Source: Gemmatimonas sp.
GTDB taxonomy: Bacteria > Gemmatimonadota > Gemmatimonadetes > Gemmatimonadales > Gemmatimonadaceae
Assembly (NCBI GenBank): GCA_011390805.1
Contig: JAABRT010000013.1
Location: 1-64,000, forward strand
Reading direction: 5' to 3'
DNA length: 64,000 bases
This document shows positions 1 through 64,000 of this stretch, piece after piece (position 1 is the first letter of the stretch; every line of letters starts with the position of its first letter). Position numbers and translations under genes: made by a program. The notes beneath the pieces were generated by a model. The model ran no database searches. It was not told the DNA's origin and saw only the letters and a list, made by a program, of their open reading frames with translations.

Positions 1-1013
1 AGCTTGCCGTCACGCGCCTTCTTGGCCACGGCACCGATGTCCTGACCCAGCTCAATGATCGATCGCGCGTGCGCGTCTTTCACGTTGGGCACCACCAGTC
101 CTGCATCACTGGCCACGGCAATGCCGAGGTTCACGTAGTGGTGGTAGACGAAGTGATCGTCATCGATCTTGGCGTTGACCGTAGGGTACGCCTCGAGCGC
201 CAGGCAGGCCGCCTTGGCAAAGAACGGCATGTACGACAGGCGCAGGCCGTGACTCTTCTCCACCTTGTCGCGCATGCGATCACGCAGCGCCGACACGGCG
301 GTCATGTCGATCTCGTTGAAGGTCGTGAGATGCGCCGTGTTCTGCTGTGAGCCGAGCAGGTTTTCTGCGATGCGCTTGCGGCGTGTTGACATCTTCTCGC
401 GTGTTTCGCGAGGACCATCGCTGGCACTGCTGCGGGACATGGCCGGCATTGACGGCGCGGCCGGTGCCTTGCTCGGCGCTTTCGCGGCTGCCGGGGCCGC
501 CGGTGCAGGGGCCTTGCCGGCCTCCACTACGTCGGCCTTGCTCACCACACCGCCGCGACCGCTACCGGATACCTGCGACAGGTCAGTGCCCTGTTCAGTG
601 GCCAGCCGACGTGCTGCCGGCGATGCTTTGGGATCCGACGCACCTGAACCCTCTGGCGCGCTGCCCGCGGGCGCTGAGGACGCTGTTGCCGAGGCAGCGG
701 CGGCTCCCGACGAGGCGGGCTTGTCGCCCGACGCAGGCTTGCTGTCGGACGCCGGTGCCGACGGCGCCGATCCGCCCGCGCCCGGCGTCAACTCGCCCAG
801 GGCATCGCCAACATTCACCACGTCGCCTTCGGCCACGCTCTGCGAAGCCAACGTGCCGGACTCCGGCGCCGGCACCTCGACGGTGATCTTGTCGGTCTCA
901 AGTTCTACAAGCGTTTCGCCTGCGGCGACGCTGTCGCCAACGTTCTTGAGCCAGCGGGAGACGGTCGCTTCGACGATGGATTCACCGAGCGGCGGGACTT
1001 GGAAGGACGCCAT
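1..1013 (-). CDS. sucB: 2-oxoglutarate dehydrogenase E2, dihydrolipoyl succinyltransferase (partial)
   Basis: Transfers succinyl groups to CoA as the core of the 2-oxoglutarate dehydrogenase complex of the TCA cycle. The gene runs off the left edge, so about 337 codons of the N-terminal part are visible. They encode a lipoyl domain with the lipoyl lysine in the ETDK motif (K42), a long Ala/Pro/Ser-rich linker, a peripheral-subunit-binding domain (around SPAARRLA), a second Ala/Pro linker, and the beginning of the catalytic acyltransferase domain (NEIDMTAV, then GLVVPNVKDA). The catalytic HxxxDG lies outside the window. The opening motif (VPPLGESIVEATV) is typical of succinyl- rather than acetyltransferases. 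The start ATG at 1013 is divergent from the oxidoreductase at 1136. Confidence 0.92.
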   Translation of the reverse strand, partial: MASFQVPPLGESIVEATVSRWLKNVGDSVAAGETLVELETDKITVEVPAPESGTLASQSVAEGDVVNVGDALGELTPGAGGSAPSAPASDSKPASGDKPASSGAAAASATASSAPAGSAPEGSGASDPKASPAARRLATEQGTDLSQVSGSGRGGVVSKADVVEAGKAPAPAAPAAAKAPSKAPAAPSMPAMSRSSASDGPRETREKMSTRRKRIAENLLGSQQNTAHLTTFNEIDMTAVSALRDRMRDKVEKSHGLRLSYMPFFAKAACLALEAYPTVNAKIDDDHFVYHHYVNLGIAVASDAGLVVPNVKDAHARSIIELGQDIGAVAKKARDGK

Positions 1014-1135
1014 GATGACAGCGGAACGGGTAAGAAGTTGGGGAGCGCACGATGCGCGGTGGCTGCGTTGAATATAGACCACGGTACGCCTCGCAAGTCT
1101 CCCCCGGACACGCGCCGGCCGTTACTCTCACAGGT

Positions 1136-2221
1136 ATGACCTCTGCCTCGTCCGCTACCCCGTCCCGTATGCGAGCGCTCACAATCTCCGCTCACGGTGA
1201 TCTGTCTCAGCTGAACTACAGCGAGGTGCCGGTGCCCGAGCTGGTGCAGCCTGGTGATGTGCGCGTGAATATCCGGGCTGCCGCGCTCAACCGGCTCGAC
1301 CTGTGGGTGTTGGGCGGAATCCCGGGCATCAGCATCACCCCCGACTGGGTGGTGGGCTCGGATGGCGCGGGTGTGATCGACGCCGTTGGAGCCAATGTCA
1401 CCGGTTTACGCGTCGGTCAACGGGTGATCATCAATCCGGGCGTGGTCGATCGCGCGTGCACCTGCGAATACTGCCGCGACGGCGATCAACCGCTGTGTCT
1501 GGGCTATGGTGTGCTGGGCGAACACCGGCACGGTACAATGGCCGAGTACGTGGTGGTGCCGCAGGAGAACGTGCAGCCGATAGGCGATGAGGTCCCGTTT
1601 GAGACAGCAGCCGCGTTTCCGTTGGCCACTCTTACGGCGTGGCGCATGGTGGTGACGCGCGCGCAAGTGAAAGCGGGCGACGATGTACTCATCTGGGGCA
1701 TTGGCGGCGGTGTTGCATTGGCCGCACTGCAGATCTGCAAACTGCTGGGTGCCAACGTGTGGGTCACATCGGGCAGCGATGACAAGCTGGCGCGCGCCAA
1801 GACACTGGGTGCCGATCATCTGCTCAATCACCGCGCCGGTGATGCCGGCAAACAGGCGCGGCTGGCGACAAACAAGCGCGGCATGGATGTCGTGATTGAC
1901 AGCGTGGGCGAAGCCACGTGGGCGCAATCACTCGTTGCGCTTGGGAAGCGTGGTCGACTCGTTACCTGCGGCGGTACGTCGGGTCCGATGGTGCAAACCG
2001 ATGTACGTCGCATGTTCTGGAATCAGTGGACGCTGATGGGTTCAACGATGGGCAACGACGCCGAGTTTGCGGCGATTGCCGAACAGCTTCGTGCGGGCCG
2101 GCTGCTGCCGCCGGTTGATTCGGTCTATCCGTTGCAACGGGGGCGCGACGCGTACGCGCGGCTCATGACAGGTGAGCAGTTCGGCAAAGTCGTGGTGCGT
2201 GTATCGGGCGAGGGCGCGTGA
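1136..2221 (+). CDS. Zinc-type alcohol dehydrogenase / quinone oxidoreductase family protein
   Basis: Medium-chain dehydrogenase/reductase of about 361 residues, expected to be cytosolic and NAD(P)(H)-dependent; the substrate cannot be read from sequence. The N-terminal GroES-like domain carries GSDGAGVIDAVG and a structural-zinc cluster (CTCEYC, then a further Cys near LCLGYG). The Rossmann domain has a Gly-rich loop (GIGGGVALAALQ). The frame is open further upstream, but the ATG at 1136 is preferred: a TACTCT hexamer lies 7 nt before it, resembling a leaderless -10 box, and no Shine-Dalgarno sequence is seen. A second ATG at 1169 (MRALTIS) is the alternative and matches where the family usually begins. 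It overlaps the next gene by 4 nt. Confidence 0.85.
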   Translation: MTSASSATPSRMRALTISAHGDLSQLNYSEVPVPELVQPGDVRVNIRAAALNRLDLWVLGGIPGISITPDWVVGSDGAGVIDAVGANVTGLRVGQRVIINPGVVDRACTCEYCRDGDQPLCLGYGVLGEHRHGTMAEYVVVPQENVQPIGDEVPFETAAAFPLATLTAWRMVVTRAQVKAGDDVLIWGIGGGVALAALQICKLLGANVWVTSGSDDKLARAKTLGADHLLNHRAGDAGKQARLATNKRGMDVVIDSVGEATWAQSLVALGKRGRLVTCGGTSGPMVQTDVRRMFWNQWTLMGSTMGNDAEFAAIAEQLRAGRLLPPVDSVYPLQRGRDAYARLMTGEQFGKVVVRVSGEGA

Positions 2222-2478
2222 CGGAGTCGGCCACCTACACCCCGGCAGAAGAGAAGGAGATTCGCGCGACGCACGCTCGCGGCGAAACGCCGCAGTGTCC
2301 GCGCTGCAACGTGGCGCTTTCCCATCGGGCGATTGGCGGTGGATCGTTCGGACTGGGCTACTCGCGGCGGCGCGAGTGGCTGCTGTGCAAGTCGTGCAAA
2401 CGCAGCGTGCTTTTTGACGCGCAGCGGGACGCGCACGTAGTCTGTCGCTATCACGGCGAGCGCGGCACGCGCACGTAA
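2218..2478 (+). CDS. Small zinc-ribbon-like protein
   Basis: An 86-residue protein of unknown function. It has two CxxC pairs (CPRC at about 27-30 and CKSC at about 58-61) spaced as in a zinc ribbon, and a basic C-terminus. The GTG start overlaps the stop of the preceding oxidoreductase (GTGA), so the two are probably translationally coupled. A role in nucleic-acid binding is possible from the fold but is not shown. Confidence 0.7.
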   Translation: MTESATYTPAEEKEIRATHARGETPQCPRCNVALSHRAIGGGSFGLGYSRRREWLLCKSCKRSVLFDAQRDAHVVCRYHGERGTRT

Positions 2479-2582
2479 ACCAGCCTGCCAATCGTTTTAC
2501 TCAGAACCATCAGCTGCCGATACTCTCCTCTGCGCGGGCTGCACATCGCGACCCGTCGTAGCCACTGCTTTCGGGAGGACGT

Positions 2583-2903
2583 ATGGCCGGCTGTCCGTAT
2601 ACCTGGGTTCGCGGACTATTCTCGTCAGGAGTGCCGCGTCACATCGATCCGTCCAAGCCCGCGCGCAATCTGATGGTGCGCGTAGTGCGCGGGGGAGAAG
2701 AGCGGGTGCGCGTGTCACTGCCGGCACGCAGTGCCAAGTGGCTCATTGATATCATCCCTGACGAAGTGGTCGCCAAGATCCGCGCCGAGGATATTCCTCT
2801 CGATGCGTTGGCCATTGAGCTGCACCAGGCAGAAGAGCTGTTTCCGCGTTCGATCTTTTCCATGCAGGAAGAGCATCGGCAGGTAGAGATCTGGCTGGAA
2901 TAA
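2583..2903 (+). CDS. Conserved hypothetical protein, 106 aa
   Basis: Small soluble protein that I cannot assign. It has an N-terminal tail and a compact region (about 29-106) that begins with a beta strand (MVRVVRGGEERVRVSLP) and continues with amphipathic helices and an acidic C-terminus. A good ribosome-binding site (GGGAGG, about 8 nt upstream) supports the ATG at 2583. It ends 25 nt before a strong bidirectional terminator and converges on cheR. Confidence 0.65.
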   Translation: MAGCPYTWVRGLFSSGVPRHIDPSKPARNLMVRVVRGGEERVRVSLPARSAKWLIDIIPDEVVAKIRAEDIPLDALAIELHQAEELFPRSIFSMQEEHRQVEIWLE

Positions 2904-2928
2904 CTCGGCTCATGCCGCACCAACGCAC

Positions 2929-2962
2929 AACGGCGCCGTCTCGCATTTGAGACGGCGCCGTT
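2929..2962. terminator. Bidirectional intrinsic terminator
   Basis: A perfect 14-bp stem (AACGGCGCCGTCTC at 2929-2942 with its complement at 2949-2962) encloses a 6-nt loop and is followed by a T-rich run on the plus strand. It lies between the convergent 2583-2903 gene and cheR, so it can end both transcripts. Confidence 0.85.
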
Positions 2963-2982
2963 TGTGTTTTGAGTACACCGGC

Positions 2983-3837
2983 TCAGGCAGCTTTCGCTGA
3001 CGAGTACATCTCAAGATCACGCGGCCGACAGCACACCCCCGACACATGACTGGGCGCACGCACCAGCGCTTCCGTCACACCAAGCGTGCTTTCCGTGCCA
3101 CCCAGGAACAGGCACCCACCGGGTTGCAGTATTTTCGCCATGCGATCGAGCACCGAGCGCTTGGTCTCGACATCAAAGTAAATCAGCACGTTGCGGCAGA
3201 AGATGATGTCAAACTGCCATGACACGGGAAATGGATCGAGCAGATTGATTTCCTGATACTTGACCCGGTCACGGATGTTCTGGTTGAGCTCAAAGCCCTG
3301 CGCGGTCTGTTTGAAGTGCTTCACCAGCAGCTGCACCGGCAAGCCGCGCTGAATCTCAAACTGGTTGTACACCGCAGCCTTCGCGCGTGCGAGCGCCGCC
3401 GCCGAAAAATCAGTGGCCAGGATTTCTACCCGCGTTCCGTTTAATCGTGGTTCCACCTTGTCCACGATCATCGCAATCGAATACGGTTCCTGCCCGGTGG
3501 ACGAGGCCGCGCACCAGATGCGCACCGGGCGTCCACCTGCACGCGCGCGGTCGGCAGCGGCCAACAGCAAATCATTCTCGAGCGCGAGAAACGGTTTGCT
3601 GTCGCGGAAGAACAGCGTCTCGTTGGTGGTCATCGCATCGCATACGTGCTTCACCAACTCCGGTGACGGCGCGCGGCGCAACGCCGTAAAGAGCGCGGCG
3701 AGATCGGCGTAACCGTACGTTGCGGCAATCGGGGGCAACCGGCTTTCCAGCAGGTACTCCTTGCCGGGGCCCAGGGTCAATCCGCTGCGCTTTTTGAGCA
3801 GCTCGCTGACAAACGTGTAATCCGGTTCGCTGATCAT
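2983..3837 (-). CDS. cheR: Chemotaxis protein methyltransferase CheR
   Basis: SAM-dependent methylation of glutamates on chemoreceptors, the adaptation step of chemotaxis. The 284-residue product has the CheR N-terminal helical domain and a methyltransferase domain with TGQEPYSIAM, a TDFSAAAL acidic strand, and FCRNVLIYF. The chosen ATG at 3837 overlaps the cheB stop as ATGA. The frame stays open further upstream, but that extension lies inside cheB. It is the last gene of the operon, ending at the terminator at 2929-2962. Confidence 0.95.
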   Translation of the reverse strand: MISEPDYTFVSELLKKRSGLTLGPGKEYLLESRLPPIAATYGYADLAALFTALRRAPSPELVKHVCDAMTTNETLFFRDSKPFLALENDLLLAAADRARAGGRPVRIWCAASSTGQEPYSIAMIVDKVEPRLNGTRVEILATDFSAAALARAKAAVYNQFEIQRGLPVQLLVKHFKQTAQGFELNQNIRDRVKYQEINLLDPFPVSWQFDIIFCRNVLIYFDVETKRSVLDRMAKILQPGGCLFLGGTESTLGVTEALVRAPSHVSGVCCRPRDLEMYSSAKAA

Positions 3838-4949
3838 GCTGCTTTTGCTCCGCACTGTTGCTGCACCGCGTTGGCGATGTCGCTGAGTGGAAGCACCTGG
3901 TGCGCGAGTCCGGCGTGCACAACGGCACCCGGCATGCCCCACACCACACTCGTCGCTTCATCCTGTGCGATGATGCGTCCGCCGCGACGATGAATCTCGC
4001 GGCAGCCTTCCCGACCATCTTCACCCATGCCGGTCAGTACCACGGCCAGCGTAGATGCACCATAAATGGCGGCGGCGCTTCGAAACATGGGATCGGCCGA
4101 CGGCCGGCAATAGTTTTCGGGATCGGATTGGCTGAGCTGCGCAATGGCTCGGCCTTCATGCGTATGGACCAGCATATGAAAACCACCGGGGGCGATGTAG
4201 GTGTGTCCGGGAAGCAACGCCTCACCGTCGCGCGCTTCGGCGCACGGACGTTTGGCGTCTCGCTCCAGGCGTTGCGCAAGCAACACTGTGAATACCGGAG
4301 GCATGTGCTGTGTAATGACAATCGGCAGCGGAAAGTCGACGGGCAGGCCACTCAGCACATCGGCCAGTGCGTTCGGTCCACCGGTGCTCGACGCAATCGC
4401 CAACAACCGGGGCGGCGCGTCGCTGCTTCGTGCAGCCAGAATCTCGGTGCGCATTGGTGGACGCGAGATGGGCAGCACGTCAACGTTGAGTGCTTTCGCC
4501 GTCGCCGACGAGGCTCCACGTTTACCGCGTGCCGCACGTCCGATTGCGCGTACCTTTGATGCGATTTCAATGGTGAGTGCAGCCAGTGCCGCCGTACCAC
4601 TCTTGGCTGCCGGCTTGGCAATAAAGTCCGATGCACCGAGCGCCATGGCCTGCATCGTGATTTCGGCGCCGCGCTGTGTGAGACTGCTGGCCATGATGAC
4701 GCGCGTGTCCGGATACTGCCGCAGAATGAGCGGCAATGCGGTGAGTCCGTCCATCTCCGGCATCTCGATATCCAGCATCACCACGTCAACGGCTGTATGA
4801 CGCAGTGCATCGAGTGCAATGCGACCATTCGGCGCCGTGGTGACCACATGCAAATCCGGCTGTTCATCAATGATACGGCCAAGTGCACCGCGAATCACTG
4901 CGCTGTCGTCAACAATCAGCACGCGGATCGCGTCTTCAGGTTTGCTCAC
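3834..4949 (-). CDS. cheB: Chemotaxis response regulator / protein-glutamate methylesterase CheB
   Basis: Removes methyl groups from (and deamidates) chemoreceptors when phosphorylated by CheA. The 371-residue protein has an N-terminal receiver domain (DD at 14-15, phospho-acceptor D60 in MLDIEMP, KP near 115) and a C-terminal methylesterase domain with the nucleophile in ASSTGGP, the catalytic histidine in TQHMPP, and GMGEDG around the catalytic aspartate. Start and stop both overlap neighbours by ATGA, which points to translational coupling with cheY and cheR. Confidence 0.96.
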   Translation of the reverse strand: MSKPEDAIRVLIVDDSAVIRGALGRIIDEQPDLHVVTTAPNGRIALDALRHTAVDVVMLDIEMPEMDGLTALPLILRQYPDTRVIMASSLTQRGAEITMQAMALGASDFIAKPAAKSGTAALAALTIEIASKVRAIGRAARGKRGASSATAKALNVDVLPISRPPMRTEILAARSSDAPPRLLAIASSTGGPNALADVLSGLPVDFPLPIVITQHMPPVFTVLLAQRLERDAKRPCAEARDGEALLPGHTYIAPGGFHMLVHTHEGRAIAQLSQSDPENYCRPSADPMFRSAAAIYGASTLAVVLTGMGEDGREGCREIHRRGGRIIAQDEATSVVWGMPGAVVHAGLAHQVLPLSDIANAVQQQCGAKAA

Positions 4950-5314
4950 CGCACGCCACAGGCTTCAAGCTTCGATCCGATGATCTCGGCGTCGAATGGT
5001 TTCATGATGTATTCACTGGCGCCAAGCGAGAGCGCCGTGGTGATTTTTTCAAACGCGGTGTGCGTGGTGCACATGATCACCGGCGGTGTGGAGCTGCGCT
5101 GCTGGGCGCGCAAGGCGCCCAGAAACGCGAGTCCGTCCATCACCGGCATATCGACATCGCACAGGATCGCGTCCGGCGCCGGAGCGCTGTCCAGCGCCGT
5201 CAGCCCCTGCGCACCATCACCGGCTTCGGTGACGGCGAATCCCATACCCTCAAGGATTCGCCGGATTGCCTTGCGAATGGTGAGCGAATCGTCGATCACA
5301 AGAATGCGTTTCAT
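4946..5314 (-). CDS. cheY: Chemotaxis response regulator CheY-like
   Basis: Single-domain receiver of 122 residues. The acidic pair D8-D9, phospho-acceptor D53 (CDVDMP), a conserved TTH segment and KPF near the end are all present. It is likely phosphorylated by the CheA of this operon and acts on the motility machinery, although no flagellar or pilus genes lie in the window. It starts 11 nt after the mcp stop and overlaps cheB. Confidence 0.93.
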   Translation of the reverse strand: MKRILVIDDSLTIRKAIRRILEGMGFAVTEAGDGAQGLTALDSAPAPDAILCDVDMPVMDGLAFLGALRAQQRSSTPPVIMCTTHTAFEKITTALSLGASEYIMKPFDAEIIGSKLEACGVR

Positions 5315-5325
5315 TTGATGCTCGC

Positions 5326-7359
5326 TCAGAGCTGACGCAAACGCGCCAGGAAGTCACTCACCGAGTGATTCAACCGCTCCGACTCAACCGACAGCGATCC
5401 GGCAGCGGTCTTGATGCTTTCCGCGGTATGCGCACCTTCCACCGCGACCTGCGTGACCATGCTGATGCTGGAGCTTACCTCGGCGGTGCCGCGCGCGGCC
5501 TCGCCAACGTTTCTCGAGATTTCACCGGTCGCTGCATTCTGTTCTTCGACAGCGCTGGCGATCGTGGTGGAGATCTCGTTGATCTTGTTGATCACGTTGG
5601 TGATATCGCGAATCGCCGTGACCGCCGACGACGTGTCGTTCTGCACACCGGCAATCTTGTTGCCGATTTCTTCCGTAGCGCGCGCCGTCTGACGTGCCAA
5701 CTCCTTGACTTCGTTGGCCACAACTGCGAAGCCCTTGCCGGCTTCTCCCGCACGTGCTGCTTCGATCGTGGCATTGAGCGCGAGCAGGTTCGTCTGCTGC
5801 GCGATGCTCGTGATCACCTTCACCACCTGACCGATTTCCTGGCTTGATGCACCGAGACGCGCCATGGTATCGCTGGTGTCGGCGGCCTGACGGACGGCGC
5901 TCTGCGAAATCGACGACGCTTCCTGCACCCGACCGGCAATCTCACGGATGCTCGCCGTGAGCTCTTCAGCCGAGCTGGCCACCGTTTGCACGTTGCGGGT
6001 GGCCTGTTCGGACGCGGCGGCAACCGCCTGCGCCTGACGGGTTGTTTCTTCCGACGACGCGGCCATGCCCTGCGCACTGGCTTCGAGTTCTGTTGACGAC
6101 GCGCTCACCACGCTGGCAATGGCCATCACGTTTGATTCAAACTCGTCGGCCATCTTCACATTTTCCGTGATGATGGACCAGTTCACCATTGGGCCTACGT
6201 ACTTGCCGCTCTCGTCATAAATGGCCACGGCCGTGAGATCGAGCGTTTCCGGGCCCACACGAATCTTGACGTTGTGCGGCAAGTGGCGATCGGTGGCCAG
6301 CATGCGGCGCTGATGCTCCGGGTCCTTGTGGAAGATGTCGATCTTGGAGCCCACCACATCGGCGGCCTTTACCGGAAGATGCTGCTCAATGCGCTTGAGT
6401 GTGGCCAGCGATGCCGGGTTGATGTATGTGATGGTGAAATCGAGGTTGCACAGCATCAGGTTGATCTGGGCCGACGCAACCATCGGCTTGAACAACGCCG
6501 TTTCGCGGCGCATGCGCACAATCTCCGAGATGTCCTGCGCGTACTTCACAACCTGCAGCACATTGCCGTCGCGATCACGGATGGGATTGTACGTGGCCTG
6601 CAGCCACACCGGCTTTCCGCCTTTGCCCACACGCTCGAACTCGCCCGACTGGAACTCACCGCGGTTGAGCTTGGCCCAGAACTCACGGTAGGCGTCGCTC
6701 GCCGCGTATGACGGCTCGCAGAACATGGAGTGATGCTTGCCCACCACTTCGTCGGCGCTGTATCCCGTGGTGCGCAGGAAGTTCTGGTTGGCGTCGAGAA
6801 TGATGCCGTTGAGATCAAAAGAGATCACAGCGTTGGACGCACCGATGGCCGCTACCTGACCGGCGTGGTCATCGCTGCGTGTCACCTGTGCCGTAATGTC
6901 CGATGCGTACTTGACCACCTTCGTCACGCGTCCTTCTTCGTCGCGAATCGGATTGTACGACGCCTGGAGCCACAGCGTGCGTCCATGTTTGTCCACGCGG
7001 CGGAACTCGCCCGCCTCCAACTCTCCACGCTTCAGGCGCGCCCAGAAATCGCGATACTCGGCGCTTTCACGCATCGCCCGGTCGCAGAAAATGGAGTGGT
7101 GCTTACCCTGGATTTCAGCGAGTTCGTAGCCCACCGCTTCGAGGAAGTTCTCGTTGGCCGTGAGCACTGTACCATCCACATCAAACTCAATCACGGCCAT
7201 GGCGCGATGAATCGCGTTCACGTGACTGTCGAGTTCCGCCATGCGCTGTTTGAGCGCGTGGTCCGGTGGCGTGGCGGTTGACTGCCGGCGCGCCGTGGGC
7301 TGCGTGGCGCTGCTGGAGACACTGCGGGTGCGGGGACGAGCGGGGGCTTTTGCGGGCAT
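5326..7359 (-). CDS. Soluble methyl-accepting chemotaxis protein with three PAS domains
   Basis: Chemoreceptor of 677 residues with no membrane segment. After a basic Pro/Ala/Ser-rich tail come two near-duplicate PAS domains (each with an F-D-x-(D/N)-G-x-(V/I) core and a GKHHS motif, about 40-160 and 165-280), a divergent third PAS (about 290-405), and a full signalling domain with the conserved hairpin tip ([19 protein letters not shown]). There is no HAMP domain. Such cytoplasmic PAS receptors (BdlA/Aer-like) usually sense redox, oxygen or energy state. The start ATG at 7359 is chosen because upstream codons overlap cheW. It lies between cheW and cheY, so it is the cognate receptor of this operon. 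Confidence 0.92.
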   Translation of the reverse strand: MPAKAPARPRTRSVSSSATQPTARRQSTATPPDHALKQRMAELDSHVNAIHRAMAVIEFDVDGTVLTANENFLEAVGYELAEIQGKHHSIFCDRAMRESAEYRDFWARLKRGELEAGEFRRVDKHGRTLWLQASYNPIRDEEGRVTKVVKYASDITAQVTRSDDHAGQVAAIGASNAVISFDLNGIILDANQNFLRTTGYSADEVVGKHHSMFCEPSYAASDAYREFWAKLNRGEFQSGEFERVGKGGKPVWLQATYNPIRDRDGNVLQVVKYAQDISEIVRMRRETALFKPMVASAQINLMLCNLDFTITYINPASLATLKRIEQHLPVKAADVVGSKIDIFHKDPEHQRRMLATDRHLPHNVKIRVGPETLDLTAVAIYDESGKYVGPMVNWSIITENVKMADEFESNVMAIASVVSASSTELEASAQGMAASSEETTRQAQAVAAASEQATRNVQTVASSAEELTASIREIAGRVQEASSISQSAVRQAADTSDTMARLGASSQEIGQVVKVITSIAQQTNLLALNATIEAARAGEAGKGFAVVANEVKELARQTARATEEIGNKIAGVQNDTSSAVTAIRDITNVINKINEISTTIASAVEEQNAATGEISRNVGEAARGTAEVSSSISMVTQVAVEGAHTAESIKTAAGSLSVESERLNHSVSDFLARLRQL

Positions 7360-7414
7360 GGGAGTGATCCGGGACGCGGTTGGTGGAGTACGGGGAGTCG
7401 GCGCGCAATGCGCG

Positions 7415-7891
7415 TCAGGAAGTGGGCTGGTCGAGCCGGAGAAACGCCTGCACATCGAGGATGAGCAGCAAGTCGTGCTCTCGGCGCACGATGCCGTGGC
7501 AGGCGCTGCGCCATCGCGCGTCCAGCGTCGCCGGTGTGTCCTCAATGACTTCATCATCAAACGCGAGGACATCGCCTACATCGTCCACCATGAAGGCGAA
7601 CAGTTCGCCCTCCTGACGCACGACAACATTCATGAAGGTGGCGTCGGCCTCGCGTGGCTTGAGGCCGAGCGTTGTGCGCAGATCAATCGAGGTGACGATC
7701 TGTCCACGCAGGTTGAGGAAGCCGGCCACCGCCGATGGCGCGAGCGGTACACGCGCGATGTGCTGCGCCACCAGTACTTCCTGCACCGAGCCGACCGGTA
7801 TGCCGATCCACTGCTCGCCAAGTGCAAAGGTGACGTATTCGTGGATGGCGGATTGCGCCGCTGTGCGACGGGAACGGAGCGTGGTAGTCAT
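7415..7891 (-). CDS. cheW: Chemotaxis coupling protein CheW
   Basis: Scaffold that links chemoreceptors to CheA. The 158-residue product is a single CheW domain with the family's LNLRGQIVTSIDLRTTLGL strand-loop-strand signature and a FMVDDVGDVL segment. It overlaps the cheA stop as ATGA and is followed, after 55 nt, by the receptor gene. Confidence 0.95.
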   Translation of the reverse strand: MTTTLRSRRTAAQSAIHEYVTFALGEQWIGIPVGSVQEVLVAQHIARVPLAPSAVAGFLNLRGQIVTSIDLRTTLGLKPREADATFMNVVVRQEGELFAFMVDDVGDVLAFDDEVIEDTPATLDARWRSACHGIVRREHDLLLILDVQAFLRLDQPTS

Positions 7892-10515
7892 GCGGCCGCC
7901 AACTCACGGGTGGTAAGACGACGTACGGTTGAGACAACCGTTTCACGATCGTACTTGGGGAGATAGGCATCGAAGCCCGCTGCAATGCCCCGGGCGTAGT
8001 CGTCGCTGCCGTCACGTGATGTGAGCGCCACCAGCATCAGTTCCTTGCCGAGTGGCTTACGCCGAATCGCTTCGGCCAGCGCGAAGCCGTCCATGCCGTC
8101 CATCTCGATGTCGCTGATCACCAGGTCAAACGTCTCGCCCGCATCGAGTCGGGCCAGTGCACTTTCGGCGCCGCTTGCCGTGGTGATGTGGAAGCCGGCC
8201 GCACGCAGCGCGGGAGCCAGCAGTCCGAGGAAGAAACGTGAATCGTCGATCAGCAGCACGTGTGGCGCGGCGGAATCCGTGCCGCTGTGACCCAGGCTGC
8301 GGTGCCAGTCAGCGTAGGCCAGCCGCAGGAAATAATCGGTATCAATGACTTCGGTGGCTTTGCCATTGATCACGCAGACACCCAGTACACCCGCGCGGGT
8401 GGCTGAACGCTCAATGGAAAGCTTTTCTTCCACGATATCGCGGATGGCGTTTACGGCCACGCCCATGGTGCGTTCGCCATCGTTGAACATGATGACCGGG
8501 CGGGGGTCGAGCGCACGGATATCAATGGACGGGTTGGCCGGTATGACAGGAATCAACGCGCCACGATACTGCACGAGGAACTGTCCGTCCGCCTCTTCGA
8601 AGACTGACGGCGCAAACTCTTCCAGTCGCGCAACGAGTGACAACGGCACCGCCTGCATGGCCGGGAAGCCGGCGTCAAACAGCAGAATGCTTTCGGTTGC
8701 TTCCTCGCTGGCGCCAAGTGATGTCTTGGCCGCCGCCAGCGCGCTCTCGTCGCGACTGGAACGCTCGTTGATGGCGGCCATGCTGGCCACGCCCGACGGA
8801 TCAAGGATCATGATCACCCGACCGTCGCCCGTAATGGTGCATCCCGCGTAGGCTGACAGGTGTTTGACCAGTCGGCCAACCGGCTTCACCACAATTTCAG
8901 CCGTGTCAAATACTTCGTCGACCATGAGGCCAAAGCGCTGATGCCCAACCTGGCAGACAACAATGCTCTGCGTTTCGACATCGGCCCGTGGTTCGAGCTC
9001 GAGCAGACCATGCAGGTCAACCAACGGCAGCAGCACATCACGCAAGCGATAGAAGCGTGCGCCGTTCACACGCTCCACGAGTTGCCGCTTTTCTTCGGTA
9101 ACGCGGACCAGTTCCACAATGCCGATCTGCGGTACGGCAAACGATTCGCCGGCCGACTCCACGATGAGCGCCGAAATGATGGCGAGCGTGAGCGGAATGC
9201 GAATGCGTACCGTGGCACCGCGGCCGAACTCCGACTGCAGCTCCACCGATCCACCAATCGCTTCAATGTTGCTGCGCACCACGTCCATGCCCACACCGCG
9301 GCCGGACACATTGGTAATCTGTTCGGCCGTTGAAAAGCCCGGCTCAAAAATGAATCGCAGCACCTGCGTATCGCTGAGCGTCTCGGCCAGATCGGCGCGC
9401 ACCAGACCGCGCTCGATTGCCTTGCGACGTACACGCGAGACATCAATGCCGCGTCCGTCGTCGGCGATTTCAATGATGACGTGACCGCCTTCGTGCCTGG
9501 CGGCCAGGCGCACCGTGCCCTGTTCGGGTTTACCGGCGGCGCGTCGGGCCGGCGCGTCTTCGATGCCGTGGTCGGCCGAGTTGCGCACCATGTGCGTGAG
9601 CGGATCCTGAATGGCCTGCAGGATCTGTCGATCGAGTTCGGTATCGGCACCTTCCATCACCAGTTCGATCTGCTTGCCTGCGGCACTGCTCAAGTCGCGC
9701 ACCAGGCGAGGCAGCTTGGTCCAGGCATTGCCGATCGGCTGCATGCGTGTGCGCAGCACCGCGTCGAGCAGATCGGTGGTCACGCGATTGAGATGCTGTA
9801 CCGGATGTGTGAAGACAGACTGCTCATCACCGGCCGCGAGCTGTGCCAGCTGATTGCGGCTGAGGGCCAGCTCGCCAACAAGATTCATGAGCTCATCGAG
9901 CAGCCCGACGCTCACACGCAGTGTACTGTCGGCGAGTGGAGCGCGATTTTCGACAACCGGCGCATCGGATTCTGCACGGGTTGCCGTTGGCTCACCGGTT
10001 GCTGCCACGTCGGGCGCAAACATGGTTGCTCCGCCTGATGATGGAGTGGGAAAGAGTTCGTCGGTGTCTTGTGCCGGCGCGTTGGGCAAACGCGGCTCCG
10101 GCATGTCTTCCGGCTCTGTTGTTGCGGCATGGGTGGGATCGTGCGACATCCATGCATCGAGCTGTGCAATGAGGCGCAGATCGTCACCATCGGGTTCGGC
10201 TTCAGTGCTCTCTAGTGCTTCGAGAATGTTTTTGATCTGATCAACAGCAGCGAGCACGTCATTAATGAGTGCGTCTGAGACGGAAAGCTTTCCGCTGCGC
10301 AGTGCGTCGAGCAGGTTTTCGGCGGAGTGGGCGAGCGTTTCAAGTCGCGTCAGGCCCAGAAAGCCACAGGTGCCTTTGATGGTATGAATGGTACGGAACA
10401 CGCTGTTAAGCGGTGTCGCGTCGCCGGGTTGCCGCTCCAACGCAATCAAGTCGTTGTCGAGACGAGCCAGGTTCTCTGAACTTTCGGTGAGGAAATCGCG
10501 TAGCAGGTCGTCCAT
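7888..10515 (-). CDS. cheA: Hybrid chemotaxis histidine kinase CheA with C-terminal receiver
   Basis: Kinase that phosphorylates CheY and CheB. Domains of the 875-residue protein in order: HPt (about 1-105, phospho-histidine H44 in IHTIKGTCGF); a low-complexity linker in place of a recognisable CheY-binding P2 domain; dimerisation helices (about 200-260); HATPase with N box HMVRNSADHGIE, G1 DDGRGID and G2 GRGVGMD; a CheW-like regulatory domain; a second, more divergent CheW-like segment (about 610-735); and a receiver (about 750-870) with DD and phospho-acceptor in ISDIEMDGMDG. First gene of the operon. A sigma-28-like promoter lies about 60 nt upstream. Confidence 0.95.
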   Translation of the reverse strand: MDDLLRDFLTESSENLARLDNDLIALERQPGDATPLNSVFRTIHTIKGTCGFLGLTRLETLAHSAENLLDALRSGKLSVSDALINDVLAAVDQIKNILEALESTEAEPDGDDLRLIAQLDAWMSHDPTHAATTEPEDMPEPRLPNAPAQDTDELFPTPSSGGATMFAPDVAATGEPTATRAESDAPVVENRAPLADSTLRVSVGLLDELMNLVGELALSRNQLAQLAAGDEQSVFTHPVQHLNRVTTDLLDAVLRTRMQPIGNAWTKLPRLVRDLSSAAGKQIELVMEGADTELDRQILQAIQDPLTHMVRNSADHGIEDAPARRAAGKPEQGTVRLAARHEGGHVIIEIADDGRGIDVSRVRRKAIERGLVRADLAETLSDTQVLRFIFEPGFSTAEQITNVSGRGVGMDVVRSNIEAIGGSVELQSEFGRGATVRIRIPLTLAIISALIVESAGESFAVPQIGIVELVRVTEEKRQLVERVNGARFYRLRDVLLPLVDLHGLLELEPRADVETQSIVVCQVGHQRFGLMVDEVFDTAEIVVKPVGRLVKHLSAYAGCTITGDGRVIMILDPSGVASMAAINERSSRDESALAAAKTSLGASEEATESILLFDAGFPAMQAVPLSLVARLEEFAPSVFEEADGQFLVQYRGALIPVIPANPSIDIRALDPRPVIMFNDGERTMGVAVNAIRDIVEEKLSIERSATRAGVLGVCVINGKATEVIDTDYFLRLAYADWHRSLGHSGTDSAAPHVLLIDDSRFFLGLLAPALRAAGFHITTASGAESALARLDAGETFDLVISDIEMDGMDGFALAEAIRRKPLGKELMLVALTSRDGSDDYARGIAAGFDAYLPKYDRETVVSTVRRLTTRELAAA

Positions 10516-10575
10516 GGGTCCGTCTCAGGCGAGCGGTTGTCCGGAACGCTGCGTCGCGTTGCCGATGTGATGGAG

Positions 10576-10602
10576 GTATCGACCGGTTTTCGGCAGACAT
10601 TA
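10576..10602 (-). promoter_or_regulatory. Possible sigma-28 (FliA) promoter of the che operon
   Basis: On the minus strand TAATGTCT is followed after exactly 11 nt by GTCGATAC. The FliA consensus is TAAAGTTT-N11-GCCGATAA, so each box matches 6 of 8 positions. Transcription would begin near 10569 and leave a leader of about 54 nt before the cheA ATG. Chance occurrence cannot be excluded, and no fliA or flagellar gene is in the window. Confidence 0.4.
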
Positions 10603-10677
10603 GCCAGCGAACAAATGCTTCTTGCGTCCGGCAGCGCCGTTTCAGTTGCAGGCATGTGATGCCGACACCCTGTGATT

Positions 10678-11118
10678 ATGCATACCATTCGCCTCATTTA
10701 CGCCAGCGTCGCACGCCCTGAGCACACCGGGTATGCCGACCTTACCGCACTGCTTCACCGTGCGGCGCAGTTCAATGAAGAGCAGGCATTGACCGGGCTG
10801 TTGGTGTACGGCAACGGGATGTTTCTGCAGGTGCTGGAAGGCGAACGCAGCGCCGTCAACCATCTCTACAATCGCATTGCTGCAGACAAGCGGCACGAGC
10901 GCTGCACGTTGCTGTCGGCGCACGCGATTTCCGAGCGGAAGTTTTCGCATTGGGCAATGAAACTGGTTGGCATTGACGACATGCCGACGGCGCCACGTCG
11001 TGCGATTCTGCTGCGCTTCTCCGGCCAGTCTCACTTTGATCCGTTTCTCATGACGGACCAGCAGGCGTTCGGCTTTCTGTGCGCCATGGGCGACGTCGAG
11101 CGGCAAGCCGCAGCCTGA
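10678..11118 (+). CDS. Short BLUF-domain blue-light photoreceptor
   Basis: A 146-residue protein that is essentially one BLUF domain, which binds FAD and senses blue light. All key positions of the family are present at SyPixD-like spacing: Y8 (LIYAS), N33, Q51 (GMFLQVLEG) and W92/M94 (FSHWAMK). The C-terminal 45 residues form the short cap expected of PixD-like stand-alone BLUF proteins, which act by protein-protein contact. The ATG at 10678 is used because it places the photoactive Tyr at residue 8; a GTG two codons upstream is possible. It is divergent from the chemotaxis operon with 162 nt between them. Confidence 0.93.
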   Translation: MHTIRLIYASVARPEHTGYADLTALLHRAAQFNEEQALTGLLVYGNGMFLQVLEGERSAVNHLYNRIAADKRHERCTLLSAHAISERKFSHWAMKLVGIDDMPTAPRRAILLRFSGQSHFDPFLMTDQQAFGFLCAMGDVERQAAA

Positions 11119-11166
11119 ACACCGGTTGGGCGCTGAACGCTTGCCTCACGGTGTAGATTCGCTCGT

Positions 11167-12000
11167 ATGGCTCCTGTTGTCCGCCCCACGGCATTCCTGG
11201 CTCAATCGTCCCAGCCGCTCCCCGAGAGTTTCACGGGTCGGCTTGAGTACAGCTTCACGCTGATCGCCGAGTTCGTGCCGGCGCTCTTTGGCGCGCTGGT
11301 GATTCTGTTTGTGGGCTATCTCGTGGCCAAGCTCATCGAGAAGGGAGCCCATCGCCTGCTGCGCCGCGTGCATTTCAATGAAATGATGGATCGCGGTGGT
11401 GTGCTCGAGGCGGTGGCGCGCTCCGGAACCCCGATCAATCCGGCCCGTGTTGTGGCGTCGTTCCTGTTCTGGGCTGTGATGTTCTCGGTGCTGCTGATTG
11501 CCGCCAACGCCATCGGCCTGGAGTCGCTGGCGGGCGTATTCAGCGAACTGCTCTCCTACATCCCCGGCATCATTGCGGCGATCGTGATTGTGATCGTGGG
11601 CATTGTGCTGGGTGGTTTTGTGGAGGGGCTGATCCGCGCGGCCGCCGGTGCGGTGCACGGTGCGGCTGCATTGGCCCGGGTAGGCCGCGGCAGTGTGATC
11701 GTGCTGGCAGTGTTCATGGCACTGCAGGAGATTGGCGTAGCCACGAACATCGTGACGATCGCCTTCGGGATTCTGTTTGGGGCGGTGGCGCTGGCGCTCG
11801 GTCTGGCCTTCGGGTTGGGCAACCGGGAACTGGCCGCTGAAATCACCCGCGCCTGGTACGAACGCTATCAGGCGGAGCGCGCGGCGATTGAGCGGGAGGC
11901 TGCCGCCGACGAGGCCGAAGACTTTCCGGAGACGCAGGAGTTCGTCAGTGTGGCGACGGAAGAGCCAACGGATCCTGACAACTCCGGCAGCCGTCCCTGA
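11167..12000 (+). CDS. Mechanosensitive-channel-like membrane protein with conserved TM-helix repeat
   Basis: Inner-membrane protein of 277 residues with four or five hydrophobic segments (about 23-48, 95-118, 127-150, 175-200 and 200-215). The TM-helix repeat is of the CmpX/YnaI-neighbour type (ALFGALVILFVGYLVAK repeated later as IIAAIVIVIVGIVLGG). The C-terminus is acidic and cytosolic. The family is linked to small mechanosensitive channels, but the C-terminal beta domain of MscS is absent, so channel activity is inferred only. There is no Shine-Dalgarno sequence; TAGATT lies 7 nt before the ATG. Confidence 0.75.
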   Translation: MAPVVRPTAFLAQSSQPLPESFTGRLEYSFTLIAEFVPALFGALVILFVGYLVAKLIEKGAHRLLRRVHFNEMMDRGGVLEAVARSGTPINPARVVASFLFWAVMFSVLLIAANAIGLESLAGVFSELLSYIPGIIAAIVIVIVGIVLGGFVEGLIRAAAGAVHGAAALARVGRGSVIVLAVFMALQEIGVATNIVTIAFGILFGAVALALGLAFGLGNRELAAEITRAWYERYQAERAAIEREAAADEAEDFPETQEFVSVATEEPTDPDNSGSRP

Positions 12001-12022
12001 AGTTGTTGTGTAGCAACAACTT
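12000..12022 (+). terminator. Stem-loop at the 3' end of the TM-helix gene
   Basis: A perfect 9-bp stem (AAGTTGTTG with CAACAACTT) and 5-nt loop begin at the last base of the stop codon. No T tract follows, so it may be a weak or factor-assisted terminator ahead of gyrA. Confidence 0.45.
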
Positions 12023-12149
12023 GCGAGATCGCTTCCGAGTTGATTTGTCGGTGCGTGCCGACTAGATTTCAAGGGTTGCCCCGACGATCGCGCAAATCGT
12101 GCGCGGTTCGTGAGTGCGGGCCTATTTCCCTGCCTTCCCACGCTCCTCC

Positions 12150-14696
12150 ATGACCGCTCCCAACGCTCGCGAGCGCATTCTGCCGCGAATGATTCACGAG
12201 GAAATCAAGGAATCGTTCATCAACTATTCCATGAGCGTTATTGTCTCTCGCGCACTGCCCGACGTGCGCGACGGACTCAAGCCCGTGCATCGTCGCGTGC
12301 TGTACGCCATGAACGAGCTCGGCCTGGTGCCGGGACGCCCCTTCAAGAAGTGCGCGACGGTTGTGGGCGATGTGCTCGGCAAGTACCACCCGCACGGTGA
12401 CAGCTCGGTGTACGACGCGCTCGTGCGTATGGCGCAGGAGTTCTCGCTGCGCTACCTGCTGGTCGATCCGCAGGGCAACTTCGGCTCCATCGACGGTGAC
12501 TCGGCGGCTGCGTATCGATACACCGAGGCCCGTCTCACGCGCCTGGCCGTGAACATGCTCACGGACATCGACAAGAACACGGTCAACTTCGCGTCGAACT
12601 TTGACGATCGCCTTGAGGAGCCCACGGTACTGCCGGCCGGCGCGCCCAATCTGCTCATCAATGGTTCGTCGGGCATTGCCGTGGGCATGGCCACCAACAT
12701 TCCGCCGCACAACCTGCGCGAAGTGGTGGACGCCTGCATTGCGCTCATCGACAACCCGGAGCTTGAGGCAGAGGCGCTGCGTGGCATTGTAAAGGGCCCT
12801 GATTTTCCGACGGGCGGTTACATCTACGGACGCGCCGGAATTGCCGACTATCAGACCACCGGTCGTGGTCGTATTGTCATGCGCGCGCGGGCTGTCATTG
12901 AAGAGCGCGAATCGTCGGGCAAGTCGCAGATTGTGGTCACCGAAGTACCGTATCAGGTGAACAAGGCCAAGCTGGTAAAGGATATTGCCGACCTTGTGCG
13001 CGACGGCAAGCTCACCGGCATCTCGGCACTGCGCGACGAGTCAGACCGCGAAGGCATTCGCGTGGTTGTGGAACTCAAGCGTGATGCGATCCCGCGTGTG
13101 GTGCTCAATCAGTTGTACAAGCACACCGCCATGCAGAGCACCTTTGGCGTGATCATGCTGGCACTCGTGCCAGACGAAACAGGTCGCCTGATTCCGCGCG
13201 TGATGCCGCTCAAAACGGTGATTGAGCACTATCTCAAGCACCGCCACGAAGTCATTGTACGCCGTACCCAGTTTGATCTCGATAAGGCGGTTGATCGCGA
13301 GCATATCCTCGAAGGGCTCAAGATCGCCGTCGACAATATCGATGAAGTCATCGCGCTTATTCGCGCCGCAGAAGATACGCCCACTGCCAGCACGCAGCTG
13401 CAAACGCGTTTCTCGCTCAGCGAGCGTCAGGCCGAAGCCATTCTCAATCTGCGTCTGGCCAAGCTCACCGGTTTGGAGCGCGAGAAGCTGGAAGAAGAGC
13501 TGGCCGAAGTGCGCGCGCTCATTGGCGAGCTGCGCAGCATTCTCGAGTCGCGCGAACGCCGCATGACCATCATGAAGGGTGAGTTGATGGAAGTGCGTGA
13601 AACCTTCGGCGACGATCGTCGCACCGAAATCGTGAGTGACGACGGCGAGTTCTCGGTTGAAGACCTCATTGCCGAAGAAGAGATGATGGTCACCATCTCG
13701 CGTCAGGGTTACATCAAGCGCACGGCCGTTTCGCTGTTCAACAAGCAGGGACGTGGTGGTCGTGGCAAGATCGGTGCGGATTTGAAAGAAGGTGACTTCA
13801 TGGAACAGATGTATGTCACCTCCACACATCATTACATCCTCATCTTTACCGACGACGGGCGTTGCTTCTGGCTCAAGGTGCATGAGTTGCCGCAGGCCGG
13901 TCGCACCACGCGCGGCAAGCCCATCGTCAACCTCATTAACGTCACACCCGATACGCGCATTCGTGCAATCGTACCGGTGCGTGAGTTCAGTGACGACGAA
14001 TATCTGCTCTTCGGCACACGCAACGGCACCGTCAAGAAAACCGCGCTGTCGCAGTATTCCAACGTGCGTGTGAACGGCATCAAGGCCATCAAGATTGAAG
14101 ACGGTGATGAGCTCATTGATGTGCAGGTCACATCAGGTACGAGTGACATCATTCTTGGCACGCGTCAGGGCATGTCCATTCGCTTCCACGAGCAGGATGT
14201 GCGCGAAATGGGACGCGATACCACCGGCGTACGCGGTATCTCACTGGCCGATGGTGATGCGGTGGTTGGCATGGTCGTAATCCGTCGCAACGAAGCCACG
14301 CTGCTCGTGTGCACGGAGCTTGGACTCGGCAAATGCACCTCGCTTGACGATTACCGCATTCAGAAGCGCGGTGGCAAGGGCATTCTCACGCTCAAGCGCA
14401 CCGATCGCACCGGACATGTGGTGGCGCTCATGGAAGTCTCGGCTGAAGAAGAGATCATGCTCATTACGCGCGGTGGTATTTCCATCCGCTCGTCAATGGC
14501 CAACATGCGCGTTGTGGGACGTAATACGCAGGGCGTGAAGATGGTCGCGCTTGACGAAGGCGATCTGGTCACAGCGGTTGCCCGTGTGGTGCCGGATGAT
14601 GACAAGGAAGATGGTACGGATGCCGGCGAGGGTGACAACGGGGAAGGACCAGGCGGCGCCCCCGCGCCGGATGGCGAACTTGACCTGATCAGCTAA
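12150..14696 (+). CDS. gyrA: DNA gyrase subunit A
   Basis: Breaks and rejoins DNA during ATP-driven negative supercoiling with GyrB. The 848-residue protein has the winged-helix/tower core with catalytic tyrosine Y124 ([10 protein letters not shown]) and a C-terminal six-bladed domain with a GyrA box (QGRGGRGK). The quinolone-resistance region reads [10 protein letters not shown]: the E. coli S83 and D87 equivalents (S85, D89) are present, so no common resistance substitution is seen there, while A84 is a serine. The C-terminus ends in an acidic Gly/Pro tail. The start at 12150 gives the usual family N-terminus ([14 protein letters not shown]); an in-frame upstream ATG at 12114 is less likely. 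Confidence 0.97.
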
Positions 14697-14713
14697 CGGG
14701 AGCGCGTTCTCCC

Positions 14714-15712
14714 GTGTCTCTCCCAGCCTCACTTGTCAGTTTGTCAGATCTGCAGGCCGCCGCGCAGCGATTGCGCGGTGTGGCCGTGCAGACGCCGTTG
14801 CTTCCGGTGGATGCGCTCAGCGAAAAGTTTCCGCACGGTGTGTGGGTAAAAGCCGAGTGTTTGCAGCGTGTAGGTGCGTTCAAGGTGCGCGGCGCGTACA
14901 ACTACATGGCTGGAATGGACCCGTCGGTTCGTGCCCGCGGCGTGATTGCGCCTTCAAGTGGCAATCACGCGCAAGCCGTGGCCTACGCGGCACGTCATTT
15001 TGGTGTGCCGTGTACAGTTGTCATGCCGACGACAGTGTCGCCGGCCAAAAAAGTTGGTGCCGAGCGACTTGGTGCCACGGTGGAGCTGGTGGGCACCACT
15101 ACGATTGCGCGCATTGCGCGGGCTGAGGAAATCGCGCGTGAGACCGGTGCCGTGGTAGTGCCTCCATTTGATGATGACACCATCATTGCGGGGCAGGGCA
15201 CGGTCGGTCTGGAAATCATCGACGCGCTTCCCGATGTGGCCACAGTTGTGGTGCCCGTCGGTGGCGGCGGTTTATCGAGCGGTGTTGCGGTGGCCATTAA
15301 ACATCTGCGGCCCAACGTGCGGGTAGTGTGCGTGGAGCCCGCCGGTGCTCCCAAGTTGTCCCGCGCCATGGCAAACCACGGGCCGGTTACGCTCGATCAG
15401 ACATCATCCATTGCCGATGGTTTGCTGGGCGTGCGACTGGGTGATCGCAACTGGGATCATCTCTCGGTGCTGGTAGACGATGTGGTGAGCGTGGAAGACG
15501 GTCCCATTCGCTGTACCATGCGTTTTTTGCTCGATCGTCTGAAGCTTGTGACTGAGCCCAGCGGCGCGATCACACTCGCGGCTGTAATGGAAGGCAAGGT
15601 GCTGTCTGACGGTCCGATTGTTGCCGTGCTCAGTGGCGGCAATATCGAATGGGATGGACTAATGGCTCAGGTGTCAGACGATGCCATGGCGGCCGAGTCG
15701 GTGACCGCCTGA
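14714..15712 (+). CDS. PLP-dependent threonine/serine dehydratase (ammonia-lyase)
   Basis: Deaminates threonine or serine to the 2-oxo acid with PLP. The 332-residue protein shows the PLP lysine in GAFKVRGAYN, the phosphate/substrate loop SSGNHAQA, and the Gly-rich PLP phosphate loop VGGGGLSSG. It has only the catalytic domain and lacks the C-terminal ACT-like regulatory domain of biosynthetic IlvA, so it resembles catabolic or serine-racemase-like members. The GTG start is 17 nt after gyrA, and the stop overlaps the next gene as TGATG. Confidence 0.88.
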   Translation: MSLPASLVSLSDLQAAAQRLRGVAVQTPLLPVDALSEKFPHGVWVKAECLQRVGAFKVRGAYNYMAGMDPSVRARGVIAPSSGNHAQAVAYAARHFGVPCTVVMPTTVSPAKKVGAERLGATVELVGTTTIARIARAEEIARETGAVVVPPFDDDTIIAGQGTVGLEIIDALPDVATVVVPVGGGGLSSGVAVAIKHLRPNVRVVCVEPAGAPKLSRAMANHGPVTLDQTSSIADGLLGVRLGDRNWDHLSVLVDDVVSVEDGPIRCTMRFLLDRLKLVTEPSGAITLAAVMEGKVLSDGPIVAVLSGGNIEWDGLMAQVSDDAMAAESVTA

Positions 15713-17190
15713 TGGCGGGGTCGGCGCGCATTCTTGTGGCCGATGACGATCCGGCGGTGCTGGAGTCCATCGGGTGGTTGCTCAAGGAAAACGGGTACGA
15801 TGTAGTGCGCGCAATCGACGGGCGTTCGTGTCTTGATGCGATCGGCGACCGCATGCCCGACTTGTTGCTGCTCGACATTCTGCTTCCCGACACCGAAGGC
15901 TTTCAGCTGCTTGAGCGCATCAAGGCTGATGAACGCTGGCGCGATTTGCCGGTGTTGATGCTGTCATCGTTGCCACCTGAAGATGCCTCGGTGCGTGCGC
16001 TGGGACTTGGCGCGGTGGACTTTGTGCGCAAGCCGTTCCGTCCCAAGGAGCTGCTGGCGCGTGTGCAGGCACATCTGCGCCATGGTGCGGTGTTCCGTGC
16101 AACACGCGCCGCGTTGCAGCGCACGCAAGACGAACTGCACCGCGCGCAGGAAGATGCGGAGAGCCGACGCAAGCTGGTGGACATTCTGCATGAGGTCACC
16201 GGCGATCTGTCGGTGAGCGAGTTGTATCAGCTGCTGGTTGGTCGCGCCGCGCGTGCGCTTGGCGTGTCACATTGTTCTGTTATTCTGGCGAAAGCGGGCA
16301 CGCGTACGGCAACGGTGGTGGCAGCGGTCGAGAATCCGCAAATCACCAACCTGGAAGTCACGCTCGATCGCTATCCCGAACTCGAAGCAGCCTTGGAAAC
16401 CGGACAGCCCGTGCTCGTGGAAGACATCGCCACGCACCCGCTGTACGATGGCGTGCGACAGGTGTGGGGGCTGGAAGGCATCGAAGTCAACATCCGGTCG
16501 GTGATTGCACTGCCGTTTACCGTCGATCGCGGTGCCTATGGTGTGTTTCTCGTGCGCCGCACGCTGGACCAGGAACCACTGGGTCCGGCCGATCTGGAGT
16601 TTGCCGAAGCGGTGATCACCGCGGCGGTTGCGGTGATTCAGCGTGCGCGAATGGTGGAGCACACCATGGCCGACAACGCGCGCCTGGAGCTGCTGGCACA
16701 AACCGATCCACTCACGCAGCTGTTGAACCGCCGAGCGCTGGCGGATACGATCAGCGCCGAGATGGAGCGTGCGCTGCGCTATGACGCATCGCTCGCGCTA
16801 TTGATGATCGATCTTGATCACTTCAAGCGGGTAAACGACACGTATGGTCACCTCATCGGTGACGATGTGCTGCGGGACGTGGCACAACTGCTGCGGGATG
16901 AGGTGCGCGAGCAGGATGTTGTCGCGCGCTACGGTGGTGAAGAGTTTCTGGTCATGCTTTCCGATATCGACGACGCGGGCGCCGAGGCGTTTGCCGAGCG
17001 CATTCGTGCGTCGATTGCGGCGCATACGTTTTCGTCGCGTCCGCGTGATGAGGGGATCTCGATCACCACCAGTATCGGCGTGGCCAGCTTTCCGGCCGCG
17101 CGCATTGAAACGGTCGAAGACCTGTTCGCGCAGGCCGACGCGGCCCTGTACCGGGCCAAGGCTGACGGTCGGGATCGTGTACGACGGTAG
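15712..17190 (+). CDS. Response regulator with GAF and GGDEF domains (diguanylate cyclase)
   Basis: Predicted to make cyclic di-GMP when its receiver is phosphorylated. The 492-residue protein has a receiver (DDD at 11-13, phospho-acceptor D55, KPF), a short coiled coil (about 125-160), a GAF domain (about 165-310) and a GGDEF domain (about 330-490) with an intact YGGEEF active site. REQD five residues before it forms an RxxD inhibitory site, which suggests product feedback. Its ATG overlaps the dehydratase stop; the functional reason for that coupling is not evident. No cognate kinase lies next to it. Confidence 0.93.
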   Translation: MAGSARILVADDDPAVLESIGWLLKENGYDVVRAIDGRSCLDAIGDRMPDLLLLDILLPDTEGFQLLERIKADERWRDLPVLMLSSLPPEDASVRALGLGAVDFVRKPFRPKELLARVQAHLRHGAVFRATRAALQRTQDELHRAQEDAESRRKLVDILHEVTGDLSVSELYQLLVGRAARALGVSHCSVILAKAGTRTATVVAAVENPQITNLEVTLDRYPELEAALETGQPVLVEDIATHPLYDGVRQVWGLEGIEVNIRSVIALPFTVDRGAYGVFLVRRTLDQEPLGPADLEFAEAVITAAVAVIQRARMVEHTMADNARLELLAQTDPLTQLLNRRALADTISAEMERALRYDASLALLMIDLDHFKRVNDTYGHLIGDDVLRDVAQLLRDEVREQDVVARYGGEEFLVMLSDIDDAGAEAFAERIRASIAAHTFSSRPRDEGISITTSIGVASFPAARIETVEDLFAQADAALYRAKADGRDRVRR

Positions 17191-17209
17191 CCGGCTCAGG
17201 GTAGCCGGC
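17190..17209 (+). terminator. Possible terminator hairpin after the GGDEF gene
   Basis: GCCGGCT and AGCCGGC form a 7-bp stem around a 6-nt loop and begin at the last base of the stop codon. No T tract follows. Confidence 0.35.
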
Positions 17210-17287
17210 GCTTAGCAGGGTTTTGCTGCTCGGCCGTCACCTCCGGGTGGTGGCAACCTTCCTTCACACCGATCAGGACGTTTGCAC

Positions 17288-17923
17288 ATGGCGATTTACC
17301 AGACTCTGCTGCGACGCAACAAAGAATGGGCCCAAGAGGAGCTTGAGAAGGATCCAGACTTCTTTACGCGGCTCGAAAACGTTCAGAAGCCTGAAGTGCT
17401 GTGGATCGGTTGCAGCGACAGCCGCGTGGCGGCGAACGTGGTGACCGGTACGCTTCCCGGCGAAATGTTTGTGCATCGCAACATTGCCAACATGGTCGTG
17501 AATACCGATTTGAACATGCTCTCGGTGTTGGAATACGCCGTGGCCGTGCTCAAGGTCAATCACGTGATTGTGTGCGGGCACTACGGCTGCGGCGGCGTGG
17601 CTGCGGCGATGACCAACAAATCGTACGGTCTTATCAACAAGTGGCTGCGCAACATCAAGGATGTGTACCGCTTGCACAAAGACGAGGTCGATGCCCTGCC
17701 CACCGAAGCCGAGCGAGTTGATCGCATGGTGGAGTTGAACGTGATTGAGCAGGTGTACGACCTTGCCAAGACCACGGTCGTGCAGCGCGCGTGGAAAGAC
17801 CGCCAGGGCCCGCATCTGCATGGTTGGGTGTACCGTCTGCACGACGGCATCATCCATCCCATCATAGAACGCGAGCCGGGCTCGAAGGTCGAAGACATCT
17901 ACCGGTTCGATTTCGACGACTGA
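17288..17923 (+). CDS. can: Beta-class carbonic anhydrase
   Basis: Zinc enzyme that interconverts CO2 and bicarbonate in the cytosol. The 211-residue protein has all ligands and the catalytic dyad: C42, D44 and R46 in CSDSR, H98 and C101 in GHYGC. The length and the C-terminal HGWVYRLHDG segment match the plant-type/Can clade. AGGA about 8 nt upstream supports the ATG at 17288. A monocistronic gene between a hairpin and a surface lipoprotein. Confidence 0.95.
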   Translation: MAIYQTLLRRNKEWAQEELEKDPDFFTRLENVQKPEVLWIGCSDSRVAANVVTGTLPGEMFVHRNIANMVVNTDLNMLSVLEYAVAVLKVNHVIVCGHYGCGGVAAAMTNKSYGLINKWLRNIKDVYRLHKDEVDALPTEAERVDRMVELNVIEQVYDLAKTTVVQRAWKDRQGPHLHGWVYRLHDGIIHPIIEREPGSKVEDIYRFDFDD

Positions 17924-18030
17924 CCGGTGAGAAGGTGAGGGGGGGAGCGGCTACCGCCGCCGTCAAAAAATTTGAGCCGTTCCGCTCGCCGTTTGCGCTT
18001 CTAAATCGACTGCCTACCACGGAGGCCTGC

Positions 18031-20682
18031 ATGTCGGTTCGATGCATCGGCGAGGCGCGCCCGGCGCTCGCGATTGCTCTTTTGCTACTCGCCGCTTGCG
18101 GCGGTAGTGATCCTGTCGCTCCACCACCACCACCGCCTCCGCCGCCTCCACCACCGCCGGTTACTGTCTCCGTCACACCGAATACGGCGTCCGTGCCGGC
18201 CGGCGGAACGCAGACCTTTTCGGCGACGGTTGCGAACTCTACCAATGCAGCGGTGACGTGGACTGCGTCCGGTGGTAGCCTCACACCGAATGGAGCCAAT
18301 GCCAGCTGGACGGCACCGGTTACCGGAGGCTCGTACACGATCACGGCTGCAAGTGTCGCCGATGCGACAAAAAGTGCGGCGGCGACTGTCACCGTCAGCC
18401 CGGTCGCGGTGTCCGTCGCGCCGGCGACGGTGTCGTTGTATCGCGGCGAGCCTGCCAAGTTTTCGGCGGCGGTAAGCGGCGCCGTGGCCGGATCGGGCGG
18501 CGTGACGTGGAGTGCTTCGTGTGGCGACGTGACCGTGAACGGCGACACGCTGTTGTACGTGGCACCGAACGCACCGGGTGACTGCGCGATCACGGCCCGA
18601 AGTGCGCTGGACACCACAAAAACTGCCTCGGCCACGGTCTCCGTGCGGTCCACGTGGCTTGTGGACCGCACCGAGGACACGGCGGACACCGTCTGCACCT
18701 GGAACAGCTGCACGTTGAGAACCGCGCTCACACTCGCGCAGGCTACTCCGGCGCTGGACACGATCAGGCTGGGGTTGCCGGAGCCGGCCAGCGGAATGAA
18801 CGGTACGCTGGCTGGTTCGCTCACCGGCACGATCATGCTTACGTCACCCCTGCCGGCGATTTCCACGCCCGTTGCAATCATCGGTCCCGGTGCAGATGTG
18901 CTTGCGATTGATGCCAACGGTTCTGAGACGTCGCCACGACTGGTGCTGCGATTTGAAGGCACTGTGACCGCGTCGGTGAGCGGCCTCACGCTGCGCGGTG
19001 GCTACACACCGGGAGCAGCGGGTGTGGCCGTGCTCGACCGGTCCGATGTGACGCTCACGAACATGGTCGTTCGCGAGAACGTGTCAACGTTGGGCGCCGG
19101 CGGTGGAGTGGCGGCACTGGGGGCGAGCACGATACGGCTCGTAAATACACACGTGATCGACAACCGCGCTGAAGGCCCGACAGCCGCAGCGGCGGGTGTG
19201 GAGGTGGCGCAGGGAAGCACGCTCGAGATGACCGGCGGCAGCATCCGTCGCAACATCGCGCCCGACGGCTTTGGTGCGGGACTGCGTCAGCTCGACGGCA
19301 TCGTGACGCTCGTGGATGTTGATGTAAGCGAGAACGAGGCACTGTTGTTTGCGGGTGGCGGCGGCATCATGGCAGAAGGTGTTGGATCGCTGACCATGCG
19401 ACGGGGGCGTGTATCCAGCAATCGCACCGCGGGAAGCGGAGGTGGGCTTTGGGCGCGCGGTCCGGTGACGGTGACTTTTGACAGCGTCGAGATGCGAAGC
19501 AATCGCGCCGAGGGGTCCTCCGGAGGTGCGGTGCTGACGCAGGGAGTGGCCGTGCTTTCCATGGCCGACGGCGTGGTCGCTGAAAACTTCGCCGAGGTCA
19601 ATGGTGGCGGTCTCTCCATTACTGACAGCACGACAGCAACGCTTGTGCGCATGGATGTGAGCGGAAACAATGCACGAGCCGGTGGCGGCATGATCCTGTT
19701 CGCACAAGCCAACGCTACGTTGACCGACGTCACCTTTACCGACAATGAGGCACGCGGCGTTGGAACGCAGGGTGGCGGCGGCGGACTGTTTGACGCGACT
19801 GGTACCAACCTGACAATCAACGGCGGCGTGATCGCCAATAACCGCGCAACCGGTGGAAGTGGGGGCGGCCTGATCAGTGTTGGGTCTGGAACGCTGCTGC
19901 TTGAAGGCACTGAGATTCACAACAACAGCGCCGGAGCACAGGGCGGTGGTGTCGGAATTTTTGCGCCATCAACGGGAAGAACGGGGACGGTCACGATGGA
20001 CCATCTCATCGTTCGCGACAACAGGTCAACCGCGAGCGGTGGAGGCGTTTCGATTAATGCGCCCGCGGCGCTTACGCGCAGCACGCTTCACGGCAATACC
20101 AGCGTAAATGGCATCGGCGGCGGCATCTTCAGCGGGTTTTTCGGACTGCCGGTCATCACGAACGTGACGATTTCGGGCAATACGGCCGCCGTTGGCGGCG
20201 GCGTTGGCGCGACCGGCACCAATACGCTTCGTCATGTCACCATTGTGGGGAACACGTCAACCGATCCCGGTGCCGGTGTCTATACCAACAACTCCGGCGC
20301 GGTGACGATGACTGGCGTTTTGCTCAGTGGAAATCTGTCGGGCGGAAGCCTGGTGAACTGTCTGGCCAACAATGCCTCCACGATTTCCAGCAATGGTTTC
20401 AACCTGAGCAACGATGCAAGCTGCGCAGGGCTCACGTTGGCGAGCGACCGTGCAAACACACCCGCAGGTGTGTCTGATTCCCTCGCCGACAACGGTGGCC
20501 CCACACGCACGCATGCATTGCTGGAAGGCAGCGCGGCTATTGATGCGGGAGGCGCGCCGGGATGCCCTGCCACCGACCAGCGAGGGCGCGCCCGGGTTGG
20601 CGCGTGCGATATCGGTGCCTTTGAGTTCGGTGCTCCGGCGCCGAGTGCCTCGCGCGCGGTATCGCGCGGCCGTATGCGCTGA
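18031..20682 (+). CDS. Surface lipoprotein with Ig-like region and right-handed beta-helix
   Basis: Predicted exported lipoprotein of 883 residues; lipobox LLAAC with the lipidated cysteine at C23. A run of about 14 prolines follows as a spacer. Then come two Ig-like/Big modules (about 48-205), a long parallel beta-helix of Gly/Asn-rich rungs (GGG-V-x-I-x-x-S and N-x-A-x-x-GGG repeats, about 300-760), and a C-terminal closing motif (DNGGPTRTHALLEGSAAIDAG, cut here to its core; then DQRGRARVGACDIGAFE) typical of choice-of-anchor Q proteins. Such proteins are cell-surface adhesins or polysaccharide-binding proteins; the ligand is unknown. GGAGG 7 nt upstream supports the ATG at 18031. Confidence 0.85.
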   Translation: MSVRCIGEARPALAIALLLLAACGGSDPVAPPPPPPPPPPPPPVTVSVTPNTASVPAGGTQTFSATVANSTNAAVTWTASGGSLTPNGANASWTAPVTGGSYTITAASVADATKSAAATVTVSPVAVSVAPATVSLYRGEPAKFSAAVSGAVAGSGGVTWSASCGDVTVNGDTLLYVAPNAPGDCAITARSALDTTKTASATVSVRSTWLVDRTEDTADTVCTWNSCTLRTALTLAQATPALDTIRLGLPEPASGMNGTLAGSLTGTIMLTSPLPAISTPVAIIGPGADVLAIDANGSETSPRLVLRFEGTVTASVSGLTLRGGYTPGAAGVAVLDRSDVTLTNMVVRENVSTLGAGGGVAALGASTIRLVNTHVIDNRAEGPTAAAAGVEVAQGSTLEMTGGSIRRNIAPDGFGAGLRQLDGIVTLVDVDVSENEALLFAGGGGIMAEGVGSLTMRRGRVSSNRTAGSGGGLWARGPVTVTFDSVEMRSNRAEGSSGGAVLTQGVAVLSMADGVVAENFAEVNGGGLSITDSTTATLVRMDVSGNNARAGGGMILFAQANATLTDVTFTDNEARGVGTQGGGGGLFDATGTNLTINGGVIANNRATGGSGGGLISVGSGTLLLEGTEIHNNSAGAQGGGVGIFAPSTGRTGTVTMDHLIVRDNRSTASGGGVSINAPAALTRSTLHGNTSVNGIGGGIFSGFFGLPVITNVTISGNTAAVGGGVGATGTNTLRHVTIVGNTSTDPGAGVYTNNSGAVTMTGVLLSGNLSGGSLVNCLANNASTISSNGFNLSNDASCAGLTLASDRANTPAGVSDSLADNGGPTRTHALLEGSAAIDAGGAPGCPATDQRGRARVGACDIGAFEFGAPAPSASRAVSRGRMR

Positions 20683-20686
20683 GCAC

Positions 20687-20727
20687 GGATGAACAGGGCG
20701 ACGCTCTGGCTGACGCCCTGTTCATCC
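20687..20727. terminator. Bidirectional terminator-like hairpin
   Basis: A perfect 14-bp stem (GGATGAACAGGGCG at 20687-20700 with its complement at 20714-20727) encloses a 13-nt loop. It sits between the convergent beta-helix lipoprotein and TonB-receptor genes. No T tract is seen on either side. Confidence 0.65.
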
Positions 20728-20763
20728 TGCTCCCGCAGCTCCCGCCGCTCCCGCTCAACAGTC

Positions 20764-23127
20764 TCACATACCCATTGTCACCCGGGCAAACAGTACGCGG
20801 CCCGGCTCAAGAATGCGTCCGGTGGAAAAGGCGTTGAGTGCAGTGAGATGCTGCACGTAGGCGCGGTCGAGCAGGTTCCTGGCACCAACGCGAAGTGAAA
20901 GCTCCCGCGCACCGGTGCTGGGTAGCCGTACGCCGCCTTGCAGGTCTACCGTGGTCCAACCTGACGTCGCTCGCTCACCGCGAGTGGTGGCCACGCGTGT
21001 CTGGCTGCCCGCGATGTGTGCGGCTGACTCGACAAACCACCGACTGGTCGGTGCGGCGTAGCGCGCGCGCACCGTGCTGCGCATGGGCGTTACACCGAGG
21101 GCTGGTTCATTGAGCGTTTCATCGTCGCCGCGAAGCAGTGCCAATGAAGCAGACAACGTGAGCGCCGAAGTTACGGGACTCACCGCAATCACTTCACCGC
21201 CCACGTAGGAGGCACGTCCGTTTACAAAACGGAACACCGGCGGTGGACTGCCGGCCTGACGTCGCGGCAAGTCGGTGCTTTGAATCGTGATGTAATCATC
21301 GAGTTGGCGCGCAAAAGCGTTCACCTGTAACTGCAGCTTGTTGTATCTGCCCTCCAGCCATAGATCGCCCTGCGTGCTGCGCTCGGGTCGGAGCCCAGGA
21401 TCGCCAATAAACTCAGCATTCGTCTGCGCACGTTTGGCGGCGGCACGATCGCTGAAACGTTCATTGGCTTCGGCTGTGCGAACCACGGAGCCCACACCGG
21501 CCGTTACCGACCAGCGATTACCTACGGGAATGCGCAGGGTTGTTGCACCGCTCCAATTCCACTCCTGCGACGACAGGTCATTCCCGTACTGCTCGACAAA
21601 AAACGCACTCGCGCTGTCGGTGTCGGCATTGACCATGTCCAGGCGCACCGTTGCGGCCAGCCGAGCCGAACCGATCATGCGATCAATGCGCGCAAAGGCG
21701 CCGGCATCCATGATGCGAGCGCCACCCCAGATCAGGTCGGTGCGGATTGGTGTGCCGGTATCGCGGCGGTCGGTCTGGCGATACGCATCGTGATCGGCAT
21801 CGTACACATCACTACCGACCAGCACATCCCACCCCGAGGGCGCGACCAGTCGGGCAGATACTCGTCCGCCGCGTACCGTCACACCGGAAAAGGTGTTGAT
21901 CAGCAGCGGAAAGGGCGGCGTGCGGTTGGGGTTGGCCAGAGCGGTCGGCTTGTCGTTGTTGTCCATCAGGTGATCGACGTCGTATACGTAAGCCATCACG
22001 TCTACATCGCGCAGGGCAAACGCGCGTGATCCTGGTCGGGGCCCGGTGGAGGGACGCCGAAGCGACCATTCCGCCTGCCATTGCTGGCTGTCAAAAAACA
22101 CGGCGTCGAGCGGGCGTCCCGGATAGTCGATATCGCGTTGCGCCTGCACGGCACCCAGCACGGACAACATGCTGTGCTCGCCGGTGGTGACGCCGACTTT
22201 TGCACGTCCCTCGCGCGATTGGAATCCGCTGGCAATGCGGGTACCGTCGCCGGCTGTGTAGTCATCGCCCTCCCGCAATGCCCCGCCTGTTGTGTAGCGC
22301 AAGCGCCCATTTGCTACGGAGCCTTGCAACGTACCCGCCAGCTCTGACGCATTGAGATTGCCGTCATAGCCGCTGATGAGTCGGGCAGCCAGTGGAGCGG
22401 CGCCTGCTTCAGGCAGCGCGTTGGTGGTTACGCGAATTGCGCTCAGGTTGCCGGCGCCCCACGTCAGTGCATACGGACCGCTGATGACTTCCATTGATTG
22501 CACATGCGCCGGATCAACGTGTGACATCGGTGTGTCCATGCCGGCTGGACCACCGGGGAACGTGCGAGCAGCATCGATGTACACGCCGAGTTGCGTATCA
22601 CGCAAACCGCGAATCACCGGGTCGAGGCCGAGCGCTCCGCGTCGCATCGCATCTGTTCCGGGCATTTCACGGAGTACATCGGCGGCATCATGAGGTACCG
22701 AGGCCGCGATCCGCTCTCGATCGATTCGCTGATCCGGCGTGAGGTCGCCACGCAACGCCACCACACGGATCGCACCCAGTGATTGTGCATTGATGAACAG
22801 TGTGATCGACACGCGAAGCGTGTCGGCGGCCGATATGTTGATGCTGGCCGTGTAGTCGCGATAGCCCAGGCGGCGCGCACGGAGAGTCGCCGTACCTGCC
22901 GGCAACGGTCCCACGAGTGCCGTGCCACTGACATCGGTTTGCGTGACCGTGGCCGGAACGCTGCGCAGGCTGTGCTCGACAGACACGATTACGCCATTCA
23001 GTGCGGCGCCGGCCGTATCGCTCGCCGTAACGTGCACAAATCCGGTGGCTGGTTGCGTTGCGCGGGGCTGCGCGTGGGTGGTCGAGGCAACAGTCGCAAG
23101 TGCGAGGCCCAGAGCAAGGGATCGCAT
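20764..23127 (-). CDS. TonB-dependent outer-membrane receptor with carboxypeptidase-like N-terminal domain
   Basis: Energy-coupled outer-membrane importer of 787 residues. A signal peptide (MRSLALGLALATVASTTHAQ) is followed by a carboxypeptidase regulatory-like beta-sandwich (about 28-115), a plug domain (DVLREMPGT, DPVIRGLRDTQLGVYIDAA) and a 22-strand barrel ending in an aromatic-poor FARVTMGM. Residues such as PGGPAGMDTPMSHVDP in the plug resemble copper/metal or B12-like receptors, but the substrate is not determined. The start at 23127 gives the signal peptide at residue 1. Two direct ACAGTAC copies, 31 bp apart (23162-23168 and 23193-23199), lie upstream and could be an operator. Confidence 0.88.
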   Translation of the reverse strand: MRSLALGLALATVASTTHAQPRATQPATGFVHVTASDTAGAALNGVIVSVEHSLRSVPATVTQTDVSGTALVGPLPAGTATLRARRLGYRDYTASINISAADTLRVSITLFINAQSLGAIRVVALRGDLTPDQRIDRERIAASVPHDAADVLREMPGTDAMRRGALGLDPVIRGLRDTQLGVYIDAARTFPGGPAGMDTPMSHVDPAHVQSMEVISGPYALTWGAGNLSAIRVTTNALPEAGAAPLAARLISGYDGNLNASELAGTLQGSVANGRLRYTTGGALREGDDYTAGDGTRIASGFQSREGRAKVGVTTGEHSMLSVLGAVQAQRDIDYPGRPLDAVFFDSQQWQAEWSLRRPSTGPRPGSRAFALRDVDVMAYVYDVDHLMDNNDKPTALANPNRTPPFPLLINTFSGVTVRGGRVSARLVAPSGWDVLVGSDVYDADHDAYRQTDRRDTGTPIRTDLIWGGARIMDAGAFARIDRMIGSARLAATVRLDMVNADTDSASAFFVEQYGNDLSSQEWNWSGATTLRIPVGNRWSVTAGVGSVVRTAEANERFSDRAAAKRAQTNAEFIGDPGLRPERSTQGDLWLEGRYNKLQLQVNAFARQLDDYITIQSTDLPRRQAGSPPPVFRFVNGRASYVGGEVIAVSPVTSALTLSASLALLRGDDETLNEPALGVTPMRSTVRARYAAPTSRWFVESAAHIAGSQTRVATTRGERATSGWTTVDLQGGVRLPSTGARELSLRVGARNLLDRAYVQHLTALNAFSTGRILEPGRVLFARVTMGM

Positions 23128-23386
23128 GACCGGTGTCCCGCGAAGAGCCCGCGACGAAATGACAGTACTTGTTCGATTGGATGTGCGAAAAAACAGTACG
23201 CATCGCGCACGTGTGAGAAACGGCATTGGTCGGGTACCTGGCGATCGGTGACATGGTGCGCAGTGCACACGGAAGTGTGCGCACGAAGGCAGCACGTGAT
23301 CCGGTGGGGTCTCACGTGTGGCGCAAAAGTGTTGTGTTTGTCAGCGAGTGCGCGGTACGTCGCGCAGAAAGGCTGCCGGCGACGCG

Positions 23387-23869
23387 CTACGCGGTGGTAC
23401 GCAGCGGAGGGCCGATCGCAAAAGGCTGCCGATAGTGCAGCGGCTGGACAGCACGCGGAAGCGCGCCCCTGGGAGCGGTGACCGCGGACGCGAGTATCGG
23501 AGTTGCCTGGGCTGGCTCGGGCGCCAGACCAAGCGTGGACGTAGCCACGCTGCAGCAGGTGCCAACGCAATCGCAATCGGCGCGCGAGGGGGAGGTTGGC
23601 GGCTCGGTGTTCTGCGGCGCGGACTGTTGCTGCGCGTGATGCGGCGCAAGTTCCGGCGCATGTTGCGGCGCCTTCGTGTCAGCATTCTGTAAGACGTGCT
23701 GATGGACGTCCGCGTGGACATCATGGTCATGGCCACCGCCCGCTGCGACTGGTAGCGCCGACGGCATGTGGCACTGGTGCGCGATGGGCAACTCGCGCCC
23801 GGCAACCAGAAACCACAAACCGACGAAGGCGGTCAGTGGCCGCCATGCCCAGTGTCTACGCATACCCAT
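23387..23869 (-). CDS. His/Cys-rich exported small protein, possible metal binder
   Basis: About 160 residues: a basic start, one hydrophobic segment (LTAFVGLWFLVAG), then a periplasmic part rich in His (HDHDVHADVHQH; HAPELAPHHAQQQ) and a CDCVGTCC cluster. The C-terminus (YRQPFAIGPPLR) resembles that of small DUF2946-like proteins that accompany metal-related TonB receptors. I infer periplasmic copper or other metal binding. It lies upstream of, and in the same direction as, the TonB receptor, with 259 nt between them, which contains a 7-bp hairpin at 23256-23284. The start is uncertain: ATG at 23869 or 23863; the frame is open to 24001. Confidence 0.6.
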   Translation of the reverse strand: MGMRRHWAWRPLTAFVGLWFLVAGRELPIAHQCHMPSALPVAAGGGHDHDVHADVHQHVLQNADTKAPQHAPELAPHHAQQQSAPQNTEPPTSPSRADCDCVGTCCSVATSTLGLAPEPAQATPILASAVTAPRGALPRAVQPLHYRQPFAIGPPLRTTA

Positions 23870-24011
23870 TCTGTACGCTACACTCAATCGCTCCGTTGGA
23901 TCATCAGGCAACTCCTGATACCGCTCCGCAAAGTCGCCACACACAAGGTGAGTCCCGAAGGTTGTCAGACCCTGCCGGTATTCTGAACGCACACCCTTCA
24001 CGGAGGTCCCT

Positions 24012-25295
24012 GTGCGTCATCAGCTCACGCTCGATTACCGTCACCTGCCGGAACGAAACGGCTACCTTGTGCGCGCCCTGCTCGAACTGCAAGGCGAGGC
24101 GCGCCCGGATGCGGCCCGCACCCCGCTGCATCTTTCGCTGGTACTCGACCGCTCAGGCTCCATGAACGGTGAGCCGCTGGAGGCCGCTACGCGCGCGGCC
24201 GCAGAGCTGGTGCGCCGCCTCGCGCCGGAGGATGTGGTCTCGGTGGTAGCGTTTGATGATCACGTGGAAACGGTGGTCGCGCCGCATGCCGGGGGCGCTG
24301 AATCAGACGTGAGCGAACGCATTCTGCACATCGATGCCCGAGGCTCCACTAATCTGAGTGGTGGCTGGCTGCGCGGTCGTCAGCTGGTGCAGGGCGGGCG
24401 GGCCGACGGCGCATTGCATCGCGTTTTTGTGCTCACCGATGGACACGCCAACTGCGGAATCACCGATCACGCGGAGCTTACTGCACTGTTGGCACAATCG
24501 CGTGCGAACGGGATCTCCACCAGTTGTGTAGGCTTTGGCGAAGGCTATGATGGCGTGCTGCTCAAAGCGATGGCCGATGCCGGCGGTGGCAACCTGTTTC
24601 ACATTGAGCGCGCCGATCAGGCCGCCTTGGCATTCGGCGATGAGCTGGCGGGTTTGCAAACGCTGGCCGGCCAGAACCTGCAGGTCACCGTAACGCTTGA
24701 TGCATCGGTAGACATTGCGCAGTTGCATCATGACTGGCCATACGCGGATACGCCCGAGGGCCGCGCCTTCGAGCTTGGCGATTTGTACGCACGTGAGCCC
24801 AAGCGCATGCTCATTGAGTTCTTTTGCGCGACTGCTCCCGATGCAAACACCACCCGCGTGCTGGCCTCGTTGCGCATCCGCGCCGATGTGCGTGAGGCTG
24901 ACGGAAGCATCACGCATGTGAGTCTGCAGCTTCCGGTGGCCGCGACTCTTGAGGGCGCCGGTGCACAATCGCCGTTTATTGAACGCGAAGTGCTGCTCAG
25001 CCGCGCCGCGCAGGCGCGCAACCAAGCGGCGGAAATGGTACGGCAGGGCAATGCCGAGCAGGCGGGTGTGACGCTCAACGAGATGTATCTCACACTGCAA
25101 TCGGCGCCTGCGGAGATGGGATTTGCCGAAGATCTGGCCGATCTGGAGTCGCTGGCCCGCAAGTTCGCCGAACAGCAGGCGAATGAGAGCGACGCGCGCT
25201 ACCTCAACCAGAAAGCGTACAATACGCGCCGTGGCAAGTCGGCATACGACCGGCAGTTTACCCGTCGTCCCAATCCACCCGGGCCACCGGCATGA
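24012..25295 (+). CDS. von Willebrand factor A domain protein
   Basis: A 427-residue soluble protein. The VWA domain (about 38-215) has a complete MIDAS DRSGSM motif and downstream T/D ligands (GSTNLSGG; LTDGHANCG). A beta-sandwich C-terminal part and a helical region follow (about 320-400). No signal peptide or membrane anchor is seen, so it is probably cytosolic. VWA proteins of this kind often assemble metal-dependent complexes. GTG start with GGAGG 6 nt upstream. Divergent from the His-rich protein. Confidence 0.82.
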   Translation: MRHQLTLDYRHLPERNGYLVRALLELQGEARPDAARTPLHLSLVLDRSGSMNGEPLEAATRAAAELVRRLAPEDVVSVVAFDDHVETVVAPHAGGAESDVSERILHIDARGSTNLSGGWLRGRQLVQGGRADGALHRVFVLTDGHANCGITDHAELTALLAQSRANGISTSCVGFGEGYDGVLLKAMADAGGGNLFHIERADQAALAFGDELAGLQTLAGQNLQVTVTLDASVDIAQLHHDWPYADTPEGRAFELGDLYAREPKRMLIEFFCATAPDANTTRVLASLRIRADVREADGSITHVSLQLPVAATLEGAGAQSPFIEREVLLSRAAQARNQAAEMVRQGNAEQAGVTLNEMYLTLQSAPAEMGFAEDLADLESLARKFAEQQANESDARYLNQKAYNTRRGKSAYDRQFTRRPNPPGPPA

Positions 25296-25322
25296 TGTGT
25301 TGCAGTAACCGCTGCTGAAACC

Positions 25323-25404
25323 GTTGATGGAAACGTTGATGGAAACGTTGATGGAACCAGTGAACGAACCGCGCCACAAACCGCTCCACAAACCGCTCCA
25401 CAAA
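25323..25404. repeat. Two adjacent 12-nt tandem repeat arrays
   Basis: GTTGATGGAAAC occurs three times in tandem (25323-25358, last copy with one change). A few bases later CCGCTCCACAAA occurs three times (25369-25404, first copy with one change). They lie in the 204-nt gap between the VWA gene and the next membrane-protein gene. Confidence 0.8.
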
Positions 25405-25499
25405 CCGATGCACGCAGCGCTTCAGGCGACCGACTCCGCATAGCTACGTACGGGGATCTGCGACTGTCGCGTTCGTGCCGGTGAGGTGAGCTTTGGCGC

Positions 25500-26120
25500 A
25501 TGCATCAATCCGGCTCATCATCCGCCACGACGCAGACACCAACAGTGGGCGACAGCGCGGCGACGCGGCCGCAGTTGCGCCGCCCATGGCTGTTGCTCTG
25601 GGCGGCCAGTGGTCCGCTGGCATTGTTATTGTGGGCGCTGTACAGACTCGCGCCGCGCGCCGGCGATGCGCTGGCCGCGGTGGCAACTGTCCAACACGGG
25701 CTCCTGCTCGGCGCGTGCGCGGTTGGCATGATCTGGCTGGAAGGGCATCGCGGCTTTCACCTGCGCGTAGTGCCCGACGTTGCGGCGCGTGTGCAGGCGC
25801 TGGCTTCACACGCTACCGGTTGGCGCCTGTTGCTGGCGCCGCTGGTGGCCAGTGAGCTGATTGGTGCGCCGCCGCGCCGGATGATTCGCCGCTGGCTGTT
25901 GGTTGGCGGTGTTGCCGGCGCCATTGTCGCGACCCGGTTGCTGGAAGAGCCCGCGCGCGGCATCGTATCAATGGCTGTGTTTTGTGGTCTCTCCTGGGGC
26001 ACCGGTTCTTTGGTGCTGGCGCTCAAGGTCGCGCTGCGCGCACCGGTGCGCATGGGCAACCCGTCGGCCGAAAACGGTGCTTACGGTGCCAACAAAATCT
26101 CAGCGCCGCCTGCCGCCTGA
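25500..26120 (+). CDS. Hypothetical integral membrane protein
   Basis: A 206-residue product with a polar N-terminal tail and four or five hydrophobic segments (about 29-50, 66-82, 108-122, 130-146 and 155-180). I recognise no family. GAGGTGA about 10 nt upstream supports the ATG. The last 40 bases overlap the 3' end of the convergent TolC-like gene, so the two transcripts are antisense there. Confidence 0.55.
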   Translation: MHQSGSSSATTQTPTVGDSAATRPQLRRPWLLLWAASGPLALLLWALYRLAPRAGDALAAVATVQHGLLLGACAVGMIWLEGHRGFHLRVVPDVAARVQALASHATGWRLLLAPLVASELIGAPPRRMIRRWLLVGGVAGAIVATRLLEEPARGIVSMAVFCGLSWGTGSLVLALKVALRAPVRMGNPSAENGAYGANKISAPPAA

Positions 26121-27550
26121 AAGAGTGCTACGGTATCGAGGAACCGCTGCGTCTGCGCAGTGATCAGCGGAACACGCTGTCGCTCCGCCTGCAACTCCAG
26201 TGTCAACACCTGCAGATAGCTGGCGGCACCAAGCGAATAACGGCGACGTTCGGACGCGAGCAGCTCTTCTGATGTGGCGTATGCGCTTGCCAGAGCGGCC
26301 AGCGATTGCGCGTCTGCATCAAGGGCAGCAAGCACGTCAGCCATTTCGCGCAGCGCACCCAGAACTACCCCCTGATAGTTGGCGGCTGACGCATCGAACG
26401 CCGCCAGCGCCGCGCGCTTCTCAGCCGACAATCCGCGGTTAAACAACGGTTGCGCAAGCTGGCTTACAACACTCCAGATTGCCGACTCGCCGCCGAACAG
26501 CGAACCGGCCGTTAACGCTTGCGACCCCAGATTTGCGCTGAGGTTTATTTGCGGGTAACGCCTGGCCACGGCGACGCCGTACTCGGCGTTTGCCGCCTGC
26601 ATGAGGGCTTCGGCTGCGAGAATGTCAGGACGACGCCTCACCAACTCCGACGGAATAACCAGGGGCAAATCCGTGGCCAGCGACAGATCGTTGAGCGTGA
26701 ATGAAGGCATCGTCGAATCGCCGGGCACCCGCCCGGCAAGCATTGCGAGGAGATGTTGGTTCTGTCGCAGGAGCTGACGCTGAGCCGGCACCGTGGCACG
26801 CGTTGTTTCATGCTGGCGTTCAAGGATGCGCAGCTCATCGGGTGTCGCCGCGCCAAGGCGCAGCTGCTCTCGCACAATACCGAGCTGTTCCTGCTCAATC
26901 CGCACCAGTGTCTCCGTGACGGATAGCTGAGCGGCCAGCTTCGCCTGCTGAAAAGCCGTGCCCGCAACCGCTGCGGCCAGCGAGAGCTGGGCACCGTGCA
27001 TCTGCTGACGGCGGAAATCAGCGCGCGCTGCCAGCGCTTCCAGTGTACGACGGTTTGCACCGGCAAGGTCCAGCCGGTAACGCACGCTCACAGTGGCGTT
27101 AAACAAGCTGAACTCGCGCGGCTCGGCGTTCTGTCCCAACACCGCGGGATTGAACTTCTGTCGTTGTGCGGTGAGCGAACCGTCAACCACCGGAACGCGT
27201 GTTGATCCTGACTGTGCGGCAAAGAGCGCCTCCGCCTGACGAAGCGTTGCTTCTGCTGAGGCGATTGTCGGACTGGCCTGCAGTGCCTGCGTAATAAGCG
27301 AGTCGAGCGGCAACGAGCCGAATGCCTGCCACCATTGCCAGCGAACCGATGTCGTTTTGGAAAACTGTTGTACCGCACCGAACGCCCCGCCTGACGAATC
27401 GGTGTGCGTTGGTTGTGCCGTTGCTCCGTATGAGTTTGTGCTCGGCGCGCTGGGTCGTACATATGCCGGCCCTGACACGCATCCGCTGAGAAGCACTGCG
27501 AGCACCATCACGCGTCCGTTTCGCGCTGCAGGCCGCGTCGCAGACCGCAT
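26081..27550 (-). CDS. TolC/NodT-family outer-membrane efflux lipoprotein
   Basis: Outer-membrane channel of a tripartite efflux pump, about 489 residues. A lipobox (LLSGC, lipidated C24 with this start) is followed by two repeats of the OEP fold (about 60-260 and 270-480) with long alpha-hairpins. The conserved VRRRPDILAAEALMQAANA of NodT/OprM-type factors is present. It is the last gene of the TetR-controlled operon. The start at 27550 gives a compact lipoprotein signal. ATGs at 27586, 27628 and 27640 are in frame, and 27586 would overlap the ATPase stop. Confidence 0.88.
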   Translation of the reverse strand: MRSATRPAARNGRVMVLAVLLSGCVSGPAYVRPSAPSTNSYGATAQPTHTDSSGGAFGAVQQFSKTTSVRWQWWQAFGSLPLDSLITQALQASPTIASAEATLRQAEALFAAQSGSTRVPVVDGSLTAQRQKFNPAVLGQNAEPREFSLFNATVSVRYRLDLAGANRRTLEALAARADFRRQQMHGAQLSLAAAVAGTAFQQAKLAAQLSVTETLVRIEQEQLGIVREQLRLGAATPDELRILERQHETTRATVPAQRQLLRQNQHLLAMLAGRVPGDSTMPSFTLNDLSLATDLPLVIPSELVRRRPDILAAEALMQAANAEYGVAVARRYPQINLSANLGSQALTAGSLFGGESAIWSVVSQLAQPLFNRGLSAEKRAALAAFDASAANYQGVVLGALREMADVLAALDADAQSLAALASAYATSEELLASERRRYSLGAASYLQVLTLELQAERQRVPLITAQTQRFLDTVALFQAAGGAEILLAP

Positions 27551-27578
27551 CGCACTCTCTGTAACTTCCTGGGTTGCG

Positions 27579-28328
27579 CTACGCATTGGTCGCCGCGCCG
27601 ATCGCCAATCCTTCGCCGACTTCTTCATGTGTCCTTCCATCGCGGATGTGATACATGCGCTTGAATGTAGGAATGATCTTTTCGTCGTGTGTCACAACAA
27701 TCACGGCTGTCTGAAAGCGATGGGCCATCTCATGCAGAATGCGGATAACCGAAAGCGCGCGTTCACTGTCGAGCGGCGCCGTGGGTTCGTCGGCAAGAAT
27801 GACGGGTGGCCTGCTCACCAACGCGCGCGCAATCGAGACACGTTGTTGCTCACCGCCGGAAAGTTGCGACGGCATCGCCGCTGCACGGTGCGCCACGTCG
27901 AGCGCCTCGAGCAGTTCCAGCGCGCGCTCGCGTGACTCGCGATTGGACACACCGGCAAGCATGGGCAGCAACGCGACATTGTCGGTGACATCCAGAAACG
28001 GAATCAGATACGGCGCCTGGAACACAAAACCAATGCGGTCGCGGCGCAGCGCGCGCAGATCACTGATCTTCCACGCATTGTCGTAGATCACATCGTGTCC
28101 TAGGGTCATCCGACCCGACGTCGGTTCGATAACCGCGCCCAGGCATTTGAGCAGTGTTGACTTCCCACTCCCGGAGGGGCCGATGAGACCGACCACTTCT
28201 CCGGGCGCTACATACATGTCAACGCCTTTCAGCGCATCAACTGCGGTGTCGCCTTTCCCGTATCGCTTGGTCAATCCCTCAATCAGAATCCCTTCGGTTG
28301 GCATCTGTGCGTTCGTGCTGGAGCTCAT
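27579..28328 (-). CDS. ABC transporter ATP-binding protein (MacB/LolD-like)
   Basis: Drives the adjacent FtsX-like permease. The 249-residue protein has Walker A GPSGSGKS, Q loop FQAPYLIPFL, signature LSGGEQQR, Walker B VILADEPTAPLDSE and the H loop VTHDEK. GGAGG 7 nt upstream makes the ATG at 28328 the clear start, 1 nt beyond the permease stop. Confidence 0.93.
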   Translation of the reverse strand: MSSSTNAQMPTEGILIEGLTKRYGKGDTAVDALKGVDMYVAPGEVVGLIGPSGSGKSTLLKCLGAVIEPTSGRMTLGHDVIYDNAWKISDLRALRRDRIGFVFQAPYLIPFLDVTDNVALLPMLAGVSNRESRERALELLEALDVAHRAAAMPSQLSGGEQQRVSIARALVSRPPVILADEPTAPLDSERALSVIRILHEMAHRFQTAVIVVTHDEKIIPTFKRMYHIRDGRTHEEVGEGLAIGAATNA

Positions 28329-28329
28329 C

Positions 28330-29532
28330 TCATCCTCCAATCGCTTCGGCGGGATCAACGCGCAGCGCAGCGCGAATCGCGATGAGGCTTGCGAGCACAC
28401 AAATCACCATCACCACAAAAAACCCGATCAAGGAGTCGCGCGGCATCAGCAACACGTACTTGGGAAAGAACGGTGCCCAGAAGGTGGCTGCGATTTTGCC
28501 AACAACAAAGCCGATCACACCCAGCGCGAGCGCTTGCTGCATGATCATGCCGGCAATGGTGCGGTTTTTCGTGCCAATCAACTTGAGTACGGCGATCTCG
28601 CGAATCTTGCCGAGCGTCATTGTGTAAATGATGAAGGCAACGATTGCCGCGCTCACAATGGCGAGGATGACCAGGAACATGCCGATTTGTTTGGCTGCGG
28701 TTGCAATGAGCTTGCCCACCAGAATCGCTTCCATTTGCGCACGCGTGTACACCGTAAATCGTTTCCAGCGTTCAATCGTGCTGGCAACGTTGTCGGGACT
28801 ATGACCTGGTTCCAGCGTCACAAGCACCGCGTTTACCGAGCGGCTGACACTTTGCGACGCGATCACGGCGTCGAGTACAGCGGGTGACCCGGCGCGGTTG
28901 AACGCCGGATTTTCTGCGGTGCGTCTGCGGCCCTGCAGAATCGCATCGTTGTCTTTCAGGAACTGCGCATCCTGCGCATCCTTGAGTGGAATAAACACCA
29001 TGGGATCGCCGCCGGATGACACCATGCGTCGTGTCAGTCCAACCACGGTGTACTCGTGTCGTCGGATGCCAATGCGATCGCCAATGCGAAAGCCGGTGGC
29101 GATGTCGGCGACTGCCTCGTAATGGCTGCGCGTGACCTGTCGTCCGGCCACAAGATACGGCGGCCAGCCGGGGGTTCCTGCCGGTCCGGGCGCCACGCCT
29201 ACCACCATTGCCCGCACATCGTTGCCGTTGCTGCGCACTTGCATGGTGAGGTACGTGACATTGGCAGCCTGTGCAACGCCGGGCACCGTGAGCACGCTTC
29301 TGTACGCGTCATCGTACAGACTTGACGGTTCCGCATAGGGTCCCAGAGTCTCCTGCTGTACCACCCACAGTTCGGCGCCGCTGTTGTCCAACAGCGCACG
29401 CCCATCGGCAATCATGCCCCGGTACACACCAGCCATGCTCAGCGTGACGCCAATGAGCAATCCCAGACCGAGACCGGTCAGGGCAAACTTGGGGCCGTCG
29501 TGCAGAATATCGCGACCCGCGAGATTGATCAC
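28330..29532 (-). CDS. FtsX-like ABC transporter permease (DevC/MacB type)
   Basis: Inner-membrane component of 400 residues. One N-terminal TM helix (about 15-37), a large MacB-like periplasmic domain (about 45-270), and three C-terminal TM helices (about 283-306, 330-350, 366-388) ending in RVDPAEAIGG, the usual FtsX ending. It overlaps the adaptor gene by 4 nt. With the ATPase, adaptor and outer-membrane factor it forms a MacAB-TolC or DevBCA-like exporter. Confidence 0.9.
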   Translation of the reverse strand: MINLAGRDILHDGPKFALTGLGLGLLIGVTLSMAGVYRGMIADGRALLDNSGAELWVVQQETLGPYAEPSSLYDDAYRSVLTVPGVAQAANVTYLTMQVRSNGNDVRAMVVGVAPGPAGTPGWPPYLVAGRQVTRSHYEAVADIATGFRIGDRIGIRRHEYTVVGLTRRMVSSGGDPMVFIPLKDAQDAQFLKDNDAILQGRRRTAENPAFNRAGSPAVLDAVIASQSVSRSVNAVLVTLEPGHSPDNVASTIERWKRFTVYTRAQMEAILVGKLIATAAKQIGMFLVILAIVSAAIVAFIIYTMTLGKIREIAVLKLIGTKNRTIAGMIMQQALALGVIGFVVGKIAATFWAPFFPKYVLLMPRDSLIGFFVVMVICVLASLIAIRAALRVDPAEAIGG

Positions 29533-30680
29533 GGCGTACTACCGGGTATCCGGTCAACCACCGTGATGCGGCTGCGCGCGCTCAGCAAGCCGGCGCTGTA
29601 CACAACAATACGGTCTCCGGTGCTCAGCCCCGACGTGACTTGCACGAATCCCTCAGTGTCGCTGGCCCCGAGCGTGACGGCGGTGAAGCGCAGATCGCCA
29701 TTGACGACTTGCCAGACGCCAAGCCCTTCGGCCGTGCGATGAATGGCGGCGTTCGGCACCACAGGCCCCGGACGTTGGGCGGAGAGCATGACATTCACCT
29801 CGCCGAGCTCACCGATTGGCGGTAGTGGATCGGGCGCTGCGGTGAATGAAATTTTGGCGAGAATCTCTTCGGTGATGGGATCGGCGCGTGGCTCAACGCG
29901 CTCCACCCGCGCGGCCATGCCTGCGCCCTGGTGCGATCGCAACACCACGGTGGCCGGAAGTCCAGACTTCAGTCCAGCCGCTGTCCCTTGATCGAAGCGG
30001 GCGTTCAACCACAGGCTCTTGGGATCTACAATCTCAAGCACCATCTGGCCGGCCACCACGGTGGTGCCAGGTTCAGCATCGCGCGAAGAGATCATACCAT
30101 CCACTGGCGCGATCAACCGCAGGTTCTTTCGCTGCGTGGCAATTGCGTTTCTGTCGGCTCGAGTGCGTTCCACCTCGGCCTCCGCGCCAGCCAACGTGGC
30201 GGCCGCGCGCTGGGCTGCCTCCTTTCTGACAGCGACTGCTTCCTCGCTCGTCGAACGCGCCGCCAGCAGCTGTACGTACCGCTGTGCCTCGGCGTCGGCG
30301 AAGCGTTCGCGGGTGCGCGCTTCATCCAGCGCGGCGCGACTACGGTTCAGAATCGCCTCTTGAGAGCGGACCCGTTCATCGAGATCCACCGGGTCCATCT
30401 CGCCCAACAGCTGTCCGGCAGTGATACGATCGCCCACATCCACGAGGAGGCGATTCACTCGTCCCGCCGTCGTCGGACCGATGCGATAGGTGAAGCGTGG
30501 TTCCACGGTGCCAAGCCCGAAGAGACCGGGGGATATTGCGCGCTCCTCTACCGTGCCCAACGTCACGGCAACCGGCGCGAGCGGTCCGGAGCGCACTGCC
30601 ACGAACACGAAGACCGCCAGCAGTGCGACAACCATGCCTACGAGCACCAACGCACGTCCCTTCAGACCAAATATTTTCAC
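29529..30680 (-). CDS. HlyD/MacA-family periplasmic adaptor
   Basis: Membrane-fusion protein of 383 residues: an N-terminal anchor (about 9-30), a barrel-sandwich (lipoyl) domain with flanking halves (GRVNRLLVDVGDRITAGQ; RLIAPVDGMISSRDAEPG), an alpha-hairpin (about 95-170), a beta-barrel and a membrane-proximal domain. The GTG at 30680 overlaps the tetR stop as GTGA and gives MKIFGLKG; another GTG three codons upstream is possible. Confidence 0.9.
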   Translation of the reverse strand: MKIFGLKGRALVLVGMVVALLAVFVFVAVRSGPLAPVAVTLGTVEERAISPGLFGLGTVEPRFTYRIGPTTAGRVNRLLVDVGDRITAGQLLGEMDPVDLDERVRSQEAILNRSRAALDEARTRERFADAEAQRYVQLLAARSTSEEAVAVRKEAAQRAAATLAGAEAEVERTRADRNAIATQRKNLRLIAPVDGMISSRDAEPGTTVVAGQMVLEIVDPKSLWLNARFDQGTAAGLKSGLPATVVLRSHQGAGMAARVERVEPRADPITEEILAKISFTAAPDPLPPIGELGEVNVMLSAQRPGPVVPNAAIHRTAEGLGVWQVVNGDLRFTAVTLGASDTEGFVQVTSGLSTGDRIVVYSAGLLSARSRITVVDRIPGSTP

Positions 30681-31285
30681 TGGGCACACTCGATGCCGCG
30701 ACTGTAAATGCGGAATACGCGTGGGGCGTCAGCGCGGATCCTCTGCACATCGCCGTGAATAAGGGACTGCATGACGAGTCCCTGAATCGTGCCGATGAAC
30801 AGCGTGGCGGCCGCGTCGACCTCAAGCTGCTTGTCCACTTCGCCTGACTGCTGACCCTGAGCCAGCAACTCGGCAATGCGCTGTCCGTATCGGCGCAGCA
30901 TGGCTTGCACCGCACGCTTGGCCGCGGTCTGCTCTGCGTGTTGCAGCTGACCGAAAATGATGCGCGGCACGCCAGGGTGTGCGACCACAAAGTCGATGTG
31001 AGCCAAAAACACCAGCTCAAGTGCCGCCATCGGGGAAGACGCTGCGACGGCTGCCTCCTGCACCCTCGACATGAGCCGCTCAACGACCCAATCCACCACT
31101 GCTTCGAGGATTGAGTCTTTGGTGGGGAAATGGCGGAAGAGGGCACCCTGTGTAAGGCCCATCTTCACCGCGATCGCCGTGGTGGTGATGTCGCCAGGAT
31201 TGGCGTGAGCGGCGAGTTCGATCACGGCTTCGACCGTGGCCTCTCGGCGTTCTTCCGCGGGCAGGTAGTTGGCGGTGCTGCGCAA
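30677..31285 (-). CDS. TetR-family repressor of the efflux operon
   Basis: Transcription factor of about 202 residues with an N-terminal helix-turn-helix (TTTAIAVKMGLTQGALFRHF) and a helical ligand-binding domain. First gene of the pump operon, so it probably represses its own promoter until an effector binds. I choose a TTG start at 31285: GGAG lies 6 nt upstream, and the longer frame to 31339 would put a clear promoter and operator inside the coding region. Confidence 0.88.
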   Translation of the reverse strand: MRSTANYLPAEERREATVEAVIELAAHANPGDITTTAIAVKMGLTQGALFRHFPTKDSILEAVVDWVVERLMSRVQEAAVAASSPMAALELVFLAHIDFVVAHPGVPRIIFGQLQHAEQTAAKRAVQAMLRRYGQRIAELLAQGQQSGEVDKQLEVDAAATLFIGTIQGLVMQSLIHGDVQRIRADAPRVFRIYSRGIECAQ

Positions 31286-31296
31286 ATGGTCTCCAG

Positions 31297-31320
31297 AAGT
31301 AAGTGAGTGATTACTAACTT
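31297..31320. promoter_or_regulatory. TetR operator-like palindrome
   Basis: A 24-bp imperfect palindrome, AAGTAAGTGAGT followed by GATTACTAACTT; 8 of 12 half-site positions are symmetric. It resembles AcrR/TetR operators with TTAGT and ACTNA halves. It covers the -10 region of the tetR promoter, which fits autorepression, and could also affect the divergent S9 peptidase gene. Confidence 0.6.
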
Positions 31321-31339
31321 TTATTGATTGCGATGTCAA
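31311..31339 (-). promoter_or_regulatory. Sigma-70-type promoter of the tetR-efflux operon
   Basis: Minus strand: TTGACA at 31339-31334, spacer of exactly 17 nt, TAGTAA at 31316-31311. The -35 box matches the consensus fully. Transcription would start near 31304, giving a leader of about 19 nt that contains the GGAG before the TTG start. Confidence 0.65.
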
Positions 31340-31456
31340 GCCAACTGTTTACTGTTGGGCGCGTGGTGCGCAGCGGATCAAACGGTCGCATACTACAAAA
31401 TCCAGCCAACCTTGGCGCCCGCTCCCGCAAGCAACCGTCCCGCTACCTTGCTGCCC

Positions 31457-33580
31457 ATGTGCTCAGCCTCTCGCGTCGCCACGCCATTCGTTGCGTTGTT
31501 TGTGATCAGCATCACCGCTGGCACCCCCACGTACGCGCAACAAGCAGCCCCGCCCTCCATTCGCGAGCTTACATCGGCGCCGTTTCCCACTGCGATGGTG
31601 AGTTCACCCAACGGCACGTCGGTGGCCTGGGTGCAGAACGCCGAAGGTGCGCGCAGTATCTGGACGGCCCAGGCACCGCAGTACACGCCACGCCGGGTCG
31701 CACACTTCGCCACCGACGATGGTCAGGAGCTCTCGGAGCTCGCGTTTACTGCTGATGCACGTACGCTTTGGTTTACGCGTGGCAGCGGTACCAATCGCGC
31801 CGGGGAGCATCCCAATCCGACCAGCAATCCGCAGGGAGCGGAGCAGGCTTTGTGGCGGATTGATCTCACATCAGGAGCGGAAGCAACACGGGTAACCGAC
31901 GGCAGCCGTGCGACTCCGGCACCGGTTGGCGACGCGATGATCTTTATTCGGCGCGGACAGGTGATGCGGGTTGTCACCACCAACAACGGCGCGCCGCACG
32001 CTGACACGCCGTTGTTCAAGATGCGTGGTTCAGCGTCGGATGTGATCTGGTCGCCGGATGGATCAAAGCTGGCCTTTGTATCAGGGCGCGGTACGCACGC
32101 GTTTGTTGGCGTCTATGACATTGATGCCGGTTCGCTGCGCTGGATGGGCCCCAGCACCGACAGCGATGCGTCGCCTGTCTGGTCACCCGACGGTACGAAA
32201 GTGGCGTTCCTGCGTCGGCCGTATCAAACGCGTCGGATGATTTTTCTGCCCATCCGCGAGGCGCAACCATGGTCGATTCAGGTAGCCGATGTCTCCACGG
32301 GCATGGTGCAGGAGCTGTTTCGCGCCAGCGAAGGATCGGGTTCGGCGTATTGGCCCGTTGTCTCGGAAACACAACTGTTGTGGACCGTCGATAACCGCAT
32401 TGTGTTTCCGTGGGAGCGCGATGGGTTTGTGCATCTGTACAGCATGCCCGCAGCGGGCGGTACATGGACACAACTGGATGTTGGCCCGCATGAGGTGGAG
32501 TACGTGCGTCTCGCACCAGACCGTCGCACGGTTGTATACAACTCCAACGCCGGTGATCGTGATCGCCGGCATTTGTGGCGTGTTGCCGCGAACGGTGCGG
32601 GCACTCCTGTTGCGTTAACCACGGGAGACGGCATTGAGTGGTTGCCAACGCCACTGGCCGACGGTGCAGTTGCACATTTGCGAAGCGATGCACGTATTCC
32701 GGCGCACGCAGCAATCCTGTTGAATGGCCAGAGCCGGCCACTGACGCCGGAAACAATGCCCGACAACTATCCGAGCGGAAAACTTGTCGTGCCAACCGCG
32801 GTGAGCATTACCGCAACAGACGGTGTGGAGTCGTACGCCCAGCTGTTCACGCCGCCCGCGACGTTCACGGGCAAACGTCCGGCGATCATTTTTCTGCACG
32901 GTGGCTCGCGTCGGCAGATGCTGCTCGGGTGGAACTACGGTTCGTACTACCATTACGCGTACGCGCTCAATCAGGCGCTGGCGCTTCGCGGGTGGGTGGT
33001 GCTGCAGCTCAACTATCGCAGCGGTATCGGATACGGACGCGATTTCCGCGAGGCGCTCAACTATGGTGCCTCGGGGGCCAGCGAGTATCGCGATCTTGAG
33101 GCAGCGGCGCGATGGCTGCACGCGCGCGCTGACGTAGACAGTTCGCGTGTTGCGCTGTGGGGTGGTTCGTACGGCGGCTATCTCACCGCGCACGGACTCA
33201 CGCGCAATCCCGAGCTCTTTGCCGCCGGCGTTGATATTCATGGCGTGCACGACTGGAACGTTGGCATCAAGACGTTCCTCACCGACTACAACAGTCTTGA
33301 AGATGAGTTTGCTGCTCAGCTCGCGTTCATGTCGTCACCAATGTCCAGCGTTGAGCGGTGGGAAGACCCGGTGTTGCTCATTCACGGCGACGACGACCGC
33401 AATGTGCGGTTTATTGAGACACTGACACTGATTGAGCGTTTGCGCGCTCAGCGGGTACCAGTTGAACAGCTCGTGCTGCCCGACGAAGTGCACGGCTTTC
33501 TGCGTCACGCAAGCTGGATGGCCGCGTATGAGCGGTCGTTGGATTTTCTCGAGCGACGGGTAGTGCAGCGCGCGCGGTAA
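31457..33580 (+). CDS. Prolyl-oligopeptidase family (S9) secreted peptidase
   Basis: Serine peptidase of 707 residues, exported by an N-terminal signal (ending TPTYAQ). A seven-bladed beta-propeller with PD40-type blades (WSPDGSKLAFVSG; WSPDGTKVAFLRR) occupies about 40-450. The alpha/beta-hydrolase domain carries the catalytic serine in WGGSYGGY, aspartate in HGDDDRNV and histidine in DEVHGF. It probably degrades short peptides in the periplasm, like dipeptidyl aminopeptidases. ATG at 31457 starts the signal peptide; no Shine-Dalgarno sequence, but TACCTT lies 7 nt upstream. Confidence 0.92.
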   Translation: MCSASRVATPFVALFVISITAGTPTYAQQAAPPSIRELTSAPFPTAMVSSPNGTSVAWVQNAEGARSIWTAQAPQYTPRRVAHFATDDGQELSELAFTADARTLWFTRGSGTNRAGEHPNPTSNPQGAEQALWRIDLTSGAEATRVTDGSRATPAPVGDAMIFIRRGQVMRVVTTNNGAPHADTPLFKMRGSASDVIWSPDGSKLAFVSGRGTHAFVGVYDIDAGSLRWMGPSTDSDASPVWSPDGTKVAFLRRPYQTRRMIFLPIREAQPWSIQVADVSTGMVQELFRASEGSGSAYWPVVSETQLLWTVDNRIVFPWERDGFVHLYSMPAAGGTWTQLDVGPHEVEYVRLAPDRRTVVYNSNAGDRDRRHLWRVAANGAGTPVALTTGDGIEWLPTPLADGAVAHLRSDARIPAHAAILLNGQSRPLTPETMPDNYPSGKLVVPTAVSITATDGVESYAQLFTPPATFTGKRPAIIFLHGGSRRQMLLGWNYGSYYHYAYALNQALALRGWVVLQLNYRSGIGYGRDFREALNYGASGASEYRDLEAAARWLHARADVDSSRVALWGGSYGGYLTAHGLTRNPELFAAGVDIHGVHDWNVGIKTFLTDYNSLEDEFAAQLAFMSSPMSSVERWEDPVLLIHGDDDRNVRFIETLTLIERLRAQRVPVEQLVLPDEVHGFLRHASWMAAYERSLDFLERRVVQRAR

Positions 33581-33600
33581 CCATCAACGAGGGAACGACC

Positions 33601-34029
33601 ATGCAACAGGCATTGGGATTTGAAGTGGAGTTACCGCTGGCATTCGATGACGCGATGAGCGCAACCCGCGATGCCCTCAAGGCGGCCGGATTCGGCGTGC
33701 TTACGGAAATCGATATGCAGGCGGCCTTCAAGGAAAAGCTGGGTGAAGAGTTCAGGCGATACACCATTCTTGGCGCCTGTAACCCGACGCTTGCCTTTGC
33801 CGCCATTCAGGATGATCCGGCGATCGGCCTGCTGCTGCCGTGCAATGTCACGGTCGAAGCCACAGGCAATGATTCATCGAGGGTGCGTATTGCCGATCCG
33901 CAAATGATGCTTTCCGCCGCGCCGCAGATGTCTGCTGCACTCAAACAGGTTGCCGACGACGCGCGCACGCGCATGCAGCGCGTTGTTGCCGGCTTGTCCC
34001 AGCTGCCGCCCAACACCGCTGCGAAGTAG
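33601..34029 (+). CDS. DUF302 domain protein
   Basis: A 142-residue cytosolic protein with the DUF302 fold (about 5-125): an amphipathic first strand, the AGFGVLTEIDMQAAFKEKLG segment and GACNPTLAFAAIQDDPAIGLLLPCNV. Function unknown; the family is often next to redox or metal genes. GAGGGAACG upstream serves as ribosome-binding site. Twenty nt after the S9 peptidase and 43 nt before a small membrane protein, so probably one transcription unit. Confidence 0.85.
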   Translation: MQQALGFEVELPLAFDDAMSATRDALKAAGFGVLTEIDMQAAFKEKLGEEFRRYTILGACNPTLAFAAIQDDPAIGLLLPCNVTVEATGNDSSRVRIADPQMMLSAAPQMSAALKQVADDARTRMQRVVAGLSQLPPNTAAK

Positions 34030-34072
34030 CGGCGCAGTAGCGGCGCGCCAGCCCACCCGATACGCATTCACC

Positions 34073-34303
34073 ATGCGTCGAATCCCCTACCTGTTTCTTG
34101 TCCCTGCGGCCCTGCTCATGGCGCTGCAGCCGCTTGGTCAGCAGCCGCACCTCATTGAAAAGCTGCAGATGCTGACCGCCGGAACACTACGGCGTCCGAT
34201 CGATATTTTCGATCTCGCGCTGCATGGTACGCTGCTGGTGCTGCTGCTCTGGAAAGTGGTTGCCGATCTTTCGGCAAAAGGAAAAAACCGTGAGCCGGGT
34301 TAA
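34073..34303 (+). CDS. Small two-helix membrane protein
   Basis: A 76-residue protein with two hydrophobic segments (about 6-20 and 50-63) separated by a conserved-looking PHLIEKLQMLTAG and RPIDIFDLALHG. Similar short proteins are often labelled RND-transporter related without evidence. The family is recognised from memory only. The stop lies inside the loop of the following terminator. Confidence 0.65.
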   Translation: MRRIPYLFLVPAALLMALQPLGQQPHLIEKLQMLTAGTLRRPIDIFDLALHGTLLVLLLWKVVADLSAKGKNREPG

Positions 34304-34318
34304 CGGCCCACGGTTTTT
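34283..34318. terminator. Bidirectional intrinsic terminator
   Basis: AAAAACCGTG (34283-34292) pairs with CACGGTTTTT (34309-34318); after one mismatch GCC pairs with GGC around an 8-nt loop. The A run and T run give a U tract in both directions, which fits the convergent small membrane-protein and acidic lipoprotein genes. Confidence 0.88.
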
Positions 34319-34351
34319 CGTGTTTGACATCGGTATCAAACCCCGTACCGA

Positions 34352-35161
34352 TCAGTCGTCAAACTCAACCTTGATGCCCCGGTCAAGCTCAACTTCAAAC
34401 TCAATGAGCGTCTGCGTGGACGCGTAGTCCGACAGGGCGAGATTGCGCACGGTGCCATTGGCGTTGCGGAACCAGAGGTCGGGACGCAACTCGAGTGTGA
34501 TGCCGGCTGAGTTGTCGTCAATTACAAGCGGTGTGGCGAACTTCTTTTCAATCTCTACCTCCGCATCAAAGTACGCCCGGAACGGCTGCGCTTCTCCATC
34601 TGTCGGCGTGAAGGTGCCTTCAATCATCATGGAAGCTTCCGAAGGCCAGTCGGCGTAGGTAGACCGCAGCTCGGCCAGCAACTCTGCAATGCGTCGGCCA
34701 TCTTCGCCGCCTTCGTCGTCGTCGAGATTCTCGACTTCGAAATCCAGCGTGGTGTAGGTGCCCGCGGGAATGCGGTCGTTGGCAATCATTGCCGCACCAC
34801 TGCCAAGCGGTACGTTGGCGAGGAAGAGTTCAAGCTCAAACTCGGCGCAGTCTCTGTTGTTCCGGTCATCATCGCGATCATCATCGTCATCGCAGTCATC
34901 ATCATCATTTTCGAGTTCGAACTCGTCTACGATGAGTTGAATGTTTGTCAGCACCAAGGTGCCGTTGCTGCCGGCAATGGAGAGACCTTCAGCAGTCTCC
35001 GTACTCAACCCTGGTTGCGCAGGGCTGGCGATCCGAAGTGACGTATTGCTGTCGGGTGCCACTGAACTGTTGCTCTCACATCCGGCCAGGGCGAATGCGC
35101 CGGCCAGCAGGGCGACTGTTTTCAAGCGATGGGCGACAGTGTGTGTTGTGAGCTGTGTCAT
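34352..35161 (-). CDS. DUF4382-like lipoprotein with a poly-aspartate insertion
   Basis: Exported lipoprotein of 269 residues: lipobox FALAGC (C28), a Ser/Thr-rich linker, and a beta-rich domain (LVLTNIQLIVDEFEL to the end) resembling DUF4382. Residues 86-104 are almost entirely Asp with two Cys (a run of four D, C, five D, R, three D, then a closing C), encoded by CAT-type trinucleotide repeats. This suggests calcium binding or a variable loop. GGAG about 12 nt before the ATG. Confidence 0.7.
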   Translation of the reverse strand: MTQLTTHTVAHRLKTVALLAGAFALAGCESNSSVAPDSNTSLRIASPAQPGLSTETAEGLSIAGSNGTLVLTNIQLIVDEFELENDDDDCDDDDDRDDDRNNRDCAEFELELFLANVPLGSGAAMIANDRIPAGTYTTLDFEVENLDDDEGGEDGRRIAELLAELRSTYADWPSEASMMIEGTFTPTDGEAQPFRAYFDAEVEIEKKFATPLVIDDNSAGITLELRPDLWFRNANGTVRNLALSDYASTQTLIEFEVELDRGIKVEFDD

Positions 35162-35364
35162 ATTTGACGTTGCTCCTTCAAAAGAGTGTGATGTTCATGC
35201 AGCGGACTGGCTGCCCCTTTTAGATGATGGATTGTCGCGCCGCGCGGAGTGTCGGCCGTCACGATTACGCTCAAAAAAGTGACCGTTTGAGCCGACATGC
35301 AGGGTCGGGGGTTAGCTTTCGCCAGCTACATTCCCCTTATCACTCACCGTTCGGAGACCACTCC

Positions 35365-36525
35365 ATGCGGATGCTTGTTCTTGGTGCCGGCCTGCAAGGT
35401 TCGGCGTGTGCGTTTGATCTGCTGCGTAATCCCGAAGTCGAGCACGTTGTGTTGGCCGATGTCCGCATCGGCACGCTGCCCGCCTTCCTGCAACCGCACA
35501 TCGGCGGCCGGTTGTCTACCGCCGAGCTGGATGTGCGCAATCATGACGCCGTGCGGGAGGTCATGCGTGAATGCACCGCGGTGTGCAGCGCCATTCCTTA
35601 CTACTTCAACTATCCGCTGGCCCAGCTGGCAGTCGAGTGCGGTGTGCATTTCACCGACCTTGGCGGCAATACGGAAATCGTGCTGCAGCAGAAAGGACTC
35701 GAGGCCGATGCCGAAGCCAAAGGCGTCAGTATCGTACCCGACACCGGGCTCGCGCCGGGCATGGTGAACGTGATTGCCCAACTGGGCATTTCGCAGCTCG
35801 ATGAAACGGAGAGCGTGAAACTGTATGTGGGCGGCTTGCCGCAGGATCCCCTGCCGCCGCTCAACTATCAGATCGTGTACTCGCTTGAGGGCGTGGTGGA
35901 CTACTACACCACCGAATCACTGGTTGTGCGCAACGGACGTCGCACCACGGTTACCGCACTTTCCGAGTTGGAGTCGGTGCGTTTTCCCGAGCCGGTGGGT
36001 GAACTCGAGGCGTTCCATACGGCTGGCGGTTTGTCCACGATGGTGTTCCGCTACGAAGGAAAAATCCGGAACATGGAGTACAAGACGCTGCGCTATCCGG
36101 GGCACGCCAAAATCATGGAAGCCATCCGTGATCTCGGGCTGTTGTCGCTTGACCCGGTGGATGTAAAAGGGCAGCAGGTCGTGCCGCGCGACGTGTTTGT
36201 GAAGGTGGCCGGAGAGAAGCTGCGCAAGCGCGGTGGGAAAGATCTGGTGGCGCTGCGCGTGGTAGTATCGGGTAAGAAAGATGGGCAGGACGCCCAACGT
36301 GCCTGGCAGTTGATTGCCCGCTACGACGACGCCAATGGCCTCACGGCCATGATGCAGACCACCGGCTTCACGCTGTCGATTACCTCCCAGCTGCAGGCCA
36401 TGGGCGTGATTCGCCCAGGGGTGCACACGCCCGATGAGTGCATGCCCGCTGAACGCTATTTGCAGATGCTGGCGGAACGGGGCGTGGTGGTGGAGCCGCT
36501 GTCGGTGGAGCCGCTGTCGGTGTGA
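35365..36525 (+). CDS. Saccharopine dehydrogenase-like oxidoreductase
   Basis: NAD(P)-dependent enzyme of 386 residues. Rossmann motif GAGLQGSACAFDL at the start, AIPYYFNYPLAQLA and TDLGGNTEIV as in saccharopine/carboxynorspermidine-type enzymes, and the GLAPGMVNV substrate-loop motif. Saccharopine reductase, lysine-6-dehydrogenase or a carboxynorspermidine-like role are all possible; the L-lysine 6-dehydrogenase subgroup looks closest. CGGAG lies 8 nt upstream of the ATG at 35365. The last residues are a duplicated VEPLS made by a 15-nt tandem repeat. Confidence 0.82.
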   Translation: MRMLVLGAGLQGSACAFDLLRNPEVEHVVLADVRIGTLPAFLQPHIGGRLSTAELDVRNHDAVREVMRECTAVCSAIPYYFNYPLAQLAVECGVHFTDLGGNTEIVLQQKGLEADAEAKGVSIVPDTGLAPGMVNVIAQLGISQLDETESVKLYVGGLPQDPLPPLNYQIVYSLEGVVDYYTTESLVVRNGRRTTVTALSELESVRFPEPVGELEAFHTAGGLSTMVFRYEGKIRNMEYKTLRYPGHAKIMEAIRDLGLLSLDPVDVKGQQVVPRDVFVKVAGEKLRKRGGKDLVALRVVVSGKKDGQDAQRAWQLIARYDDANGLTAMMQTTGFTLSITSQLQAMGVIRPGVHTPDECMPAERYLQMLAERGVVVEPLSVEPLSV

Positions 36526-36569
36526 AATAACAAACGGGTTGCAACCACCGCCACCGGCGAGTACGCTTA

Positions 36570-37355
36570 TTGATAGTGGGTTCGCATAACCATGTGGACC
36601 ACCCGCTATTCAATCCGGTACCGCCCGTGTCCGCACCTGCCGCTCCCTCCGTACAACGCTCCGTTCACGCGTGGCCCGCTTCTTCGTTCAACGGGGAATC
36701 GGGCGCGCATCAGCGCCCTCCCGTGGCAAACCCCCGCGCCGACAGTGACGCCGCAATGCCATTGGGGGAACGCCGAGCGCTGGCGGCGCTGCTCGATTGG
36801 CAGCTGTGGTATTGGGGGCAGGATATCCACCACGCCCAAGGCAATGCCCTGCGGGCGTACGGATTTGAGCGGGCCCGTGGTCCGGATGATGGAACGCAGC
36901 GATCGAGCGCGTACGTCTTGATGCCCGGCAGCGACGCTGCTCGCGATCTGCACGGGCTCACCCGACTCATTGCCTGGGGGTTCGGCATCGCGGCAACACA
37001 CCATGAGCACGAAGCACACGGGTCGCTGCTCATGGTGCGACACGAGTGTTGTTTTGGCCTCTGCGCTCAGCCGCTCGAGGCCATGGCGGGCACCCGTGAC
37101 CAGCTGCCCAACCGGGTGTATCCAGACAGCACCCAGCAATGGTACACCGTGCGTCGCACGCTCTCGGCAGTCGCCCGCTGCTTCGCAGACTATGAGCAGT
37201 GGGCGCAGCAAGCGCTCGGGCTGGCGCATCGCGTCGAGGCACAGTCGCGACGGCCGCGGGCCGTCCGTCGCCGGCACATGCACGCAACGTTTCTCGCATA
37301 CGCGTGGTGCGATGTGGCCAACAATGTCGGCCCGGCGATTACGGGTGTGCGCTGA
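36570..37355 (+). CDS. Unknown protein with His- and Cys-rich motifs
   Basis: Up to 261 residues; no family recognised. After a Pro/Ala-rich start (about 1-60) comes a soluble part with WQLWYWGQDIHHAQGN, a His-rich THHEHEAH stretch (about 143-150) and a HECCFGLC cluster (about 158-165), which could bind a metal. It contains many Trp and Arg. The start is uncertain: TTG at 36570, GTG at 36576, GTG at 36627 or ATG at 36756 are all in frame, and a TTGCAA/TACGCT promoter-like pair upstream favours one of the later sites. Convergent with modC. Confidence 0.55.
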   Translation: MIVGSHNHVDHPLFNPVPPVSAPAAPSVQRSVHAWPASSFNGESGAHQRPPVANPRADSDAAMPLGERRALAALLDWQLWYWGQDIHHAQGNALRAYGFERARGPDDGTQRSSAYVLMPGSDAARDLHGLTRLIAWGFGIAATHHEHEAHGSLLMVRHECCFGLCAQPLEAMAGTRDQLPNRVYPDSTQQWYTVRRTLSAVARCFADYEQWAQQALGLAHRVEAQSRRPRAVRRRHMHATFLAYAWCDVANNVGPAITGVR

Positions 37356-37392
37356 TGTCGACGAATGCGTAATGGGCGGCGCCGTGCACCGG

Positions 37393-38070
37393 TCACACAG
37401 CCGCGTCCGTCACACGTCCGCCTTTCACATACAGCACCGTATCGGCGAGACGCGCCGCTTCGTCGGGATCGTGCGTGACGAGCACCATGGGAATGCCGGT
37501 GCGTTCGTGCAGCGCACGCAGCTCGGCACCCAGCCGGGCGCGCAGCGGGGCGTCGAGCGCGGCCAGTGGTTCGTCGAGCAGCAGCAGCGACGGCTCGGGC
37601 GCCAACGAACGCGCCAACGCCACGCGCTGCTGCTGGCCGCCGCTGAGTTCATGGGGCGTGCGCCTGGCCAACTCATGCAGCCCTACCAGCTCCAGCATCT
37701 GCTGTACGCGGTTGCTTCGCTCCGGGCGTGACCTGGTGTGCAATCCGTACGCAATGTTTTCGGCCACACTGAGGTGCGGGAAAAGCGCGTAGTGCTGGAA
37801 CACGTACCCTACCTGTCGATCGCGAGCGGGAACGTTGGTGTGTGTGAGGGAATCAAAGAGCACACGGCCATTGAGCGTGATGCGACCGCTGTCAGGGCGC
37901 AGCAATCCGGCAATGGCGCGCAGCGTGAGTGTTTTTCCTGCCCCCGACGGACCAAGCAGTGCGGTCACGCCGCCGACCGATTCAAACTCGATATTAAGCG
38001 AGTAACCGGGCAATGCGCGGTCAACGCACACCGTCAGCGCGCTGCGTGGTGCTGTGGGCAGTACAGTCAT
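37393..38070 (-). CDS. modC: Molybdate ABC transporter ATP-binding protein
   Basis: ATPase of the molybdate importer, 225 residues. Walker A GPSGAGKT, signature LSGGQQQR, Walker B LLLLDEPLAALDAPLR, switch histidine VTHDP. It has only the nucleotide-binding domain and lacks the C-terminal molybdate-binding (Mop/TOBE) regulatory domain of E. coli ModC. The ATG at 38070 overlaps the modB stop as ATGA. Assignment as molybdate rather than sulfate rests on the modA neighbour. Confidence 0.9.
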   Translation of the reverse strand: MTVLPTAPRSALTVCVDRALPGYSLNIEFESVGGVTALLGPSGAGKTLTLRAIAGLLRPDSGRITLNGRVLFDSLTHTNVPARDRQVGYVFQHYALFPHLSVAENIAYGLHTRSRPERSNRVQQMLELVGLHELARRTPHELSGGQQQRVALARSLAPEPSLLLLDEPLAALDAPLRARLGAELRALHERTGIPMVLVTHDPDEAARLADTVLYVKGGRVTDAAV

Positions 38071-38753
38071 GGATCCGTCCGTCCCCAAAGACGGGTTCGT
38101 GAAGCACCTACCCGAGTGAGCAGCAGCAGCGCCCCGCCGGTGACCAACGTAAGCACAAGCGACATCATCATCGCGCGCTCCACGTTGCCTGCCTGGACCG
38201 CGTCATACACGGCCAGGCTCGCAGTTTGTGTGCGACCGGGAATGTTGCCAGCCAACATGAGGGTAGCGCCAAACTCGCCCATTGCTCGGGCAAAACAGAG
38301 CGTGGTGCCGGCCAGAATGCCGCGCCACGCCAATGGCACAGTGACGGTAAAAAAAATCGCCAGCTCAGAGCGGCCGAGTGTGCGCGCCGCATCTTCAAAG
38401 GTGGGGTCGATTTGTTCAAACCCGCCCTGGGCCGCGCGCACCAGAAATGGCGCCGCCGCCACGAAGGTCGCGAGCACTGCGGCATAAGGCGTGAACACCA
38501 GCGGGGAGCCAAAGAGTGATTCAATCACGCGGCCCATGGCGCTCTCGCGTCCAACCGATACCAGCAGGTAGTAGCCGATGACGGTCGGAGGCAGGACCAT
38601 GGGCAACAAGACCAGTACCTCCACTGCCGATCGCCCGGTCATGCGGGTGCGCGCCAGCCACCAGGCAACGGGCACACCCAGCAACAACGCCAGTGATGTG
38701 GCGGTCGTGGCTACCAGCAACGACAGCTGCAACGGAAACAGATTCGAAGCCAT
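38067..38753 (-). CDS. modB: Molybdate ABC transporter permease
   Basis: Inner-membrane permease of 228 residues with five TM helices. The EAA-type coupling loop (ARTLGRSELAIFFTVTVPLAWRG) and the ModB signature LARAMGEFGATLMLAGNIPGRTQT-like segment are present. It starts 36 nt after modA. Confidence 0.93.
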   Translation of the reverse strand: MASNLFPLQLSLLVATTATSLALLLGVPVAWWLARTRMTGRSAVEVLVLLPMVLPPTVIGYYLLVSVGRESAMGRVIESLFGSPLVFTPYAAVLATFVAAAPFLVRAAQGGFEQIDPTFEDAARTLGRSELAIFFTVTVPLAWRGILAGTTLCFARAMGEFGATLMLAGNIPGRTQTASLAVYDAVQAGNVERAMMMSLVLTLVTGGALLLLTRVGASRTRLWGRTDP

Positions 38754-38789
38754 CAGCGATGCCGTACCTGCACCACGGCCCGGCGCGTC

Positions 38790-39689
38790 TCAGTGACCAT
38801 TGGCGAGCGGGGCAGCGGTTGGCGGTGATTGAAAACCATACCGCTGCAACACCGCGCGGCCGCTATCCGACAGCACATGCCCGATAAATGCCTGCGCCTG
38901 AGCTGCCGCCTGAGTGCGCGAAGTGACAGCCAGAGCTTGCCGCAATGCGTCGTGAAGCGCGGTATCGACAAGCGTGTACCCAGATTGGCCCGCACGCTGC
39001 AGTACGGACAGCGCCACGATCCCGGCGTCGGCGTTACCACTGGTCACAAACAGCTCGGCCTGCGAAATGTTGGCTCCGAATACCAACCTCTCACGTATTG
39101 CGTCCCACATTCCGCTGCGCTCGAGTGCCTGTTGCGCCGCACGACCATACGGCGCGTGCGATGGATCGGCGATGGCAACGGTGCGCAAGCTGTCGTTCAG
39201 CAAATCCACGAGGTCAAGTCGCGGGCAGCGCCGCGTCTGATGCGCGCTATCGGCTGTGTTGCCCGCCGCATCTGCAGTAGCCGCACTCGCTGCGCCAGCT
39301 GCGCCAGCTGCAACAACCGCAGTGTCTGCCCGTGTACAACGCGCCACAACCGCGAGGCGACCAATGGCGTACACCGTACGCGTCGCGCTGTCCACGTGTC
39401 CCTTTGCCGCCAGTTGATCAATCGCCTCGGTATTTGCGGCAAAAAACAGATCGGCAGGCGCACCATTGGCGATTTGCGTGGCCAGGTCTCCCGTTGAACC
39501 AAATACCAGCACCGCGCTGTCTCCACCTGCATCGCGGTGCTGCCGAGCAATCTCGTTCAGCGCATCCCGCATGTTGGCCGCCGCGAAAATCAGCAACGGT
39601 TTCCCGGGGGCGGATTCATCGCGTGCACAACCGGTGAGCAGGCTTGCCACTGCAGCACACGCTCCCGCAGAAAGCACAGTACGACGCAT
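38790..39689 (-). CDS. modA: Molybdate-binding lipoprotein
   Basis: Captures molybdate or tungstate in the periplasm. With the ATG at 39689 it has 299 residues and a lipobox LLTGC (C21). ModA motifs: AAANMRDALNEIA, VFGSTGDLATQIANGAPADLFF, DPSHAPYGRAAQQALE and FGANISQAELFVTSGNADAGIVALS. Between the GRLAVVA strand and the DLLND loop there is an Ala-rich insertion of about 30-35 residues bounded by two Cys that ModA proteins normally lack. An in-frame ATG at 39791 would add 34 residues. Confidence 0.88.
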   Translation of the reverse strand: MRRTVLSAGACAAVASLLTGCARDESAPGKPLLIFAAANMRDALNEIARQHRDAGGDSAVLVFGSTGDLATQIANGAPADLFFAANTEAIDQLAAKGHVDSATRTVYAIGRLAVVARCTRADTAVVAAGAAGAASAATADAAGNTADSAHQTRRCPRLDLVDLLNDSLRTVAIADPSHAPYGRAAQQALERSGMWDAIRERLVFGANISQAELFVTSGNADAGIVALSVLQRAGQSGYTLVDTALHDALRQALAVTSRTQAAAQAQAFIGHVLSDSGRAVLQRYGFQSPPTAAPLANGH

Positions 39690-39962
39690 CCCCGCTCGTG
39701 AGGTGGTGCGAACGAGAGCGGGCAAGTTCACGGCCGGTACCGAGGAGCGCAGTCGCTGCGCGAGCTGCCGAAGAAAAATGCGCGGTCTCATCTGTGGCGA
39801 AGTATGCGGGTGGGGAGAGGGCACTTCAACAGGACACGCGATTCCGCGGCGCGCGAAACAACGAAAGCAGGGCGCTGTACGTCTACCGGTTATTCTCCAT
39901 TGCCATGCACCGCCACGCCCCGTCGTGCGCGGCATTGTCGTCTCCATCGATTTTTTGTGCCC

Positions 39963-42008
39963 ATGCGAGCTGGTTTGTGCGCAGCGTTCTTCACACTCTC
40001 GGTGCTTGCCTCAACGGTTCACGCACAGTCGCAGCGTGACTCGGCGCGTACCGATTCGCTGGGCGCGATCATCGGCGCAGTGAGTGTGAGTGCCGCGCGC
40101 TCCGTTGGCGTGACGGGTGGGGCGTCGGCCGTGGTGGTACGTGCCGACGAGCTGCGTTCTTCGGCTGCTCCACTGCTCGATGAGGCGCTGCGTGAGTCAC
40201 CGTTTGTGCTGGTGCGTCAGAACTCACGAGGCGAGATGGAGATTTCGGTGCGCGGCTCCGATTCCCGTCAGGCAGCCGTACTTCTGAACGGCGTGCCGCT
40301 GTCTCTGGGGTGGGATCACCGCACCGACCCCTCGCTCATTCCGCTCACAGGCAGTGAGCAGATTGTGATCGTGCGGGGACTGGCGTCGCTGCTCAACGGT
40401 CCGAACACGCTGGGCGGCAGCATCGAGATTTCGCATGATGCGTTGAGTCAGCCAACGGGTGACCAGCTCAGTGCCGGCGCCGGTGTGGATCAGTACGGCG
40501 CTGCCGTTGGCTCGCTGGGTGTCGGGCGCAGTGTGAGCGATGTGCGCGGAGGCGTACTCTCCCTGCGTGCAGGCGGGGCGTACCGGCATCGTGCCGGCGT
40601 GGCGCTGCCCGGCGGTGTGATTGATCCCACACAGCAGGACGGACTGCGAACCGGCACCGACCTTCGTCAAGCGGATGGCTTTGTGTCGATTCGCTGGAAT
40701 AACGCGACGGGCCGCGCGTTGGGTGTCATGTTGTCCGGGTATGACGCAGAGCGCGGAGTGCCTCCGGAAGAGCACATCGTGAATCCCAGACTCTGGCGAT
40801 ATCCCGTGGCGCGGCGAGGCATTGCGATGCTGTCGGCCAACAGCGGTGTGCTGTCTTCACCATGGGGTTCGGCGTCGCTCGAGGTGGGTGTGGGCATAAA
40901 CACCGGCCGTGTGCGAATCGAAACATTTGACGACCGCACCTTTGGTTCGGTCGTTGGTGAAGAGCTTGGCGACGAACGCGCGATTACCACACGCGCCTTG
41001 TTCACACACTCGCTGGGGTCGGGCACGCTACGCGCCAGCTATACGGGTGCCGACATCCGCTACAAGGAAACGCTGTTGCCGCTAGCGCCAACCGACTACC
41101 GACAGCAGCTCTCAAGCACCGCGGTAGAAGTCGAAAGACCGTTCGGTATTCGCACGCGCATTGCGGGCGGTGTGGTGTTTGATCAAGCGCGCACGCCGCT
41201 TTCCGGCGGTCGCACAGCAGCGCAAGAATCGTTCAGCAACCCCGGCTGGCGTGTGGGCCTGTCGCACGAGCTGAGTGAGCGCACGCGTTTGCATGCCAGT
41301 GTCAGCCAGCGCTCACGCTTTCCCTCGCTGCGCGAACTGTACTCCGGAGCGCTTGACCGTTTTCTCCCCAACCCCGATCTCAGGCCGGAAACCTTACGCG
41401 GCGTTGAAGCTGGGTTTACGCTCAACGGGTTTTTGCCACGCTCTGCGCAGTCCAGCTTTCAGCTGATCGGATTTTCACATGCGCTCAACGACGCAGTGGT
41501 GCGCATTACGCTGGCTGATCCGGCGCGCTTTCAGCGGGTGAACCGGGACCGCATCAATAGCGTCGGCATGGAGCTGCTTGGTGGATTTACCATTGGTGCA
41601 AATCCGGAACGCGCGTGGTCGCTCAATGGTGATGCCACGGTGCAGCGCATCAGAATCTCCGACCAGAGTGCCATTAACCCCAGACGCCGCGCCGAAAACA
41701 ATCCCGAGCAGCGCGGTAGGGTGGAAGTTGGTGTGCCGCTGCCGGTACAGATGCGGGGTTTTGCGACGGCGCGGTATACCGGTAGGCAGTATTGCCTGAA
41801 CGCTGATACTGGCAACGAAGATCAACTGCCGGCGCGCACCGTTGCCGATATCGCAGTACAACGCAGTTTTGCTGTGGCAACCAGTGGCCCGTTCCGTTCG
41901 CTGCGCGCACTGCTGGCATTTGACAATGTTGGCAATACCGCGGTGTACGATCAGTGCGGGCTGCCGCAGCCGGGCCGCACGTTGCGACTCATGATGACAC
42001 TGCGCTGA
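39963..42008 (+). CDS. TonB-dependent outer-membrane receptor
   Basis: Outer-membrane importer of 681 residues: signal peptide (ending STVHAQ), plug domain (about 40-160) with RQNSRGEMEISVRGSDSR and LLNGPNTLGGSIEIS, and a barrel ending in RTLRLMMTLR. It is divergent from modABC with 273 nt between the starts, so uptake of a molybdenum or other oxyanion complex is a reasonable guess, without direct evidence. The start is chosen at the signal-peptide Met; upstream codons in frame are not convincing. Confidence 0.86.
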   Translation: MRAGLCAAFFTLSVLASTVHAQSQRDSARTDSLGAIIGAVSVSAARSVGVTGGASAVVVRADELRSSAAPLLDEALRESPFVLVRQNSRGEMEISVRGSDSRQAAVLLNGVPLSLGWDHRTDPSLIPLTGSEQIVIVRGLASLLNGPNTLGGSIEISHDALSQPTGDQLSAGAGVDQYGAAVGSLGVGRSVSDVRGGVLSLRAGGAYRHRAGVALPGGVIDPTQQDGLRTGTDLRQADGFVSIRWNNATGRALGVMLSGYDAERGVPPEEHIVNPRLWRYPVARRGIAMLSANSGVLSSPWGSASLEVGVGINTGRVRIETFDDRTFGSVVGEELGDERAITTRALFTHSLGSGTLRASYTGADIRYKETLLPLAPTDYRQQLSSTAVEVERPFGIRTRIAGGVVFDQARTPLSGGRTAAQESFSNPGWRVGLSHELSERTRLHASVSQRSRFPSLRELYSGALDRFLPNPDLRPETLRGVEAGFTLNGFLPRSAQSSFQLIGFSHALNDAVVRITLADPARFQRVNRDRINSVGMELLGGFTIGANPERAWSLNGDATVQRIRISDQSAINPRRRAENNPEQRGRVEVGVPLPVQMRGFATARYTGRQYCLNADTGNEDQLPARTVADIAVQRSFAVATSGPFRSLRALLAFDNVGNTAVYDQCGLPQPGRTLRLMMTLR

Positions 42009-42084
42009 CAGCGCTCTGCTGACATCACGTTCTGCCAACAAAGCGCAGTGCTCAAAACGCGGCGCTGACCAAGCGCGTCGGGAC

Positions 42085-43806
42085 TCAGGTCCTGAATCCG
42101 CCAACGAGCGAACGCAGTCGCACACTGGCGGTTTGCAGCATCTCTGCCGTGGCCGACACCTCTTCTGCCGACGCACTGGTTTCTTCTGTGCTGGCGGCGA
42201 CTTCCTGTGCGGCCGCCGCGTGTCCTTCTGAGGTATCGCGCGCGCTGACGAGTGAGTGTTGCACTGCACCCAGTGATTTCCCGTTGGCGGTGACGGCCGA
42301 CGTGACCCGACAGGTTGACAGCTCCACACGTTCAACGACCTGTTCAATGCGGGCGAGTGCAGTGCTCACGTCTGTCGCGACACCACCCACATCGCGCATG
42401 CGCTTGGCACCGGCTTCTACTGATTGCGATGCGCTGGCCAATCGCGTGCGAATGCGCTTGACGTTGTCCGTGACTTCGTGCGCTGCACTGGCGCTTTGTT
42501 CAGCGAGTGTGCGCACTTCCTGCGCAACGACTGCAAAACCGCGACCGGCGCTGCCGGCGCGTGCTGCTTCAATTGCCGCATTGAGAGCCAGCAGGTTGGT
42601 TTGCGTGGCAATCTCGGAGATCACGCTCACAAAATCGTCTACAACGCCTGTCGCATCGCGTAGTGCGGTCATTTCCTGCTGCGACTCGAGCACTGTTTCG
42701 CGGGCGGCGGCCAGTACATCAAGCGCTCTTTGCATTTGCTCGCGGGTCGCGTTGGCGGTGGCGCGAATATCGTGACCGGCGCTCCCGGTGTCTTCCGCCG
42801 CTTCACCGATAGTGGCACCGACTTCAGCCAACGCACGCACCGCTTCACTCGCGGCATTGAGTGCGTCAAGCTGAAGGGCAGCGCCGTGCGAGATGTCCAT
42901 GACTGCCGTTGTCACATGCTGTGACGAGGCCGCAGCCGCCGATGCAGACGCTGTCAGTTCGCTGGCTGCCAGGGTAACCTGATCGGCTTCCGTCTGTACC
43001 TGCTGCAGCAACGACCGCAGCCGCTCACGGGCCTGTGACATGGCAGCGAGCAACTCGGCGTATTCGGCCGCGATCTGTTCACGGTTGAGTGGTTCATCGG
43101 GTACACGCAGATCACCTGCACCAATGGCCGCCATTTCCTTTTGCAGCGCGCCAAGCGGCTGTGATACCGCGCGTGAAGTTGAAAGCCCGAAAAATGCGGC
43201 CACCGCAAACGCCAGAATGATGACCACCGCCAGCGACAACTCGCTCTGACGCTGCGTGCTTTCCATCTCGTCTACCGCCTGTGCCGTGCCGAGTCGTACC
43301 GCGTCGCGCAGCTCGTGGAGTTGTGCTTCAATGCGCGAGATATCCTGCGATGTTTCGTCGAGCACGCGCGCGGCATCTTCCGTGCGGCCAATCGATTGCA
43401 TGGCGTGAGTTGTGGCAATGCGCACTTCCAGCGCCGCTTGCAACTGCGCCACGCGTTCGAGCACCATGCGCTCGCGGTCACCCAGAATGGTGTCTGCGCT
43501 GGCCGCACGCAGAGTGCGGTCGGCCTCGCCGGAGAGTGCCAGGAATCGATCGCCTTCTTCGGTGGTGCGCACCTGCAAGTAGCGCAGTCCTCCAACCACT
43601 TCGCGCAGGATTCCCGTGATCACACGTTCGGCGAGTTCTGTTTTGGCCGACAGCGAGGCGACTGTCTGTTCGGATTGTGCGTTGGTGCGCGCTAGTCCCA
43701 TCCATGCCAGGACACCGGCAATGAGCAACAGTCCGATTGACGCACCAAATCCCGCGGCCAGCCGGGCGCGAATGGTGGAGAGGCGGAACGATGGCAGTCG
43801 TGGCAT
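42085..43806 (-). CDS. Transmembrane methyl-accepting chemotaxis protein
   Basis: Chemoreceptor of 573 residues. TM1 (about 17-38), a helical periplasmic four-helix-bundle sensor (about 40-190), TM2 (about 193-213), HAMP (about 214-268), then a signalling domain with the hairpin tip ([19 protein letters not shown]). Its ATG is 2 nt after the stop of the binding-protein gene, so the two are co-translated. It likely senses the ligand-loaded binding protein. Confidence 0.94.
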
Positions 43807-43808
43807 GC

Positions 43809-44912
43809 TTACGGCTCCACCGTGGTCACTACCACACTGCGTCCGATCACATCCTGTGTTTTCGCATCAAACGCAATGCGTCCGGCCACGCCCTCAATGT
43901 TGAGCGTTTCCATCGCGCTGCGGACAGTGGCGCGCGACAGTGGCGATGCGGCCCGGACTGCTGCTCCAATGGCCAGCGCGGCGTCGTACGAAAGCGCGCC
44001 AAACATGTCGGGCGGTTGGTTGTAGGCTTGCTGCCAGGCGGCCAGAAAATCGCGTGCGGTCGCGCTGGTGGCTTTTTCGGCACGGAAAAACGTGACGTAG
44101 CGTGCGCCCCGGAACTCGGCTTCCTGTGAAATCGCTTCCGTGCCGTCGCCCCCGATGAACTGTGCCCGGGCGCCCGCCTTGCGTAACGCGCGAAGGAAGA
44201 GCGCCGCATCGCCGGCGTCGCCCGGAAAGAGCACCACATCGGGGTCACGGCCGGCAACGTGCGTGGCGTAGACATCCCAGTCGGTCTGACCGCTGAGATA
44301 AGGGTCGCGAATGAGCAGCCACCCGCCCAGCGAGCGCCAGGTGGAGGCAAACGAGGATGCCCAGTCACGACCGTAGGAATCGTTGCGGTAGATAATGGCG
44401 GCGGTTTGCAGCCCCAATGAGTCGCGGGCGTATCGCGCGACATCGCTGGCGCCCGCCTCATCACTGGGTGCCACACGAAAGAACCACTCGCTGATGCCGG
44501 AGAGCGCCGGGCTGGACGCGGTGGGGGAAATCACCGTCACCGCATCCCGTCCCGCGTTACTGATGTCGGCGTACACAGGAATGGCGAGCTGTGTATTGCC
44601 GCTTTCCGGATGGCCAACCACGGCTACGACCGACGGGTCCGCACGGTGCGCGGCCGCTACGGCCACGGCGCTGGTGGCCGAATCACTCGGCAGCGCCACG
44701 CGGAAGCGGATCTGTGAACCTGTCGCGCTCTGGTTGAGCGTTTCGACGGCCAGCTCCACGCCGCGCACGACGTTTTCATAGCCCGGTCTGCCCGGAAGTG
44801 CTCCTACGCCAATGGCGACCTCGCCGCTGAGCGAAGAGCCGGAGTTGCAGGCGGTGCTGAGGCAAAGCAGCGCGGCAAGGGACCACTGTGGCGACGGTGA
44901 CGGCAATTTCAT
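43809..44912 (-). CDS. Branched-chain amino-acid-type periplasmic binding lipoprotein
   Basis: Type-I periplasmic binding protein (LivJ/receptor family ANF) of 367 residues with a lipobox (LSTAC, C22). Motifs include [72 protein letters not shown]-type hinge strand and [15 protein letters not shown]. No ABC permease or ATPase accompanies it; instead a chemoreceptor follows at once, which suggests a dedicated chemosensory role. First gene of that pair; divergent from the cox operon. Confidence 0.88.
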
Positions 44913-45052
44913 GGTCAGGTGCGTGCAAACACGTGCAAAAGTGCCGCATAAAATCGGAATGATCAGTCCGAACTAGCGCGGTGTTGGAGGTACCAGAAAT
45001 CACTCCCTGAAAGACGATTCAGATGTTGTGAGGCAAACAAAGTGCGCCTTGC

Positions 45053-45081
45053 TTGCCATTGGCTGAAACGGCGGTTTAGCT
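45053..45081 (+). promoter_or_regulatory. Possible promoter of the cox operon
   Basis: TTGCCA (45053-45058), a 17-nt spacer and TTAGCT (45076-45081) lie about 59 nt before the coxB ATG. The -35 box fits well; the -10 box only moderately. Confidence 0.3.
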
Positions 45082-45139
45082 TCGACACACAACGTTCGAT
45101 GCAATTCACAGAAACGACTCACTTACTCTCGGAACTGGC

Positions 45140-46453
45140 ATGAATTTCATGTTCCGTCATCGGCGGTGGTTCACCGTCGCCCTGCTCGCTGCGATGGCCG
45201 TTGGTGCCAGCGCTTGCGGTGCTTATCCCAACTCCACCTTCAATCACACCACAGACTTCAATACGTCCATTGACAGTTTGTGGGACAAATTGTTGTTCTG
45301 GGGCACGCTTGTATTCATTGGCGTAGAAGCCGCACTCATCTTCGTCATCATCAAGTTCAAACGGCGTCCGGGTGGCGCCGATCCGAAACCGGTGCATGGC
45401 AACACGATGCTGGAAATCCTGTGGACGGGAATTCCGGCGGTGATTCTGATTTTCATTGCCATTCCCACAGTGCGCACGATTTTCGCGACGCAGGCCAAGG
45501 CCGCGCCGGACGCACTGCAGGTTGAGGTGATCGGACATCAGTGGTGGTGGGAGTTCCGTTATCCCGAGTACGGCATCACAACAGCCAACGAGCTGTACTT
45601 GCCGAAGGGGCGCACGGTGAACTTTGCGCTGACCACGGTAGACGTGCTGCACTCCTTCTGGATTCCGCAGCTCGGTGGCAAGCGCGACCTGATCACCAAC
45701 CGTACCAACTATCTGTGGTTCACGCCCAATGACGACCTCGCCACGCAGGCGCTGAACGGTTTCTGCGCCGAGTACTGCGGCTCGTCGCACGCGAACATGA
45801 AGTTCCGTGCGTACACGGTTGAGCCCGAAGAGTTTGAGCGTTGGGCGCAGCATCAGGCGCGTCCGGCGGTCTTCCCTGCGTCTGCGGGAGCAGCGGCGGC
45901 GACGGTCGGAACGGTTTCACAGGCGCCTGCCGGCGCGATGGAAATCGCCATGGAAGGCGGTGACGCCCAGGATTCGTTGAATGCGGTGGCCGCAGCCGTT
46001 GCACCGGCCCCCATGCTCGAGCCGTACGAGTTTGCGCGCGAGCAGTTGCCGGCGCACGTGATTCCGACCACGCGCCTGCCGAAAAACATTTCGTTTGACG
46101 AATCCCTGCTCGCGCAGGGCGACGCCGAGCGTGGCCGCGAGATTTATTCGCGATCAAGCTGCATTGGTTGTCATGCGATCAAGGGCAATCCGATGTCGAT
46201 GGGTGTGCTTGGTCCCAACCTCACGCACGTCGCGTCACGTCATACGATTGCGTCGGGCTACTACATCAACGACGCCAAGCATCTGGCGCTGTGGATCAAG
46301 AACGCCACCAAGATGAAGCCAGGCAGTCTCATGCCGGCCATCGGCATTGGCGAACGTGATCTGGTGCTCAAAGTTGACGTAACGGCCGCTCGTGGCGGTC
46401 TGACAGATCCACAGATCGCCGACATCGTGGCGTATCTGCAAGCGCTCAAGTAA
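45140..46453 (+). CDS. coxB: Cytochrome c oxidase subunit II with fused cytochrome c (caa3 type)
   Basis: Electron-entry subunit of the caa3 oxidase, 437 residues. A lipobox-like signal (VGASAC), two TM helices (about 50-75, 92-112), a cupredoxin domain with the CuA site CAEYCGSSHANM, an Ala-rich linker (about 245-300), and a C-terminal cytochrome c domain with CIGCH and an axial Met in PGSLMPA. Accepts electrons and passes them to subunit I. First gene of the oxidase operon. Confidence 0.96.
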   Translation: MNFMFRHRRWFTVALLAAMAVGASACGAYPNSTFNHTTDFNTSIDSLWDKLLFWGTLVFIGVEAALIFVIIKFKRRPGGADPKPVHGNTMLEILWTGIPAVILIFIAIPTVRTIFATQAKAAPDALQVEVIGHQWWWEFRYPEYGITTANELYLPKGRTVNFALTTVDVLHSFWIPQLGGKRDLITNRTNYLWFTPNDDLATQALNGFCAEYCGSSHANMKFRAYTVEPEEFERWAQHQARPAVFPASAGAAAATVGTVSQAPAGAMEIAMEGGDAQDSLNAVAAAVAPAPMLEPYEFAREQLPAHVIPTTRLPKNISFDESLLAQGDAERGREIYSRSSCIGCHAIKGNPMSMGVLGPNLTHVASRHTIASGYYINDAKHLALWIKNATKMKPGSLMPAIGIGERDLVLKVDVTAARGGLTDPQIADIVAYLQALK

Positions 46454-46474
46454 TCACCCCGGACACTCTCAGCG

Positions 46475-48355
46475 ATGGCCACAATCGCCGCCGCCCCACC
46501 GTATACGCAAACCGCGGCAGAGTCCTCGAACACCGGACTCTGGAGCTGGCTCACCACGGTCGATCACAAGCGTATTGGGGTACTGTATCTCGTTACCTCA
46601 CTGATCTTTTTCGTGATCGGTGGACTCGAAGCTTTCCTCATTCGTGCGCAGCTCGCTGTGCCGAACGGTCAGGTGCTGTCTGCCGACATGTACAATCAGC
46701 TGTTCACGATGCACGGCACAACGATGGTGTTTCTGGCCATCATGCCGCTGTCGGCAGCGTTCTTCAACTTTCTCATTCCGCTGCAGATCGGTGCCCGTGA
46801 CGTTGCCTTCCCGCGACTGAACGCGTTCAGCTACTGGATTTACCTGTTGGGCGGCATCTTCATCACCGTGCCGATTTTCTTTGCCGTGGCACCGGACGGT
46901 GGCTGGTTTGGTTACGCGCCGCTGAGCACCAAGCAGTATTCGCCGCAGATCAACATGGATTTCTGGGTACTTGGTCTCCAGATCCTTGGTATCTCGTCAC
47001 TCGCGGCGGCGTTCAACTTCATCACTACGATCATCAACATGCGTGCGCCCGGTATGCACCTCATGCGCATGCCGATTTTCACGTGGATGTCGTTTGTGGT
47101 GCAGTTCCTGGTCGCACTGGCGTTTCCGGTTATCACGGTCGCGCTCGTCTTCCTGCAGTTCGACCGGTTCTTTGGCACGAACTTCTACGCCATCGGTGCC
47201 GGTGCTGACCCGTTGCTGTGGCAGCATCTGTTCTGGGTGTTCGGTCACCCCGAAGTCTACATTCTGATTCTGCCGGCCTTCGGTCTTGTATCTGAAGTGC
47301 TGCCCACCTTCTCCCGGAAGCCGTTGTTCGGTTACCCGGTCATGGTGTACTCGGGCATTCTCATTGGCTTCCTGGGCTTTGGCGTGTGGGCTCACCACAT
47401 GTTCTCCGTGGGCATGGGTCCGATTGCTGACGCGGTGTTTTCACTCACCACGATGCTCATCGCGATCCCCACGGGCGTGAAGATCTTCAACTGGCTGGCC
47501 ACGATGTGGGACGGTCAGCTGCGCTTCACGGTGGCCATGAAGTTCGGCGTGGCGCTCGTTGGCATGTTCACCATTGGCGGTATCTCCGGCGTGATGCACT
47601 CCTCGCCGCCAGCCGACCTGCAGCAGACCGACACCTATTTCATCGTGGCGCACTTTCACTACGTGCTCTTTGGTGGATCGATGTTCGGCTTGTTCGCCGG
47701 CCTGTACTACTACTTCCCGAAAATTTCCGGTCGCTTCATGAGCGAGAAGCTCGGCAACTGGCACTTCTGGTTGTCGCTCATCGGCATGAACCTCACGTTC
47801 TTCCCGATGCACTTCAGCGGCTTGCTCGGCATGCCGCGCCGCACGTATCAGTATGACGCAGGGCAGGGTCTTGATCTGTTCAACATGCTCTCGACCATCG
47901 GCACGCTGGTGCTCATGCTCGGCACGCTGTTTGGTCTGATCAACCTGTGGAAGTCGTGGAAGTCGGGTGAACGCGCGTCAAGCAATCCGTGGGGCGCTCC
48001 GACTATCGAGTGGGCGATTCCGTCGCCGCCGCCCGAGCACAACTTTGACGAGCTGCCCAAGATCACGTCGCGCTATCCGCTGTGGGATCTCAAGGGCACT
48101 GTGATCGCCAAGGAAACAACGGTGGCCGAAGAAGCAGGATTTGTGCAGCGCAGCGCCAAGCAGCTGGGCATTCCGATGCCGAACCCGTCAATCATGCCGC
48201 TCATTACCGCAGCGGGTGTGATCTTCATGTTCAGCGGCATGCTCTTTACCGACTCCAACATTGTTCTGGCGATCGGCATCATGATTACCGGCGCGCTGTG
48301 GTGGATCAGCGCGCTCTACAACTGGCTGATGACGCCGCTCGAGGACGCACACTAG
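46475..48355 (+). CDS. coxA: Cytochrome c oxidase subunit I
   Basis: Catalytic heme-copper subunit, 626 residues with about 12-13 TM helices. Low-spin heme ligand (MHGTTMVFL), CuB histidine and cross-linked tyrosine (WVFGHPEVYILILPAFG), second CuB histidines (WAHHMF) and heme a3 ligand region (FHYVLFGG). The C-terminus has extra TM helices, as in caa3-type enzymes. Twenty-one nt after coxB; the stop is 1 nt before the coxC ATG. Confidence 0.97.
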   Translation: MATIAAAPPYTQTAAESSNTGLWSWLTTVDHKRIGVLYLVTSLIFFVIGGLEAFLIRAQLAVPNGQVLSADMYNQLFTMHGTTMVFLAIMPLSAAFFNFLIPLQIGARDVAFPRLNAFSYWIYLLGGIFITVPIFFAVAPDGGWFGYAPLSTKQYSPQINMDFWVLGLQILGISSLAAAFNFITTIINMRAPGMHLMRMPIFTWMSFVVQFLVALAFPVITVALVFLQFDRFFGTNFYAIGAGADPLLWQHLFWVFGHPEVYILILPAFGLVSEVLPTFSRKPLFGYPVMVYSGILIGFLGFGVWAHHMFSVGMGPIADAVFSLTTMLIAIPTGVKIFNWLATMWDGQLRFTVAMKFGVALVGMFTIGGISGVMHSSPPADLQQTDTYFIVAHFHYVLFGGSMFGLFAGLYYYFPKISGRFMSEKLGNWHFWLSLIGMNLTFFPMHFSGLLGMPRRTYQYDAGQGLDLFNMLSTIGTLVLMLGTLFGLINLWKSWKSGERASSNPWGAPTIEWAIPSPPPEHNFDELPKITSRYPLWDLKGTVIAKETTVAEEAGFVQRSAKQLGIPMPNPSIMPLITAAGVIFMFSGMLFTDSNIVLAIGIMITGALWWISALYNWLMTPLEDAH

Positions 48356-48356
48356 A

Positions 48357-49052
48357 ATGACTGCGACGACACTCCCCGCCGCAGATCACGCGGCAGATGG
48401 ACACGGCCACGGTGGTGGCCACTACACGACGCTCGGACTCGACAATCGCAAGGTCGCAATCTGGACCTTCATTGGGTCAGAGTGCATGCTCTTTGCGTCA
48501 CTCATCTCCACGTATCTCATTTACAAGGGACGGTCCATCAAAGGACCGTTTCCTCACGAGACGTGGACCGAGCCGTCAACCGGAAAAGTCTTTCCGGCCA
48601 TCCTCGATATCCCGGTTACATCGGCGTCCACGTTTGTACTGCTGATGTCATCGTTTGCGATGGTGCTGGCGTTGGCCGCGGTGCAGAACAAGAATCTGCC
48701 CAAGAACACCATGGGCGAGAAGATTCTGGGTTCGAGCAAACTGTGGCTCTGGGTGACGTGCCTCATGGGCACGATGTTTCTGGGCTTTCAGGCGTTTGAG
48801 TTCACCGCGTTTATTCGCGAAGGGCTCACCATCCGCACCAATCTGTTCGGCTCAAGCTTCTTCACGCTGACCGGTTTCCACGGTGCACACGTGGCGGTTG
48901 GCGTGTGCTGGTTGTTCTCACTGCTCGCGATCGACTACAAGCGCGGGTTGCAGCCGAGTGACGCGATGAACGTGGATATTGCGGCGCTGTACTGGCACTT
49001 TGTTGACGTGATCTGGATTGTGATTTTCACGCTCGTGTATCTCATCAAGTAA
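48357..49052 (+). CDS. coxC: Cytochrome c oxidase subunit III
   Basis: Structural subunit of 231 residues with five TM helices and a His/Gly-rich N-terminal tail (HAADGHGHGGGHY). Subunit III signatures: GSECMLFASLISTYLIY, GFHGAHVAVGVCWL, and YWHFVDVIWIVIFTLVYL at the end. Confidence 0.95.
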   Translation: MTATTLPAADHAADGHGHGGGHYTTLGLDNRKVAIWTFIGSECMLFASLISTYLIYKGRSIKGPFPHETWTEPSTGKVFPAILDIPVTSASTFVLLMSSFAMVLALAAVQNKNLPKNTMGEKILGSSKLWLWVTCLMGTMFLGFQAFEFTAFIREGLTIRTNLFGSSFFTLTGFHGAHVAVGVCWLFSLLAIDYKRGLQPSDAMNVDIAALYWHFVDVIWIVIFTLVYLIK

Positions 49053-49061
49053 GAGGCGCTC

Positions 49062-49418
49062 ATGGCAATGGAAACTGCACAGGGCGCGCCCGCAGTGGCG
49101 GCGCACGATGACGGACACGAGCATCCGGGCTGGTCAACGTACTGGAAGATCGCGGTGATCCTGTTTGTGATTACCGGCGTTGAAGTCTCGGCGTTCTACA
49201 TCCCGGCGTGGGAAACGTCGTGGGTGTACGTGCCGAGCATGTTGTTCCTGTCCACGATCAAGTTTGTGCTGGTGGTCAAGTACTACATGCATCTGGGCTA
49301 CGATCACAAGCTGTTCCGGTCGCTCTTTGTTGGTCCGCTTATTGTAGCGGCGCTGACATTGGTGGGACTCATGTTTCTGTTCAGCAAGTTGTCGATCCGA
49401 CTCGGCTTGCTGAGCTGA
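49062..49418 (+). CDS. Cytochrome c oxidase subunit IV
   Basis: Small subunit of the caa3 oxidase, 118 residues with three TM helices (about 25-45, 52-72, 88-108) and the ILSTIKFVLVVKYYMHLGYDHKLF-type core (here LSTIKFVLVVKYYMHL). Nine nt after coxC, with AGAGGCGC before the ATG. Confidence 0.9.
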   Translation: MAMETAQGAPAVAAHDDGHEHPGWSTYWKIAVILFVITGVEVSAFYIPAWETSWVYVPSMLFLSTIKFVLVVKYYMHLGYDHKLFRSLFVGPLIVAALTLVGLMFLFSKLSIRLGLLS

Positions 49419-49437
49419 TTCGCCAAGAGGTACCGGC

Positions 49438-50364
49438 ATGTTCCTGTTGCACCCTGCGGTAGATCTGGGAGAGAGCTTTACGCTCCACCCGAGCACGGTG
49501 CTGGGCATCGCGGCCGTTGGCGCGCTGTATTTGTGGCGGGCGCGCCAAGGGCCTTCGCCGGCTGACCTCACGCCGGCCATCCCGTTGCCGCCAACGGCGC
49601 ACGGAGATTCGCTCACCGGAACGCCCGCGCCCGACGCCGATGCAGACGGACCAAGCATCGTGCAGCGCGCCGCTTTTTTTCACGCGCTGGCGCTGATCTT
49701 TTTCACGCTGAACGGTCCGCTGCACGACTTGAGCGATTACTACCTGTTCAGCGGGCATATGGTGCAGCATCTCATCCTCACGCTCATCGTGCCGCCACTG
49801 ATGCTCTTTGGCGTGCCGGGTTGGATGTACCGTCCGCTGTTGCGCAAACCGTTTATCGCACGCATCGCGCGTTCGCTCACGAGTACGGCGAGCTGCTTTC
49901 TGTGGTTTAATGTCGTGCTCGCGGTGTGGCACTTGCCGCCGATGTACAACGCCGCGCTCGAGTTTCACAGTGTGCACATTGTGCAGCACCTGATGTTCAT
50001 CTCCACGGCCACGCTGATGTGGTGGCCGCTCACAAGTCGTGTGGCCGAGCTGCCGCGACTCGCGTTTCCCGGGCAGATGCTGTTCTGCTTCCTGATGGTT
50101 ATTCCGATGTCGGTGGTATCGATTTACATCGTGATGGCCGACGTGCTGTTGTATCCGGCGTACGCCACCGCACCGCGACTGTGGGGCATCTCGCCCATGC
50201 AGGATCAGCAGTACGGAGGGCTGATCATGTGGATTCCGGGCGGGGTGTTCTTTTATGCGGTCATGACGGTGGTGTTTTTCCGGTGGGTAAATCGGGATGA
50301 GGAGGATTCGGGGGATGGGGCGATGGTGCGGGGGAGGGAGGTGGGGGTTGTCGGTGGACGGTGA
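49438..50364 (+). CDS. ctaG: Cytochrome c oxidase assembly factor CtaG (caa3 family)
   Basis: Membrane assembly factor of the caa3_CtaG family, 308 residues with about seven TM helices. The family features HDLSDYYLFSGHMVQHLILTL and VHIVQHLMFISTATLMWWP are present, with His pairs that may bind copper. Its last 20 codons differ in composition (G-rich, encoding SGDGAMVRGREVGVVGG) and end inside the first repeat unit that starts at 50347, so the C-terminal tail may have been created by the repeat. Distinct from the unrelated Cox11-type CtaG. Confidence 0.92.
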   Translation: MFLLHPAVDLGESFTLHPSTVLGIAAVGALYLWRARQGPSPADLTPAIPLPPTAHGDSLTGTPAPDADADGPSIVQRAAFFHALALIFFTLNGPLHDLSDYYLFSGHMVQHLILTLIVPPLMLFGVPGWMYRPLLRKPFIARIARSLTSTASCFLWFNVVLAVWHLPPMYNAALEFHSVHIVQHLMFISTATLMWWPLTSRVAELPRLAFPGQMLFCFLMVIPMSVVSIYIVMADVLLYPAYATAPRLWGISPMQDQQYGGLIMWIPGGVFFYAVMTVVFFRWVNRDEEDSGDGAMVRGREVGVVGGR

Positions 50365-50513
50365 ACCGTTGACGGTTTGAGTTTACAACCGTTTGACTGC
50401 GTTGTCGGTGGGGTGTTCACTGTGAACGGTTGGCGGTTTGTACAGCCGTTTGACTGCGTTTTCGGTGGGTGTTCACTGTGAACGGTTGGCGGTTTGGTAC
50501 TGCCGTTTGAGGG
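50347..50513 (+). repeat. Three tandem ~55-nt hairpin-rich repeats
   Basis: Units at 50347-50400 (54 nt), 50401-50457 (57 nt) and 50458-50513 (56 nt) share GTTGTCGGTGG near the start and CCGTTTGACTGC near the end. Units 2 and 3 contain the perfect 6-1-6 palindrome GTTCACTGTGAAC. The first unit overlaps the end of ctaG. An inverted array of the same unit lies at 50903-50985. Confidence 0.85.
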
Positions 50514-50810
50514 CCTGTCAGGATTTTTGTGTGTGAGGCATATCTTGACACCTCACCGGAGTCGCTATGCCACGGAAACCGAGGTTACCGGTCCCGCTTG
50601 ATGCCATGGCCGCTGTGCCCATCCCATCCCGCGCGCGGTGTTGGACGAGGTCGTGAAGGGCCGAATATTGCCAGCCGAAGGCCCTCGTTCAGGCGGTCAA
50701 GAAAACCTCGTTGAGCGCGCGATCCAGAGCCTTCTTGCCTGTTGCGCGTCGCCCGACTGCAGGAATTAGGAGAAACTCAACGATACATACGCAAAAACCC
50801 CGGCAGCTCC
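50511..50810. mobile_element. Decayed ~300-bp IS-like element, tentatively IS256 family
   Basis: The left end (GGGCCTGTCAGGATTTTTGT, 50511-50530, continuing to 50536) and the reverse complement of 50785-50810 match at 18 of 26 positions, mostly with transitions, so they look like terminal inverted repeats. Inside, an ATG at 50567 and, after a frameshift, AVLDEVVKGRILPAEG and NLVERAIQS resemble the N-terminus of Mutator/IS256 transposases. No intact gene remains, and the flanks show no target-site duplication. Family assignment is tentative. Confidence 0.45.
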
Positions 50811-50902
50811 ATGGTGGGACCTTCAACCAACTGCCCCTCCAAACAAACCAGCGCGACAATCGCCCAGGCGATTGCCGCGCTTTTCAAATCCCCCAACCGC
50901 GT
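50811..50902. other. Gene-free spacer in the 50.4-51.0 kb gap
   Basis: Between the IS-like remnant and the inverted repeats I see no gene, only low-complexity sequence with a local inverted GCGCGACAATCGC/GGCGATTGCCGCGC stretch. The whole stretch from 50365 to 50994 contains repeats and the remnant but no supported gene. Confidence 0.6.
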
Positions 50903-50985
50903 ACCGTAAACGGTTCACCCCCACCGACAACGCCGTCAAACGGTTGTAAACTCAAACCGTTCACAGTGAACACCCCACCGACAAC
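50903..50985 (-). repeat. Inverted copies of the 55-nt repeat
   Basis: One partial unit (50903-50931) and one full unit (50932-50985) are the reverse complement of the array at 50347-50513, again with GTTCAC-GTGAAC palindromes and CCACCGACAAC ends. Together with the first array they flank the IS-like remnant. Confidence 0.8.
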
Positions 50986-50994
50986 GTTGTTTTT

Positions 50995-51486
50995 CTACTC
51001 CGCCGCCACCAGTGTCCGCCGCACCTTCCCCGGAAGTGCCGGATGCTGGCGATACATGTAGTACCCCATGGCCGCGGCGCCTACAATGTTGGCGCTGAAC
51101 ACCTGCAGCCACGTCAGGTCGCCGAAACCCTGCGACAGCACCGACGTCCAGCCCACCCAGCCTACTTCGAAAATGATGAACAGGCCGATGAAGCCGATCA
51201 GCGCCGACGGGGTGCGTTCGGCGATATTGATCACCCACGCAAACAGCAGCCCGATGCCAACGAACATGGCGTAGTGGAATACCGTGTACAGCAGAAACGA
51301 TGCAGGGGCGCTGGCCTCACTGCCATTCAGAAAAAGTGTCGCCAGCGAACGTCCCAGCATGATGGGCGTGGTGAGCAGACTCGTCGCCAACACATCAACC
51401 AGTGCAAACCACACGGCGATTGCGGTGGCGCCGATCAGACCCGCCGACACTCCTTCGCGAACAATCGAGTTACTGTCTGGCGACAT
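50995..51486 (-). CDS. Conserved hypothetical membrane protein, 163 aa
   Basis: Four TM helices (about 15-35, 65-90, 96-113, 125-145), short loops and a basic C-terminus (YRQHPALPGKVRRT). No family recognised with certainty; similar small four-helix proteins occur in Gemmatimonadota. GGAGG 10 nt before the ATG supports the start. Its stop is 9 nt from the inverted repeats. Confidence 0.7.
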   Translation of the reverse strand: MSPDSNSIVREGVSAGLIGATAIAVWFALVDVLATSLLTTPIMLGRSLATLFLNGSEASAPASFLLYTVFHYAMFVGIGLLFAWVINIAERTPSALIGFIGLFIIFEVGWVGWTSVLSQGFGDLTWLQVFSANIVGAAAMGYYMYRQHPALPGKVRRTLVAAE

Positions 51487-51792
51487 AAACTGCTGGCCTC
51501 CTCATTTGTGAGCGGGCGACACTATGGTCGGCTTTGGCGAGTCGTGCGACTGAGGCGCACAAGGATGGATTACTGAATCTTCAGGCGGGACCCCTGTTAC
51601 GCCAGAGGCCAGGGCGGACGGATCTGACAACGTCGGAGCGATCGGTGGCGTAAGCAATGTGTAAACACGCAAGTTGCCCGCAGCTTCAGTACAGCTTCGG
51701 CGCAGCGTCGACATTGCACAATGCAGCACCGTGCGCGACTCTGTGATTGCGTGCACAGCATTAACTCACTCCCGCCTTCATAATACCACCGC
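51487..51792. other. 306-nt intergenic region
   Basis: Between divergent genes; no RNA gene or coding region is convincing. It holds the ribosome-binding site of the minus-strand membrane-protein gene at its left end. A CATAAT hexamer at 51779-51784, 8 nt before the ATG at 51793, would fit a leaderless promoter for the lipoprotein gene. Confidence 0.55.
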
Positions 51793-52341
51793 ATGACTAC
51801 CAACCGTTCCCTGCGTTGCGCCGCGCCCGCTTCACTGCTGCTCTTTTTCACCGCGTGCGGCGGAGGCGGTGACACAGCCAAGTCTGCCGGCGATGGTGAA
51901 GCCGAGCTCGATGTCGCAACCGCGTGCAACTCGATCAGTCCCACGGCTGATCAGCTGGCGGTGCTGGACTTCATCGGAACTGCTGAGCCCAAGCCATGGC
52001 GCTTTCTGACCGCCGTGTCCACCGACTCCGCGCTGTCGGAGTCGGCCTTTGACGCCGTGCAGGGCAAGGGGCCCACGTTCTACTGGCTCTCCGATCAAAA
52101 ATCGCAGCAGCAGATCCGCGAAAAGCTTGCGAACGACGGCGACTGGGCCACCATGCTGGTGCTCATGCGTGAGAATCGGGATAACGGAGACGGCACGCAC
52201 ACGCTGCGTGTTGCAGGACGCTACGTTGGCGAGCCTCACGAAGGGCTCGAGAGCCCCGAGAAGCGCTACACGGTGCAGTGTCAGGTCGATTCGGTAGCGA
52301 CCTGGGTCATTACCGAGGGATCGGGTAGCAGCGATCTATGA
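51793..52341 (+). CDS. Hypothetical lipoprotein, 182 aa
   Basis: Exported lipoprotein (lipobox FFTAC, C22) with a Gly/Asp/Glu-rich spacer and a single small globular domain (about 45-175) with two Cys (CNSIS at about 46 and VQCQVD near the end) that may form a disulfide. Unknown function. The stop overlaps the next ATG by 4 nt, so it is co-translated with the acyltransferase-like protein. Confidence 0.7.
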   Translation: MTTNRSLRCAAPASLLLFFTACGGGGDTAKSAGDGEAELDVATACNSISPTADQLAVLDFIGTAEPKPWRFLTAVSTDSALSESAFDAVQGKGPTFYWLSDQKSQQQIREKLANDGDWATMLVLMRENRDNGDGTHTLRVAGRYVGEPHEGLESPEKRYTVQCQVDSVATWVITEGSGSSDL

Positions 52342-53528
52342 GCACCCGCGAGCGCCTTCTCGCGCTCGATGTGTTTCGCGGCCTCACGGTTGCCGGCATG
52401 CTGCTGGTCAACAACCCCGGGTCGTGGGGGGCGATCTATCCGCCGCTCGCGCACGCAGCGTGGCACGGGTGGACACCCACCGATCTCATTTTTCCGTTCT
52501 TCCTGTTCATCGTTGGTATTACCACGCATCTCTCGCTCACCTCGCGGCGTGCGCAGGGGCATGACAACGCACAGCTCGTTCGACAGATCCTGCGACGCGG
52601 GGCGTTGATTTTTTTGTGTGGACTGTTTCTCTCGTGGTTTCCCGGCTTCACGTATCTGCCCATCGCCGATCTGCCCGACGCCAGCTTTGCCGACCGTGTG
52701 ATGCACCGGCTGGCCAACCTGCGCTACCTCGGCGTGCTGCAGCGCATTGGCCTGGCCTATACCGCCGGCGCGCTGATCATCATCCGCACCGGCTGGCGCG
52801 CTCAAATCATCGTCACGGCCGTGCTGCTGTTCGGCTACTGGGCCGCGATGACACTGCTGCCTGTGCCGGGAACCGGCCAGCTCGGCGCTGCCCTGCTCGA
52901 TCAGCCCTCACTGGTGCTCAGCGCGTGGCTCGATCGCACGTTGCTGGGTGAAGCGCACCTGTATTCGGGTACCCGCAGCTGGGATCCTGAGGGATTGCTG
53001 AGCACAGTGCCCGCGGTGGGTACCGTGCTGCTCGGTGCACTGGCCGGCGCGTGGATTGGCGCCCGGGAACGCACGCTCAGTGAGCGGCTGGCGGGGCTGT
53101 TCGCGGTGGGCAGCCTGCTCATGGTACTGGGCGCCTGCTGGGGATGGGTCTTTCCGATTAACAAAGGCCTCTGGACGAGCTCTTACGTGTTGCTCACCGG
53201 CGGGATGGCAGCAGTTACGCTGGCCACCTGTTTGTGGGTGATCGACTCCATGCAGATTCGTGGGTGGACACGCTTTTTCGAGGTGTACGGACTCAATCCG
53301 CTGGTGGCGTTTCTCGGCTCCGGACTGATGGCGCGCATGCTCGGTGGCATGATCGCCTGGCAAACGGAGCAGGGTCGCGTCACGCTGCAGCAGGTGATCT
53401 TTCGCGAGGGCTTCGCCTCCTGGCTCGCCCCGCGCAACGCATCACTTCTGTACGCGCTGGCTTTCGTTGGTGTATGGTACCTCATCCTCTCGTTCATGCA
53501 GAAACGGGGAATGATTGTCAAACTGTGA
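52338..53528 (+). CDS. DUF5009/HGSNAT-like membrane acyltransferase
   Basis: Integral membrane protein of 396 residues with about 10-11 TM helices. The opening RLLALDVFRGLTVAGMLLVN and HAAWHGWTPTDLIFPFFLF are the signature of the heparan-alpha-glucosaminide acetyltransferase/NagX family, with the conserved His/Asp that transfers acetyl groups across the membrane. Likely acetylates an envelope amino sugar; the substrate is unknown. Confidence 0.88.
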   Translation: MSTRERLLALDVFRGLTVAGMLLVNNPGSWGAIYPPLAHAAWHGWTPTDLIFPFFLFIVGITTHLSLTSRRAQGHDNAQLVRQILRRGALIFLCGLFLSWFPGFTYLPIADLPDASFADRVMHRLANLRYLGVLQRIGLAYTAGALIIIRTGWRAQIIVTAVLLFGYWAAMTLLPVPGTGQLGAALLDQPSLVLSAWLDRTLLGEAHLYSGTRSWDPEGLLSTVPAVGTVLLGALAGAWIGARERTLSERLAGLFAVGSLLMVLGACWGWVFPINKGLWTSSYVLLTGGMAAVTLATCLWVIDSMQIRGWTRFFEVYGLNPLVAFLGSGLMARMLGGMIAWQTEQGRVTLQQVIFREGFASWLAPRNASLLYALAFVGVWYLILSFMQKRGMIVKL

Positions 53529-53720
53529 GCTGTGGTTCAGCGGTTGTTCGATCGGTTCGGTGGCTGTGGCTGAGTGCCGTGCATGTCATTACTCTGCTGC
53601 TGCGCGTTGGCGGCCTCGAGAACGTGACAACACGCACCAACCTACGACTATCCTGCCAATCGGCACGTGACGAGACTTATCGGGTAGCAGCACCCTCTGC
53701 CTACTTCTGCTGGTTATTTC

Positions 53721-55352
53721 ATGATTACAGGCTCGCTCCGCTCGCGTGAGACGATACGCACGCACCTGACGCGTACTCAACGGCCCGCCCTGACGCTGGC
53801 CGCCGCCCTGCTGCTGATGCCCGTCGCGCTGCACGCCGCCGAAAGTGCGTACGCGCGACACGCAACGGTTGCCCTGGTGCAGGCGCGCACCACGCAGCCG
53901 CCTCGTCGCACAGCACCGCCGCGCAAACCCACTGCACGACCGGTGAGCGCCAACGCTGTCATGCGTCCCACCTCGCCCGTCGGGGCCCCGGCGCTGGCCG
54001 CCGATCTGGGTGCCATGCTCAACGGCAAAACGCGCAATGGTGAGTGGGGGGCAATCGTTGTTTCGCTCTCGCGCGGCGACACGCTCTACTCGTACGAGCC
54101 AGACCAGCCGATGGTACCGGCGTCTACGATGAAGGCGTTTACTGCGGCGCTGGCGCTGGAGCGACTCGGGCCCGATCACACCTTCTCCACCGATGTGTTG
54201 CGCGACGGATCGCTCGGGCCGGACGGCGTGGTGCATGGCAATCTGATTTTGCGTGGTGATGGTGATCCTGCACTGTCACCGCGATTTGTACGTGGTGGCC
54301 CGGATGCCCCGATGGATATGCTCGCGCGCTTTGTGGCCGGTGCCGGAGTCAAGCGCGTGGACGGCGATATCATTGCCGACGCCAGCGGAATGGAGGGTCG
54401 CCTCATTCCGGAAGGATGGCTCACGCGCTGGTCGGGAGCCGCATACGCTGCGCCCTTCAGCGCGCTGTCGCTCAACGAGAACATTGTCATTGTCGGTGTC
54501 TATCCCGAGAAGTCGGGCGACGTATCGGTGCGTCTCGAACCCGCGTCCAGCGGATTGCAGGTGGTCTCAAGTGTGCGCCGGGTTGCAGGCCGTCGAACAC
54601 AGGTCCGTGTGCGCATGGTTGGTGAATCGCAGGTTGTCGTGACGGGCACGATCGGTGCCTCCGCATCGCCGCATCGCGTGCAGCTTGTCGTTGCCGACCC
54701 CGTACGCTTCACCGCCGGCGCATTCCGTGAAGCGCTGCGTGCACAAGGTATTGAAGTGGGTGGTGAGGTGAAGGTGGGACGCACACCGGAGGGCGCTGTC
54801 ACTGTCACCTCCATGCCGTCGCCACCACTTTCACGACTCGTCTCCGTGATGAATCGCGAAAGCATCAATCATTACGCCGAACAGATCTTCCGCGGCGCGG
54901 CACGCGGTCCGCTGCGCAACGAGCCGGGAAGTGCTGATCATGCCTACGCGCAGCTGCGGGCATTCGCCGAGTCAAAACTGGGTGTAGCGCCCAATGGACT
55001 GGTGGCCACCGATGGCAGCGGACTGTCTGTGCTCAACCGCGTCACACCACGCTCGCTGGTGCAGCTCATGGATTATGCGCACAACGCGTCGTGGGGGAGT
55101 GTGTTTCACGCCTCCATGCCGGTGGCCGGCGAGTCGGAAACACTGCGCACCCGCATGCGCAACACCGCCGCACAGGGCAACCTGCACGCCAAAACCGGCA
55201 CCACCAACGAAGTGATCTCCCTCTCCGGCTATGTCACCGCAGAGAACGGGGAGTTGCTGGCGTTCGCGTTGCTATACAACGGCGTTGACCGCTGGAACGC
55301 GCGCGAGACGATTGACGCAATCGGTCCGACACTGGCAGCCTTCAGTCGCTGA
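53721..55352 (+). CDS. dacB: D-alanyl-D-alanine carboxypeptidase/endopeptidase (PBP4-type, S13)
   Basis: Periplasmic penicillin-binding protein that trims peptidoglycan, 543 residues. Signal peptide (hydrophobic about 24-38), a Pro/Arg-rich linker (about 55-80), and the S13 active-site triad: SxxK in VPASTMK, SxN in NRESINHYAEQ, and KTG in HAKTGTTNE. A long insert between the first two motifs is characteristic of DacB. No clear Shine-Dalgarno sequence precedes the ATG at 53721. Confidence 0.93.
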   Translation: MITGSLRSRETIRTHLTRTQRPALTLAAALLLMPVALHAAESAYARHATVALVQARTTQPPRRTAPPRKPTARPVSANAVMRPTSPVGAPALAADLGAMLNGKTRNGEWGAIVVSLSRGDTLYSYEPDQPMVPASTMKAFTAALALERLGPDHTFSTDVLRDGSLGPDGVVHGNLILRGDGDPALSPRFVRGGPDAPMDMLARFVAGAGVKRVDGDIIADASGMEGRLIPEGWLTRWSGAAYAAPFSALSLNENIVIVGVYPEKSGDVSVRLEPASSGLQVVSSVRRVAGRRTQVRVRMVGESQVVVTGTIGASASPHRVQLVVADPVRFTAGAFREALRAQGIEVGGEVKVGRTPEGAVTVTSMPSPPLSRLVSVMNRESINHYAEQIFRGAARGPLRNEPGSADHAYAQLRAFAESKLGVAPNGLVATDGSGLSVLNRVTPRSLVQLMDYAHNASWGSVFHASMPVAGESETLRTRMRNTAAQGNLHAKTGTTNEVISLSGYVTAENGELLAFALLYNGVDRWNARETIDAIGPTLAAFSR

Positions 55353-55395
55353 CGTTATTCGCGGCTGGCTTCTGGTGTCGCCGGGGAACTGCGTT

Positions 55396-55934
55396 TACCG
55401 CGGAGTCACAGAGACACAGGGAACAGCTCTCAGTGCCTCTGCGGCTCCATAGTTGCGAGGTAGACGGGGTTTACCACAGAGGCACAGAGACACAGAGAAC
55501 CACTTGCGCGTTGCCGCCTTTTGGTGCGCTGCGGCATTGATATTCAGGGTGGAACTGCAACAGCCCCACCAAAAAAATCTGTTGCGGTTCTCCGCGGCTC
55601 CGTGCCTCTGTGGTACAAGCGGATACGGTGTTCACCACAGAGGCACAGAGACACAGAGAACCTTCCGCTCGTTGCCTTCTGTTGGTGCCGTGCGGACGTG
55701 ATGTTGAGGGTGGAACTGCAACACCCCCACCCAAAAATCTGTTGCTGTTCTCTGCGGCTCCGTGCCTCTGCGGTGAAAGCAGTTACGGCGTTAACCACAG
55801 AGGCACAGAGACACAGAGCACCATCCGCTTGTTGCCTTCTGTTGGTGCCGTGCGGCCGTGATGTTGAGGGTGGAACTGCAACAGCCCCAATAAAAAATCT
55901 GTTGCCGTTCTCTGCGGCTCTGTGCCTCTGCGGT
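55396..55934. repeat. 161-bp-period palindromic repeats (three full units and one partial)
   Basis: Full units at 55472-55615, 55633-55775 and 55794-55934 begin with ACCACAGAGGCACAGAGACA and end with its imperfect complement (GGCTCCGTGCCTCTGCGGT), so each single strand can fold into a stem of about 28 bp. The starts are exactly 161 nt apart. The interior contains GGTGGAACTGCAACA and AAAAATCTGTTGC. A shortened copy lies at 55396-55450. No gene is seen between 55353 and 55945. Confidence 0.9.
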
Positions 55935-55945
55935 GAAAGCGGTTC

Positions 55946-58900
55946 TCAGCGCCGCCGCCCCACGAGTTTGCGTGCGGCGCCCTTGGGGAGTGGTGAGCGC
56001 TTTGCCTGCTTCACACCGCGTGCCGGTTCCAGCGTACCGCGTCGCACAGGATTGGAGCTCAGGCCAGCGCGCGAACCCCACATGCGTGCCGCGCTCTGTG
56101 TTTGACCCTGCGCCACTACTCCGTTCAGTCCTACCGCAAATGCGGCCCCGCTCGCGTCGGGCGCACCGGTCACAGCCCAGAGAAAATCCGTTGTGCCCGA
56201 CGCCATCGGTGCCCACGCGGTGCCATCGAATCGTACGATGGTCCCGAGGTCTCCCACGGCGTATACATCAAAGCCGATCGGTCCCCAGACCGCGCTCAGT
56301 GCACGTGATGTGCCGGGGTTGGTTTCGCTCCAGGCGCCGTCGTAGCGCAGTGCCACGCCGGAGCTGAAATCGCGCAGTCCCACGGCCAAGGCGTTTGATG
56401 CATCGGACGACCAGAGCGCCACCAGAATATCCGACGCGTTCGCGTGACGTGCGGTCCACGTGCTGCCGTTCCACTGCCAGGCGGTTCCTGAGAGACCCAC
56501 GACCTGCACATTCTGCGCGCTCGTACCGTACACACCGAACAATGGCTCCGGCTGGGAATGCACCACGTTCCAGAAGCTGCCGTTCCAGTACAGCACCTCA
56601 CCACCGTCGGTCACCGCCCACACAGCATCGCTGCTCGCACCCCACATGGCATAAATGTGCTCACCGGTGGGTGAGTTCTGGCTTTCCCATGCCGAACCGT
56701 TGTAGCGCAGAATCACACCGTTGTCGCCGGCGGCAAACGCGTCGGTTGATGACGCCGCCCACACAGTGTTCAACCGTTCGAGTGTCGGTGCAACCTGTCG
56801 CGTCCAGGTGGTGCCGTTGTACCGGAAAATGAAACCGAGCTCACCAACGGCAATCGCGTGTGTGGCGCTGGTGCTCCAGGCATCGAGCAAATCGGGAGTG
56901 AGGCTCAGTGTTGACCAGGAGTTGATCTGATTCGCGCGGCGCATCACCAGCCCGCGTTCGCCGCCCGACCAGATGCCGCCCTCTGCGTCAACTGCCGCCG
57001 AACGAAAGCGGGTGCGATACGGCGGTGACTGATCCGACCAGACATCGTTCACGCGCTGCATCACCACCTCTTCGCCGGTCGCAATGATTGTCCCCGACGG
57101 ACTGGCTGCCAGCGCCAGCAATGACGCGCTCGTTCCGCTGGCTTCGGCTTCAAATGCCATACCGTTCCAGCGCACCACAGTGCCGAAATCACCGGCGGCC
57201 AGTACGACCGTACCCGTGATGCCGGTACCGATAACATCTCGCAGCACTTCGGTTGTGTTGCTCTCCACCGCCTTCCATGCACTGCCGTCCCATCGACGGA
57301 TGATGCCGGCGTCACCCACCGCATACGCCACCGTTGCGTTGCCCCACACGCCGCGCAGCGACGAAGTAGTGCTGGTGACATGCTCGGTCCAACCGTTGTT
57401 GCTGTAGCGCAGAGAGATGCCGTTTTCGCCCACCGCCCATCCCTCACTTTCACTCGACATCCAGACATCGTTGAGCGTTCGCGTGGTGCCTGATGGCTGC
57501 GCGGTCCAACTGGTGCCGTTGAAGCGCACGATCACGCCGTTGGTCCCCACCGCTGTTACGGCATTGATCGATCCGGCGTGCAGCGCGGTGAATGCGGTAC
57601 CGAACTCCGCGCCGCGCACCGCCAGACTCCAGTCGGTACCGTTCCAGCGGAATACATCGCCCAGCGAGTTCACCGCGTACGCCAATGTCGACGTGGGCGC
57701 CCACATCGACACCACATCTTCAATCAGCGGACCCCCCAGCCGCGACGACGACCAGCTCGCGGCCAGCTGCGGCAACACCGCCACGCGCACCGAATCGCTT
57801 CGCGATACATCAGCCTCCGGGGTGGCCACGATATACGTGCTGCCTCGGCCCACCGCCGTCACCGCGCCCTGACTGCTGACAGATGCGATACCGGGGTCGC
57901 GGGAGGTCCAGTTTACCACCGTGGAAATATCCGGGTCACCGCTCACTGTTGCCGAGAGATTCGCCGTGCCTCCCACGGTGAGTCCGACTTCGGTTGTGTT
58001 GAGTTGCATGGCGACCGGACGCGGTGCGACGACCACACGGGCCACCGACTGACGTGTGGAGTCGCCGGCGGAACGTGCGCGGATATCGGCAATCCCAATG
58101 CTCAACGCCGTCGCGACGCCCTGTGATGTGACACTCACAACGGCCGGGTTGCTTGATGACCAGGTGAGGGCGTTGGATGCTCCCTGATCAACTACAACGG
58201 TGGCGTTAAATGGCTGGCTTTGACCGATGTTCAGCTGTGCACTCGATGGCGCGACGGTGATGCTGCGCACCACGGGCAGCACGCTTACACGCGCTTCAAA
58301 ACGCAGTGTGGTGTCTGCAGCGGCCATGGCTACAATAACGGCGGTGCCGTCTTCGATGCCGCGCACCACACCGCTCGCGTCCACCGATGCGAGCAGCGGA
58401 TGATTGGTACGCCAGATCACGTTGGTGGGCTCACCGGCGTCGAGGGACAGCTGGGCGGTGAGTGCACGCGACTCGCCCTTGCCAACGCTCATTTGCGCTG
58501 GTGAGACAATCACACCGCGTGGCGGTGCAACGGAAATCGTGGCCGTTGCCGTGACCGTGGGATTGCTGACGGCGCGTGCGGTGATGGCCGCAATGCCGGT
58601 TGTAATTCCCGACACGATGCCCTGCGCGTTGACCGAGGCAACACCGGGCGCACTGCTGCGCCACGTCACGGCCGGAGAGGCGCCTTCATCGGTGCTTACC
58701 AATACCGACAACGGCGCAGACTGTCCAACCCGAATCGTGGCAGTCGCCGGATTGACCGTAGCGTTGAATGCGGTACGCACAAACACCGTCACACTGCTCT
58801 TCACGCCGCCGCTCTGTGCGTTCACCACGGTAGTACCGCGCGAAAGTGCCGTGATCGTGGCGGTGGCGCCGCTGCCGGTGACCTGCGCAACGCCCTGGTT

Positions 58901-59176
58901 CTCACTCGTCCAGACTACCGGTGCCCCGCTGATTGACGCGCCGGCAGCGTCACGGACTGTGGCGGTAATGGTCGCTGTACCGTCAATTGCGTTGATGGTG
59001 GCACTGGGCGTTGACAGCGTGAGCGACGCCGGAGCCTGAACAGCCGTCCCCCCCCCGCCGCCGGTACCGTCGCCACCGCTGCAGGCACACACCAGAAACG
59101 TGGCCAGCAGCGCGCCGAACGTACGCGCTCCCGTGAAGCGGACCAACACGGATTGAACAGCAGACAAACCGGACAT
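55946..59176 (-). CDS. Large surface lipoprotein: Big-type Ig domains and WG/YCF48-like propeller repeats
   Basis: Exported lipoprotein of 1076 residues. Lipobox-like VCAC (C32), a Gly-rich spacer, five Big_2-type Ig modules (about 45-480) with repeated SxNPxVASVxxxGxVxxxxxGxAxIxA strands, and about 12-13 propeller blades (about 500-1030) of the form W-G/A-x-AVGDxGxIxRWNGSxWxxxxSGTT. The C-terminus is basic (RKLVGRRR). The blades resemble YCF48/photosynthesis-assembly-like or BNR repeats; the role is probably surface binding or adhesion. A run of nine G at 59056-59048 in the Gly spacer could make it phase-variable. The stop is 12 nt from the 161-bp repeats. Confidence 0.82.
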   Translation of the reverse strand: MSGLSAVQSVLVRFTGARTFGALLATFLVCACSGGDGTGGGGGTAVQAPASLTLSTPSATINAIDGTATITATVRDAAGASISGAPVVWTSENQGVAQVTGSGATATITALSRGTTVVNAQSGGVKSSVTVFVRTAFNATVNPATATIRVGQSAPLSVLVSTDEGASPAVTWRSSAPGVASVNAQGIVSGITTGIAAITARAVSNPTVTATATISVAPPRGVIVSPAQMSVGKGESRALTAQLSLDAGEPTNVIWRTNHPLLASVDASGVVRGIEDGTAVIVAMAAADTTLRFEARVSVLPVVRSITVAPSSAQLNIGQSQPFNATVVVDQGASNALTWSSSNPAVVSVTSQGVATALSIGIADIRARSAGDSTRQSVARVVVAPRPVAMQLNTTEVGLTVGGTANLSATVSGDPDISTVVNWTSRDPGIASVSSQGAVTAVGRGSTYIVATPEADVSRSDSVRVAVLPQLAASWSSSRLGGPLIEDVVSMWAPTSTLAYAVNSLGDVFRWNGTDWSLAVRGAEFGTAFTALHAGSINAVTAVGTNGVIVRFNGTSWTAQPSGTTRTLNDVWMSSESEGWAVGENGISLRYSNNGWTEHVTSTTSSLRGVWGNATVAYAVGDAGIIRRWDGSAWKAVESNTTEVLRDVIGTGITGTVVLAAGDFGTVVRWNGMAFEAEASGTSASLLALAASPSGTIIATGEEVVMQRVNDVWSDQSPPYRTRFRSAAVDAEGGIWSGGERGLVMRRANQINSWSTLSLTPDLLDAWSTSATHAIAVGELGFIFRYNGTTWTRQVAPTLERLNTVWAASSTDAFAAGDNGVILRYNGSAWESQNSPTGEHIYAMWGASSDAVWAVTDGGEVLYWNGSFWNVVHSQPEPLFGVYGTSAQNVQVVGLSGTAWQWNGSTWTARHANASDILVALWSSDASNALAVGLRDFSSGVALRYDGAWSETNPGTSRALSAVWGPIGFDVYAVGDLGTIVRFDGTAWAPMASGTTDFLWAVTGAPDASGAAFAVGLNGVVAQGQTQSAARMWGSRAGLSSNPVRRGTLEPARGVKQAKRSPLPKGAARKLVGRRR

Positions 59177-59178
59177 GA

Positions 59179-61053
59179 TTAACTGGAAGTGCGGTGAATA
59201 GTCATGGATGTGGGGTTGAGAATGTCTTCGAGCTGTTCACGCGTGAGCAGTTCACGCTCCAGCACGATTTCAAAAACTCCCCGGTCGTTTTCGTACGCCG
59301 TCTTGGCGATTTCAGTGGCCACTTCGTAGCCCAGCACCGGAACCAGTGCGGTCACAATGCCCACGCTGTGTTCCACGAAGTAGCGCATACGGTCGGGATT
59401 GGCTGTGATGCCAACCACGCACCGTTCGCGCAGCGTTGTGCAGGCGTTGCGCAGCGAGAGCAACGAGCGCATGAGCCGGTAGGCAATGATCGGCTCAAAG
59501 GCATTCAGCTGCAGCTGCCCCGCTTCGGCGGCCATCGTCACCGTGACGTCGGCGCCGATCACATCAAAGCACACCTGGTTCACCACTTCAGGAATCACCG
59601 GATTCACTTTGCCCGGCATGATCGATGATCCCGGCTGCACGGCGGGCAGGTTGATTTCGTTGAATCCCGCGCGCGGACCCGACGACAGCAGTCGCAGGTC
59701 GTTGCAGATCTTGGACAGTTTGGTTGCGGTGCGCTTGAGCACACCCGAGAGCTGCACAAAGGCACCGGTATCGCTGGTGGCCTCCACCAGATCCGGGGCG
59801 GTGATGAGATCAATGCCCGTAATGCGGGACAGATGCGCGCACACCGCCGTGGTGTATGCCGGGCTCGCGGTGATTCCGGTGCCGATGGCCGTGGCGCCGA
59901 GATTGATTTCACGAATGAGCGCGCGCGCTTCGGAAAGACGATCCACGTCCTCCTTGAGCGTGTTGCCGTACGCGGAGAACTCCTGCCCCAGCGTCATGGG
60001 GACCGCGTCCTGCATCTGTGTGCGACCCATTTTCACAAACGGCGCAAACTCCACACCCTTGGCCAGAAACGCATCGGCCAACAGCCCCAGCTCACGCTCG
60101 AACTCGGCCATCGACCGGTGCAATCCCAGTTTTACAGCCGTGGGATACACGTCGTTGGTGGACTGACTGAGATTGACGTGACTGTTGGGCGAAATGAACG
60201 CGTATTCACCGCGCGCGCGATCACTCAACTCCAGGGCGCGATTGGCGATGACTTCGTTGGCATTCATGTTGGTGGACGTACCGGCACCACCCTGAATCAC
60301 ATCGACCAGAAACTGTTCATGATGGCGTCCGGCCTGAATCTCACGCGCCGCTTTGACAATCGGGTCGTAGAGGGTTTTGGGGAGCAGCCCGAGATCGAAG
60401 TTGGCGTGCGCCGCGGCCTCTTTTACGGCGGCCAATCCATCAATGAGCTCCGGCATTTCGCGAATCGGAATCCCCGTAATCGGGAAGTTCTCCAAAGCGC
60501 GCAGCGTCTGAATACCGTACAGCGCTTCGAACGGGACTTCGCGCTCGCCCAGCAGATCCTTTTCCGTGCGTGTGCGATGCCCGCCAAAGCCCAGTGCGCG
60601 GCCGCGACCTACCAGCGTGGCGTCGGCGGCGCGCAAACGCGCGGAGATGGTGCGTGCGGCGCGATTCACCAGCGCGGCGTACAGCTGTGGATGATCGCGG
60701 ATGAGTGTGTCGAGATCATTGCGCGTCATCACCAGCATTTCCGACGGCATGATCGCTCTCGCGGTGGTGCCGTGCTCTTCATCATCGAGGAAAATGCCCT
60801 CGCCCACTGCTTCGCCCGCTCCCAGCGTCGCCAGTCGTGTTATGCGTCCTTCGTGCGCCTTTTCTACCGCCACCGCACCGCTCAGCAGAATGGCGAACAG
60901 CTGGCGTGCGCTGCCCTCTTCAAACAGCGTTTCTTCCACTTCCAGTCGCCGCGGCTTTACAGCGCGCGCAAGACGCCACAAGTAGGCTTCGGAGAAGCCT
61001 GACACAAAACTCGCCGATTCCAGGCGTGACGCGATATCAGCAGGACTGAGCAT
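59179..61053 (-). CDS. aspA: Aspartate ammonia-lyase with N-terminal cyclic-nucleotide-binding-like domain
   Basis: Converts aspartate to fumarate and ammonia. The 624-residue protein joins an N-terminal CAP_ED domain (about 1-145) to a complete aspartase (about 160-624). Aspartase motifs: GAGTSTNMNANEVIANRALE rather than the fumarase GSGTQSNMN; SQSTNDVYPTAVK; SS loop GSSIMPGKVNP. In CAP the phosphate-binding pair R82-S83 is replaced by H94-G95 in this domain (EEHGTTARA), so binding of a cyclic nucleotide is uncertain, although GEAVGE matches the ligand loop. Normal aspartases (about 470 residues) lack this domain. Two nt from the lipoprotein gene. Confidence 0.93.
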   Translation of the reverse strand: MLSPADIASRLESASFVSGFSEAYLWRLARAVKPRRLEVEETLFEEGSARQLFAILLSGAVAVEKAHEGRITRLATLGAGEAVGEGIFLDDEEHGTTARAIMPSEMLVMTRNDLDTLIRDHPQLYAALVNRAARTISARLRAADATLVGRGRALGFGGHRTRTEKDLLGEREVPFEALYGIQTLRALENFPITGIPIREMPELIDGLAAVKEAAAHANFDLGLLPKTLYDPIVKAAREIQAGRHHEQFLVDVIQGGAGTSTNMNANEVIANRALELSDRARGEYAFISPNSHVNLSQSTNDVYPTAVKLGLHRSMAEFERELGLLADAFLAKGVEFAPFVKMGRTQMQDAVPMTLGQEFSAYGNTLKEDVDRLSEARALIREINLGATAIGTGITASPAYTTAVCAHLSRITGIDLITAPDLVEATSDTGAFVQLSGVLKRTATKLSKICNDLRLLSSGPRAGFNEINLPAVQPGSSIMPGKVNPVIPEVVNQVCFDVIGADVTVTMAAEAGQLQLNAFEPIIAYRLMRSLLSLRNACTTLRERCVVGITANPDRMRYFVEHSVGIVTALVPVLGYEVATEIAKTAYENDRGVFEIVLERELLTREQLEDILNPTSMTIHRTSS

Positions 61054-61253
61054 GAGCAGATAGGGGCGCAGAACACAGGATCAGATCGCGGCGTGCGATC
61101 AGTGAACCATCGGGGGCGTTGCGTGACAGCCGACGACGGATGGTCGATAGCCGTTGGCGCAGCGCCGTGCCAGTGGTATGACGATTGGTTCCGGCGGACG
61201 CAATCAGGAAACGGGGCCAGCACAGTGCTTGCCCACTCGTCTATCTTGGGGGG

Positions 61254-63719
61254 ATGGATACGACTGAACCCATTGTCTACGACCCCACCGCGGTAGAAGC
61301 CCGGTGGCAGCGCACCTGGGCCGAACGCGGCACCAATCAGGTTGATCTCGCCAACGCCGATCGCCCGTTCTATTCGCTCATGATGTTCCCCTACCCGTCA
61401 GCCGAAGGGCTGCACGTGGGGAATCTCTTCGCGTTTACCGGCAGCGACATCTCGGCGCGCTATCACCGCCTTATCGGGCATCAGGTGTTTCAGCCGCTCG
61501 GCTACGACGCTTTCGGTATTCATTCGGAAAACTATGCGCTCAAGATCGGCGCGCATCCGATGGAGCTGACGCCCAAAAACGTGGCCAACTTCCAGCGCCA
61601 GCTGGAACGCGCCGGCCTGATGGTGGACTGGCAGCAGAAAGTGGACACCAGCCAGCGCGATTATTATCGCTGGACGCAGTGGGTGTTTCTGCAGCTGCAC
61701 AAGCAGGGGCTGGCTTACAAGAAGGCGGCCGCCGTGAACTGGTGCCCGAGCTGCAAAACGGTACTGGCCAACGAGCAGGTAGAAGGCGGCGCCTGCGAAC
61801 GGTGCGGCACTGTTGTAGAGCAGCGCTTTCTCGAGCAGTGGTTTTTCCGCATCGGCGACTACGCCGAACGGTTGCTCAAAAATCTCGATACCCTCGACTG
61901 GAGTGAGGTCACCAAGAGCGCGCAGCGCAACTGGATTGGCCGGTCGGAAGGGGCCGAGCTCACGTTCGACATCAACGACAGCGCCGACCAGGTGCGTGTG
62001 TTCACCACCCGTCCCGATACGGTGTTTGGTGCCACATATCTGGTGCTCGCTCCAGAGCATCCGCTGGTGGAACGCATCACCACAAGTGCGTATCGTGACG
62101 CGGTGCGCGAGTATCAGGAGCGCACCAACCGACAGGATCTGGTATCGCGCAAATCGGTGCTGCAAAAGACCGGCGTGTTTACCGGCGCGTTTGCCAAAAA
62201 TCCCGCTACCGGCAACAACGTGCCGGTGTGGATTGCCGACTATGTGCTCATGGAATACGGCACAGGTGCAATCATGGCGGTGCCGGGTCATGACGAACGT
62301 GACTTCGAGTTTGCGAAAGAGCTGTCGCGCACCTTCCAGCAGCATTGCAAGCTCGAGATCGAGCAGGTGATTCGTCGTGTCGTGGCGGGCGAAGGACACG
62401 ACGCCGATACCGAACTCGCCGAAGCGTATACCGCGAGCACCAGCGCCGACCGGTTGGTAAACTCCGCGCAGTTTGATGGCATGGCGGTAGCCGAGGCCAA
62501 GGCCGCGGTCACGGCATGGCTGGAGGAGAAGGGACACGCCAAGCCGGTGGTCAACTACCGGCTGCACGACTGGTGCGTGTCGCGTCAGCGCTATTGGGGC
62601 CCACCCATTCCGATTGTGTATTGCGACAGCTGCGGCACAGTACCGGTGCCCGAAGAACAGCTGCCGGTGGAGCTGCCGTTCATTCAGGATTTCAAGCCCG
62701 ATGATTCGGGTGTATCGCCGCTGGCGCGTCACGCCGAGTGGTACAACGTGGCGTGTCCGTCGTGCGGTGGAAACGCGCGTCGTGAAACTGATGTCAGTGA
62801 CACGTTCCTCGACAGTGCGTGGTATTTCCTGCGTTATCCCAGTGCGCGTCGCGACGATGTGGCGTTTGATGCGGCAGTTACCAAACGCTGGCTGCCCGTC
62901 AACTCATACATTGGCGGTAATGAACACGCTGTGTTGCATCTGCTGTATTCGCGCTTTGTCACCATGGCGCTGCACGACGGTGGTCATCTCGGTTTTGAAG
63001 AGCCGTTTACGCGCTTCCGGGCGCACGGGCTCATCATTCGCGACGGTGCGAAGATGTCCAAGACCAAGGGCAACGTCATTAATCCCGACGAGTACGTGAA
63101 CGAGTGGGGGGCCGACTCATTCCGCATGTATCTCATGTTCCTGGGGCCGTATCAGGAAGGTGGTGACTTCCGTTCACAGGGCATCAGCGGTGTGCGTCGA
63201 TTCCTTGACCGCTTGTGGGGTTCGGTTCGCGACGCACGTCGTGATGGCGAGGCTGATCCTGAAGTCATGCGCAAGTTGCATCAGGTGATCCGCAAAGTGG
63301 GCGAGGATATTCCGGTGTTGGCGTACAACACCGCGATTGCCGCAATGATGGAATACATGAATGTGCTGCGTCGCGCGGAACGTGTGGCCCACGTATCAGA
63401 GGTGCAGCCGCTCGTGCAGCTTGTGGCACCGTTCGCTCCGCATCTGGCAGAGGAATGCTGGGTGGAGCTCGGGCATACGGCGAGTGTGTTTGACAGCGGC
63501 TGGCCGGAATGGGACGCGGCGATGGCGGCCGAAACTTCAATCGAAGTGGCGGTGCAGGTGAACGGCAAAACGCGTGGGCGTGTGCAGGTTGCACCGGACG
63601 CCACACAGGATGTGGTGATGCAGGCGGCGCTGGCCGACGCGACTATTGCCAAGTTTGTGACGGGCGAGCCGAAGCGCGTGATTCATGTGCCGGGGCGATT
63701 GCTGAACATCATCGTCTGA
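61254..63719 (+). CDS. leuS: Leucyl-tRNA synthetase
   Basis: Charges tRNA-Leu; cytosolic, 821 residues. HIGH-equivalent PYPSAEGLHVGN, zinc-like CPSC...CERC, editing (CP1) domain with TRPDTVFGATY, KMSKS-equivalent KMSKTKGN, anticodon-binding helices, and C-terminal VNGKTRGRVQV domain. The ATG at 61254 is preferred over codons further upstream because family members begin around MDTTEP-like residues. A TATCTT box 6 nt upstream and a G run adjoining the ATG suggest a leaderless or very short leader. No T-box leader was found. Confidence 0.96.
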   Translation: MDTTEPIVYDPTAVEARWQRTWAERGTNQVDLANADRPFYSLMMFPYPSAEGLHVGNLFAFTGSDISARYHRLIGHQVFQPLGYDAFGIHSENYALKIGAHPMELTPKNVANFQRQLERAGLMVDWQQKVDTSQRDYYRWTQWVFLQLHKQGLAYKKAAAVNWCPSCKTVLANEQVEGGACERCGTVVEQRFLEQWFFRIGDYAERLLKNLDTLDWSEVTKSAQRNWIGRSEGAELTFDINDSADQVRVFTTRPDTVFGATYLVLAPEHPLVERITTSAYRDAVREYQERTNRQDLVSRKSVLQKTGVFTGAFAKNPATGNNVPVWIADYVLMEYGTGAIMAVPGHDERDFEFAKELSRTFQQHCKLEIEQVIRRVVAGEGHDADTELAEAYTASTSADRLVNSAQFDGMAVAEAKAAVTAWLEEKGHAKPVVNYRLHDWCVSRQRYWGPPIPIVYCDSCGTVPVPEEQLPVELPFIQDFKPDDSGVSPLARHAEWYNVACPSCGGNARRETDVSDTFLDSAWYFLRYPSARRDDVAFDAAVTKRWLPVNSYIGGNEHAVLHLLYSRFVTMALHDGGHLGFEEPFTRFRAHGLIIRDGAKMSKTKGNVINPDEYVNEWGADSFRMYLMFLGPYQEGGDFRSQGISGVRRFLDRLWGSVRDARRDGEADPEVMRKLHQVIRKVGEDIPVLAYNTAIAAMMEYMNVLRRAERVAHVSEVQPLVQLVAPFAPHLAEECWVELGHTASVFDSGWPEWDAAMAAETSIEVAVQVNGKTRGRVQVAPDATQDVVMQAALADATIAKFVTGEPKRVIHVPGRLLNIIV

Positions 63720-63737
63720 CAGCGCGTTGGCACTCTG

Positions 63738-63764
63738 CACGCTGCGCGCTGGTTGCGCAGCGTG
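63738..63764 (+). terminator. Terminator-like hairpin after leuS
   Basis: CACGCTGCGC and GCGCAGCGTG form a perfect 10-bp stem around a 7-nt loop, 18 nt after the leuS stop. A short T/G-rich run follows; no strict T tract. Confidence 0.6.
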
Positions 63765-63820
63765 TGTGCGGTGCGTGCCGGAGCGGGCGGCATCACGCAG
63801 GAAACCCTGCCCTGTTGCCT

Positions 63821-63858
63821 GGTGTCTCACTTGCGAACCCATTTCGGAGTGAGACACC
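63821..63858 (+). promoter_or_regulatory. Leader hairpin overlapping the ribosome-binding site
   Basis: GGTGTCTCAC (63821-63830) pairs perfectly with GTGAGACACC (63849-63858), around an 18-nt loop that ends in the GGAG (63846-63849). The stem ends 1 nt before the ATG at 63860, so folding could restrict ribosome access. Confidence 0.5.
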
Positions 63859-63859
63859 A

Positions 63860-64000
63860 ATGCATCGTTCACATCATTCTCTCGCGTTCTGTTTGATTGC
63901 CAGCGGTCTGCTTGCCGGCGTCGCATCGGCGCAAAACCCCGCGCCACGCATTCGCATTCTTGAAGCGCCACGCGCAATGACGCTGGCAGCAGCGTCGAGC
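63860..64000 (+). CDS. Secreted protein, N-terminal part (partial)
   Basis: The first 47 codons of a gene cut by the right edge. It begins with a classical signal peptide (hydrophobic FCLIASGLLAGVASAQ, cleavage after AQ or SAQ) followed by NPAPRIRILE. GGAG lies 10 nt before the ATG. The function cannot be inferred. Confidence 0.65.
   Translation, partial: MHRSHHSLAFCLIASGLLAGVASAQNPAPRIRILEAPRAMTLAAASS

Follow-up and report, generated by a model that had tools for sequence, protein, structure and literature searches.

What does a stand-alone photoreceptor do beside a chemotaxis operon? The question is raised by the window (a stretch of 64,000 nucleotides from a Gemmatimonas sp. contig), in which a short BLUF gene and cheA start 162 nt apart and are read in opposite directions, as the first-pass annotation had reported (10516-11118 corresponds to the 162-nt gap plus the BLUF gene). 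The divergent arrangement, found again in related phototrophs and with sigma-28-like promoters on both genes, suggests that light tunes where the cells swim.

The BLUF gene and the chemotaxis operon

The genes of the unit were assigned as follows.

10678..11118, + strand: gene for a stand-alone short BLUF photoreceptor of the PixD type (PF04940; 146 aa; ATG start)
7888..10515, - strand: cheA, with Hpt, H-kinase_dim, HATPase_c, CheW and C-terminal REC domains (Pfam)
7415..7891, - strand: cheW (PF01584, 1.6e-31)
5326..7359, - strand: gene for a soluble triple-PAS MCP (Pfam, PDB matches, hydropathy)
4946..5314, - strand: cheY, phospho-acceptor Asp53 (NCBIfam best match PRK10610 CheY, 1.3e-21, under the model cut-off)
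3834..4949, - strand: cheB (NCBIfam NF001965, 3.8e-124, above the cut-off)
2983..3837, - strand: cheR (NCBIfam CheR model, 3.3e-39, under the model cut-off)

The product of 10678-11118 was assigned to the BLUF family by PF04940 (E 2e-28, 98.7 bits against a Pfam cut-off of 25). The flavin-site residues listed previously (Y8, N33, Q51 and W92) are all present, M94 in addition, and the protein would be expected to undergo flavin photochemistry. Its open reading frame offers an alternative GTG at 10672, but the ATG at 10678 agrees with the start that is shared by all eight carriers of the BLUF-cheA pair. In a PDB search, TePixD (1x0p, Tll0078) and SyPixD (2hfn, Slr1694) were aligned with it over the full length. 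Its AlphaFold model (pLDDT 92) matched PixD in Foldseek with TM scores (query) of 0.85-0.92 over ~140 columns, and the C-terminal helices of the model, at 105-115 and 127-145, both superpose on PixD. Given the full-length match and a TM score of ~0.9 that includes these helices, the model identifies the protein as a PixD-type short BLUF protein. No effector, SCHIC, DNA-binding or other second domain was found in it, and no second BLUF gene was found in the window genome. Purifying selection on the gene is evident in the best-sampled of the three genera that carry the pair (dN/dS 0.04-0.14 among G181, G194, G198 and G204) and less clear elsewhere, where values of 0.39 and 0.51 were obtained at high divergence.

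The operon runs from 10515 down to 2983 in the order cheA-cheW-mcp-cheY-cheB-cheR. Its earlier description as complete holds for these six genes and not for CheZ, CheC, CheX and CheD, none of which was seen in it. Orthologues of cheA in the phototroph clade described below and its near outgroups are 60-70% identical. The C-terminal REC domain of CheA (7888-8300, - strand) occurs in the window genome (G000) and in G004, and most orthologues from the other genera stop before it.

The receptor of the operon

The MCP lacks a transmembrane stretch (hydropathy maximum 1.44), and no HAMP domain was detected in it by the Pfam scan. PDB matches show PAS1 to be similar to the PAS domains of two flavin-binding proteins, MmoS and Aer; PAS2 is in turn a near duplicate of PAS1. 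The best PDB matches of PAS3 are Aer2-type PAS domains (6ceq, 4hi4 and 3vol), and Aer2 is also the best NCBIfam match of the whole protein, at a score far under the cut-off of that model. His344 (in an FHK motif) and Trp394 of PAS3 align with H234 and W283 of Aer2, numbered by counting along chain 4hi4; W283 is the ligand-site tryptophan. H234 is the heme ligand of Aer2 (PMC13401364). Taken together, these features give the receptor the look of an oxygen/redox sensor, and its PAS3 residues suggest that it may bind heme and oxygen. A related che module in a non-phototroph (G268, locus L106) encodes a globin-PAS-MCP receptor (5962-8010, PF00042), and its globin domain also points to oxygen.

The host genome and its other che clusters

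The window belongs to a 3.96-Mb assembly that is 88% complete, and genes outside the window were called with a simple codon-bias caller. Two Photo_RC proteins (pufL/pufM type), flagellin and FliA are encoded, the last scoring above its curated cut-off. Reaction-centre genes and overall gene content point to Gemmatimonadota; phototrophs of this kind are concentrated in Gemmatimonadaceae (PMC12817894, PMC10581226). At least two further che clusters are present, on contigs 110 and 136. The former lies a few kb from flagellin, at a flagellar locus, and includes CheD, CheX and a CheZ-like protein; the latter includes CheC and a PATAN/DUF4388 protein. Since other che clusters exist in the genome, one of them at the flagellar locus, the BLUF-linked array is an additional array.

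Sigma-28-like sites in the divergent gap

Flagellin genes in 15 genomes share a T(C/A)AAG-N14/15-nnCGAnA element ~90 nt upstream, in the form expected for sigma-28. A scoring matrix was built from these flagellin promoters only, with BLUF and cheA outside the training set and BLUF copies at other loci as the negative control. Two candidate sites were obtained in the gap.

10577..10602, - strand: TAATGTCTGCCGAAAACCGGTCGATA, sigma-28-like promoter facing the che operon, 61 nt upstream of cheA (15.9-16.0 bits, shuffle p 0.002)
10641..10667, + strand: sigma-28 (FliA)-like promoter of the BLUF gene, TTCAGTTGCAGGCATGTGATGCCGACA, with the end of the -10 element 10 nt before the ATG (9.1 bits, shuffle p 0.042; weak)

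The cheA-side site is the top scorer on both strands of the whole 64-kb window, and when the 200 nt upstream of each of the 49 genes in the window were scored, just three genes had a site above 8 bits, cheA and BLUF among them. Seven pair genomes have a cheA-side site 57-67 nt upstream of the ATG, the eighth (G007) having a borderline site at 42 nt, and G193, which has no BLUF gene at this locus, carries one at 58 nt. On the BLUF side, only 9-10 nt separate the end of the -10 element from the ATG in all pair genomes except G215, where the site is absent; transcription from such a position would yield an mRNA with almost no leader. The score in the window is low for this set (G004, 17.7 bits; G181, 17.6; G194 and G198, 17.1; G204, 13.8; window, 9.1; G007, 8.7). 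No strong site was found at seven BLUF genes of the relocated locus described below (best 6.2 bits). FliA (TIGR02479) was above the cut-off in all nine genomes tested. Flagellin-type sites before both cheA and BLUF suggest that the BLUF gene and the BLUF-linked array probably belong to the flagellar regulon.

Conservation of the BLUF-cheA pair

The survey covered 288 genomes of the order, in which a BLUF domain was found in 32 and a CheA close to that of the window in 31. Loss of the BLUF-che adjacency in relatives had been named in advance as evidence against a functional link; the divergent pair was found in eight genomes of three genera and in three genomic contexts (G000 and G004; G007 and G215; G181, G194, G198 and G204), all eight encoding pufLM-type reaction centres. 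The order cheA-cheW-mcp-cheY-cheB-cheR is identical wherever the contig is long enough. Its neighbours are gyrA and an mscS-like gene for the first genus, one very long ORF for the second and an M20 peptidase gene for the third. As it is intact between three unrelated flanks, the pair has outlived changes of its neighbourhood, and the BLUF-che linkage is more than chance.

In the CheA tree, the eight pair genomes form one clade with G193 and G216 (support 100/98), all ten with reaction-centre genes. G193 carries the che operon in the third (M20 peptidase) context with no BLUF gene between the neighbouring gene and cheA. In G216, the che cluster is shortened, lies close to flagellar basal-body genes and likewise lacks BLUF. 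The array can therefore occur in the absence of BLUF. At the G216 locus (L102, 1-1811), cheA is cut off and leads directly into the end of cheB and then into cheR, which is either a real deletion or an assembly fault. The nearest CheA outgroups (G263, G265, G266, G268, G178, G179 and G033) have no reaction-centre genes, and in the flanking sequence retrieved their cheA genes have no BLUF neighbour. BLUF domains occur in 24 of the 45 genomes with reaction-centre genes as against 8 of the 243 without (Fisher p 3e-16, the counts not being independent events). BLUF-che linkage and phototrophy probably go back to a single ancestral event, and one ancestral gain followed by two losses explains the che-linked BLUF set. 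In the BLUF tree, sequences cluster according to genus, and one branch (86/88) separates che-linked from relocated copies. A contig scan with the window BLUF returned only relatives of 38-45% identity, from Burkholderiales, with no similar che cluster adjoining, and no che gene was found within the 1.5-kb flanks fetched around BLUF genes of another family of the class.

The pair genome G215 (locus L111) is exceptional in both sensors: its BLUF protein (12040-12504) carries a natural Q51E exchange, and its receptor (6683-8740) has Phe in place of the PAS3 histidine that is present in all other BLUF-linked modules checked. The joint loss of key residues would fit a shared function of the two proteins, in a single case. 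Q51E, the lost PAS3 histidine and the missing BLUF-side promoter of G215 count against a light-input role of the BLUF protein. Among the pair carriers, G181 is a complete single-contig genome.

BLUF genes at other loci

A second, conserved home of BLUF genes was found in one genus, with methylmalonyl-CoA mutase on one side and a methyltransferase on the other (L112, L114, L115, L116, L118, L119 and L138), with two tandem copies in L115 (G190). In the single-contig genome G180, a different short BLUF gene (L139, 8097-8531) lies in line downstream of another che operon (10941-17731), in the order cheA-W-mcp-Y-B-R-CheX, GAF-PAS-HD_5 protein, BLUF, histidine kinase; this is an independent BLUF-che association. 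BLUF genes also directly follow GGDEF-type genes, overlapping or abutting them, in L141 (G180, 6814-8647) and L144 (G216, 7851-9762), and the GGDEF-EAL gene of L141 (Pfam) has a strong sigma-28-like site upstream (17 bits). In L004 of the sister species G004, BLUF is fused to a B12-binding/AppA_SCHIC-like domain, and ORFs of similar length occur in L070 and L140; AppA-like BLUF proteins are separate genes in phototrophic relatives. The window itself contains a REC-GAF-GGDEF diguanylate cyclase gene (15712-17190), 4.6 kb downstream of BLUF and outside the conserved unit.

Proposed function and its alternatives

We lean, with moderate confidence, towards a reading in which the BLUF protein, co-expressed through FliA, feeds blue-light information into an oxygen/redox-taxis array of Gemmatimonadota that are both flagellated and phototrophic. 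In sequence terms, this reading is built on the photoactive residues, the PixD fold, the divergent linkage, the sigma-28-like promoters and the oxygen-sensor-like residues of the receptor. It is further favoured by the all-phototroph CheA clade, whose next relatives are non-phototrophs, by the FliA, flagellin and reaction-centre genes of the genome, by purifying selection on BLUF, by the globin-bearing receptor of G268 and by the Spongiibacter precedent discussed below. Against it stand the weak BLUF-side site of the window, the two clade members without BLUF at the locus, the exceptional G215, the probable single origin of linkage and phototrophy, and the 88% completeness of the assembly. Light input would have been added to a pre-existing oxygen/redox-taxis chemosensory array. 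BLUF and the che operon would both be transcribed from sigma-28-type promoters in the gap between them, and so the light sensor would be produced together with the flagella and the BLUF-linked array. Blue light would then change the conformation of a BLUF dimer or oligomer, which would touch a component of the array (the PAS region of the receptor, CheW or CheA) and shift CheA activity, so that the output of CheY-P would change and swimming be biased relative to light and oxygen. That BLUF touches the array, in which direction the cells respond and that the flagellar motor is the output are inferences. More tentatively, and on balance with some doubt, the stand-alone BLUF protein could be a separate light-input subunit of a cytoplasmic CheA array that reads oxygen via a heme PAS receptor. 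If this is true, a single array would take a joint decision on light and oxygen in a phototroph, and a direct route from BLUF to CheA would exist without PixE.

Transcriptional control remains the main rival to array input, and is in our judgement unlikely. The BLUF protein would change transcription of the che operon or of flagellar genes, via a regulator, as has been proposed for Spongiibacter, or a contact of the BlsA-Fur kind, and would not act on the array. Precedent comes from Spongiibacter nanhainus, in which the rise of che and stator gene expression in blue light requires BLUF (PMC8805636), and from the short BLUF protein BlsA, which signals via Fur (PMC5955987). The window BLUF, however, has no DNA-binding domain, no regulator gene is adjacent, and both promoters look like plain sigma-28 sites.

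The BLUF gene might also stand beside the che operon only through common use of sigma-28 and act elsewhere in motility, for example on c-di-GMP or a flagellar brake, which we regard as rather improbable. Related copies at the methylmalonyl-CoA mutase/methyltransferase locus, which is itself conserved, the GGDEF/EAL-type neighbours of other BLUF genes of the family and the REC-GAF-GGDEF gene of the window agree with such a role, but it is exactly the BLUF-cheA pair that is kept in three genomic contexts, and the GGDEF gene lies outside the unit that is conserved.

That the adjacency is an accident, or an inherited arrangement without functional meaning, is very unlikely. The pair is confined to one clade and possibly to one event, and BLUF is missing in 2 of the 10 members; against this stand its survival through changes of flank, the sigma-28-like site at a fixed position before BLUF in several independent lineages and the lack of a strong site at the relocated copies. 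Least probable is PixD-like binding and release of a PixE-like PATAN-REC response regulator, which the closeness to PixD in fold and full-length sequence would favour, since a PATAN-REC protein was sought in the 88%-complete genome and not found, and the two DUF4388/PATAN proteins encoded there have no REC domain and do not lie near BLUF.

Significance and comparison with known systems

The BLUF-che unit is a compact, conserved candidate for the integration of light and oxygen in these anoxygenic phototrophs. It is also a test case for finding partners, as few short BLUF proteins have a known effector. BLUF genes beside che genes are already known (Spongiibacter). To judge from the literature searches, three features are new: a conserved divergent unit in phototrophs of the group, sigma-28-like promoters towards both genes, and the combination with a receptor of the Aer2-like kind. 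Neither phototaxis nor BLUF signalling in phototrophic Gemmatimonadota or in Gemmatimonas was the subject of any paper that these searches returned, and a Gemmatimonas paper that mentions BLUF does so purely by way of analogy.

AppA (BLUF plus SCHIC) likewise places BLUF in phototrophs, but the window BLUF has no second domain; AppA-style control of photosynthesis genes was rejected for it, given the lack of SCHIC or any other second domain. Photoactive yellow protein, which occurs joined to MCPs or in association with them, also senses blue light and has been proposed to signal into a chemotaxis array (PMC12826048); it belongs to another photoreceptor family and is fused, whereas the window BLUF is a separate protein. 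Aer2 (McpB; Pseudomonas and Vibrio relatives) is matched by the Aer2-like PAS3 with its equivalents of H234 and W283; unlike Aer2, the window MCP has two extra Aer/MmoS-like PAS domains and no HAMP domain was found in it, and its score is far below the Aer2 model cut-off.

PixD acts on type IV pili via the PATAN-CheY protein PixE (PMC5812497). The comparison with PixD made in the first-pass annotation stands for the BLUF protein itself, in sequence and fold, and is not supported for a PixE-like partner. Like PixD (Slr1694, Tll0078), the window BLUF is stand-alone, of equal length and fold, encoded by a phototroph and presumably tied to movement; unlike PixD, it adjoins a CheA array with flagellar-type promoters, and a PixE-like protein was not found.

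The closest counterpart in arrangement is Spongiibacter nanhainus CSC3.9, a gammaproteobacterium with a stand-alone BLUF beside a full che and stator cluster, in which deletion of BLUF abolishes the effect of blue light on motility and che expression (PMC8805636). There the che cluster lies immediately downstream of BLUF, whereas the window pair is divergent. Unlike that of Spongiibacter, the linkage described here is kept across three genera, in phototrophs, and the operon includes the gene of a PAS receptor of the oxygen/redox type.
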